Shown here in pieces: positions 1 to 37,727 of a DNA stretch of 37,727 nt. Under the pieces are notes generated by a model. It was not told where the DNA came from. It searched no databases and saw only the letters and a list, made by a program, of their open reading frames with translations. A program made the position numbers and the translations under genes. Source of the stretch: a virus; IMG/VR virus record IMGVR_UViG_3300035188_000108, positions 1-37,727 of that record; one strand, given 5' to 3'. How positions within the stretch are numbered: position 1 is the first letter of the stretch; every line of letters begins with the position of its first letter.

Positions 1-127
1 GTAATCATCAGTGTGTTTCCTTCCAGTTGTTTCCTACTTTGTATTCACCCGTTAGAGGACAACGTAAACCCAAGGTAACACCAGCCTTCTCAATAGCTGC
101 TACAGCGAGTTTACCAACATCATCAGC
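1..127. repeat. Terminal redundancy, left copy (identical to 37601-37727)
   Basis: The first 127 bases recur exactly as the last 127 bases of the window. They cover the 3' end of the DNA polymerase gene and the first codons of the downstream 71-codon gene. The join gives a sensible gene overlap, so the molecule is circular or circularly permuted with 37,600 unique bases. A length of exactly 127 equals the largest k-mer commonly used by de Bruijn assemblers, so it is more likely an assembly overlap than a physical terminal repeat. Confidence 0.95.
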
Positions 128-1648
128 ATACTGCTTAGGACATTCTATCTGCCATTCATCATGGACGTTAGCCACAAAGTGTGCAGGTATCTTATGTTTC
201 TTCAGTGCTTCATGTAGGTGGATCAGACCTTGCTTCATCGATATCGCACCAGCTCCTTGAAGTAACGTGTTAAGTGCTGCGTGTTCCGACCGTACCCATA
301 ATCGACGACCGTCAAGGGCAGGTAAATACCCTTTCTCTGCATACCTGCTAACTTTATCTTTAAGTGTCTTGAGAGCTGGCGTATTCTTAAGGAAACGGGT
401 GATGAGTTTCTTTCCTTCCTCGGCACTGCCTTGAGCAATCGATCCAATCTTAGCTGGCCCTGCTCCATAGAGAAAGGCATAGATAAACGTCTTTGCTTGC
501 GCCCTACTCTCAAGACCAGCAGCGAGTTGGTTTTTAGTGTGGACATCCCCATTGATAACCTCCTTCGTGTACTCATCATCTTTCATGTAGTGAGCTAACA
601 TACGTAGTTCTAAGCCTGAAGCATCACAACCTACTAACACATTACCAGGGTCTACAGTCCATACTTGTCTACATGTTTCACCATAGTCAGCATTGACAGC
701 AGGAACCTGTGCCATGTTAGGGCTGTGATGCGTCATACGCCCTGTGACAGCACCGTTAGTGATGACCTTACCGTGTACCCTACCATCATCAGCAACGTGC
801 TCTAGCCATGATGTAGACTGTGCTATACGCTTCTGGATAAGCAGGTACTCAGCCATTGCCTTAGCCTCTGGATAGGATAGCTTAGACAGGATAACTTCAT
901 CAACCATTGGTTTACCTGTCTCAGTGAACTTTTCAGGCTTCCATCCTAGAGATATAAGTCTACGTCCTATCTGATCTCTGGAGCCTGGGTTAAACACTTC
1001 AACATGATCCTTTAGTTTCTTACCTGTCTTCTCACTAACACGTTCAGTGATGATCGGTGGGAATATAGTCTGTAGATTCTCCTCAATGGTTGATAACTTC
1101 GTAGTTAACTGAGAGATAAACTCAGTACATAAAGGGATGTCTAGTTTGAACCCATGTCTTTCCTGCTGTGCAACAATGAACTGTACCTTGTGTTCGATGT
1201 CAATGCTTTGCTGTGAAAAGTCTTTCAATTCTGTGCATAGTTTGCGATGAAGTTCACCAGTAAGGTTGACATCTTGGATACAGTAATCAATCATCTCTTG
1301 TGTCAAAGCAGTAAAGTCTTGGAACTCAATCTTGTGATTCCCTAATCTTTTCCCCCATGCTTCTAGACTGTGTCCTCCTTCGATACTGGGATTCCATAGC
1401 CTCGACAGCACGAGCGTATCGGAGGCCTTCTTGAGTGGTATCGTAATGTTCCACAATCTCCGAAGGTGGTAACCGTCGAAGCTGATTAGATTGTGTCCGA
1501 TCACTGTGTCGTAATCCTCTATAAGAGGCTTTAGTGTATTTGGATGAGTATGACATACCACCTCACTTGTTGTCAGATCCTTCGTGACTACGCAGAAGAT
1601 AACAGTCTGCTTCATGTCTGTTTCGATGTCCAGCACTAAGCTCTTCAT
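8..1648 (-). CDS. Family A DNA polymerase with 3'-5' exonuclease (T7 gp5-like)
   Basis: Replicative DNA polymerase of 546 residues. The N-terminal proofreading domain shows Exo I DIE (D7, E9), Exo II NLISFDG (D58) and Exo III YCIQD (Y122, D126). The polymerase domain shows motif A DASGLELRMLAHY (342-354), motif B R382/K386/Y390/Y394-G395 and motif C VHDE (495-498). No 5' nuclease domain is fused; a separate gene at 36,258 supplies it. The residue aligned with E. coli Pol I Phe762 is Tyr390, as in T7. The start overlaps the small gene at 1563-1742 and lacks a clear Shine-Dalgarno (SD), which suggests translational coupling. Its TGA overlaps the ATG of the 71-codon gene across the circular join (TGATG). 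No thioredoxin-binding insert was identified. Confidence 0.97.
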   Translation of the reverse strand: MKSLVLDIETDMKQTVIFCVVTKDLTTSEVVCHTHPNTLKPLIEDYDTVIGHNLISFDGYHLRRLWNITIPLKKASDTLVLSRLWNPSIEGGHSLEAWGKRLGNHKIEFQDFTALTQEMIDYCIQDVNLTGELHRKLCTELKDFSQQSIDIEHKVQFIVAQQERHGFKLDIPLCTEFISQLTTKLSTIEENLQTIFPPIITERVSEKTGKKLKDHVEVFNPGSRDQIGRRLISLGWKPEKFTETGKPMVDEVILSKLSYPEAKAMAEYLLIQKRIAQSTSWLEHVADDGRVHGKVITNGAVTGRMTHHSPNMAQVPAVNADYGETCRQVWTVDPGNVLVGCDASGLELRMLAHYMKDDEYTKEVINGDVHTKNQLAAGLESRAQAKTFIYAFLYGAGPAKIGSIAQGSAEEGKKLITRFLKNTPALKTLKDKVSRYAEKGYLPALDGRRLWVRSEHAALNTLLQGAGAISMKQGLIHLHEALKKHKIPAHFVANVHDEWQIECPKQYADDVGKLAVAAIEKAGVTLGLRCPLTGEYKVGNNWKETH

Positions 1649-1742
1649 ATTTATGTACCAGTTTCTGATAGTCTTCTAGCAGTGTATCATACTTCTTCTT
1701 TAGCTCTGCGTGGTCAGCTAACAGCCTATCCATTACCCACAT
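1563..1742 (-). CDS. Small hypothetical protein overlapping the polymerase start
   Basis: A 59-codon ORF that begins with ATG inside the stop of the previous gene (TAATG) and has a strong purine-rich SD, GGGGAGAAGG, a few bases upstream. The protein is charged, begins MWVMDRLLADHAELKKKYD and looks helical, probably a short coiled coil over residues 5-35. Its last 86 bases overlap the 5' end of the polymerase gene in another frame. The SD and junction favour expression, but I recognise no family. It may serve mainly to couple translation into the polymerase gene. Confidence 0.6.
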   Translation of the reverse strand: MWVMDRLLADHAELKKKYDTLLEDYQKLVHKYEELSAGHRNRHEADCYLLRSHEGSDNK

Positions 1743-1954
1743 TAACCTTCTCCCCTGATGATGTCTGCTGCATCAGCATAACCTCTTCTCTCTAAGGCTT
1801 CAATACAGCGATCTAGTCTTTCTTCACTGGCTTGAAAGGCTACCATCTCAGCAAACTTCTCAAAGTCAAAGTGCTCACAATCCATACGGTTGTTCCAGCA
1901 TTGGCTCATCATATCTCTAAGTGTTTGTTTCACTGCCGCTGTCCTTCCAATCAA
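1742..1954 (-). CDS. Small hypothetical protein
   Basis: A 70-residue protein if read from the TTG at 1954, which has AAAGGA about 8 bases upstream. The alternative is GTG at 1933, with GGAAGG 9 bases upstream, giving 63 residues. It is rich in charged and Ala residues and ends LERRGYADAADIIRGEG, consistent with a small helical bundle. It overlaps the 3' end of the gene at 1917-2096 and the start of the 59-codon ORF at 1563. It sits in the polymerase/primase cluster of tightly packed small genes. No domain recognised. Confidence 0.6.
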   Translation of the reverse strand: MIGRTAAVKQTLRDMMSQCWNNRMDCEHFDFEKFAEMVAFQASEERLDRCIEALERRGYADAADIIRGEG

Positions 1955-2096
1955 AGTTCTTTTCCTTTAAGAAAGCCAACTTAATTGCTTCTTTGATACC
2001 CCAACTGATAAGTATCTTAATCTCTTCATCAGTTAGATCAAAGTGTACAGTAGCTGTACCATCCTCATGCTCTTCAATACTTTGTACATCAGCCAT
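1917..2096 (-). CDS. Small conserved-looking hypothetical protein
   Basis: A 59-residue protein starting at ATG 2096 with SD AGGAG 6 bases upstream. The start shares its A with the TAA of the upstream gene (TAATG). It has an acidic N-terminus (MADVQSIEEHEDGTATVHFD) followed by an amphipathic segment, LTDEEIKILISWGIKEAIK. The 'LTDEE...L...GI..A' style recurs in small proteins of T7-like phages, but I cannot name a family. It is too short for most ORF cut-offs and easily missed. Confidence 0.7.
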   Translation of the reverse strand: MADVQSIEEHEDGTATVHFDLTDEEIKILISWGIKEAIKLAFLKEKNFDWKDSGSETNT

Positions 2097-2266
2097 TATG
2101 GTCTCCTGTTAGCATCTTGCATAGCCTCTACGTAGTCTGATGTCTTCCTGATCTCATTGATGATCTCTTCGAACGAACAAACTACTTCACCCATTGTAGA
2201 CCCTGTACGTATCTGCTGTAAAGCAAATCGTTTCGTATCCTCTTTCAAATCTTCATAAGTCTTCAT
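2096..2266 (-). CDS. Small hypothetical protein downstream of primase-helicase
   Basis: A 56-residue protein. The ATG at 2266 is chosen over longer in-frame starts because it has AGAGG about 9 bases upstream and overlaps the primase-helicase stop by only 14 bases; longer versions would lie mostly inside that gene. The sequence, MKTYEDLKEDTKRFALQQI onward, is charged and helical. The stop TAA overlaps the next ATG (TAATG). No function recognised. Confidence 0.7.
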   Translation of the reverse strand: MKTYEDLKEDTKRFALQQIRTGSTMGEVVCSFEEIINEIRKTSDYVEAMQDANRRP

Positions 2267-3860
2267 CTTGTGTGACCTCTGATAACCTTCCTGTTGAGTG
2301 GCTGTAATAGACGTTACAGGCTGGACCTGTGACACCTGAAAAACGGTTTTTAAGCACTCGAATCTTTGTGGTATTGCGTTCACGTTCATCATCATGCTGT
2401 GCATTCCTTTCCATACCGATCACCATATCAGACAACTGTGCAATGCTACCAGATCCTCTAAGCTGACCTAGTGAAGTAGCTGCTCCTTCTTCATGGCCTT
2501 TACCGTCTGGTCTCTTAAGATGGCTGACAATCAACAGTGCTATGCCTGTCTCCTGAACAATCATCCTAAGCTTGGTCATGATCTCATCTAATGCTTTACG
2601 TTCATCGCCAACATCGCCAGAACTGACGACAATACTAATATGATCCAACACAACAAAGCTACATCCGAGTCCTTTAGCCATGAATCTGACTCTTGATAGT
2701 ATGTTGTCAATTGATGTACTCCCAAAATGATCAAAAAGATAAACCCTATTAGTGCCAAGAGTGTGCTCGAAGGCATCTCTAAACTCCTCATCAGTGTACG
2801 CTGTGTCAGGTAGATGCAGTGGCTTGTTCGCATAAATAGACATAATACCTTTGGCAGTGCGAACAGTAGACTCTTCCAGGAACATCAAGCCTATGTTGTC
2901 CTCAGTCTTACATAAGATGTGATAAACAATCTCCCTAAGCACCTGTGATTTACCTAGTCCAGAACCTGCTGTAAACGTCACCAGCTCTCCTTTACGTATG
3001 CCGTAGGTCAAAGCATTAAGACCTTGCCAAGGATAGTCACAAGAGGCTTTAATGGCTGGTGTATTGATATCTTCCCAAAGCTTTGATCCTTCAATGATCC
3101 CATCAGGTACATAGACTTCAGCAGCGAACCAATCCTGAATATACTCCTTGATCATCTCATCTTTGAGATAATCATTAGCATCCTTGTGTGGTTGCCTGTG
3201 CTTGACTATCTTAGCCTTAGCACCGAATAGATCAGCTACCTTCGTAGCAGCTTGCTTACCAACCTCATCAGCATCAAAGCTGATAACAATGGTTTCAAAA
3301 GAGTCAAGATATTCATAGTTGTCCTTACAGTCCTTTAGTGCTGATTGTGCGCCATTGCGTATACTTACTACTGGATACCGCATACCATTCATTTGATATA
3401 CAGCAACAGCATCAAACTCACCTTCAGTGATAGTAATGCTCTTACCACCTTTAGGGAATAGATGTTGTCCGAACAAAGTAGCCTTAGACCAATCACCTTT
3501 GATGGTGCACTCAGTCTTCATTGCATCATGTCTTACCTTGTATGCAGTGACCTTACCATCAGCATCGCAGTAGGGAAAAGCTACACCACCCTCATCAGTG
3601 ATCATCACACCAAAGGCTTTTAAGGCATCTCTGGATAGGTTTCTTAGCGGTATAGACTGATACTTACCATCTAGCATTGGAATCACCTTAGCAGACTTTG
3701 TATGCTTTTGCCTGAAGTTATCAACATCTTCAGACATTTTAGTATTCGTACCACAAGCAAAACAGTGTGACCAAGTCTCTCCTTTATCATTAACAGATAC
3801 AGACAATGCATCACTAGATCCACAATCATCACAGCCAACATGTGTGGCTAAGTAGTTCAC
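2253..3860 (-). CDS. DNA primase-helicase (T7 gp4-like)
   Basis: Bifunctional replicative primase and hexameric DnaB-type helicase, 535 residues. The N-terminal zinc-binding domain has C10, C13, C33 and C36. The TOPRIM domain shows EGE (146-148) and DAD (196-198). The C-terminal RecA-like helicase has Walker A GSGLGKS (299-305), Walker B VVLDH (403-407) and the QLRGSGSIAQLSD motif (466-478). The start is GTG at 3860 with GGAG 8 bases upstream. Together with the family A polymerase and gp2.5-like SSB it forms a T7-type replisome. The last residues (EVTQDEDL) are acidic, like the T7 gp4 tail that contacts the polymerase. Confidence 0.97.
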   Translation of the reverse strand: MNYLATHVGCDDCGSSDALSVSVNDKGETWSHCFACGTNTKMSEDVDNFRQKHTKSAKVIPMLDGKYQSIPLRNLSRDALKAFGVMITDEGGVAFPYCDADGKVTAYKVRHDAMKTECTIKGDWSKATLFGQHLFPKGGKSITITEGEFDAVAVYQMNGMRYPVVSIRNGAQSALKDCKDNYEYLDSFETIVISFDADEVGKQAATKVADLFGAKAKIVKHRQPHKDANDYLKDEMIKEYIQDWFAAEVYVPDGIIEGSKLWEDINTPAIKASCDYPWQGLNALTYGIRKGELVTFTAGSGLGKSQVLREIVYHILCKTEDNIGLMFLEESTVRTAKGIMSIYANKPLHLPDTAYTDEEFRDAFEHTLGTNRVYLFDHFGSTSIDNILSRVRFMAKGLGCSFVVLDHISIVVSSGDVGDERKALDEIMTKLRMIVQETGIALLIVSHLKRPDGKGHEEGAATSLGQLRGSGSIAQLSDMVIGMERNAQHDDERERNTTKIRVLKNRFSGVTGPACNVYYSHSTGRLSEVTQDEDL

Positions 3861-3911
3861 TGATTCTTCTCCTTTAACTTGGTTCTTTCAGTCGTAGTCC
3901 TGTTACGATAT

Positions 3912-4196
3912 TTACCACTTGTTCTTCTCCTTTAGCTTGGCTTCAAGGACTTTGCATAGCCAGTTGACTGATTTATCACCTTTAACCATCTCGCACGACA
4001 GTATGTCAATCTCCCCATCCGTCAGCCCAACCCATTCACGCTGTGGTGGTGCGCTGTAAAGTGGTTCTAATTCATGGTCAGCAAAAGCAGGTGACTTAGT
4101 TTTTAGGACAGTCAAAGACCCATCAGACCAAGTTTTCAGCCACGCCACAGGTTGTCCATCATCCGTTGGTGTCTTTGCATTCTTGTTTTCAGCCAT
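3912..4196 (-). CDS. Phage hypothetical protein with EPLYSAPPQREWVGLTDGEI motif
   Basis: A 94-residue soluble protein. The central segment PLYSAPPQREWVGLTDGEI is a recurrent motif in poorly characterised accessory proteins of many phages, preceded by the usual PVAWL. The start at ATG 4196 has GGAG 7 bases upstream, and the gene overlaps the upstream gene by 8 bases. The C-terminal LKEKN codons carry the AAGGAGAAGAA sequence that recurs as an SD here, and the upstream neighbour also ends LKEKN. No biochemical role is known to me. Confidence 0.75.
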   Translation of the reverse strand: MAENKNAKTPTDDGQPVAWLKTWSDGSLTVLKTKSPAFADHELEPLYSAPPQREWVGLTDGEIDILSCEMVKGDKSVNWLCKVLEAKLKEKNKW

Positions 4197-4635
4197 TGTT
4201 CTTCTCCTTCAAGGCTTGCTCAATAATAAACTCGGTCGAGAGGTCATCACGCCGCCTGAGTCGCATTTGTGCTTCCAGGTTATGGTCGTCAACAACTTCA
4301 TAGACTTCTGAATCTAAAGATTCATATCTCACCACACGAATATCAACTTCGTGAACCAATCCACAATCACAGGAAAACACTGAGCTTTCAAACGGCGAGT
4401 GGAATTCCCAGGCGCACCAACCATCTTCCAATGCTTCCTGTAGCCCATGTTCCCGTTTTGCCTCTAGTGCTTGGCGTAACTCATCAATCGCAACACTCCA
4501 ATACACCGGCTCTTGCTCTGTCTCCAGTGCTTGGCGCAGTGCGGTAATGGCTTGCTTTCTGCTAACAAGTCCAGCATGACTTATTGGATCACTCTCCAAC
4601 GCCTCAAGCGCCAATTGCATAGCTTCTTTGCTCAT
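4189..4635 (-). CDS. Hypothetical phage protein with AMQLALEALE / AITALRQAL repeats
   Basis: A 148-residue protein. The N-terminus MSKEAMQLALEALESD and the following AITALRQALE are of a type found in accessory proteins of many phages, and a second REALRQALEA-like repeat (DELRQALEAKREHG) follows. The C-terminal half is acidic, with CDC at about 89-91. The start ATG overlaps the previous stop (ATGA). It sits upstream of another accessory gene with the same LKEKN tail, and the two probably share modular ends. Function unknown. Confidence 0.7.
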   Translation of the reverse strand: MSKEAMQLALEALESDPISHAGLVSRKQAITALRQALETEQEPVYWSVAIDELRQALEAKREHGLQEALEDGWCAWEFHSPFESSVFSCDCGLVHEVDIRVVRYESLDSEVYEVVDDHNLEAQMRLRRRDDLSTEFIIEQALKEKNNG

Positions 4636-4919
4636 GTTGTCCTCAGATTAAAAGGGTTATGCCAACAGATACCAGTGTTGTCCCTGGTGTTGTATCCACC
4701 TAGTGAGTAAGATATCAAGTATTGATGATCATCCTTCCGAATATCCCTATCAACAGTGTAGTTATCCACTAACTTTGACATAGAGTCTCTGATCTGCTTG
4801 GAGGTCTTGTTAGGGAATGCCTCTAGGAGGTCTTCTAAGGTGGCATGGCGGCCATGATTCTCTAGGTAGGCTACGTAGGGGTTAACCTTACGCTTTCGTG
4901 GCTGTATACGCTTTCTCAT
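4632..4919 (-). CDS. Small basic protein, possible winged-helix DNA-binding protein
   Basis: A 95-residue protein with a very basic N-terminus (MRKRIQPRKRKVNPY). A helical segment of HTH character follows (residues 22-50, ATLEDLLEAFPNKTSKQIRDSMSKL), then a beta-like stretch, which suggests a winged helix. This is a weak structural guess. If it binds DNA it is a candidate regulator for the repeat-rich promoter region just upstream at 5,117-5,269. ATGA overlaps join it to both neighbours. Confidence 0.6.
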   Translation of the reverse strand: MRKRIQPRKRKVNPYVAYLENHGRHATLEDLLEAFPNKTSKQIRDSMSKLVDNYTVDRDIRKDDHQYLISYSLGGYNTRDNTGICWHNPFNLRTT

Positions 4920-5107
4920 ACGTTGAACCCTTTAGCATTCAAAGCCTTAGTTAACTGACGCATCATGAAGTAAAAACCATACTCTTGACATAAGCGAACA
5001 AAACGATTCAACACATCATTGATGTTGTGGTCTTCGTGCATATCTTCGTACTCGCCTTTAGTGTAATCAAAGGCTTCTTCAGGTAAAAACTCGTCATCAG
5101 GGTACAT
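4916..5107 (-). CDS. Small acidic hypothetical protein
   Basis: A 63-residue protein from the ATG at 5107, preferred to a TTG at 5116 because AAGGA lies 9 bases upstream of the ATG and would overlap the TTG. The first half is strongly acidic (MYPDDEFLPEEAFDYTKGEYEDMHEDHN), followed by an amphipathic helix. It is the first gene after the leftward promoter at 5,240-5,268, so it is probably well expressed. The acidic profile would fit a DNA-mimic or inhibitor protein, but nothing in the sequence proves that. Confidence 0.65.
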   Translation of the reverse strand: MYPDDEFLPEEAFDYTKGEYEDMHEDHNINDVLNRFVRLCQEYGFYFMMRQLTKALNAKGFNV

Positions 5108-5141
5108 TTCGAACAATCCTTATGTTAAGCCCTACTGTACA

Positions 5142-5221
5142 TAGGCTAAATAGTCTAAGTACTAAGTATATATTAAATATAAGTACATAGTATATACTTA
5201 GTACATAGCCTAAGTAGCCTA
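5142..5221. repeat. Large imperfect inverted repeat (31-bp arms) with 9-bp TAGGCTATG-type repeats
   Basis: The arms at 5142-5172 and 5191-5221 are inverted copies matching at 27 of 31 positions. The inner 14 bp are perfect (GTACTAAGTATATA and its complement) and enclose an 18-base spacer. The outer part of each arm is built from 9-bp units of the TAGGCTATG type on the minus strand; a further unit lies at 5222-5230. The element is in the untranslated leader of the leftward transcript, between the promoter and the gene starting at 5107. It could be an operator, an RNA hairpin or a secondary replication element. Confidence 0.85.
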
Positions 5222-5239
5222 CATAGCCTATATAGATTT

Positions 5240-5268
5240 AGGGTATCAGAAAAAAACAAAGTTGTCAA
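5240..5268 (-). promoter_or_regulatory. Leftward sigma70-type promoter
   Basis: On the minus strand TTGACA (5268-5263) is followed after 17 bases by TACCCT (5245-5240). The -35 is perfect and the -10 weak. Transcription would start near 5233, within or beside a CTATATAGGCTATG element at 5235-5222, and run through the inverted repeat into the gene at 5107 and on to the primase-helicase and polymerase. Confidence 0.6.
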
Positions 5269-5269
5269 G

Positions 5270-5467
5270 TCATTCTTCATCAATGTTACGTTTGCTTACA
5301 ATGTCATCATCCCCTTCATTGATCAATCGTACATTGCCTACAGCAGCAATCTCATCACGGACATACTTAAAACAATCATTGCATAAGTCAATGTACTGGT
5401 GTGTTCGAACACTACGCCTAGAGGCTTCATAGTCGCTTAAGGCTTCATTACAACTGATGCATCTCAT
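5270..5467 (-). CDS. Small zinc-finger protein (two CxxC motifs)
   Basis: A 65-residue protein with C3-x2-C6 (MRCISCNEAL) and C29-x2-C32 (LCNDCF), a four-cysteine treble-clef or DksA-like zinc site, and an acidic tail. Similar short CxxC proteins are common in T7-like phages. The gene overlaps the previous one by one ATGA-type junction, and its end lies directly over the leftward promoter's -35. A transcription-modulating role is possible but not shown. Confidence 0.75.
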   Translation of the reverse strand: MRCISCNEALSDYEASRRSVRTHQYIDLCNDCFKYVRDEIAAVGNVRLINEGDDDIVSKRNIDEE

Positions 5468-5640
5468 TTTAGATCATCCTTCATAGAGTCAATCAACGAA
5501 ACAAGCCTGTAATACTGAACATGTTCCCTTTCTGCTTCTTTTGATGCAACATCGGAATAGTGACCTAATGCCAAGGCAATGTTAGCCTTGATTTGTAGTT
5601 CAATCAGATACAGCAATTCATCCAACATCTCTTTAGTCAT
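5464..5640 (-). CDS. Small helical hypothetical protein
   Basis: A 58-residue protein from ATG 5640; an in-frame ATG at 5652 would add MGVI. The run of Gs just upstream of 5640 could act as an SD. The sequence MTKEMLDELLYLIELQIKAN onward is amphipathic and helical throughout. The start lies three bases after the TAA ending the second half of the broken methyltransferase. Function unknown. Confidence 0.65.
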   Translation of the reverse strand: MTKEMLDELLYLIELQIKANIALALGHYSDVASKEAEREHVQYYRLVSLIDSMKDDLK

Positions 5641-5642
5641 TA

Positions 5643-6187
5643 TTACCCCCATTGATTAGCCATAGCATCAGCGATGCCTTGAAATGTAGCACTACGGATC
5701 TTCCATCGATCAGGGCTAGGCGGAAGCTTCCATATTCTTTGATCCCTTCCATCAACGATATCAGTAGGAATCAGTTTAGGCAATCCTTAAGCCATAAGCA
5801 TGTTCGTTTAGTCTCACCATGCCCAAACTGCCAAGGCTGGATCGTTTGATCTGGTTTCCTTATCCTGCTGCTGATAATGGATACAGGGTTTTCGATACAT
5901 ATACGGTCAATGTCAGCATTTATAAGCTTTCTAACAAAGTCTAAAGCTTCTGCCTGCTCTGTAACCTTATCCTTAAACCACCTAGCCCCACTAACAGCTA
6001 AATGAGTACACGGTGGATGGGCTATCATCAAATCCCATCCATCATTGATAACATCAAATACATCACCCTGATAGTGTGGCCCTGGTTTATCAGTAGGCAA
6101 CAGATCGCATGACATAGCATCATGACCTTTAGCAATAAAAGCATCTCTGACAGTGCCAGAAAACTCACAAGCAATTAAGACTCTCAT
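5643..6187 (-). pseudogene. DNA cytosine methyltransferase-like gene with a frameshift
   Basis: Reading from ATG 6187 (SD AGAGGG) gives 138 residues. They include an N-terminal SAM-binding motif (VLIACEFSGTVRDAF), PPC (58-60, candidate catalytic Cys60), the motif CIENP (98-101) and GHGETKRTCLWLKD, then a premature CLN stop at 5771. In the -1 frame the expected continuation follows immediately, LPKLIPTDIVDGRDQRIWK, ending ADAMANQWG with a stop at 5643. Joining the frames gives about 181 residues, the layout expected for this short phage methylase family. One missing T in GATTGCC (near 5778-5783) would account for the break. It is a real mutation, a sequencing error or, less likely, recoding; no classical slippery heptamer is present. 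Confidence 0.85.
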
Positions 6188-6230
6188 AATACCCTCTAGA
6201 ATCGATCAAAACAGGCCTAGAAGCGACGAT

Positions 6231-6716
6231 CTAGGCTAAAGTGTACTCCGCAAAGGACGGAAACGTCTCAGGCCTTATTTGACGGTTTTGAATGGCTCGT
6301 ATTTTGTACATGAAACGACTAGCCATTTCTTGCCTAGCTCTAACAAAGTCTTTAAGGTTTCGTCCAAGTTCGTCAATTTCGTCATCAGTCCATAAGCTCC
6401 TTTGCTTTTGAAGTTTAACGTCATAGTAAGATTCTAAGAAAACAAGCCTATCCATCACTGTAAACAGTTTTCTATTACCTAATGCAGTGTTGCATTCATT
6501 GCAGCATGTAATCAACGAACATGGTATGTCGTTTTTCCTCCTGTAGTCATGGTCTAAATTGTCCATAGCCGTTAGTGGTGGAACATGATCTAAGACATTA
6601 GCAGGATCAGCGCAGTAAAAACAATAAAAGCCTTCGCTGATAAAGTGTCGTTTATACTTATGGCCATGTAATTGAATGAGCCTTTTACGCTCCTTAAGTA
6701 GATTTCGTTTGTTCAT
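6231..6716 (-). CDS. HNH-type nuclease
   Basis: A 161-residue protein from ATG 6716 (GGAG about 10 bases upstream); an in-frame ATG at 6737 would add seven residues. It has a structural zinc pair C32-x2-C35 (YCFYC), an Asp-His pair in NVLDHVPPLTAM (43-44) and CCNECNTALGN (72-81), which together form an HNH core. Basic flanks (MNKRNLLKERKRL) would bind DNA. Stand-alone HNH genes in phages are often homing endonucleases, although some take part in packaging; the position here, far from the terminase, favours homing or accessory use. Confidence 0.82.
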   Translation of the reverse strand: MNKRNLLKERKRLIQLHGHKYKRHFISEGFYCFYCADPANVLDHVPPLTAMDNLDHDYRRKNDIPCSLITCCNECNTALGNRKLFTVMDRLVFLESYYDVKLQKQRSLWTDDEIDELGRNLKDFVRARQEMASRFMYKIRAIQNRQIRPETFPSFAEYTLA

Positions 6717-6743
6717 GACGTGCAGTCTCCATAGCATACATAG

Positions 6744-6761
6744 TGTTGCTATTTTACCACA
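6744..6761 (-). promoter_or_regulatory. Possible extended -10 promoter upstream of the HNH gene
   Basis: The minus strand reads TGTGGTAAAATAGCAACA, that is TGG-TAAAAT, an extended -10. It matches 17 of 18 bases of the -10 region of the strong promoter at 17,597-17,625 on the other strand. There is no convincing -35. Transcription would begin a few bases ahead of ATG 6737. Confidence 0.4.
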
Positions 6762-6794
6762 CTAAACTTACATGATCCTTACATTGTAGTTGAC

Positions 6795-6995
6795 CTACAT
6801 TAGAGCATCTTCGATGCCTTGTAGGGCCTCTAATCGCTTTGATACTTTAGTCTTACTAACAAGTTTAGATTGAACCCAAGTATAGGACGGAAACGGCCAT
6901 AGCGGATCAGGTGATGCATGACGTATCAAAACCTCACCATCAACACCATGCTTCAACACTTCGCATGGCTTACCATTAAAATAAGTCTTAATCAT
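6795..6995 (-). CDS. Small hypothetical protein
   Basis: A 66-residue basic protein, MIKTYFNGKPCEVLKHGVDG onward, predicted beta-rich at the N-terminus and helical at the end. AGGA lies 9 bases upstream. Its ATG overlaps the TGA of the membrane peptide gene (ATGA). No family recognised. Confidence 0.65.
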   Translation of the reverse strand: MIKTYFNGKPCEVLKHGVDGEVLIRHASPDPLWPFPSYTWVQSKLVSKTKVSKRLEALQGIEDALM

Positions 6996-7081
6996 AGGGT
7001 TAGTCCTATAAATAGCATGAAGGCAAACAATACACCGAAAGCACCACCACCAAGGATCAATACAAGGTCATTAGATTGCAT
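6992..7081 (-). CDS. 29-residue single-pass membrane peptide
   Basis: ATG 7081 has a strong SD (GGAGAG, 5 bases upstream). It encodes MQSNDLVLILGGGAFGVLF then AFMLFIGLTL, nearly all hydrophobic with a GGGAFG patch, so it should insert as one transmembrane helix. The TGA overlaps the next ATG and the start lies just beyond the previous stop. The tight packing and SD argue that it is translated. Such early membrane peptides can be toxins or inhibitors; the function is unknown. Confidence 0.65.
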   Translation of the reverse strand: MQSNDLVLILGGGAFGVLFAFMLFIGLTL

Positions 7082-7083
7082 GT

Positions 7084-7254
7084 CTACTCTCCAGATAAGT
7101 CTACAATGGGATTGATAACGTACTCTGCAAGATCGCTAGTATCAACAAAATCCTCGGCAGAGTCTAATGTATTGAATCGATCAATATGCGTTAAACCGTC
7201 AGCGAACAGTCTATAGGTTACCAAGTAACCGACAATCTTATAATCTACTGACAT
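7084..7254 (-). CDS. Small hypothetical protein, paralogue of the next gene upstream
   Basis: A 56-residue protein from ATG 7254 (AAAGGG 7 bases upstream), overlapping the previous stop by 10 bases. It shares KIVGYL near the N-terminus and xxINPIx near the C-terminus with the product of 7245-7445, so the two look like a tandem duplication followed by divergence. The sequence is MSVDYKIVGYLVTYRLF onward. It is short and probably a compact alpha/beta fold. Function unknown. Confidence 0.7.
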   Translation of the reverse strand: MSVDYKIVGYLVTYRLFADGLTHIDRFNTLDSAEDFVDTSDLAEYVINPIVDLSGE

Positions 7255-7445
7255 GATAAAGCCCTTTCGTTTATGATTGCAATAATAGGATTGATTTCAT
7301 ACGCATAGACTCTAGCGTCATCTAGGCCTACACTACAGACGTAATAGTTAGCGGCTGATTCATTGTCGAATCGCTTTAACCAAGTATGGTCCGATCCCTT
7401 GGTAGTGAAAGACAATAGATAGCCGACAATCTTAAAGTTTTCCAT
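7245..7445 (-). CDS. Small hypothetical protein, paralogue of the following gene
   Basis: A 66-residue protein (MENFKIVGYLLSF onward) with AAGGTG 6 bases upstream; its ATG overlaps the GP88-like gene's stop (TAATG). It matches its downstream neighbour at FKIVGYL, at a central RFDNESAA-like block and at YEINPII. Two related short genes in tandem suggest an early gene under selection for diversification. No known domain. Confidence 0.7.
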   Translation of the reverse strand: MENFKIVGYLLSFTTKGSDHTWLKRFDNESAANYYVCSVGLDDARVYAYEINPIIAIINERALSCQ

Positions 7446-8116
7446 TACATCACCTTTAGTTTGATTACTTTGGACATCTTAACACCATGTGCAATATAGC
7501 CAATAGTGCTTACTGATTTATCCCAACAAGCACGGCAGCCATTGCATTTACCTTCATGTTGATATGCTTCGCAAACCTTGATGTTATCGGCATCAAAGCT
7601 TGTTGCAATGGTGCTAGACCAAGGTGCATCCAATACTTCGCCGACAATAGAATCCGATGATCGACGCACTACAACATTGTCCAATGCATCCATCTTGTCG
7701 ATGATTGATTGAAATTTAGTGAATTTATACATCCTAGTCGGTAACCAGTGCTTAACCCATGGTGTACGTTGCATAACCTCGAGCATTTTCTCTGCTAATC
7801 CGATAGCGTACATGTCACCGCTATCAAACCAGCGAAAGTATCTATCAGCGTCTAAAGCTTTGACCATGTCATCAACCCAGCTATCACGCTGCCAATCCTC
7901 CCTGTTATGAATCCTTGGTGCTTTGACATTAGGATAATTGTAGTTGCCCGTAGTTGCATAACAGCCTTTACAAGCATCGACAAGCGAACCATCACTAGCC
8001 TTCGAACCAGGACATGTATCGAGTGCCTGAAGGGACCATGATCGAATGCCATCAAGCTTTGATGTGATGCTTATTTTGACTTGGGGTTTACTATACTCTG
8101 CTACCTGCATTGCCAT
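7445..8116 (-). CDS. GP88-like cysteine-rich phage protein
   Basis: A 223-residue protein that resembles the mycobacteriophage gene product 88 family. The N-terminal part has CPGS (C35) and C49-x2-C52 in CKGCYATTGNY, followed by YFRWFDSGDM (93-102) in the middle. The C-terminal region has C182 and a C191-x2-C194-x2-C197 cluster (CNGCRACW). Seven conserved-looking cysteines suggest zinc or Fe-S binding, and the layout recalls a TIM-barrel or radical-enzyme-like protein, but the activity is unknown. The start ATG 8116 has AAAGGA about 10 bases upstream; ATG 8110 is possible. It is the second gene of the leftward arm, so expected early. Confidence 0.75.
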   Translation of the reverse strand: MAMQVAEYSKPQVKISITSKLDGIRSWSLQALDTCPGSKASDGSLVDACKGCYATTGNYNYPNVKAPRIHNREDWQRDSWVDDMVKALDADRYFRWFDSGDMYAIGLAEKMLEVMQRTPWVKHWLPTRMYKFTKFQSIIDKMDALDNVVVRRSSDSIVGEVLDAPWSSTIATSFDADNIKVCEAYQHEGKCNGCRACWDKSVSTIGYIAHGVKMSKVIKLKVM

Positions 8117-8149
8117 GATAGTTAGTCCTTTGTTGGGGTTGATTAAGGT

Positions 8150-8359
8150 TTAAACAATAGCTATGAAATCACGCTTTAAAAGTCTTGCAGTATCGCACAA
8201 ATGCTTGATCGAGGTTTGATCGCAACGGTCATAAATCAAGGCAATTCTACTGGCTTCTGAACGATCTGCTTCACTGTATTTTGCAATTGTTGCCAGTGCC
8301 TCTGCTTTTCTTGCATCAAGACCAGAAAAAACTTCGACGATGTTTACTGTGTTTTGCAT
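8150..8359 (-). CDS. First leftward gene, small hypothetical protein
   Basis: A 69-residue protein. ATG 8359 is chosen because AGGAG lies 7 bases upstream; a longer reading from 8404 has no SD and runs through low-complexity CAAA repeats. The sequence MQNTVNIVEVFSGLDARKAE onward is Ala-rich and helical. It is the gene nearest the origin region on the leftward side, so it is likely transcribed first and could be a host-takeover or regulatory protein. No family recognised. Confidence 0.65.
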   Translation of the reverse strand: MQNTVNIVEVFSGLDARKAEALATIAKYSEADRSEASRIALIYDRCDQTSIKHLCDTARLLKRDFIAIV

Positions 8360-8450
8360 TTGTTTGCTCCTAGGTTGTTTGTTTGTGTGTGCTGCGAAGT
8401 GCATTGTACCGACTTTGTTTGTTTTGTGTGCTCAAAAGCCTAAATAACAG

Positions 8451-8479
8451 ACGAACGGTGGATTTGTCCGACAAACGGT
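8451..8479. promoter_or_regulatory. Operator-like palindrome with flanking direct repeats
   Basis: TTTGTCCGACAAA (8463-8475) is a perfect palindrome with a one-base centre. ACGAACGGT (8451-8459) and ACAAACGGT (8471-8479) are direct repeats exactly 20 bp apart, two helical turns. The site is about 90 bp upstream of the first leftward gene, where a regulator of leftward transcription could bind. Confidence 0.45.
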
Positions 8480-8540
8480 CATGGCACAGATCCAGCACAG
8501 ATCAATCAAGTGTCTCTATGTGGTGCTTCATCGACATACC

Positions 8541-8613
8541 TGCACAGTCTCTGCACAGTCTCTGCACAGTCTCTGCACAGTCTCTGCACAGTCTCTGCAC
8601 AGTCTCTGCACAG
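8541..8613 (+). repeat. 11-bp tandem repeats (TGCACAGTCTC x6 plus a partial seventh)
   Basis: Six perfect head-to-tail copies of TGCACAGTCTC (8541-8606) are followed by TGCACAG (8607-8613), which runs directly into the first DnaA box. The 11-bp period keeps each copy on nearly the same helical face. Such iterons commonly bind an initiator or regulator. Related single copies (CTGCACTG) occur at about 8960 and 8985. Confidence 0.95.
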
Positions 8614-8717
8614 TTATCCACAGACAACATTTCACATTGTGAGATATACAGAGTTATCCACAGGTTACTAACAGGTTATCCACAGATAACACCATAGTTA
8701 TCCACAGGTTATCAACA
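8614..8717 (+). promoter_or_regulatory. DnaA-box cluster (four exact TTATCCACA)
   Basis: Exact TTATCCACA boxes start at 8614, 8654, 8676 and 8698. Degenerate TTACTAACA (8665) and TTATCAACA (8709) fill the array, so from 8654 onward boxes begin at multiples of 11 bp, all in one orientation. The consensus is the high-affinity bacterial DnaA site. Phased, same-strand boxes beside tandem repeats are typical of an initiation site. Confidence 0.88.
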
Positions 8718-8762
8718 TAGGGGGAGGGGTGGAGTTGTAGTGTAAATTGTTGTGGTGCTACC

Positions 8763-8820
8763 TAGCCTCAAAAAAGAGCAAAATAGGAAAGCTCTATAGC
8801 CTCAAAAAAGAACAAAATAG
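8763..8820 (+). repeat. Pair of 24-bp direct repeats
   Basis: The segments 8763-8786 and 8797-8820 agree at 23 of 24 positions (one G/A difference) and are spaced by 34 bp start to start. Each begins TAGCCTC and contains a run of six A residues. They lie between the DnaA boxes and an AT-rich stretch, where a DNA-bending or unwinding element would be expected. Confidence 0.9.
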
Positions 8821-9006
8821 ACAATGCTAATGATAATTCATTACTAATAAGAAATCTCTTTAGAATCAATAGGTTATCTATAAAGCCTCTGCGGAGCCTA
8901 AGACACCATGTTAATGGAGTCCCGCCATAGCCTATGTTGGTATGGTTCTTGCATATGATCTGCACTGGTTCAAACACAGATTCTGCACTGAATATGAAGA
9001 AATAAC

Positions 9007-9035
9007 TTGACAAACTCTTAAAAATATGCTAGAAT
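9007..9035 (+). promoter_or_regulatory. Main rightward sigma70 promoter (late/structural arm)
   Basis: TTGACA (9007-9012), a 17-base spacer and TAGAAT (9030-9035): an almost perfect sigma70 promoter. Transcription should start near 9042, followed at once by CTATGTAGGCTATG (9044-9057), the element also found after the leftward promoter at 5,240. The leader of about 147 bases to the small terminase gene contains a CTGCC-TTCC-GGCAG hairpin (9154-9167). Confidence 0.85.
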
Positions 9036-9188
9036 AGATACTTCTATGTAGGCTATGAACAAAACATCGTATAAAAACTAAATAATAGTAGACATATAAC
9101 TTATCGTCATACACTACATTGTAGATACATAAAATTATATACACCTTACAGTCCTGCCTTCCGGCAGAGAAACTATATAGAGGTAGTG

Positions 9189-9674
9189 ATGTCCGAAATT
9201 AAAACTGAAGTTATATCTGATCTTTGTTCGCTACCTTCATCGGTCAGCCAGGATGTCGTGGCAGTCAATGAAGAAAAGAAAGTGCCTGCGAAAAAAAGGA
9301 AAAGAGGAAGACCAAAGAAAGAAGAAGTACAGAAGTACATCAAAAGAGCTAAAAGAGGTAGACCTCCTGGTGAAGCAGCAAGGATTAAAGAACTAACAGC
9401 TTCGCTGTTGCTGACACACTCACAGGCTATCATCAGGAAGATAGTGCATAAGGCTCTGAATGATGAGGATAAGGATCAGATGGCAGCACTAAAGTTATGT
9501 GTTGATAGGATGTTGCCAGTAAGTTACTTTGAGGATAAAGGTGCTAGTGGAGGCTCTAGAGCCATTACCATCAACATCACTGGAGTAAATGACAATCCAG
9601 TAGAGATGATTGAGCATGAACCTGTTGACGTAGAAACTACTTTGATAGATTACGAAGAAGAAGACGATGAGTGA
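9189..9674 (+). CDS. Putative terminase small subunit with AT-hook motifs
   Basis: A 161-residue protein from ATG 9189 (AGAGG 6 bases upstream). The assignment rests mainly on its position directly before the large terminase, with an 8-base overlap, and on its DNA-binding character. Two basic GRP motifs, KKRKRGRPKKEE (about 35-46) and AKRGRPPGE (about 54-62), are AT-hook-like. A helical middle (ARIKELTASLLLTHSQAII) and a very acidic C-terminus (IDYEEEDDE) follow. Small terminases recognise the packaging site and recruit the large subunit. Confidence 0.75.
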   Translation: MSEIKTEVISDLCSLPSSVSQDVVAVNEEKKVPAKKRKRGRPKKEEVQKYIKRAKRGRPPGEAARIKELTASLLLTHSQAIIRKIVHKALNDEDKDQMAALKLCVDRMLPVSYFEDKGASGGSRAITINITGVNDNPVEMIEHEPVDVETTLIDYEEEDDE

Positions 9675-10923
9675 TCTAACAGTAGCTCTACTACCGTGGC
9701 AACAAGAGGTCTTTAAAGACCCTGTAAGGTTTAAGATCATCGCTGCTGGTAGACGTACAGGTAAGTCAAGGTTAGCAGCTTGGACACTGATTATAGAGGC
9801 TCTACAGTCAGATAAAGGTCATATCTGGTATGTAGCACCAACGCAGGGACAAGCTAGAGATATTATGTGGACTACGCTGTTAGAGCTAGGTCATACGGTC
9901 ATCAAAGGTAGTCATGTCAATAACATGCAGATTACGTTGGTGAATGGAGCAATGATATCGCTAAAGGGTGCAGATAGACCAGAAACAATGCGTGGTGTTA
10001 GTCTTAAATACTTAGTGATGGATGAGTATGCAGACATGAAGCCACAGGTGTTCGAACAAATCCTTAGACCTGCTTTAGCGGATCAGAAGGGTAGAGCAAT
10101 GTTCATAGGAACACCAATGGGTAGAAACCATTTCTATGAACTGTACAAGTTAGGTGATAGCGGTAAGGATCAACATTACAAGGCATGGCACTTCACTAGC
10201 TTTGATAATCCATTGTTAGATCCTGAAGAGATTGAAGCTGCTAGAGGATCAATGTCTAGCTTTGCTTTTAGACAAGAGTTCATGGCATCGTTTGAGGCTG
10301 CGCAGTCGGAGATCTTTAAAGATGAATGGATTAAGATCAGTGACGAAGAACCTGAAGACGGTAACTACTTCATTGCGGTGGATCTATGTGGTTTTACGGA
10401 TTCATCTCAGACGAACAAGACGAAGAATTCTAAACTGGATGAAACAGCGATAGCCATTGTTAAGGTCAACACTAAAGGCTGGTGGGTAGCTGACATACAG
10501 TATGGTAGATGGGATGTCCGAGAAACAGCAGTAAGGATTCTAAAGGCTGCTAAGGACTACAGAGTCAATGCTGTAGGGATTGAGAAAGGTGCATTGAAGA
10601 ATGCAGTAATGCCTTATATGAATGATCTGATGAGGAGATTAAACTACTATCCTCGTATTGAAGAACTAACACACGGTAATAAGAAGAAGACAGATAGGAT
10701 TGTTTGGTCACTACAAGGACGATTTGAACACGGTAGGATTGTACTGAATGAAGCTGATTGGAATAACAAGTTTGTTGATCAACTGATGCAGTTCCCTGAT
10801 AGTAAGACTCATGATGACTTAATTGATGCTGTGAGCTACATTGATCAGATACAAGTAGCAGATTGGAATCAGAACTTGAATGAAGAAGAGTACGAAGTCC
10901 TAGACACAACAATAGGTTGGTGA
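9667..10923 (+). CDS. Terminase large subunit
   Basis: A 418-residue DNA packaging motor with nuclease. The ATPase domain has Walker A GRRTGKS (28-34), Walker B LVMDE with catalytic E120 (116-120) and the coupling motif FIGTP (146-150). The C-terminal RNase H-like nuclease has acidic residues at D239 (FIAVDL), E306 (GIEKG) and D384 (THDDLIDAVSYI). It acts at the portal vertex to cut and translocate concatemeric DNA. The short length is usual for podoviral terminases of this type. The gene overlaps the small subunit by 8 bases. Confidence 0.97.
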   Translation: MSDLTVALLPWQQEVFKDPVRFKIIAAGRRTGKSRLAAWTLIIEALQSDKGHIWYVAPTQGQARDIMWTTLLELGHTVIKGSHVNNMQITLVNGAMISLKGADRPETMRGVSLKYLVMDEYADMKPQVFEQILRPALADQKGRAMFIGTPMGRNHFYELYKLGDSGKDQHYKAWHFTSFDNPLLDPEEIEAARGSMSSFAFRQEFMASFEAAQSEIFKDEWIKISDEEPEDGNYFIAVDLCGFTDSSQTNKTKNSKLDETAIAIVKVNTKGWWVADIQYGRWDVRETAVRILKAAKDYRVNAVGIEKGALKNAVMPYMNDLMRRLNYYPRIEELTHGNKKKTDRIVWSLQGRFEHGRIVLNEADWNNKFVDQLMQFPDSKTHDDLIDAVSYIDQIQVADWNQNLNEEEYEVLDTTIGW

Positions 10924-10925
10924 CA

Positions 10926-12902
10926 ATGAAATTTGAATCTGAAATCACACCTCAGAATGCCCTAGTAGCTTTCGTCATGGATCGCTGTAATGACTGGCGT
11001 AACTATAGGGATGAGAATTACATGGATCGCTGGGACGAGTATGAGCGTCTCTGGCGTGGCTTATGGGCTGATGAAGATAAGACAAGGGATACAGAGCGTT
11101 CAAGGCTTATTAGCCCTGCCCTACAGCAAGCAGTAGACAACAAACAAGCTGATCTTGAGGAAGCAGTATTCGCTAAAGGTGTCTTCTTTGACATCAGTGA
11201 TGATGTTTCTGACACAGAAAAGACAGACATTGAACAGATGAAATCCTTGTTGTCCGAAGATTTCAAGAAAGATAAAGTACGTAAGAACATTGGTCAGATC
11301 ATGACCTTAGCAGAGATCTACGGTACTGGTATCGGTGAGATCATTGTTAAACAGAAGAAACATCTAGCACCAGCAACACAGCCTACAGCACAGCCTGGAT
11401 TGGCAATGATCGGTGTTAACAAGAATGTCCGTGTAGCGGTAGAGCTAAAGCCTATCAATCCTAGGAACTTCTTAGTTGATCCTAACGCAACCAGCATTGA
11501 TGATGCTATGGGTTGTGCTATTGAAGAGTATGTAGGTCGTCATGCTGTCATTAAAGGCATGGAAGATGGTGTTTATATGTCCGCTGATCTAGGCGATGCA
11601 GCCTTAGACACTGACTTAGAGCCTAATCAAGACTTAACTTACTACCAGAATGATAAGGTTCTCTTACTTCGTTACTATGGTTTAGTACCTAAGAAGCTAC
11701 TGGATAACCCAGAAGATAACCTCATTGAAGATGACGAGAAGTATTCAGACATGGTAGAGGCATTGATTGTCATCGGTAACGGTGAAGTGCTTCTCAAATC
11801 TGAAGAAAACCCCTTCATGATGCAAGACAGATCTGTTGTTGCTTACCAAGCTGATAGCGTTCCTGGTCGTTTCTGGGGTCGTGGAACGGCTGAGAAGGCC
11901 TACAACATGCAAAAGGCTGTTGATGCACAGATTCGTAGCCATGTAGACTCTTTAGGGCTTACAGCAGCTCCTATGATGGCTATAGATGCCTCTAGATTAC
12001 CTCGTGGACAGAAGTTTGAAATCAAACCAGGGAAGAATATCCTTGTCAATGGTAATCCAGCAGAGATCCTACAACCATTTAAGTTTGGTGTTACGGACAA
12101 ATCGAATATCGAAACAGCTCAAATCTTCGAAAGAATGATGCTACAGGCTACAGGTACGCTAGATACAGCTAATTTACCTGCTCAAGTCAGTGGTGGTGAT
12201 GCAGCAGCGGCTGGTTTAGCGATGGCTGTTAGCGGTATCATCAAGAAGAATAAGCGTTCCTTAGTGAATTTCCAAGAAGATTTCCTTATTCCGTTCGTAC
12301 AGAAGGCTGCGTGGCGGTATATGCAGTTTGCTCCTGACCGTTATCCTGTAAAAGACTTTGAATTTATCCCAACAGGTACGTTAGGGATGGTTGCTAGAGA
12401 GTTTGAACAGGCTCAAATGATGGCAATGATGTCTACGTTAGGACCAAACAGTCCTATCGTACCGTTATTGCTGCAAGGAATCGTTGAATACTCATCATTA
12501 CCTAACCGTGAGAGCTTACTACAGCAACTTCAGCAGCTAACACAGCCAAATCCTGAGCAACAACAGGCTCAACAGCAAGCTACACAGCTTCAATTGGCTG
12601 ATGCACAGGCTACTGTACAGGAAAAACAAGCTAGAGCACAGAAAGCAGCAGCAGAGGCTCAGAAAGTGACGATAGAGGCTCAGTTAATGCCTGAAGAGGT
12701 AAGAGCTAAGATCGTTAATGCAGCCACTCAGAACCTTCCTAACAACGATGACTCAGCAGAGCGTGAATTCCAACGCAGAATCAAGATTGCTGAGTTGATG
12801 TTGAAGGAAGAAGATATTAAGAGTAACGAAAACATTGCCAAGATGCAGATGGAGACTAAAAAGCAAGTTGATAAGCAGTTCAATGACGCTCTTGGTGAGT
12901 AA
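10926..12902 (+). CDS. Portal protein
   Basis: A 658-residue protein from ATG 10926; a TTG at 10917 overlaps the terminase stop and is less likely. Position after the terminase, size, and the opening with aromatic Asp-rich DEYERLWRGLW and LISPALQQAVDNKQADLEE all fit a podovirus portal. The C-terminal third is Gln/Ala-rich and helical (about 535-600), like the barrel of P22-type portals, and is followed by a charged tail. It would form the dodecameric vertex where DNA enters and the tail attaches. Confidence 0.88.
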   Translation: MKFESEITPQNALVAFVMDRCNDWRNYRDENYMDRWDEYERLWRGLWADEDKTRDTERSRLISPALQQAVDNKQADLEEAVFAKGVFFDISDDVSDTEKTDIEQMKSLLSEDFKKDKVRKNIGQIMTLAEIYGTGIGEIIVKQKKHLAPATQPTAQPGLAMIGVNKNVRVAVELKPINPRNFLVDPNATSIDDAMGCAIEEYVGRHAVIKGMEDGVYMSADLGDAALDTDLEPNQDLTYYQNDKVLLLRYYGLVPKKLLDNPEDNLIEDDEKYSDMVEALIVIGNGEVLLKSEENPFMMQDRSVVAYQADSVPGRFWGRGTAEKAYNMQKAVDAQIRSHVDSLGLTAAPMMAIDASRLPRGQKFEIKPGKNILVNGNPAEILQPFKFGVTDKSNIETAQIFERMMLQATGTLDTANLPAQVSGGDAAAAGLAMAVSGIIKKNKRSLVNFQEDFLIPFVQKAAWRYMQFAPDRYPVKDFEFIPTGTLGMVAREFEQAQMMAMMSTLGPNSPIVPLLLQGIVEYSSLPNRESLLQQLQQLTQPNPEQQQAQQQATQLQLADAQATVQEKQARAQKAAAEAQKVTIEAQLMPEEVRAKIVNAATQNLPNNDDSAEREFQRRIKIAELMLKEEDIKSNENIAKMQMETKKQVDKQFNDALGE

Positions 12903-12904
12903 TC

Positions 12905-13465
12905 ATGGATGAGGAAAAGCTACTACAGCTCGCTGCTGTTGTTGGTAAGCTAAAGAAAAAAGTAAGTGAGTTAGACTCCAAAGCAGATACCATCATTAAG
13001 CTGGAAGGACCACAAGGTAAACAAGGTCCAAGAGGTGAAAAAGGTAATCCTGGTAAAGACGGACTACCAGGAAAAGATGGTAGAGATGGTGTTGATGGTA
13101 AAGATGGTAAAGACGGTAAAGCAGGTAAGGATGGTGTATCTGTTGTTGATGCTTACATTGACATTGACAACTCACTGGTACTTAAACTGTCTAATGGTAT
13201 TGAAGTCAGTGCTGGTGAGTTACCACAGACTTCTAAGTCCAAGGACAACATATACATTCAGAATACACAGCAGTTTGGACTAGATGGTTTACCTGACGCC
13301 ACTGAAGACCCTGTACCAGAATATTTTCTTGTTAGACAAGACGGACAATGGAAGAAAGCATCGTTTACTTACTTACTTGGTTGGCTTAGTGTTGCGAACA
13401 TCCTGGCTACTGAAAACGGTGATTTCCTCACCACAGAAGCTGGTGACTACATTATCATGGAGTAG
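12905..13465 (+). CDS. Collagen-like virion protein
   Basis: A 186-residue protein. Residues 5-30 form a heptad-like coiled coil that could trimerise. Residues 35-79 are fifteen consecutive Gly-X-Y triplets ([15 protein letters not shown] and so on) rich in GKD, with Pro in the Y position twice. The C-terminus ends [16 protein letters not shown], a beta-type end seen in phage fibres. Collagen-like repeats occur in phage tail fibres and capsid decorations. It begins three bases after the portal stop and opens the fibre gene block. Confidence 0.85.
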
Positions 13466-13467
13466 AC

Positions 13468-14118
13468 ATGGCTGACATAAAGATATCAGCACTATCAAAT
13501 GCATCAGCACTGGCTGGTACTGAAGTTGTACCTATTGTACAGGGTGGTAACACAGTAAAGACAACCCTTAGTAACATTGCTGCTTTGTCAGGTAATGGTA
13601 CAGTAACATCAGTAGCTATGACAGTACCTATTGGTCTAACTGTAACAGGATCACCAGTAACATCAACAGGTACGTTAGCAGTATCGTATACAGCCGGTTA
13701 TGCAATACCGACCACATCAAAGCAAACTGATTGGGATACTGCTTATGGATGGGGTAATCATGCCTCTGCTGGTTATGCGGTAGGAACAACAACAATCACT
13801 GCTGGTACTGGGTTGTCTGGTGGTGGTGATTTGTCCGCTAACAGAACCATTAACTTAGCAAACACAGCAGTTACAGCAGGTTCATACACCAACGCTAATA
13901 TCACTGTTGATGCACAAGGTCGTATCACATCAGCAGCGAATGGTACAGGTGGTGGAGGTGGTGGTTCTAGTACAATATTAGAAAACCTACGAACCATATC
14001 ATCTAACTATACAATAACAGACGGTTACAACGGATTAAGCGTTGGTCCTGTAACAATTAACTCAAATGCTTCAGTAACTGTAGGAACAGATGAGCGTTGG
14101 GTTGTTCTTGGTTTTTAG
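13468..14118 (+). CDS. Phage fibre-type structural protein
   Basis: A 216-residue protein. The N-terminus [20 protein letters not shown] followed by [17 protein letters not shown] is a recurrent attachment module at the start of many phage tail-fibre proteins. After it come beta-repeats of [18 protein letters not shown] type and a short Gly run at about 168-173. The C-terminus looks beta-structured ([19 protein letters not shown]). It is separated by 2 bases from the collagen-like gene, implying co-translation and co-assembly. Confidence 0.7.
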
Positions 14119-14127
14119 GAGAGTAAA

Positions 14128-14850
14128 GTGAGTAATCTCAAAGTCCAGGGTAATGCAAGCGGTACTGGAACAACTACGATACAGTCAGCAAATACTTCTT
14201 CTAGCACAACATTTACGTTACCTGCCACAGATGGAACAAATGGTCAGTTCTTAAGTACGGACGGATCAGGCAATTTAACGTTTAGTTCTGCTGCTGGCGG
14301 TGGTTCTGTCACTACTGTGTCCGTTGTTTCAGCTAATGGTTTAGCAGGAACAGTTGCTAATGCTTCATCAACACCAGCAATTACTTTATCAACATCAATA
14401 ACAGGTGTTTTAAAAGGTAATGGTACAGCAATATCTGCCGCTACTGCTGGTACTGATTATGTAGTTCCTGGAGGTGCGCTAGGAACACCTTCTTCTGGAA
14501 CACTATCAAGTTGTACAGTAGACGGAACTAACAAGGTTGGTTACATTGGTGCTCCACAAAGTACAAATACAACAGTTGCTGCTAGTGACGCAGGAAAGCA
14601 TATCTACTTTACTGGTGGATCGACAGCAACGCTAACGGTTAACACCAACGCAACAACAGCCATTGACGTAGGAACAACCATTCTTGTTGTCAACAACAAT
14701 TCAGGGAACCTAACAATATCTGGTGCTGGTGTTACTTTCCAGCTTGCTAACGGAGCAACAGGTAACAGGACAGTAGCAACAAAGGGAATGGCTACGTTAC
14801 TTAAAGTGGCTACAGATACTTGGTATGTTTCTGGCGCAGGAGTGACCTAA
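14128..14850 (+). CDS. Phage fibre-type repeat protein
   Basis: A 240-residue protein starting at GTG 14128 with AGGAG about 6 bases upstream. It is low in charge and rich in Thr, Ser, Ala and Gly, with phage-fibre phrases such as TTFTLPATDGTNGQFLSTDG (about 29-48) and VTTVSVVSANGLAGTVANAS. The C-terminal half (SDAGKHIYFTGGSTATLTVN) resembles a beta-sandwich fibre tip domain. It probably forms part of a receptor-binding fibre with its neighbours. Confidence 0.7.
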   Translation: MSNLKVQGNASGTGTTTIQSANTSSSTTFTLPATDGTNGQFLSTDGSGNLTFSSAAGGGSVTTVSVVSANGLAGTVANASSTPAITLSTSITGVLKGNGTAISAATAGTDYVVPGGALGTPSSGTLSSCTVDGTNKVGYIGAPQSTNTTVAASDAGKHIYFTGGSTATLTVNTNATTAIDVGTTILVVNNNSGNLTISGAGVTFQLANGATGNRTVATKGMATLLKVATDTWYVSGAGVT

Positions 14851-14851
14851 T

Positions 14852-16621
14852 ATGGCTGGCGCATTAAGTGCAATGATTGCAGCGGCGTATGCTGTTAGCG
14901 CCCCATCGTCTATCGCTGTTGAGTACCTTGTTGTTGCTGGTGGCGGTGGTGGTGGCGCAAATACTGGCGGTTATTCTTATGCAGGCGGCGGTGGTGGTGG
15001 TGGTGGTTTTAGAACAGGCACCAATCCTGCTGTAAATTTAGCAACAAACATAACAGTCACTGTTGGTGCTGGTGGCTCTGCCGGAACTCAGCCAAATCAA
15101 CCTGGGTCGCAAGGGTCTAGTTCCGTATTCAATACCATTACATCCGCAGGCGGTGGAGGTGGTGGTGGGACTGGCGGGACTGCTCCAGGAAATGGCGGAA
15201 ACGGTGGTTCAGGTGGTGGTGGTGGTAGAGATGCAACAAACAACAAGGGTTTAGGAAATACACCTTCCGTAACACCTTCGCAAGGATATGATGGCGGAAG
15301 TGGCTATGGGGTTGGTTGGGGTGGTTCGGGTGGTGGCGGTGGCGCGGGTGGCGTTGGGGGAACAGGATTAGGTGGTTCGCAAGCTGCTGAACGTGGCGGG
15401 GTTGGTGGTGTTGGCGCAGCAAGTTCTATTACTGGTTCATCTGTTACATATGCAGGTGGTGGCGGTGGAGCAAATCTTGGTAATTCAAGCGGCGCAGCGG
15501 CAGGTGGAAGTGGCGGCGGAGGTAATGGTTCCGATCTTTCAACAAATAGAACACCTGGGATGGATAACTTTGGCGGCGGTGGAGGCGGTGGTGGTGGTAC
15601 GGCGGGTGCAGGTGGCTCCGGCATTGTCATTCTGAAATACTCAGACGCTTACTCTATTTCCAATCCTGGTGGTGGTCTTACTTACAGTACAAGCCTTTCT
15701 GGTGGTTACGCTATTACGCAGGTAACAGCAGGTACGGGTAATGTGCAGTTTGGCCCTGCGTTCAGCGTTGAATACTTGGTTGTCGCTGGCGGGGGTGGCG
15801 GTGGTGGGTCTTATTACGCTGGTGGTGGTGGCGGGGGTGGTTTTAGAACGGGTACTTTTTCAGGCTTTTCCGTATCTACGAACTACACACTGACAGTTGG
15901 CGGTGGAGGTGCTGCCGGAACTCATTTAGGCCCAAATGGGACCCAAGGTTCACCGTCTGTATTTAATACCATTACATCAAATGGTGGCGGCGGAGGCGGA
16001 CAGGTACTAGGTACGGGTTCAACGACCGGCGGAAATGGTGGGTCAGGAGGTGGCGGAGGTCAAGGAGGTGCAGGAGGAAACGGAAATACCCCATCAATTC
16101 CAGGCCCGGCGGTTCAAGGGTACGGTGGTGGCAATAATCAGGCTCCTGCGGCAGCAAGCGGAGCAGGTGGCGGTGGTGGTGCTAGTCAAGCTGGGGCCAA
16201 CGGTCAGGCTGCACCGAACATAGGAAAAGGTGGTAATGGAGGTACCGGAGGTGATTCATCAATTTCTGGATCGCTTGTAACTTACGCAGGTGGCGGTGGT
16301 GGCGCAGGATGGTCAAGCACAGGTGGGGCAGGTGGTTCAGGAGGTGGTGGTAAAGGATATGACTACAACCAATCTGGCTCAGGCTCACCATTTAATGGTG
16401 GAACCAATACTGGTGGAGGTGGCGGTGGAAGAAGTGGTTACAACGGAGGGGCTACCGAGGGATCTGGAGGAACAGGTGGTTCTGGTGTAGTCATCCTTAA
16501 ATACCCATCAACACTCACAATCTCTAACCCAGGTGGTGGATTGACATACACAACATCTACTTCTGGTGGCTACAACATAACAACCTTTACAGCCGGAACA
16601 GGCAATGTGAGCTGGGCATGA
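14852..16621 (+). CDS. Glycine-rich adhesin-type fibre protein with internal duplication
   Basis: A 589-residue protein dominated by poly-Gly runs. Two tandem halves (about 22-303 and 304-589) each begin VEYLVVAGGGGGG, continue GFRTGT...VTVGAGG-type motifs, and end with SGxVILKY...SNPGGGLTY and an xxTAGTGNV close. Such glycine-rich regions fold into polyglycine-II sandwiches in the S16 gp38-type adhesins of phages, where loop tips contact the receptor. The gene uses many GGC and GGG codons unlike its neighbours. The stop overlaps the oxygenase start (ATGA). Confidence 0.78.
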   Translation: MAGALSAMIAAAYAVSAPSSIAVEYLVVAGGGGGGANTGGYSYAGGGGGGGGFRTGTNPAVNLATNITVTVGAGGSAGTQPNQPGSQGSSSVFNTITSAGGGGGGGTGGTAPGNGGNGGSGGGGGRDATNNKGLGNTPSVTPSQGYDGGSGYGVGWGGSGGGGGAGGVGGTGLGGSQAAERGGVGGVGAASSITGSSVTYAGGGGGANLGNSSGAAAGGSGGGGNGSDLSTNRTPGMDNFGGGGGGGGGTAGAGGSGIVILKYSDAYSISNPGGGLTYSTSLSGGYAITQVTAGTGNVQFGPAFSVEYLVVAGGGGGGGSYYAGGGGGGGFRTGTFSGFSVSTNYTLTVGGGGAAGTHLGPNGTQGSPSVFNTITSNGGGGGGQVLGTGSTTGGNGGSGGGGGQGGAGGNGNTPSIPGPAVQGYGGGNNQAPAAASGAGGGGGASQAGANGQAAPNIGKGGNGGTGGDSSISGSLVTYAGGGGGAGWSSTGGAGGSGGGGKGYDYNQSGSGSPFNGGTNTGGGGGGRSGYNGGATEGSGGTGGSGVVILKYPSTLTISNPGGGLTYTTSTSGGYNITTFTAGTGNVSWA

Positions 16622-17220
16622 ATATGCACCATTTATTTCCTACGCCCGTAGGATTCTTTGAGTTAGGAAGGGAACTTACGGATGAGGAGCTGTTCTTTGT
16701 CCGTGAGCTTGAAACCCGTCCTAACATGGGCAATACAACCTCAACCAATAACTTTGTGCTGCGTGATCCGGTTATGACAGGGTTACGCTCATGGATTGAA
16801 GATTGCGTATCTGAATACTTTAAGGCAACAGCAAACCCTAAGCACGATGTCAGTCTTAGAGTTACGCAAAGCTGGTGCAACTACTCGGAGCCAGGGCAAT
16901 TCCATCACAAACATGCACATCCCAATAGTTACGTCTCAGGTGTGTTCTATGTGCAGACCAATCCTGATGACAGGATTTACTTCTACCGTGATGGGTATCA
17001 ACAGATCAAATTCCCTCCGCTAGAGTGGAACCAGTACAACTCCGAGTCTTGGTGGTTTGAAGCTACAACAGGCAAGCTAATTCTGTTTCCTTCGTCAGCG
17101 CAACATATGGTTCCGCAAGTTCAAGGCGAAGAAACTAGAATTTCTCTATCGTTTAACACCTTCCCTGTCGGCATGATTGGGGAAGAAGTTGATTTAACTG
17201 GATTACGGCTGGAGGCATAA
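16618..17220 (+). CDS. Putative 2OG-Fe(II) oxygenase
   Basis: A 200-residue protein of the short phage and bacterial Fe(II)/2-oxoglutarate dioxygenase type (TIGR02466/2OG-FeII_Oxy_5-like). It opens with LFPTPVGFFEL and carries HHKHAHPNSYVSGVFYV (96-112) with candidate metal ligands H99 and H101, the third ligand H163 in ILFPSSAQHMV, and the 2-oxoglutarate-binding R174 in RISLSFN. The family is frequent beside tail-fibre genes in aquatic phages; its substrates are not established. ATGA and TAATG junctions tie it to the glycine-rich fibre and the following small gene, so a role in fibre modification is plausible. Confidence 0.85.
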   Translation: MNMHHLFPTPVGFFELGRELTDEELFFVRELETRPNMGNTTSTNNFVLRDPVMTGLRSWIEDCVSEYFKATANPKHDVSLRVTQSWCNYSEPGQFHHKHAHPNSYVSGVFYVQTNPDDRIYFYRDGYQQIKFPPLEWNQYNSESWWFEATTGKLILFPSSAQHMVPQVQGEETRISLSFNTFPVGMIGEEVDLTGLRLEA

Positions 17221-17588
17221 TGGCTCACTACGCTTTTTTAGACGCAAACAACATCGTTACCGAAGTCATTGTCGGCAAGGACGAAGGCGAAGAAGGTATT
17301 GACTGGGAGGTACGATACGCTGAGATACGAGGGCAACCTTGTAAGCGCACAAGCTACAACACCCAAGGCGGTCAGCATCCTAACGGTACACCATTCAGAA
17401 AGAACTACGCAGGCATTGGATACACCTATGATGCAGTGCGAGATGCTTTTATCCCACCGCAACCTTTTGCTAGTTGGGTGCTAAACGCTGGTTCTTGTCT
17501 TTGGGAAGCACCTGTAGCAATGCCTACAGATGGTCAGATGTATTCATGGGATGAAGAAAATATTAACTGGGTATTGACAAATATGTAA
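17220..17588 (+). CDS. Conserved fibre-associated small protein
   Basis: A 122-residue protein, MAHYAFLDANNIVTEVIVGKD onward, with a C-terminal region rich in Trp, Tyr and Gly (RKNYAGIGYTYDAVRDAFI and PQPFASWVLNAGSCLWEAP). This type of protein is widespread in aquatic phage genomes near tail-fibre genes and 2OG oxygenases. It may be a fibre chaperone or minor virion protein; I know of no demonstrated function. Its ATG shares an A with the oxygenase stop (TAATG). Confidence 0.75.
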   Translation: MAHYAFLDANNIVTEVIVGKDEGEEGIDWEVRYAEIRGQPCKRTSYNTQGGQHPNGTPFRKNYAGIGYTYDAVRDAFIPPQPFASWVLNAGSCLWEAPVAMPTDGQMYSWDEENINWVLTNM

Positions 17589-17596
17589 AAACATGC

Positions 17597-17625
17597 TTGA
17601 CAAATTCATAAAGATGTGGTAAAAT
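17597..17625 (+). promoter_or_regulatory. Strong sigma70 promoter giving an apparently leaderless transcript
   Basis: TTGACA (17597-17602), a 17-base spacer, TGG extension and TAAAAT (17620-17625). The expected start site, about 7 bases after the -10, falls on or one base before the ATG at 17633. It would boost the scaffold/capsid genes independently of the promoter at 9007. Confidence 0.8.
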
Positions 17626-17632
17626 AACAACA

Positions 17633-17878
17633 ATGGATACTACTAAGTTACTAAGATACTACGAAGAGCGATTCGACCTCATGAGCCATCCAGGATGGAA
17701 AACTCTATTGGAAGACGCTAAAGAGTACAGAGACGCAGTAGCGGACATAACCACTATCTCTAGTGGAGAAGAACTACAAGAACGTAAAGGTCAACTAAAA
17801 GCTTTAGATTGGCTCCTAACGATGCATGAAGTTTGGGAAAAAGCCTATGAGGATTTAGTCAATGAGGATACTAAATGA
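17633..17878 (+). CDS. Hypothetical protein, probably translated from a leaderless mRNA
   Basis: An 81-residue, charged, helical protein (MDTTKLLRYYEERFDLMSHP onward). There is no SD upstream; the ATG lies 7 bases after a perfect -10 hexamer. It precedes the zinc-ribbon gene (17-base overlap) and the scaffold gene. Similar small helical proteins sit before scaffold genes in related podoviruses, but I cannot assign a role. Confidence 0.75.
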   Translation: MDTTKLLRYYEERFDLMSHPGWKTLLEDAKEYRDAVADITTISSGEELQERKGQLKALDWLLTMHEVWEKAYEDLVNEDTK

Positions 17879-18101
17879 TTTTGAATGTGAGAACCATCAC
17901 GTAAGTGAACACTTCGTTGATAGTTCCGTAAGTAGTGTGCAGTGCCCGTACTGTGATTTGTTAGCACATCGTAAGTTAGCAGCTCCTAGGAGTAAATTGG
18001 AAGGCATCACAGGTGCTTTTCCAACCGCTCATGATCGATGGGCAACAGTCCATGAACAGGCAGCAAACGTAGCAAGATCTAAGTCCTACTATGAGGGATA
18101 A
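17862..18101 (+). CDS. Small zinc-ribbon-like protein
   Basis: A 79-residue protein. C9 and H12/H13 near the N-terminus (FECENHH) and C28-x2-C31 (VQCPYC) form a plausible zinc ribbon, an FmdB-like layout. The C-terminal part is polar and unstructured-looking (FPTAHDRWATVHEQAAN). It overlaps the upstream gene by 17 bases, and 55 bases separate it from the scaffold gene. Function unknown. Confidence 0.7.
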   Translation: MRILNDFECENHHVSEHFVDSSVSSVQCPYCDLLAHRKLAAPRSKLEGITGAFPTAHDRWATVHEQAANVARSKSYYEG

Positions 18102-18156
18102 CTTAGATTTCTTTTTAATTCCTAACAATTGGGTTATACCCGACTAGGAGAAGCAG

Positions 18157-18939
18157 ATGGCTGAATTTGTAGAATCTCTAGATGAAGAAGTAGGTAACGA
18201 TGAATTTCAAGCTGTAGAGGCTAAGACTGAAGCAGCACCAACTCAGGAAGAACCTACGATCCCTGAGAAGTATAAGGGTAAATCGTTAGATGACATCATA
18301 AGGATGCATCAAGAGGCTGAAAAGCTAATTGGTCGTCAAGCACAGGAAGTTGGAGAAGTTCGTAAGTTAGCTGATGAACTCATCAAAAGGCAAATCACAC
18401 CGCAGGATCAACCTGCTAAAGCTATCGAAGATGATACTGACTTTTTTGCCGATCCTGTTAAGGCAGTTAACAAAGCAGTTGAATCCCATCCAGCAGTTGT
18501 CCAAGCTCAACAGGCTGCGGCACAGATGGCAAGGATGCAAACTGCAAACAGGCTAGCTCAATCGCACCCAGATTATACACAGGTCATTACTGATCCTGAA
18601 TTTGCTACCTGGGTGAATGAGTCACCTGTACGTCAAAGATTGTACCTAGCAGCGGACAAACAATTTGATTATGATTCAGCTCATGAACTACTGTCTAACT
18701 TCAAAGCATTGAAGAAAGCTAAACAGGAAACTGTTCAGCAAGCAGCACAGCAGTTACAGAGTCAAAGAGATCAAACCTTGAAAGCAGCTACGGTAGCGGT
18801 TGATGGTGCTACTGGTGAAACGAGCAAGAAGATTTATCGTCGAGCAGATCTTATTCGGCTCCAAATGACTGACCCTGAGCGTTATATGGCATTACAAGAT
18901 GACATCATCTCAGCCTATAACGAAGGTAGGGTTCGATAA
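18157..18939 (+). CDS. Scaffolding protein
   Basis: A 260-residue protein placed immediately before the major capsid gene, with SD AGGAG 6 bases upstream of ATG. The N-terminus is acidic and disordered. After EEPTIPEKYKGKSLDDIIRM come long helical segments (KALKKAKQETVQQAAQQLQS) and a C-terminal RADLIRLQMTDPERYMALQ. This charge-rich helical profile and position are typical of podoviral scaffolds that direct capsid assembly and then leave the head. Confidence 0.85.
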   Translation: MAEFVESLDEEVGNDEFQAVEAKTEAAPTQEEPTIPEKYKGKSLDDIIRMHQEAEKLIGRQAQEVGEVRKLADELIKRQITPQDQPAKAIEDDTDFFADPVKAVNKAVESHPAVVQAQQAAAQMARMQTANRLAQSHPDYTQVITDPEFATWVNESPVRQRLYLAADKQFDYDSAHELLSNFKALKKAKQETVQQAAQQLQSQRDQTLKAATVAVDGATGETSKKIYRRADLIRLQMTDPERYMALQDDIISAYNEGRVR

Positions 18940-18962
18940 CCTAAACTTAAAGGAAATTTAAA

Positions 18963-19937
18963 ATGGCTACAGCAGCTTATCCTGGAGGTAGTTCCTCCAT
19001 TGTCAACAAGACCAACGCAGATAAATTTATTCCTGAGATTTGGTCTGATGAAATCATCGCTTCCTACAAAAAGAATCTTGTTATGGCGAACCTCGTCAAC
19101 AAGATGACGATGCGTGGTAAGAAAGGTGATACGCTTCACATTCCTAGTCCTACCCGTGGTTCAGCAGCCGCTAAAGCAGCTAACACGGCTGTTACCATTC
19201 AGGCTAACGTTGAGTCTGAAGTGCAGGTTACCATTAACAAGCACTATGAATACTCACGTTTGATTGAGGACATCGTTGAAGTTCAGGCTCTTGCTTCACT
19301 TCGTCGTTTCTACACTGAAGATGCTGGTTATGCTCTTTCAGCACAGGTTGACACTGATCTGATTCAGATTGGTCGTCTGTTCAATGGCTCTCATGCCGCT
19401 GGTGCTACTGGTGACTACAGTGTGTCCGGTACAACCACTGCCTACATCGGTGGTGATGGTACTACAGCCTTCGTTGGTGGTGCTGGTGCTGGTAACGCAA
19501 CTGCATTGACTGATGCTGCTATTCGTCGTACGATCCAGCGTCTTGACGATGCTAACGTACCTCAGGATAGCCGTTACTTCGTTATTCCTCCTGTTGCTCG
19601 TAACACCATGATGGGTCTTGCTCGTTTTACCGAACAAGCCTTTGTTGGTGAGCAAGGTGGTAATAACACCATCCGTAACGGTCAGATCGGTGATGTATAC
19701 GGTGTTAAAGTGTTTGTTAGCAGCAACGCTGACACTGCTTATGCCTCTTCTGGTACAGCTCCTCGTGCTTGCTTGATGTTCCACAAGGATGCATTGGTCC
19801 TTGCAGAGCAGATGGCTGTTCGCTCACAGGCTCAGTACAAGCAAGAGTATCTCGCTACGCTGTACACTGCTGACACGCTGTATGGTGTTGCAGAGCTGCG
19901 TAACGATGCTGGTATTGCTCTGATCATTCCTAGCTAA
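18963..19937 (+). CDS. Major capsid protein
   Basis: A 324-residue coat protein with a strong SD (AAAGGA) upstream. Features are the KFIPEIWSDEIIASYKKNL opening, GDTLHIPSPTRGSA, a helical spine region (DIVEVQALASLRRFYTEDAG), the DDANVPQDSRYFVIPPVAR segment and VFVSSNAD followed by an aromatic C-terminus, as seen in HK97-fold coats of P22/N4-gp56-related podoviruses. Its codon usage is noticeably more C-ending (GCT/CGT/AAC) than its neighbours, as expected for the most abundant virion protein. A strong terminator follows directly. Confidence 0.92.
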   Translation: MATAAYPGGSSSIVNKTNADKFIPEIWSDEIIASYKKNLVMANLVNKMTMRGKKGDTLHIPSPTRGSAAAKAANTAVTIQANVESEVQVTINKHYEYSRLIEDIVEVQALASLRRFYTEDAGYALSAQVDTDLIQIGRLFNGSHAAGATGDYSVSGTTTAYIGGDGTTAFVGGAGAGNATALTDAAIRRTIQRLDDANVPQDSRYFVIPPVARNTMMGLARFTEQAFVGEQGGNNTIRNGQIGDVYGVKVFVSSNADTAYASSGTAPRACLMFHKDALVLAEQMAVRSQAQYKQEYLATLYTADTLYGVAELRNDAGIALIIPS

Positions 19938-19949
19938 TTAGAAGCACTA

Positions 19950-19980
19950 GAGAGGCTGCTTCGGCAGCTTCTCTTTTATA
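19950..19980 (+). terminator. Rho-independent terminator after the major capsid gene
   Basis: A 10-bp stem (GAGAGGCTGC with GCAGCTTCTC, one G-U pair) is closed by a very stable TTCG tetraloop and followed by TTTTATA. It lies 13 bases after the coat gene stop. It should end much of the transcription from 17,597 and give the coat gene a stable 3' end, with partial read-through to the downstream genes. Confidence 0.9.
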
Positions 19981-19991
19981 TAGAGGTCACA

Positions 19992-20153
19992 ATGGCTACA
20001 TTCAGATGTATTTGGTCTAACAACCTACTCAACGTAGAGTATGAGTTTGATATTGCTGAGATGCGTAGACATCCAGATTATGAAGAAGTAAAAGAAGAAC
20101 AAGAAAAGAAAACTGAAAAGGTCCAAAAGGGTAAGAACACCAAAGAGGATTGA
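19992..20153 (+). CDS. Small charged hypothetical protein
   Basis: A 53-residue protein from ATG 19992 with AGAGG about 6 bases upstream. The N-terminus MATFRCIWSNNLLNVEYEFD is followed by a Glu/Lys-rich helical tail (EEVKEEQEKKTEKVQKGKNT). It lies directly after the capsid terminator. It may be a minor head or cementing protein, but there is no domain evidence. Confidence 0.7.
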   Translation: MATFRCIWSNNLLNVEYEFDIAEMRRHPDYEEVKEEQEKKTEKVQKGKNTKED

Positions 20154-20158
20154 TTAGC

Positions 20159-21418
20159 ATGTCTAACTATACAAAGACAACTAACTTTGCTGCAAAAGAC
20201 TCGCTACCGAGTGGTAATGCAAACAAGATTATTAAAGGTACTGAGCACGATACTGAGTACAATAATATTGCCACAGCTATTGCTACGAAGTTAGATGCTG
20301 CTTCTGGTACAGCTACTGGATTAGTTATTTCAGATTCAACTTTCGCTAGCGGAACGATAACTAATTTATTAACAGATCTTTCTGTTAGCGATGGCGGTAC
20401 TGGTCTTTCGTTTGCTACTGCTGGATCTGTTTTAATTGGTAATGGTTCAGGAGCCTTAGTTACTATAAGTGCTGGTACTGCTGGTAATGTATTGTTATCA
20501 ACAGGGTCTACATGGTCTTCAGGAACAGCACCAGGATCTGACTATCAAGAGTTTACTTCATCAGGTACATGGACTAAACCGTCAGGTGCTAAGTTTGTTA
20601 TGGTTGAGTGTTGGGGTGCTGGTGGAGGAGGTGGTAGTGGTACTGTAGAGACTAGCTCTGTACCAGGACAGCCTAATGGAGGAGCTGGTGGTGGAGGAGG
20701 GGCTTATAAATTTAGATTGTTTAAGGCAAGTGATTTAAGCTCCACAGTATCCGTTACGATTGGAGCAGGTGGTACAGGAGGAGCTGCTGTATCTGGTGGT
20801 TCTGGTAATGCTGGTGTTGCTGGTGGTAATTCTTCTTTTGGTTCTTTACTTATAAGTTATGGTGGCGGTGCTGGCAGCGCAGGTCAAAGTAATACCTATA
20901 GAGCTGGTGGAGCAGGCGGTGGTACTTTAGGTACGGGAGCATTACCTAATACATATGTTAGTGGTGTAGCATACAGTGGTCAGTTTGGTGGTGCTGTTAA
21001 TACAAGCACCAATGCTCAACGAAGCAGTGGATTTGGCGGTGGTGCTGGTGGATCTGCAAACAATGCGGGTGGAGGTGGCGCAGGTCAAGGAGAGGATGGA
21101 GGATCATCTTATCAAGGAGGAGCCGGAGGAGGAGGTGGTGGAAGCCATAGAAACTCTGATTCTACTAATAGAGGAGGTGGTTCAGGAGGCTCTCAAACAG
21201 GAGAGGCTGGTGGAGGTGCTGGTGCTGGCTCTAGTACAACAACTTATTTCTTTGGTGGTGGGGGCGGTAACGCATCAAACGGAGGCACTGCACAAAGTGG
21301 TGGTGATGCTGGAAAAGCTGCTGGAGGCGGTGGTGGAGGTGCTGTCGGTACAAGTTCAGGTACATCAGGTGCTGGCGGTAGAGGCGGTGATGGTTTAGTT
21401 CGTGTTTATACATGGTGA
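20159..21418 (+). CDS. Second glycine-rich tail-fibre protein
   Basis: A 419-residue protein from ATG 20159. The N-terminal half has fibre phrases (NFAAKDSLPSGNANKIIKGT; SDGGTGLSFATAGSVLIGNG). From about 140 the sequence FTSSGTWTKPSGAKFVMVECW begins a poly-Gly region ending GRGGDGLVRVYTW, the typical glycine-rich receptor-binding end of aquatic podovirus fibres. It is unrelated in detail to the 589-residue protein, so two polyglycine adhesins are present. Confidence 0.8.
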   Translation: MSNYTKTTNFAAKDSLPSGNANKIIKGTEHDTEYNNIATAIATKLDAASGTATGLVISDSTFASGTITNLLTDLSVSDGGTGLSFATAGSVLIGNGSGALVTISAGTAGNVLLSTGSTWSSGTAPGSDYQEFTSSGTWTKPSGAKFVMVECWGAGGGGGSGTVETSSVPGQPNGGAGGGGGAYKFRLFKASDLSSTVSVTIGAGGTGGAAVSGGSGNAGVAGGNSSFGSLLISYGGGAGSAGQSNTYRAGGAGGGTLGTGALPNTYVSGVAYSGQFGGAVNTSTNAQRSSGFGGGAGGSANNAGGGGAGQGEDGGSSYQGGAGGGGGGSHRNSDSTNRGGGSGGSQTGEAGGGAGAGSSTTTYFFGGGGGNASNGGTAQSGGDAGKAAGGGGGGAVGTSSGTSGAGGRGGDGLVRVYTW

Positions 21419-21423
21419 TCAAC

Positions 21424-21660
21424 ATGAGATACGCAATTATTGAAAACCACCTTGTTACTAATGTTGTCATAGCTGATGAACAAACAGCAGCTACAAATGG
21501 ATGGGTTCCTTGTCCGAATGCTGGTCCTGGTTGGGGTTACATAGATGGTGTGTTTACAGAGCCAACACCAGTGCTAGAACAAATCGTTAAACCTACCAAA
21601 GAAGAACTACTACTACAGATTCAAGCTCTCCAACAACAAGTATTAAATTTGTCAGAGTAA
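21424..21660 (+). CDS. Small fibre-associated protein
   Basis: A 78-residue protein from ATG 21424 (an in-frame ATG at 21412 overlaps the fibre stop). MRYAIIENHLVTNVVIADEQ then GWVPCPNAGPGWGYIDGVF is a pattern seen in small proteins after phage tail-fibre genes. The C-terminal KEELLLQIQALQQQVLNLSE is a coiled coil. A fibre assembly or chaperone role is likely from position only. Confidence 0.7.
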   Translation: MRYAIIENHLVTNVVIADEQTAATNGWVPCPNAGPGWGYIDGVFTEPTPVLEQIVKPTKEELLLQIQALQQQVLNLSE

Positions 21661-21664
21661 TAGC

Positions 21665-21868
21665 ATGGCTATGCACCTAGACGAACAAGCTAAGCAGCTA
21701 GGAGACGCTGTCTCAATCATTACGGTTGTAGGTACATTGGCTAATTTATTACCAGCTATTGCTGCAATCCTCACTATTGTGTGGACAGCTATTCGTATCT
21801 GGGAAACTGATACCATTCAGTCTATATTTCGTAGGAACAAGGAGAAAACAAATGCCGATGGTAGGTGA
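21665..21868 (+). CDS. Membrane protein, candidate holin or spanin-like protein
   Basis: A 67-residue protein. A hydrophobic stretch from about 16 to 45 (AVSIITVVGTLANLLPAIAA then ILTIVWTAIRIW) forms one long or two short membrane helices, followed by a basic tail (FRRNKEKTNADGR). It is common in this location in related phages and may be a holin, but a GTA-type holin is encoded beside the lysozyme at 30,529, so its job could differ. The 3' end overlaps the next gene. Confidence 0.65.
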   Translation: MAMHLDEQAKQLGDAVSIITVVGTLANLLPAIAAILTIVWTAIRIWETDTIQSIFRRNKEKTNADGR

Positions 21869-22004
21869 TAAGAAGTTTCCTTATACAGCTAAAGGTAAAA
21901 AACAAGCTGAAGAGTACGCATCGAAGAAAGCTAAGAAGATGCACGAGAAGAAAGAATCTAAGTCTATGAAGGCTAAAGAACGTAAGATGGGTTATCCGTC
22001 ATGA
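21852..22004 (+). CDS. Small very basic protein
   Basis: A 50-residue protein from ATG 21852 with SD AAGGAG 7 bases upstream. It begins MPMVGDKKFPYTAKGKKQAE and is about one-third Lys, ending MGYPS. The TGA overlaps the next ATG. Its extreme basic charge suggests nucleic-acid or acidic-partner binding, as for a virion-packaged internal protein. Similar MPMVGxKKFPYT proteins occur in other podoviruses; function unproven. Confidence 0.72.
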   Translation: MPMVGDKKFPYTAKGKKQAEEYASKKAKKMHEKKESKSMKAKERKMGYPS

Positions 22005-22159
22005 AACCTAAACCCGCTAAGGTACGTAAAGTTATGAAGGAGTACAAAGAAGGTACTCTACATAGCGGTAAAGGCGGTCCTGTAGTTAAGTCTCGTAAAC
22101 AAGCAGTTGCTATCGCTTTGTCAGAGGCTGGTATGTCAAAGCCTAAGAAGAAGAAATGA
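22001..22159 (+). CDS. DUF6496-like small basic protein
   Basis: A 52-residue protein that fits the short phage DUF with VMKEYKEGTLHSGK, GGPVVKSRKQAVAIALSEAG and a basic MSKPKKKK end. ATGA junctions link it to both neighbours, so three small Lys-rich proteins are translated in series. Members are widespread in phage and bacterial genomes, usually unannotated; function unknown. Confidence 0.75.
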   Translation: MKPKPAKVRKVMKEYKEGTLHSGKGGPVVKSRKQAVAIALSEAGMSKPKKKK

Positions 22160-22416
22160 AGAAAGATTCAAGGCTGGAAAGAGCAGGAGTCTCTGGATAT
22201 AATCAACCTAAAAGAACACCAGGGCATCCTACGAAATCTCACATTGTTGTAGCAAAGGACGGTGATCAAGTTAAGACGATTCGTTTTGGTCAACAAGGTG
22301 TTAAAGGTTCTCCTGAAGGATCTGCTAGGAATAAAGCCTTTAAAGCTCGCCACGCAAAGAATATTGCTAAAGGGAAGATGTCAGCGGCCTTCTGGGCTGA
22401 TAAAATTAAATGGTGA
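22156..22416 (+). CDS. Small basic conserved phage protein (DUF6321-like)
   Basis: An 86-residue protein: LERAGVSGYNQPKRTPGHPT then SHIVVAKDGDQVKTIRFGQQ and KARHAKNIAKGKMSAAFWAD. These blocks are the ones seen in a small basic family common in aquatic phages. It lies between the other small basic proteins and the head-tail adaptor, so a minor virion role is possible. The family name is my recollection and should be searched. Confidence 0.72.
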   Translation: MKKDSRLERAGVSGYNQPKRTPGHPTKSHIVVAKDGDQVKTIRFGQQGVKGSPEGSARNKAFKARHAKNIAKGKMSAAFWADKIKW

Positions 22417-22421
22417 TCTAA

Positions 22422-23075
22422 ATGGCTACATTCTTAGATTGTGTTAATGGTGTACTACGTAGGCTTCGTGAGACTGAAGCAGCCTCTGTTACTGACACAA
22501 CTTATGTTAAGTTAGTAGGTGACTTTGTTAACGAAGCTAAACGTGAAGTTGAAGATGCATGGAACTGGTCTGTACTTCGTACCACTAAGACAATCACTAC
22601 TGTCAATGGTACACAGAACTATGAGATCCCTGGTACTAATCCTAGGTCTAGGTTATTAGTAGTTTACATACCATCACTGAAGAGAGATCTTCAGCAAGCT
22701 ACACAGAATCAGATGCATGAATGGATTAACCTTCAAGGATCAGTGAATGGAGATCCTTTTTATTTTTCTATTGGTAACAGCACATCATCTACTGGTGTTA
22801 TTACTATTGATCTATGGCCTATCCCAACGTCAGCATTGACTGTTAAAGTAGACTGTGTTGTACCACAGGCTGATTTGTCCGCTAGCACTGACATATTGTA
22901 TGTCCCTTCAGAGTTAGTGATTCAAGGTGCTTTACTACGTGCTATCAATGAACGTGGTGAAGATGGTGGTCGTCTAAGCGAACAACAAGCTGATTTGTAT
23001 CGTAAGGCAGTAGCATCCTATATCTCTATAGAAGCAGAGCGATACGGTGATGAAACAACCTGGGAGTGGGTATAA
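22422..23075 (+). CDS. Head-to-tail adaptor (phage adaptor/tail tubular A-like)
   Basis: A 217-residue protein. The opening LDCVNGVLRRLRETEAASVT and DFVNEAKREVEDAWNWSVLR form the helical bundle of podoviral adaptors (P22 gp4/T7 gp11 group). A beta-rich middle (TVNGTQNYEIPG) and a C-terminal helix (EQQADLYRKAVASYISIEAE) follow. It should dock under the portal. It overlaps the next gene start (TAATG), which supports co-assembly with the hub protein. Confidence 0.82.
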   Translation: MATFLDCVNGVLRRLRETEAASVTDTTYVKLVGDFVNEAKREVEDAWNWSVLRTTKTITTVNGTQNYEIPGTNPRSRLLVVYIPSLKRDLQQATQNQMHEWINLQGSVNGDPFYFSIGNSTSSTGVITIDLWPIPTSALTVKVDCVVPQADLSASTDILYVPSELVIQGALLRAINERGEDGGRLSEQQADLYRKAVASYISIEAERYGDETTWEWV

Positions 23076-24607
23076 TGGCTGCTGAGTTACGGTCAGTTAG
23101 TATCGTAGCTCCTGGCTTTGCTGGTCTTAATACACAAGACTCTTCAGTAGCTATTACTAAAGACTTTGCACTGAAAGCAGAGAATGCTGTTATTGATCAG
23201 TTTGGTCGTATTGCTTGTCGTGGTGGTTGGGACAACGTCAATACATCAGCAGGATACAACAGCACAGAACCTACGCTACTCCATGAAGTAGTTAAACAAG
23301 ACGGTACAACACAGATTGTATCTATTGGTAACAACCGTATCTACACAGGTACAACAACACTGACTCAGGTCTACGATGGTTCTGCTACATGGACAGCACA
23401 GAACTGGAAAGCAGTTAACTTCAATGACCATACATACTTCTTCCAACGTGCTCATAATCCACTGATCTATGATCATGCAGGTAACACATGGACTTTAGTG
23501 TCCGCACACCCTAGCTACTCAGGTACTGTACAGTTAGCTAATGAAGTCTTAGCTGCTTATGGTCGTTTATGGGTAGCAGATACATCAACGAACAAGACTA
23601 CGATATGGTGGTCTGATACGTTGATCGGTTACAAATGGAATGGAGGTACTTCAGGCTCTTTAGACATTGAGAATGTATTCACTAACGGTACTGACTCAAT
23701 CGTTGGCCTAGCAGCCTTTAATGGCTTCCTAATCATATTCTGTAAGAAGTCTCTGATCATCTATAGTGGAGCTGCATCAGATCCAGCTTCTAATCTTACC
23801 TTAGTAGAGGTTATTGATGGTGTTGGATGCATTGCTAGAGACTCCATTCAGGATGTCGGAACAGATATTTTCTTCCTTAGTGATACAGGGGTTCGTAGCC
23901 TCGGTAGAACAATTCAAGAGAAGTCAGCACCTTTGTTTGATGTATCAAAGAATGTTAGGGATGATCTAATCAGTGACATCGCTATCAACGAAGACAACGA
24001 GAACATCAAATCAGTATTCTATGAGAAGTCTGGATTCTATCTACTTAGTTTACCAACTAGAGAACTTTCCTACTGCTTAGATCTCAAGCAACGTCTACAG
24101 GATGGTTCCTGTAAAGTAACTACGTGGACACTAGCTCCAAAGGCTTTACTGTCTACAAGAGATAGAAAGCTATATATCAGCAGAGCTGGTTACATCGGTG
24201 AATATGCTGCTAGTTACTCTGACAATGGTACAACAATTAGGTTCTTGTACTATACCTCTCACTTAGATGCTGGTAACGCATCAATACTGAAGATACTTAA
24301 GAAGTTATCTATGTTGGTTATTGGTGGTTCGCAGACTCAAGTATTTTTAAAATGGGGTACAGACTACACTTCTAACTATCAAAGTGCTGAGTTAGCTGTA
24401 ATACCAAGCACAACACAATCAGAGTATAATGTGTCTGAGTTTAACATTGCTGAATACTTCAGTACAACCAAAGCAATCAACATACTTAAAGCACAACTTA
24501 GCAACGATGGTAGAGTGTTCCAAGTAGGTATCGAAGCTAACGTAAGTGCTGATGTACTGTCCATACAACAGATGGATGTATTCTTCAAAACTGGAAGAAC
24601 AGTATGA
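23075..24607 (+). CDS. Tail hub / DNA stabilisation beta-propeller protein (P22 gp10-like)
   Basis: A 510-residue protein from ATG 23075; a GTG at 23066 in frame is less likely. It opens SIVAPGFAGLNTQDSSVAIT and ALKAENAVIDQFGRIACRGGW. The many beta-blade repeats (FNGFLIIFCKKSLIIYSG; DIFFLSDTGVRSLGR) are typical of phage stabilisation and nozzle propellers that close the tail. No separate tail tube genes exist, in keeping with a short tail. Confidence 0.8.
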   Translation: MAAELRSVSIVAPGFAGLNTQDSSVAITKDFALKAENAVIDQFGRIACRGGWDNVNTSAGYNSTEPTLLHEVVKQDGTTQIVSIGNNRIYTGTTTLTQVYDGSATWTAQNWKAVNFNDHTYFFQRAHNPLIYDHAGNTWTLVSAHPSYSGTVQLANEVLAAYGRLWVADTSTNKTTIWWSDTLIGYKWNGGTSGSLDIENVFTNGTDSIVGLAAFNGFLIIFCKKSLIIYSGAASDPASNLTLVEVIDGVGCIARDSIQDVGTDIFFLSDTGVRSLGRTIQEKSAPLFDVSKNVRDDLISDIAINEDNENIKSVFYEKSGFYLLSLPTRELSYCLDLKQRLQDGSCKVTTWTLAPKALLSTRDRKLYISRAGYIGEYAASYSDNGTTIRFLYYTSHLDAGNASILKILKKLSMLVIGGSQTQVFLKWGTDYTSNYQSAELAVIPSTTQSEYNVSEFNIAEYFSTTKAINILKAQLSNDGRVFQVGIEANVSADVLSIQQMDVFFKTGRTV

Positions 24608-24629
24608 TCATTTTTGATAGGAATCACTA

Positions 24630-26615
24630 ATGGCTACCACTATGAACTTAACTCCTGAACAGAAGCTAGGAGTTCTTAATGTCATTGCAGGTAATATAGG
24701 AAACCCTGAAGCAATTAGACAGGCTGCACAGAGGTTTGGAGCAACTGCGAATGATTTAGCCAACATCACAGGTATTCCTGTAGATCAAGTTCATCAGTAT
24801 TTCTTAGATGCTGGTGTACCTATGGGTACTTTGTTGACAGGTGGTGTACAACGAAACTTTGGTACTGAAGGTAATATCCGTCAGTTAGACAAAGGCGAGG
24901 ACATCACTGTTGAGAAGGCTATCGGACGACAGGGTGATAAGATTGTTGTTCAACGGTATGATGCTTATGGCACACCAACAACGACAAGACTTGCTGATCC
25001 TAATACTTCTGAAGGTAAAGGCTGGTTACAAGCACTAGGCATTGTTGGCGGTGCTATTGGACTAAGCAGTATACCTGAGATAAGTTCTTTGTTCGGTGGT
25101 ACTGAAGCTGCCACTGCTGCTGGTAGCACTGCTGCACCTGTAGGTGGTACTGCTGCTGGTGGAACAACCGCTGGTGCTGCTGGTGGTACTGCTGCTGGTT
25201 CTTCAAGTGGACTATTAAGCTCTGCTGTTCCTGGAGGTGCTGCAACTGGAACATTAGAAGCTGCGGGGGCCGCTGCCAATAAAGTAATTCCGTTTGCTGC
25301 TGGTATGGATGCGGGTTCTATAGCGTACGCTGATGTTTTAATGCAGACAGGTAGTGCTGAATTAGCTACATTAGCTTCTGAAGTAGCTTCTGGTAATGCT
25401 GCTGCTGGTTTATCATTAACAGATTCCGTACTTGCTGGTACTACAGCAGCCGCAGACGCAGCCGCAACAGGTGCTGTTTCCTCTACTGGTAATGTTGTTG
25501 GTGGGGGTGGTAATATAACCACTGGAGCAACTATCGGCACAGGGGCTACTGTAGGTAGTAATTTAGTAAGTGACGCAGCTAACGCAATTAAACCAACAAC
25601 TGATGCAGCTAAAGCTTTATTAGATCCTAAAACACTTGGTAGTCTTGTTAATTCTGGTGTTAACTTATCCTTAATTCAAGATGCTGCTGATAAGCTACGT
25701 AAACAAGGACAGATAAGCCAAGACGAATATGATAAGTTATCAACAAACTTATTTAATGTTTACCGTGATGTAGGTTTAGGTGCTGGTACAGCATTAGCTA
25801 ACATCGGTGAACGTGCATCAAAGATGGTTGGTGACTTCACACCATATGGTGTATCCACTAACTTAGTAAACACAAAAGTTAATCCACAGACAGGACAACT
25901 AGAGAGTAACATTACTGACACAGCTCAGATGCTGATGGCTCCTCTAGGTAGAGCTGCTATTCAGTCTGCACAGGCTGCTGAGATGACTAACGTAGATCAA
26001 CTCAGCAAGGATTACTACAACAAACTAGCTGCATTGTCCGCACCTGAAGCACAGCGTCAGCGTCTAGCCACTGAAGAGCGTATGCGTCAGCAAGGTAGGT
26101 TAGGTTTACTTGGTTCTGGTCTTGATGTAGCAGGTAAACAAGTAAGCACAGCAGCACCTGAGTTAACTGCTTTGGAACAAGCACTGGCAAGACAGCAACT
26201 AGAAAGAGAAGTACAGTCTAGAAACCTTGCATTAGGTGAACGTGGTACACTGTTAAACCAAGCACAGCAAGCCTATGCACCACTACAGCAGATTAGTCAA
26301 CAAGCACTACAACAAGCTCAGTTATCTGGTCAGTTAGGTCAGATGTCTCAGGCTGGTAGGATTGCACAAACTAATGCTTATATGCAACCTGCTATGACTG
26401 GTATCACAGCACCGCTAAATCTATTCTCCCAAGGTCTAACACAGGTTGGTAATGCTCAGGCTCTTGGTATTAATGCTAAATTAAGAGCTGACGAAGAAGC
26501 TTTAGCAGCTCTTGTAGGTGGCAGAAGAAACGTAGCTAACCAGTTGTTTGGACCTAACGGTATTGACTACTCAAAGCTAATTGATGCTGGTTCTAAAATA
26601 CTTGGTTTACCTTAA
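24630..26615 (+). CDS. Large Ala/Gly-rich internal virion or ejection protein
   Basis: A 661-residue protein. After an N-terminal helical region (LGVLNVIAGNIGNPEAIRQ) comes an Ala/Gly/Thr-rich stretch of about 150 residues (about 150-320), then long helical Gln-rich segments (ALARQQLEREVQSRNLALGE; QISQQALQQAQLSGQLGQ). Position between the tail hub and the two other large proteins fits podoviral ejection proteins that build a channel across the cell envelope. No enzymatic motif was seen. Confidence 0.65.
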   Translation: MATTMNLTPEQKLGVLNVIAGNIGNPEAIRQAAQRFGATANDLANITGIPVDQVHQYFLDAGVPMGTLLTGGVQRNFGTEGNIRQLDKGEDITVEKAIGRQGDKIVVQRYDAYGTPTTTRLADPNTSEGKGWLQALGIVGGAIGLSSIPEISSLFGGTEAATAAGSTAAPVGGTAAGGTTAGAAGGTAAGSSSGLLSSAVPGGAATGTLEAAGAAANKVIPFAAGMDAGSIAYADVLMQTGSAELATLASEVASGNAAAGLSLTDSVLAGTTAAADAAATGAVSSTGNVVGGGGNITTGATIGTGATVGSNLVSDAANAIKPTTDAAKALLDPKTLGSLVNSGVNLSLIQDAADKLRKQGQISQDEYDKLSTNLFNVYRDVGLGAGTALANIGERASKMVGDFTPYGVSTNLVNTKVNPQTGQLESNITDTAQMLMAPLGRAAIQSAQAAEMTNVDQLSKDYYNKLAALSAPEAQRQRLATEERMRQQGRLGLLGSGLDVAGKQVSTAAPELTALEQALARQQLEREVQSRNLALGERGTLLNQAQQAYAPLQQISQQALQQAQLSGQLGQMSQAGRIAQTNAYMQPAMTGITAPLNLFSQGLTQVGNAQALGINAKLRADEEALAALVGGRRNVANQLFGPNGIDYSKLIDAGSKILGLP

Positions 26616-26624
26616 GGAACAGTA

Positions 26625-27905
26625 ATGGCACAACAACAAATGAGTTTATTTGGTCCTAGTGCTTTCGATATACAAAGACAACAAGCACAACAAGACCAAA
26701 CTAATGCAGTAGCCCAGGCTCAATTAACTCCTTTCCAGAGTATAAGGGCTAGTGCTCTTATGTCAGGTACACAAGCTGGTAGAAGCTTAGCAGGTTTGTT
26801 CGGTATCGAAGATCCTGCATTGTCTGAAGCTAAGAAGATGGAAGAGCTAAAGGCTGCTGTGGCTGCTCAGTGGGATGGTAATGATCCGTTAGAGGCTTAC
26901 AAGATCTTCGCTAAAGAAGCTTCTGCTAGAGGTCTTACACAGGCTGCTATCGGTGCTGCTACACAGATTAAAGCTTTTGAGGCTGATAGGGAAAAGACTG
27001 CTCTTGGTAAACGTAAGGCAGAGGCTGAGATAACTCTTGCTGGTGCTCGTGTAGGACAAGCTGAAGCTGCTGCAAAAGCTAGTGAGGCTAAAGCTAGTGC
27101 TGCTGGTCAGCTTAAACCCTCTGAGCTTGGAACACTACAGGCTGAAAGAGATGCTTTACGTACTCGTATGCAGAATTCTACCAGCCCACTAGAGCAAGAA
27201 GAACTACGACAGCGTATTGCTGAAATTGATGCTGTTATTACTACAAAGACAACAGCTAAAGCTAAAACACCTCCTTCAGTTGGTCAGGATAGGGAGGCAC
27301 TAGCTCAGGATATGTTTGATACAGATTTTTACAGTTTAACGCAAGAGCAAAAAAAGGTTGTTAATGATCGATACGAGAAACTTGTTAGAAGTAAAACACC
27401 TAACATCAATATCGACACTAAAGATTTGTATGGTTTTGTACGTGGCGCTAATTCTGATCTTGCACCAATTGTTAAACAAGTTTCGACTTTAGATACTGCT
27501 ATTAATTTACTTAACCAACAATCATCTCCTTTTGCTTCTAGAGCCTTAGAGCAACAAATTGCTTCAATCTTTGGTGACGCTAACAAAGCTAAGGACGAGA
27601 TTAAAGCATTGGCTAATACTGGTTCTCTTGATGAACGCATTGCCAACAATATCCTTAATTTCTTGTCCGGTACTAAAACAGATGCTACCAAATCAGACCA
27701 ACAAACTGTGTTACGTGCTTTAAGAGCCAAATTAGGTAAAGATTACGAAAACACTGCAACTCCTTTAAGAAGTGCGTTGAAAGGTAATAAAAACGTAGAT
27801 CCAAATCAAGTTATTCCTCCTTTCTCAACAAGATTTGGTGAACTGCCTTTATCAACTACAGGACAAAGAACAACAAAGTCAGGCACTGTATACACTGTTG
27901 AATAA
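26625..27905 (+). CDS. Internal virion / ejection protein
   Basis: A 426-residue protein, helical and rich in Gln, Ala and Lys (QRQQAQQDQTNAVAQAQLTP near the start; AEAEITLAGARVGQAEAAAK around 130), with a C-terminal domain ending TKSGTVYTVE. It lies between two other large virion-type proteins with 10-15 base gaps, so it is probably co-expressed with them and loaded in the head. Assignment is by composition and position. Confidence 0.62.
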   Translation: MAQQQMSLFGPSAFDIQRQQAQQDQTNAVAQAQLTPFQSIRASALMSGTQAGRSLAGLFGIEDPALSEAKKMEELKAAVAAQWDGNDPLEAYKIFAKEASARGLTQAAIGAATQIKAFEADREKTALGKRKAEAEITLAGARVGQAEAAAKASEAKASAAGQLKPSELGTLQAERDALRTRMQNSTSPLEQEELRQRIAEIDAVITTKTTAKAKTPPSVGQDREALAQDMFDTDFYSLTQEQKKVVNDRYEKLVRSKTPNINIDTKDLYGFVRGANSDLAPIVKQVSTLDTAINLLNQQSSPFASRALEQQIASIFGDANKAKDEIKALANTGSLDERIANNILNFLSGTKTDATKSDQQTVLRALRAKLGKDYENTATPLRSALKGNKNVDPNQVIPPFSTRFGELPLSTTGQRTTKSGTVYTVE

Positions 27906-27919
27906 CCTAAGGAATAAGA

Positions 27920-30529
27920 ATGCCTACTTATACCATTAACGGTAGAACTGTAAGGACTACTAAACCTCTTACAGACGATGAGATTGATGAGATTGCTGCT
28001 ACACTACCTACACAGGCTGGTGTAACACCTAAAGAACTATCTAAGGTATTCCAACGTAATCGACCACAAGATACTGGTGTTACTCCTGGTCAATACTTAA
28101 CTGATGTTGCTAAAGGAACTGTAGCTAGGTTTGTCCCCGATATTATGAGAGCTGTTGCTGGTATGGAAGCTCCTCTACAGACTCCATCAGCAGAACCAGG
28201 ACTAACACAACAGATTGAAAAACAGTTTATTCAGCCTGTAGAGCAAAGAACACAGCAAGCGGTAGGTTATCAGCAAATACCTGCTCCTGATAAAGCATCA
28301 CGTCTTGTTGGTGCTGGTCTTGAGTCTGCTGGTTCTCCTATTAACATTGCTTCAGGCGGTGGTGGTATTGTTGCTAGGGTATTGCAAGGTTTTATACCAG
28401 GGATGACAGCAGAGTTTGGTGGCCAAGTAGGACAGAACATTGCTGGTGATGCTGGTCAGTTTGTAGGTGCTTTAACTGGTGGTATTACTGGTGGTTTAGG
28501 ACAATCTCAGCTTGGCTTTAGAGCTGCTAAGCTAGGGTATGACAGGTTTGCTCCTAAGATACAACAAGCTAAACAACGTCTCAGTGGTACTGTTCCAGAG
28601 GAAGAAATACAGCGTGAAGCTAGTGGTGCTGTAGAAAACATCTTACGTGCTGCTGCTGATGCTGATCCTAACATTGCCGCTAACATCCAGAGAGCTGATG
28701 AGATAGCTCGTACTACTGGTGTACAACTACCAGCAACGGCTATCCTAAACAGTAACCCAGTGTTGGTTGACCAAGTTAGGAGCTTAGCTGCCAGAGATCC
28801 TGTATTCCGTAGTCAATACGGTCAACAGTTTGAACAAGCTCAACAGGCTTTAGAGGGAAGAGCTACAAGATTGTTCGGACAACCAGCAACAGCCAATGCA
28901 GTCATTCAACAAACTGTTAAGGATATACCTTTAGATAAGATTCAACTTCGTAGAATAGATGCTCTTAACAAAGAGATAATTAAAAAGTCTACTTTTACCA
29001 CTGCTGATACAAAAGATCTAGGGGCATCTATTGACAAATTACTAGTTGATAAAGAAATAGCTGCGAGACAGGTTACTAGTCCGTTGTATGACGATGCTCT
29101 AAACTTCGCTAGAGAAAATGATATTAACTTTCCAGCAAAGAACATAGAAGACATCTTAACTTACGCAGAAGATACAAAGAATGCTGATATATTAAAGACG
29201 TTCCCTTCTATTTGGACTAAGCTAGAAAAAGATCTTAGACCTAAAGTTACTCAAGCAGCATCAATATTACAACCAAACGGCAAACCTTTTAAGATATTAG
29301 GTCCAGGTTCTATTGAAGACTTAGATTCCTTAAAAAGAGAAGTTAATTTACAACTTCGTAGAACGAAAAACGAAGATACTAGACGGATATTAGGTAACTT
29401 CCGTGATAAAGTAGATGAGGTTATTTATTCTTTGCCTGAAGGGTTTTCTTCAAGGTATAAGTATGCTGATGCTGTTTATAAAAGTACTGTTGGTGAGCCT
29501 TTTAGCGAAGAGGCAATAAAACAAATAGATAGGGCTAGGTTTGATGAAGCAATCGTACCTATTCTTACCAAGAACAAGTCTTCGATAACTCAGTTTTTGG
29601 ATGTTACAGGGAACGAAGGCGCTGATCTAGCAATAAAGGCTTTCTTATTAGACTTTGACAAAGCAGCAGTTAAGGACGGAGTCATTGATGTTAACGCTGC
29701 TAGGAAATGGTTAAAAAGTAAAGAGCCTGCTTTATCTGTGCTAGGTGACAGGGCAGATACAATTAGAAATGCTGTTAACGATGTTAATGTATTGAATGTA
29801 GAGAAAGTAAAGATTAACAATGCCTTCACAGAAGCTAAAAAGAATAAGCTACTTCAGCTAGAAGGCAAGACTGCACAAGAGATCGTAAGTGGTCTATACA
29901 GCAAACCAGCTAACGTAGATCAGTTCTTACGTACTTATGGCAGTAACGTGGATACTCTCAACGCTATACGATCATTCATGTTAGATGATGTGTTGTCCGC
30001 TACTGATCCTATTGCAGCATTGACGGACAGGACTAGGAAGGCTACCTACGATAAAGTCTTTGGACCTACGTACATCAAGAATGTAGAGAGCTTAGCAGAA
30101 GCTTCTAAAAGATTAGCGGACAATCCTGCTAACGTTAAGTTTAACGTACAGGAAGTACCTAAAACAGAGATTGAGCGTATAACAGGTACTACACCAGAGT
30201 CTATAGCATCACAAGTGCGTGATCGGTTTACATCAGCACCATACGTAGTAACATCCTTGTTGTCCAAGTTCTGGGCAAAACAGACAGCAGAAGCTACTGA
30301 TGCTCAACTTAAGGCTTTATTACTTAATCCTCAAGAAGTTAAGAAGTTGTCACAAGCTTTCACACCAAAGGCTGATGGATCTTTAGATTTAACTAAAGTT
30401 AACTCAGCACTGAAGTCAGCACAGAAGTTTGGTGTTAACTTACTAGAGATGGCAATCAACGATGCTGCAATGGGTGCTGTAAGAGCTACACCAGCTATCC
30501 AGGCTAACATGCCAGAGGGGATGCAGTAA
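27920..30529 (+). CDS. Large internal virion / DNA ejection protein
   Basis: An 869-residue protein, the largest in the genome, at the position occupied by T7 gp16 and P22 ejection proteins. N-terminal phrase MPTYTINGRTVRTTKPLTDD; then a Gly-rich segment (GGIVARVLQGFIPGMTAEFG; VGQNIAGDAGQFVGALTGG, about 145-190) that could be amphipathic or membrane-active. Long charged helices follow. I do not see a lysozyme or SLT catalytic motif. The stop overlaps the holin start (TAATG). Confidence 0.65.
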   Translation: MPTYTINGRTVRTTKPLTDDEIDEIAATLPTQAGVTPKELSKVFQRNRPQDTGVTPGQYLTDVAKGTVARFVPDIMRAVAGMEAPLQTPSAEPGLTQQIEKQFIQPVEQRTQQAVGYQQIPAPDKASRLVGAGLESAGSPINIASGGGGIVARVLQGFIPGMTAEFGGQVGQNIAGDAGQFVGALTGGITGGLGQSQLGFRAAKLGYDRFAPKIQQAKQRLSGTVPEEEIQREASGAVENILRAAADADPNIAANIQRADEIARTTGVQLPATAILNSNPVLVDQVRSLAARDPVFRSQYGQQFEQAQQALEGRATRLFGQPATANAVIQQTVKDIPLDKIQLRRIDALNKEIIKKSTFTTADTKDLGASIDKLLVDKEIAARQVTSPLYDDALNFARENDINFPAKNIEDILTYAEDTKNADILKTFPSIWTKLEKDLRPKVTQAASILQPNGKPFKILGPGSIEDLDSLKREVNLQLRRTKNEDTRRILGNFRDKVDEVIYSLPEGFSSRYKYADAVYKSTVGEPFSEEAIKQIDRARFDEAIVPILTKNKSSITQFLDVTGNEGADLAIKAFLLDFDKAAVKDGVIDVNAARKWLKSKEPALSVLGDRADTIRNAVNDVNVLNVEKVKINNAFTEAKKNKLLQLEGKTAQEIVSGLYSKPANVDQFLRTYGSNVDTLNAIRSFMLDDVLSATDPIAALTDRTRKATYDKVFGPTYIKNVESLAEASKRLADNPANVKFNVQEVPKTEIERITGTTPESIASQVRDRFTSAPYVVTSLLSKFWAKQTAEATDAQLKALLLNPQEVKKLSQAFTPKADGSLDLTKVNSALKSAQKFGVNLLEMAINDAAMGAVRATPAIQANMPEGMQ

Positions 30530-30993
30530 TGTTTGAACTCATTGGTGCTCTTATCGGTGGTGTCTTTCGTCTTGCTCCAGAGGTCTTAAAGATCTTAGAT
30601 AGGAAGTTTGAAAGAGAGCATGAACTGAAGAAGTTAGATGTTGAAGTATCTATCGCTAAGATGCAAGCAGAGTTTGCTCTACAGCAGGGACATCAACGTC
30701 TACAAGAGCATGAATTAGATGCTATTGGTGAAGCATTCAAACAACAAGCAGAGTCTGATAGCAAAGCCTGGAAGTGGGTAGCATCACTATCTGCTTTGGT
30801 TAGACCAGCAGTGACGTACTGGTTTGTATTCTTTTACACTGCTGTAAAGGTAGCAGGCTTGTATTTAGCTTTCTTACAAGATGGTATCTGGACTAATGTG
30901 CTCATCACAGGGTGGACGGATTTTGATGAGGGTATGTTGGCTATGATACTATCGTTCTATTTTGTTGGTAGGGTATGGGAATCAAAGAAGTAA
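30529..30993 (+). CDS. Holin (GTA_holin_3TM-like)
   Basis: A 154-residue membrane protein. A short hydrophobic start (MFELIGALIGGVFRL) is followed by DRKFEREHELKKLDVEVSI and an amphipathic helix, then VRPAVTYWFVFFYTAVKVAG as a transmembrane segment and MLAMILSFYFVGRVWESKK as a second. This is the layout of the 3TM GTA-type holin family. It overlaps the lysozyme gene by 19 bases, forming a lysis pair that ends the rightward arm. Confidence 0.8.
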   Translation: MFELIGALIGGVFRLAPEVLKILDRKFEREHELKKLDVEVSIAKMQAEFALQQGHQRLQEHELDAIGEAFKQQAESDSKAWKWVASLSALVRPAVTYWFVFFYTAVKVAGLYLAFLQDGIWTNVLITGWTDFDEGMLAMILSFYFVGRVWESKK

Positions 30994-31547
30994 TCGCCAT
31001 TGCTGAACCACTAATCAAGAGATTCGAAGGCTGGAGAAGTAAACCCTATCTGTGCAGTGCTAATGTTCCCACCATAGGCTGGGGATCAACCATGTATGAG
31101 AATGGTGATAGGGTTACCTTAGATGATCCTGAGATCTCAAAAGAAAGAGGACAGGAATTGTTTGAACTTGATGCAGAGAGGTTCCTACTTCAAGTCTACA
31201 AAGCCTGTCCAGTGTTGACGAAACACCAAAATAAAGCTGCTGCAATACTTAGCTGGACTTACAACTTAGGACCAGCTAGGCTCCGATCATCCACGATGCG
31301 AACAAGAATAAACCAAGAGCGATGGGAGGAAGCTGTTCAAGAACTAAAGCGTTGGAATCTTGCAGCAGGTAAAGTAACCAAAGGCCTTGTTCTTCGTCGT
31401 GAAGCAGAGGCGACATTATTCCTCCTTAGCCCATCCAATAACAAAGCTAAAGATAGCGATGTTAACGAAGACAAAGAACCCTTCGAGAAGAACCTCAGAG
31501 CTGTCCTCGTCAGTTACGACAAAATCATCAGAGTAGCAAATCCCTAA
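30975..31547 (+). CDS. Endolysin, GH24 lysozyme (T4-type)
   Basis: A 190-residue muramidase. The catalytic triad has the E-x8-(D/C)-x5-T form: E18 in KRFEGW, C27 in PYLCSAN and T33 in VPTIGWG. C27 replaces the usual Asp, a variant known in this family. ILSWTYNLGPARLRSSTM is the conserved core helix. There is no N-terminal signal-arrest-release helix, so the neighbouring holin must supply access to the cell wall. The last about 40 residues are charged and poorly conserved. Confidence 0.92.
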   Translation: MGIKEVIAIAEPLIKRFEGWRSKPYLCSANVPTIGWGSTMYENGDRVTLDDPEISKERGQELFELDAERFLLQVYKACPVLTKHQNKAAAILSWTYNLGPARLRSSTMRTRINQERWEEAVQELKRWNLAAGKVTKGLVLRREAEATLFLLSPSNNKAKDSDVNEDKEPFEKNLRAVLVSYDKIIRVANP

Positions 31548-31611
31548 CATAAACCCTGGTAGAAAAGACCAACCATAGATATTCGGCATAGTTTTCCTTA
31601 GTGACCTTTAT

Positions 31612-31639
31612 AGACCCCTTTGCAGGGGTCTTTTTTTTT
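31612..31639 (+). terminator. Rho-independent terminator between the convergent arms
   Basis: AGACCCC-TTTGCA-GGGGTCT forms a 7-bp GC-rich stem followed by nine T residues. It ends the rightward arm three bases before the stop of the opposing reductase gene. The leftward arm has only an A-rich tail here, so the signal is for rightward transcripts. Bases 31,548-31,611 hold no gene I can see. Confidence 0.92.
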
Positions 31640-31641
31640 AT

Positions 31642-33540
31642 TTAGATTTCACACACACCGGCTACACAGGCAAGCTGCTGTGCACCTTCAACGTTATCAT
31701 CATTTTCCTTAAGCATATCCCAATTGATGTCAACAGGCATCTTAGCTAACAAGGCTTCATAGTCTTCCTTGCTGCATGTCTCATAAGGAGCTTGCCTATA
31801 CGTACCCCCATCCATTGGCAGGAATGATACACCAGTACAGATGTCAAAGTTATCATATACCCAAGCCCCTACAGTAGGCCATTCATTCTCATTGACTGAG
31901 ATAGTTACTGAAGGTTTATGTTCGCACCAGTGAAGCTGATACACACGCCATAACTTAAGATGAGATATAGCATCAACATCATCCCTGGTAATAGCACCTT
32001 CAGGAGCCTTCATAGGAAATGAGAACACTGTAGTGCTATCTGGTCTCATCACACAAGGTTCACTAGGAATACCTTGTTCGATCATAAACGCCGTGAGAGG
32101 ATCTTTTTTATCTGATCGTACACGCCTAATGTAATACTGGGCATGTTGAGGATGAATGCCAGAAGCAGTGCCACAAAGCTGAGACACAGTACCAGAAGGC
32201 TTGACGCAAGTGATAGCAGCAGAGACAGGGATATTAAGAGCATTTGCTGTAACTTCATTAGCAATGATTGCTTCATTTTTCAACATCTCCAATCTTGCTG
32301 GTAACGCTTTATCATCAGGATCATTTAGTAGTTTATGATCATAGATACCTGTCAGTGATACACCCAATAGACGCTCTTCAGCGGTGTTCTTTTCCCAGAT
32401 CTTACGTAGGTATGGGAAGGTAGTCATTGTGCTCTGCCAAGTACCTAGAACAGCCGCTACACGTACTTTGTACATCAAGTCTTGAAGTGTGTCCGTATCA
32501 CGAACAATGACCTCTGTTAGATTACAGAACTGGTAAGGACGTAGGATAATCTCTGAGCAAGGATTCGTACCAAAGTCATGGTTAGGATCTCTACGACCAT
32601 TGATAGCTGCTTGCTTCTTCGATGCATCTCTGTTAAAGATACCACGTTCACCTGAATGACTTTCATAGATCGAACACCATTCACGCATAAACTGCCCTAC
32701 TGAAGGCTTTACATCATATACAGCAGAGTTATTAGCAAGACTACGCTGTCCTTGTTGCTCCCACCATGCTCCTGCTTTAGCGTGTGCCATACGATCATCA
32801 CTTAGATCGCTTAAAGAGATCATCGCAGAACGCCGCACACCACCCACAACAACAACCTCCCCGATCTTGCACAAAATATCATGGCATTCAAGGGACGACA
32901 GACGACGATTTTTGGCCGCTTGGAACTTCCTAATAACAAATTTGAATAGTTCAACGAGGGGTTCTGGACCAGAAGCTCTGCCTCCAAAGGTCTTAAGTCT
33001 GGAGCCAGCAGGTCTAACTTTGGATACATCCCAGGTTGCAATTTCTCCAGCATATAGTAAAGCAATGAGTTGTCGTAATGCTTTAGCCCAGCCCTCTTTG
33101 CTGTCGGATACCACGATAGTAGTTTTACTATCGAATAACTGATCAGGGACTTCAGGTAGTTGATTAACATACTTAGCCTCTACTGAGAATCCAACGCCTG
33201 TACCGCATAAGAGGATGTACATAGCCTCATCAAAGGACTTAGGGTCGTCGATAGGCAGATAACTACAGTTATAACCAGCAATGTTCTGACGCTCAAGTGC
33301 CTCTCCAGCAGTCATCATACAACGCATCGAAGGCATTACATCCATGTTAAGGATTGCTTTATGCACTGTCTTGTAGATGTGTTGTGGAATCTCATACTTG
33401 TGTTTGTCTAACAGTTGTTTCTTCATGAATCCCATGTAGCGATCAACTGTTTCACTCCAGTTCTCACGTCTGCCTTGTTCGTCAATGAAACGACTATAGC
33501 GGCTTTTGTGGATAAAACTTGAGTAGTTATTTAACTTCAT
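31642..33540 (-). CDS. nrdJ: Adenosylcobalamin-dependent class II ribonucleotide reductase
   Basis: A 632-residue monomeric reductase of the B12-dependent RTPR type that makes deoxyribonucleotides. The active site has C92 (NCSYLPIDDP), thiyl-radical C328 with N326 and E330 (NPCSE) and C339 (QFCNLTEV, 11 residues on), matching the spacing in the Lactobacillus enzyme. The C-terminal tail has C625 and C630 (ACVAGVCEI), the redox pair for re-reduction. Phosphate-binding VKPSGTVSQLCGTASG is present. It is compact compared with the about 739-residue bacterial enzyme. The start overlaps the previous stop (ATGA). Confidence 0.95.
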   Translation of the reverse strand: MKLNNYSSFIHKSRYSRFIDEQGRRENWSETVDRYMGFMKKQLLDKHKYEIPQHIYKTVHKAILNMDVMPSMRCMMTAGEALERQNIAGYNCSYLPIDDPKSFDEAMYILLCGTGVGFSVEAKYVNQLPEVPDQLFDSKTTIVVSDSKEGWAKALRQLIALLYAGEIATWDVSKVRPAGSRLKTFGGRASGPEPLVELFKFVIRKFQAAKNRRLSSLECHDILCKIGEVVVVGGVRRSAMISLSDLSDDRMAHAKAGAWWEQQGQRSLANNSAVYDVKPSVGQFMREWCSIYESHSGERGIFNRDASKKQAAINGRRDPNHDFGTNPCSEIILRPYQFCNLTEVIVRDTDTLQDLMYKVRVAAVLGTWQSTMTTFPYLRKIWEKNTAEERLLGVSLTGIYDHKLLNDPDDKALPARLEMLKNEAIIANEVTANALNIPVSAAITCVKPSGTVSQLCGTASGIHPQHAQYYIRRVRSDKKDPLTAFMIEQGIPSEPCVMRPDSTTVFSFPMKAPEGAITRDDVDAISHLKLWRVYQLHWCEHKPSVTISVNENEWPTVGAWVYDNFDICTGVSFLPMDGGTYRQAPYETCSKEDYEALLAKMPVDINWDMLKENDDNVEGAQQLACVAGVCEI

Positions 33541-33713
33541 TCTTCGTCCTCTTCGGTGTCATCTATTTCGTCAACAAGTTGGTCAAACATGGCTTCGATT
33601 CTGTCCTCAAACCTGTCTACCAGTTCTTCCGCTGTTATGTTCAATATCTCAAGTAAAGATATTTCATCCAGTCTCTTAAGTTTTTCAAATAAGTCCAGAA
33701 TCGTTAAAGCCAT
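33537..33713 (-). CDS. Small acidic helical hypothetical protein
   Basis: A 58-residue protein from ATG 33713 (AAGGAG 5 bases upstream; a GTG at 33719 overlaps that SD). The sequence MALTILDLFEKLKRLDEISL then LLEILNITAEELVDRFEDRI is amphipathic with a very acidic end (DDTEEDEE). It precedes the ribonucleotide reductase with an ATGA overlap. Similar MALTI-type short proteins occur in T7-like phages; role unknown. Confidence 0.75.
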   Translation of the reverse strand: MALTILDLFEKLKRLDEISLLEILNITAEELVDRFEDRIEAMFDQLVDEIDDTEEDEE

Positions 33714-33715
33714 AA

Positions 33716-34147
33716 TCACTCCTTATAATACTTACTCTTTACTAAGTCATAGTTCTCAATCACATACTCCAGATAGTGTACTGCTTTAAGTAGATCTTCT
33801 CTACCATTCTTTCGTTGGTGTCTCTGTACATACTTAACAACATTAGCTAACCAAGGGTCTAACGACCATGCTGAGATAACATCCCAAGGTTGTAGTGTTG
33901 TCTGCTTGTAATGATCACCACCAACCTGTTTAGCTTGGTTTGAGTATTTCGGCAGCAATTGGTTCACTCCTTCTTTGTTGTTGCCATCCACCACAGTCTT
34001 GACATTGATAGCGTTGGTACTTTCCTGTGAGTGAGGTACTAAACCCTCGTCTCTGTAGATTGATACTAGCACATCGTGTACAGCTTCGGTGGTCTTTGTT
34101 GACACTGATGTTAGGATGGGTTCGAATCCAGGGAAGAAATCGCTCAT
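33716..34147 (-). CDS. DUF3310-like protein
   Basis: The C-terminal domain, VGGDHYKQTTLQPWDVISAW, then NVVKYVQRHQRKNGREDLLK and HYLEYVIENY, is DUF3310 (often called nucleotide kinase-like/SaV, though activity is not established). From ATG 34147 (GGAGAAGG just upstream) it has 143 residues, but its first 218 bases overlap the exonuclease gene in another frame, while the conserved domain starts only after that gene ends. A TTG at 33958 with AAGGAG 8 bases upstream would give about 80 residues covering the domain. Confidence 0.8.
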   Translation of the reverse strand: MSDFFPGFEPILTSVSTKTTEAVHDVLVSIYRDEGLVPHSQESTNAINVKTVVDGNNKEGVNQLLPKYSNQAKQVGGDHYKQTTLQPWDVISAWSLDPWLANVVKYVQRHQRKNGREDLLKAVHYLEYVIENYDLVKSKYYKE

Positions 34148-34664
34148 AAACCTTCTCCAGCAATATGACATCCTGTTTATTGTACTGCTCCATGACTTCC
34201 CATGCTGCTTTGTCTTTGTTCATGCACTTGATCCAAAGTTCAAAGCCTTCATGTTTAGTCTTTTGTCCTAGTCCTAACGCCCTCGCTACATAGTCTAACT
34301 TATTACTAGGAAACCTAAACTCCTTTCTAGCAGTCTTAAGTAGATCAATCTGATGGTAGGGTGCTGGAGGAGACATACCAGCCTCTAGGAACTCTTTATT
34401 GAGTGTTGGTATGTCAAACCTAGTTCCATTGTAATGTACCACAGCATCGCATTCATCTAATAGACTATGGATCTTCTTTAGCATAGTCTTCTTACCGTTT
34501 AGGATACTGCTGAACATTAACTGATCACCTTGATACCACTTAGCGGACCAACACAAAACACTACTGCTGTCTACGATCTGGCTGATACTGATGTTCTGTT
34601 GGAACAAACCCCAGACATACGCAGTGTTAGGTGCTGATTCGATGTCAAGTAGCAGGATTCGCAT
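33930..34664 (-). CDS. DEDDy 3'-5' exonuclease with C-terminal zinc ribbon
   Basis: A 244-residue protein. DIE at D7/E9 (Exo I), HYNGTRFDIPTLN with D84 (Exo II), and Y161-x3-D165 (QYNKQD, Exo III) form a DnaQ-like DEDDy exonuclease. It resembles a stand-alone proofreading or RNase H-like nuclease of phages. Residues 195-224 form a four-cysteine zinc ribbon (C195, C198, C221, C224) that could bind DNA. The 3' end is overlapped by the possible longer start of the DUF3310 gene. Confidence 0.85.
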   Translation of the reverse strand: MRILLLDIESAPNTAYVWGLFQQNISISQIVDSSSVLCWSAKWYQGDQLMFSSILNGKKTMLKKIHSLLDECDAVVHYNGTRFDIPTLNKEFLEAGMSPPAPYHQIDLLKTARKEFRFPSNKLDYVARALGLGQKTKHEGFELWIKCMNKDKAAWEVMEQYNKQDVILLEKVYERFLPWIRTHPNISVNKDHRSCTRCASINLQRRGFSTSLTGKYQRYQCQDCGGWQQQRRSEPIAAEILKPS

Positions 34665-34953
34665 CAGAGTCTGAATCTGTTTCGTAGTTTACAGGATCAT
34701 CATGTCCGAAGATATTAACGATCTTTCCGAACCGTTCAACAAACACTTTATCCTTGACATCGTAACCGTAGTAAGCACCGATAGCTTCACAGGCTTTTTC
34801 TAACAACTTAGGCCATGCAATACCACTATCGTAGGTAGCATTAATACCAACACTATGGCGTAGTGGAAAACCATAATCAGCGTTGTACTGCTGCGCTTCT
34901 TCAGTTTCGTTTGACATTATTGTCATATGAAAACTAATTCTACTGTCGCTCAT
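34645..34953 (-). CDS. Hypothetical protein
   Basis: A 102-residue protein from ATG 34953 (GGAG 6 bases upstream; ATGs at 34959 and 34965 lie in the SD). The sequence MSDSRISFHMTIMSNETEEA onward includes YGFPLRHSVGINATYDSG and an acidic C-terminus (DDPVNYETDSDSDANPAT). It lies between ThyX and the exonuclease with short overlaps. No family recognised. Confidence 0.7.
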   Translation of the reverse strand: MSDSRISFHMTIMSNETEEAQQYNADYGFPLRHSVGINATYDSGIAWPKLLEKACEAIGAYYGYDVKDKVFVERFGKIVNIFGHDDPVNYETDSDSDANPAT

Positions 34954-35650
34954 CCTCATCTCCATTCATTAGGGCATCCCAGGCATTAGGGAATACTTCA
35001 GAGCAGACTCGGCAGATGTTCTCTGCAACGATCCTTGTCTCTGCTTGGGCTTCCTTTGCTAACCTTAATTGACATACTCTAGCAAAGGCGTAAAGGCTCC
35101 CACTCCAATACCATTCAGTCATCATGGATTGGGGGAGAATCATCCTAGCTTGCTCAGCACAGATACCTTCTTTGAGCATAGCGTCATACAATGCTAACAT
35201 AGTTCCTGTGTACTTGTCAACTGTTTCATTCCAATCAATGTGACTTTTTACAGGTTCTGATGAACTACCTTGCTTGACATTTGGTGCTTTACGTCTGAAG
35301 TATGTAGGCTGATAGAACTCTGGTTTACTGTCTACATAGCGTCTACTGACTTCATTCCAGGCTAGCCCTACCGTATGCTTCATCAACTGCCTAGCTACGA
35401 AGATTGGTGCTTTGATCCTAAACTGAAGAAAGCAATGACTGAAGGGACTCCAATGGTTATGCTTAGCTAGATAGTTAATCAGCTTGATGTCTTTAGGATC
35501 TAACACAGGTAAAGGAAAGTAATGATTGCTTTGCTCTGTGTCATACCAATCAACAGCCTCTGACTCTTTATCAAAGCTAACACGAGCAGCATTGACTACC
35601 GTTAAGTCATCACCCATGTGGTTGATGTAGTCTACTTTAATGTTTGCCAT
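34940..35650 (-). CDS. thyX: Flavin-dependent thymidylate synthase
   Basis: A 236-residue protein that makes dTMP with FAD, NADPH and methylene-THF. It shows the ThyX fold landmarks: HWSPFSHCFLQFRIKAPIFVARQ, then the substrate loop MKHTVGLAWNEVSRRY (90-105) and, near the C-terminus, LPQSMMTEWYWSGSLYAFAR. The loop departs from canonical RHRxxSxNExSxRY: KH replaces RHR, the Ser is absent and one residue is added. That variant is seen in some phage ThyX proteins. With the class II reductase it supplies dNTPs. It overlaps both neighbours. Confidence 0.93.
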   Translation of the reverse strand: MANIKVDYINHMGDDLTVVNAARVSFDKESEAVDWYDTEQSNHYFPLPVLDPKDIKLINYLAKHNHWSPFSHCFLQFRIKAPIFVARQLMKHTVGLAWNEVSRRYVDSKPEFYQPTYFRRKAPNVKQGSSSEPVKSHIDWNETVDKYTGTMLALYDAMLKEGICAEQARMILPQSMMTEWYWSGSLYAFARVCQLRLAKEAQAETRIVAENICRVCSEVFPNAWDALMNGDEDERQ

Positions 35651-36062
35651 AAACCTTTCTCATCCTGGTGGCTTGTTTACTTTCCTCTACAGTCTTCTGC
35701 TTCTGATGTGTTTCCCAAAGCTTAGCCTTCTCTGCTATTGCTATGAAGTGATCAAGGCTAACTAGTGCTAAAGGATCAGATCTATTCTGCTTGATGACTA
35801 AGAGTGGTTCTTTGTCTTTGCCTTCACAGTGCCGTATTGCTTGTTCATAGTCTGTGTAGACTGCGATTCTTGCTCTGTTCTTGCACTCAATGCCGTACCT
35901 AAATCGTTCCAGTGCATTCGTCGAGAGCCAGACATCCTCGCCCTGTGTACCCATTGGTGTGCTTTTGCAATCATGTTCGCTTAGGTTGAAAGTGTCTCTT
36001 AGCTTTTGTACTACCAGCTTTTGCAGCAGTCTTCCTTTGTTTTTTGCGCTTGAAGGCTTCAA
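35637..36062 (-). CDS. PD-(D/E)XK nuclease, possible Holliday-junction resolvase
   Basis: A 141-residue protein starting at TTG 36062 with GGAG 7 bases upstream; no other start keeps the N-terminal helix. Motifs are NKGRLLQKLVVQKL (helix with basic residues), GEDVWLS (D43) and GIECKN (E59, K61), the PD-(D/E)XK core. Size and layout resemble phage junction resolvases such as T7 gp3, but no specific family is certain. Its role would be to resolve concatemers and recombination intermediates. Confidence 0.78.
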   Translation of the reverse strand: MKPSSAKNKGRLLQKLVVQKLRDTFNLSEHDCKSTPMGTQGEDVWLSTNALERFRYGIECKNRARIAVYTDYEQAIRHCEGKDKEPLLVIKQNRSDPLALVSLDHFIAIAEKAKLWETHQKQKTVEESKQATRMRKVYGKH

Positions 36063-36288
36063 TGTCGATCTCCGTCCAATTACTTATCCAGCTCTTAGGA
36101 ATGATCATGACAGCATTGCAATCATTCTCTCCTATCGCTGCTGCTAGATGTACTTCATCATCAGTTTCATGCGTCATAAACCCAACGGACTTACATCTTG
36201 CTACAGAGCCAGTACCCTTTAGTTGCCATCCTGAGCTGGCTACAGCATCTACCCATTCTAAGTAGACGATGGTGTCGGTGGTTGCCAT
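35971..36288 (-). CDS. Conserved-looking hypothetical protein
   Basis: A 105-residue protein from ATG 36288 (AAGGA 6 bases upstream). The core WVDAVASSGWQLKG, CKSVGFMTHETDDEVHLAAA and IPKSWISNWTEID is followed by a basic tail. It overlaps the exonuclease end by 31 bases and the nuclease gene by 92 bases. Proteins of this form occur in the replication cluster of T7-like phages; I cannot assign a function. Confidence 0.75.
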   Translation of the reverse strand: MATTDTIVYLEWVDAVASSGWQLKGTGSVARCKSVGFMTHETDDEVHLAAAIGENDCNAVMIIPKSWISNWTEIDIEAFKRKKQRKTAAKAGSTKAKRHFQPKRT

Positions 36289-36953
36289 AGTTCATCCTTC
36301 TTACGTCTAATCCACAGTAGTTGTCCGTTCTCTAACACACGTTCAGCATCACCGTCATAAGCCTTCAGCACAGCCTCATACATGGCTAGGTCAGTATCAA
36401 AATCACCGAGGATCTTGTCAGCCTTCTTAGGACCAATACCACGTAATCCCTGTACATTGTCAACCTTATCACCAGTAAGGATCTGACGATAGAAGTTCTT
36501 GATTGCTTCTTTGTCATTCACGTAGTAATGATCCTTCTTTACAGGATTGTAGTGATGACCAGGGATCATGTCTAAGTCTTTGTCAATAGACACGATGATT
36601 GAATTGTCCCTGGTTAGCGTGGCATGGATTCCAATAGCATCATCAGCCTCTTGTCCATCAGCCACTCTGAAGTCCCAAGCAGTAATAAGATACTCACGAA
36701 GGCTATGAAGATGTACGGGCCTAGGCGCATCCTTTCTGTTTCCTTTGTAGGGTTGTGTCTTAGCGATGTCATGCCTGTAGTTTTCCTTACCAGTTAAGTA
36801 ACCGACATGGATGTTAGAGGAGAGTTCAATAAAGATCAGCTCCTCCAACATGTCTGCCATCGTTCTGATAGCAACCTTCTCTGTTTCCTCGTTACAGGCA
36901 AAGCCTACACGGTAGCAGAGAATGTCACCATCAATGATTGGCATTAGCTTCAT
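36258..36953 (-). CDS. 5'-3' exonuclease (T7 gp6-like, FEN family)
   Basis: A 231-residue nuclease. IIDGDILCYR (D8, D10), TQPYKGNRKDAPRP, GQEADDAIG and SIDKDLDMIPG carry the acidic active-site residues, and GDKVDNVQGLRGIGPKKADK is the H3TH DNA-binding motif. It removes RNA primers and degrades host DNA in T7-type replication. Its ATG shares an A with the SSB stop (TAATG). Confidence 0.93.
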   Translation of the reverse strand: MKLMPIIDGDILCYRVGFACNEETEKVAIRTMADMLEELIFIELSSNIHVGYLTGKENYRHDIAKTQPYKGNRKDAPRPVHLHSLREYLITAWDFRVADGQEADDAIGIHATLTRDNSIIVSIDKDLDMIPGHHYNPVKKDHYYVNDKEAIKNFYRQILTGDKVDNVQGLRGIGPKKADKILGDFDTDLAMYEAVLKAYDGDAERVLENGQLLWIRRKKDELWQPPTPSST

Positions 36954-37357
36954 TACAGTACGTCTTCTGTTTCTTCTTCGTCTTGCTTAGGCTGTGCACT
37001 GTAAGTAACCAAGTCAGTGATCACTAGCTTCTTCAATGAAGGTGATACACCTTTCTTGTTCTTAAAGGTCCATGAGTATGAACCCATGACACAGACAGCC
37101 TTTGTACCGTTACCGATATGTGCCATGACTTGTTCACCATTTTTATCTAATGCTTTGATCTCATGGTTACTCTTAGCGGTAATGTAAAAGCCTTTACCTT
37201 CTTTGTTGCGAACAGAGATACCCATATCTTCCAAAGCCTTAACAGCCTTGTCTGACAAGTTAGTCAGATCTACTTGATACTTACCGGACATATCGTTAGG
37301 CTTATCAAGGAAAGGCCACATTAAGGTTGCTTCAATACGTACAGGTTTTTGTTCCAT
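36953..37357 (-). CDS. Single-stranded DNA-binding protein (gp2.5-like)
   Basis: A 134-residue protein from ATG 37357 (GAGGAA 6-7 bases upstream). The OB-fold-like core has GKYQVDLTNLSDKAVKALED, GKGFYITAKS and GSYSWTFKNKKGVSPSLKKL, followed by an acidic C-terminal tail (QDEEETEDVL), typical of phage SSBs that recruit the polymerase and helicase. It is the first gene after a strong leftward promoter and heads the recombination and nucleotide cluster. Confidence 0.88.
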   Translation of the reverse strand: MEQKPVRIEATLMWPFLDKPNDMSGKYQVDLTNLSDKAVKALEDMGISVRNKEGKGFYITAKSNHEIKALDKNGEQVMAHIGNGTKAVCVMGSYSWTFKNKKGVSPSLKKLVITDLVTYSAQPKQDEEETEDVL

Positions 37358-37386
37358 GTTAATTTCCTCAGTGAAAATACAATAAC

Positions 37387-37415
37387 AGTATATCAGTGCA
37401 TCTTAAATTTGTCAA
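37387..37415 (-). promoter_or_regulatory. Leftward sigma70 promoter for the SSB gene cluster
   Basis: On the minus strand TTGACA (37415-37410), 17 bases, TATACT (37392-37387): nearly consensus. Transcription would start near 37380, giving a leader of about 23 bases with SD GAGGAA before the SSB ATG. The -35 lies inside the last codons of the upstream 71-codon gene. Confidence 0.88.
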
Positions 37416-37608
37416 GCAATACTCTACTTTGTATCTCAGCCATCATTGATTCTGTAGCTGATTCAGCAATAGAGTGTAGCAGTGCCAACATCATACGGTT
37501 TGATACTAACTTATCACTCTCAACATCCATTGTTACATAACCAGTATCATCCTTTCCTATCTTAATAGTTACGACAAGAGAATCAATCTCATCAAAGTTG
37601 GTAATCAT
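37393..37608 (-). CDS. Small hypothetical protein after the DNA polymerase
   Basis: A 71-residue protein, MITNFDEIDSLVVTIKIGKD onward, with a beta-like first half and a helical Ala/Met-rich second half (MLALLHSIAESATESMMAEI). On the circle its ATG overlaps the TGA of the DNA polymerase (TGATG), so it is the polymerase's translationally coupled downstream gene. Its 3' end contains part of the next promoter. No family recognised. Confidence 0.75.
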   Translation of the reverse strand: MITNFDEIDSLVVTIKIGKDDTGYVTMDVESDKLVSNRMMLALLHSIAESATESMMAEIQSRVLLDKFKMH

Positions 37609-37727
37609 CAGTGTGTTTCCTTCCAGTTGTTTCCTACTTTGTATTCACCCGTTAGAGGACAACGTAAACCCAAGGTAACACCAGCCTTCTCAATAGCTGC
37701 TACAGCGAGTTTACCAACATCATCAGC
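37601..37727. repeat. Terminal redundancy, right copy (identical to 1-127)
   Basis: An exact repeat of the first 127 bases, so the 3' end of the polymerase gene is present twice in the window. It marks the circular closure of the 37,600 bp genome. Confidence 0.95.

Follow-up and report, generated by a model that had tools for sequence, protein, structure and literature searches.

Introduction

Arrays of DnaA boxes in phage genomes are usually taken as replication origins, and loci of the datA type titrate DnaA. It is also already known that lytic phages can carry sites for host regulators in gap regions or terminal repeats. Alphaproteobacterial phages have their CtrA sites concentrated in the direct terminal repeats or in gap regions, as supported by EMSA and reporter assays, and lytic deferment was proposed for these sites; the DnaA sites of the same phages show no positional asymmetry (PMC9437464). 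Lytic deferment was also proposed for the Bacillus phage phi29, which combines Spo0A sites with the capture of Spo0J (Meijer 2005, as cited in PMC9437464). A limited search of the open-access literature returned no description of a many-allele slot including DnaA boxes, and none of terminal repeats that contain arrays of them.

Here, we analysed a DnaA-box array in a small freshwater phage, using the whole 37,727-nt stretch of its record (the window). A sequence-only reading of this DNA had proposed that the boxes recruit or titrate host DnaA and open the origin of a phage with a T7-type replisome and no RNA polymerase. We found that such arrays act like a single allele of a slot with rapidly changing content, and that T7-like phages amenable to cultivation also have them in their terminal repeats.

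Results

Organization of the phage genome

The two ends of the record overlap by 127 bp within the polymerase gene, from which we take the genome to be a circle of ~37.6 kb; the overlap itself is probably an assembly overlap. The leftward genes encode a family A DNA polymerase (polymerase part at 8..1648, minus strand), a T7-type DNA primase-helicase (2253..3860, minus strand, phrog_239), an exonuclease, a RusA-like resolvase, a thymidylate synthase and a B12-type ribonucleotide reductase. The first two bear out the T7-type replisome of the earlier reading, and the nearest relatives of the primase-helicase, at 46-53% identity, are in pelagiphages, roseophages and SIO1. The leftward genes also include a GP88-family early protein (7445..8116, minus strand, Pfam PF17338) and a first early ORF of 84 aa without family match (8150..8404, minus strand). 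The rightward genes encode terL, portal, capsid, tail and lysis proteins. The first of these late genes encodes an AT-hook protein directly before terL, and we named it terS by its position (9186..9674, plus strand); terL (9667..10923, plus strand) shares less than 45% identity with the isolated phages listed. Between the early and the late genes, which are divergent, lies an ORF-poor junction (8405..9185) that contains the array.

The lack of a phage RNA polymerase is supported by the profile PF00940, which had no match in the window while hitting the positive controls T7 and phiEap-1 at E ~1e-110, and by the window ORFs scanned, none of which matched an RNA polymerase family. Three large late ORFs (24630-30529; 661, 426 and 869 aa) have no PHROG or Pfam match and are probably virion proteins. 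A search of genome contigs for gp4 relatives, aimed at the host, found none.

A phased array of DnaA boxes

The junction holds four exact copies of TTATCCACA and two degenerate ones, all on the plus strand, exactly as they had been read from the sequence. The first exact box (8614..8622) lies 40 bp before the second, off the 11-bp grid of the others, and was found in part of the relatives with this type of array (type A, see below), not in all. The grid comprises the second exact box (8654..8662), a degenerate box with two mismatches (TTACTAACA, 8665..8673) that is invariant in 12 of 12 aligned A-type relatives, the third and fourth exact boxes (8676..8684 and 8698..8706), and a near-consensus box with one mismatch (TTATCAACA, 8709..8717), where the relative L047 has an exact TTATCCACA. 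The starts at 8654, 8665, 8676, 8698 and 8709 do differ by multiples of 11 bp, and the grid position 8687 is empty.

This cluster is not the product of chance, because only one in 300 shuffled windows (mean of 0.39 exact boxes) had as many as two exact boxes in a span of 104 bp. Boxes with up to two mismatches are not enriched over the whole window (125 found, 132 expected). Within the window clade, the majority fraction is 0.96 at box positions versus 0.80 in the spacers, with 7 of 159 circular shifts equally good. The consensus sequences used here for DnaA, Fur, parS and IHF are those that we take to describe these sites.

Several elements surround the array, among which the tandem repeat, the G-run and the IHF-consensus site were absent from the earlier reading. 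On its left side, abutting the first box, the 11-mer CTGCACAGTCT is tandemly repeated in 6.8 perfect copies (8540..8614, plus strand), and at this position the relatives have 0-7 scattered GCACAG-type motifs. Directly to its right lies a G-run (GGGGGAGGGG, 8720..8729, plus strand). It is followed by two copies of a 24-bp direct repeat (TAGCCTCAAAAAAGAGCAAAATAG, 8763..8786 and 8797..8820, plus strand), of which many relatives have a single copy; the two repeats, TAGCCTCAAAAAAGARCAAAATAG, are 34 bp apart. Further right lies an IHF-consensus site (AATCAATAGGTTA, for WATCAANNNNTTR; 8864..8876, plus strand). A block around this site and GCCTCTGCGGAGCC (8864-8960) is well conserved across relatives with different repeats. 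A sigma-70-like promoter, TTGACA-N17-TAGAAT (9007..9035, plus strand), reads into the late genes.

Exchange of repeat cassettes among close relatives

We compared the junctions of 71 distinct relatives over the 100-150 bp left of the G-run. The slot immediately left of the G-run holds at least seven unrelated repeat cassettes among relatives with 97-99% identical terS. DnaA boxes as in the window (cassette A) occupy 12 of the 71 junctions, and cassettes D and E occupy 12 each. Inverted repeats ATTGTC-N8-GACAAT (cassette B) were found in 10, repeats of CYGAYRAACGG (cassette G) in nine plus one similar single, cassette d in eight, Fur-like repeats (cassette C) in four, and DnaA boxes in inverted orientation (cassette F) in three (L059, L060 and L247). 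Cassettes B, D, d and G matched no site familiar to us. Two flanking elements are stable: the G-run is present in 71 of 71 window-clade junctions, where it adjoins each cassette type on the right side, as it does in other clades, and 70 of 71 regions retain the IHF-consensus site irrespective of the cassette.

The exchange is rapid. Sister contigs less than 0.5% apart differ in cassette, and a terS/terL DNA tree (74 rows) requires at least 41 cassette changes, versus 44-54 when labels are shuffled. A pair of DnaA boxes was lacking in 11 of the 13 records searched, and the near-complete relatives with other cassettes have none anywhere. Since cassettes swap and relatives do without any box pair, the boxes are not indispensable to the replication machinery.

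No early-region ORF family was specific to cassette A, which led us to reject a phage-encoded binder of this cassette and makes a host-supplied one likelier. Two early-region ORF families are enriched with cassette G. TerS and gp4 were also judged unlikely readers of the cassette, both being near-identical across cassette types. Cassette E was inspected against what we take to be the NrdR consensus: some of its palindromes (ACACTATATGTAGTGG; L023, L054, L075 and L079) agree at 14-15 of 16 positions, and three of these four loci have a second, weaker palindrome 31 bp away. Overall, NrdR boxes in cassette E show no excess over shuffles, and we did not retain this candidate.

Next to the slot, 46 of 80 window-clade loci and two clade-A loci have a parS 14-mer (GTTYCACGTGRAAC), versus none in shuffles; the window itself has no parS. 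In these 46 loci, among the junctions L002-L081 (e.g., L002, L005, L059 and L072), the parS-like sequence is GTTTCACGTGGAAC, usually with an adjacent palindrome, TTGTTCGAATACAAC, and the parS of the two distant clade-A loci reads GTTCCACGTGGAAC.

Arrays in a second clade and in a wider sample

In a second clade (clade B, 57% identity in terL), 37 of 53 junctions have two or more exact boxes, mostly in a fixed geometry, 11-23-166-24, with drifting spacers. Conservation favours the boxes more clearly than in the window clade, with 0.90 at boxes versus 0.78 in spacers, and none of 338 circular shifts is equally good. Relatives without the boxes were to refute the sequence-only reading, and most of the nearest relatives of the window do lack them, though other clades commonly have boxes that keep their geometry. 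An IHF-consensus site is found in 42 of 42 clade-B regions.

The slot of clade B alternates DnaA boxes with repeats resembling the sites of Fur and SlmA. Members without boxes have Fur-like TGAGAATNATTCNCA repeats before the G-run at five loci, so that Fur-like repeats occupy the slot in two clades, or arrays like GTGAGTGCTCAC at four loci, 18-41 bp from the G-run. The latter are one base off the SlmA consensus, GTGAGTACTCAC (PMC3116907), and yielded 17 matches to GTRAGTNCTYAC, versus 0-3 in shuffles. At this distance from the G-run, in L432, L433, L439 and L442 of this clade, GTRAGTGCTYAC-type arrays resemble SlmA nucleoid-occlusion sites, and relatives have DnaA boxes. These Fur-like, SlmA-like and ParB assignments express a resemblance of motifs.

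Beyond these clades, at least 120 viral contigs have three exact TTATCCACA boxes in a short span, versus one for a permuted control. Neighbouring boxes on the same strand are preferentially spaced by 11, 12 and 21-23 bp. Among the matches listed, the array of every triple-box contig with a terS match precedes this gene by 118-791 bp, and both orientations occur. Records of ~5 kb (a Dipodfec virus, a bajarodmic virus and a Gokushovirus; BLAST matches H91, H92 and H6) also match DnaA-box arrays. No DnaA array was found in SIO1, T7, or the first 50 kb of HTVC115P and of MW202701.

Arrays within terminal repeats of T7-like phages

Three isolated Autographiviridae, i.e., T7-like phages encoding an RNA polymerase, have their boxes wholly within a direct terminal repeat: ZK1 has six exact boxes in 292 bp (L470), phiEap-1 has five boxes in 195 bp (L471), and Ship_A7 has four exact boxes in 177 bp (L447). 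Many Klebsiella phages carry TTATCCACA arrays related to those of these three. The order of a C-run followed by a TGTGGATAA array is common to the window (in reverse complement), phiEap-1 and Ship_A7 (on its reverse strand). The cobavirus ICBM1 has a 172-bp repeat exactly in its divergent junction, with a C-run near the repeat start. The junction at 8405..9185 occupies a position equivalent to that of the direct terminal repeat of ICBM1, and by analogy the array may perhaps lie in or next to a terminal repeat of the window phage, at ~8580-8760.

Discussion

Our results tentatively suggest that the segment is an exchangeable docking cassette for host proteins, the 'DnaA allele' of a slot in the divergent control/terminus region, which most likely serves to sequester DnaA as phage copies multiply. 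The boxes, their conserved phasing, the slot, its exchange, the G-run, the IHF-consensus site and the parS of relatives are features of the sequences themselves. As for the binder, DnaA is our best guess, given the genuine consensus boxes and their conserved spacing in relatives, and this part of the earlier proposal, to recruit or titrate DnaA, is retained, whereas a role of the boxes as origin opener in place of a missing RNA polymerase is not supported.

The mechanism might operate as follows. Host DnaA would bind the phased, high-affinity boxes, of which the window array holds four exact ones per genome. With each phage genome adding 4-6 boxes, hundreds of copies could tie up most of the free DnaA, and such depletion would restrain new rounds of host replication, to the presumed benefit of the phage. 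Sequestration could take place only after phage replication has started, because an injected genome brings just 4-6 boxes, or 8-12 if they are in a terminal repeat. The array would also build a nucleoprotein complex beside the G-run and the IHF-consensus site. The alleles of relatives would dock other host chromosome proteins (Fur-like, and SlmA-like in another clade), and most of these phages have a parS site for ParB next to the slot. If any repeat array suffices, the bound protein may matter less than the repeats.

One may go further and imagine, with less confidence, that a lineage of small aquatic phages has a multi-allelic 'socket' into which host chromosome proteins fit, accommodating DnaA, Fur-like and SlmA-like sites and perhaps those of NrdR, with the parS of ParB beside it. 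Recombination would swap its contents almost randomly between phages that are otherwise near-identical, phage DNA alone, with no help from a phage protein, would reprogram host replication, division or regulation, and the same trick would have arisen in T7-like terminal repeats. We regard this generalization as possible and lean against it.

The parallels with terminal repeats raise another explanation, in which the array would form the variable interior of a terminal repeat or concatemer junction, involved in end maturation, in the pausing of forks or polymerases, or in end protection, and in which any protein-holding repeat suffices. It would account for the C-run and box order shared with phiEap-1 and Ship_A7, the six exact boxes of ZK1, the repeat of ICBM1 in the same divergent junction, and the retention of the G-run with every cassette; freely swapped content also suits a sequence-tolerant role. 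Like T7-type terminal repeats, the segment lies at a module junction and has a C-run followed by repeats. Yet, contig ends do not concentrate at the array (G001 and G008, two of ~10 near-complete contigs, are cut in the junction), and the 127-bp overlap of the window ends lies elsewhere, in the polymerase gene, and resembles an assembly overlap. The window terL is distant from cobavirus and T7 terminases, and TerS is an unlikely reader of a cassette that changes while it remains 97-99% identical. We find this explanation improbable.

It is similarly doubtful that the cassette is a sensor of the host state, in which host regulators (DnaA in this case) would bind in the control region and retard or adjust the early and late promoters that diverge from it. 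There is published precedent in the lytic deferment proposed for CtrA sites, with EMSA and reporter support, and for Spo0A/Spo0J in phi29 (PMC9437464), and the window does show what that model describes, a cluster of host-regulator sites in a gap region or terminal repeat. The slot lies between divergent gene blocks, a sigma-70-like promoter leads into the late genes, and swapping regulator sites would retune the phage. However, the boxes are ~290 bp from this promoter and overlap no recognised promoter, and in the phages of the precedent the DnaA sites had no positional asymmetry (PMC9437464).

The sequence-only reading proposed a DnaA-assisted origin onto which the phage would load its gp4 primase-helicase; in the form considered here, DnaA would act with IHF to open the AT-rich DNA that adjoins the array. 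As in oriC-like origins, the window has a phased cluster of consensus boxes, and the adjoining DNA is 66-75% AT; an IHF-consensus site is nearby and kept across cassettes, the geometry of boxes is conserved in clade B, and the phage lacks an RNA polymerase. The array also sits at the GC-skew minimum of the window, but this is no proof of an origin because the skew follows gene direction, with which it is fully confounded. Other observations speak against it. An oriC-like element would keep its boxes in all phages that share one replication machinery, but relatives with near-identical gp4 and terS have other cassettes, with unrelated repeats and without any box pair, and the change occurs at less than 0.5% divergence. 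It would also keep a fixed box polarity towards the unwinding element, but the array is inverted in F-type relatives. Similar arrays occupy terminal repeats in T7-like phages with an RNA polymerase of their own, which weakens the argument that the boxes replace a missing one. Finally, other alleles resemble the sites of proteins, Fur and SlmA, neither of which is known to us to melt origins. Exchange, inversion and absence in near-identical relatives disfavour an obligatory DnaA-dependent origin, and we consider even an assisting role unlikely. An origin of the array in plasmids was discarded, as only weak matches were found, the best to a 6.5-kb Formicincola plasmid.

If the docking cassette does sequester DnaA, DNA-only decoys would join the known means of cell-cycle takeover by phages, and DnaA boxes by themselves would be a risky basis for assigning a phage origin. 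Why lytic phages gather host DnaA sites, and sites like those of other chromosome proteins, at their genome junctions or ends becomes a question that can be tested in laboratory phages.

The putative docking cassette shares traits with several known systems without being equivalent to any. Like bacterial oriC and DnaA-dependent plasmid origins, it has phased TTATCCACA boxes, AT-rich neighbouring DNA and an IHF-consensus site, but in the lineage of the window the boxes are dispensable, invertible and exchangeable. Like datA, it groups high-affinity DnaA boxes, which in sufficient copies could deplete free DnaA by a putative titration; unlike datA, it is carried by a multiplying phage genome. 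It resembles phi29, as far as this phage is described in PMC9437464, in that a virulent phage carries sites for a host regulator and for host ParB, parS being present in most window-clade relatives; it differs in the proteins concerned, in having no sporulation and no protein-primed linear genome known here, and in the lack of parS in the window. With the CtrA-site phages (PMC9437464) it has in common that a lytic phage groups sites for a host cell-cycle regulator in its terminal repeat or gap region, but here the regulator would be DnaA, the sites are off recognised promoters, and the slot is swapped among many repeat types. As for terminal repeats, phiEap-1, Ship_A7 and ZK1 differ from the window by encoding an RNA polymerase and by having established repeats where that of the window is putative, and the ICBM1 repeat has no DnaA boxes. 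Nevertheless, the window shares TTATCCACA arrays with the terminal repeats of phiEap-1, Ship_A7 and ZK1, and a C-run followed by a repeat array with those of phiEap-1, Ship_A7 and ICBM1.
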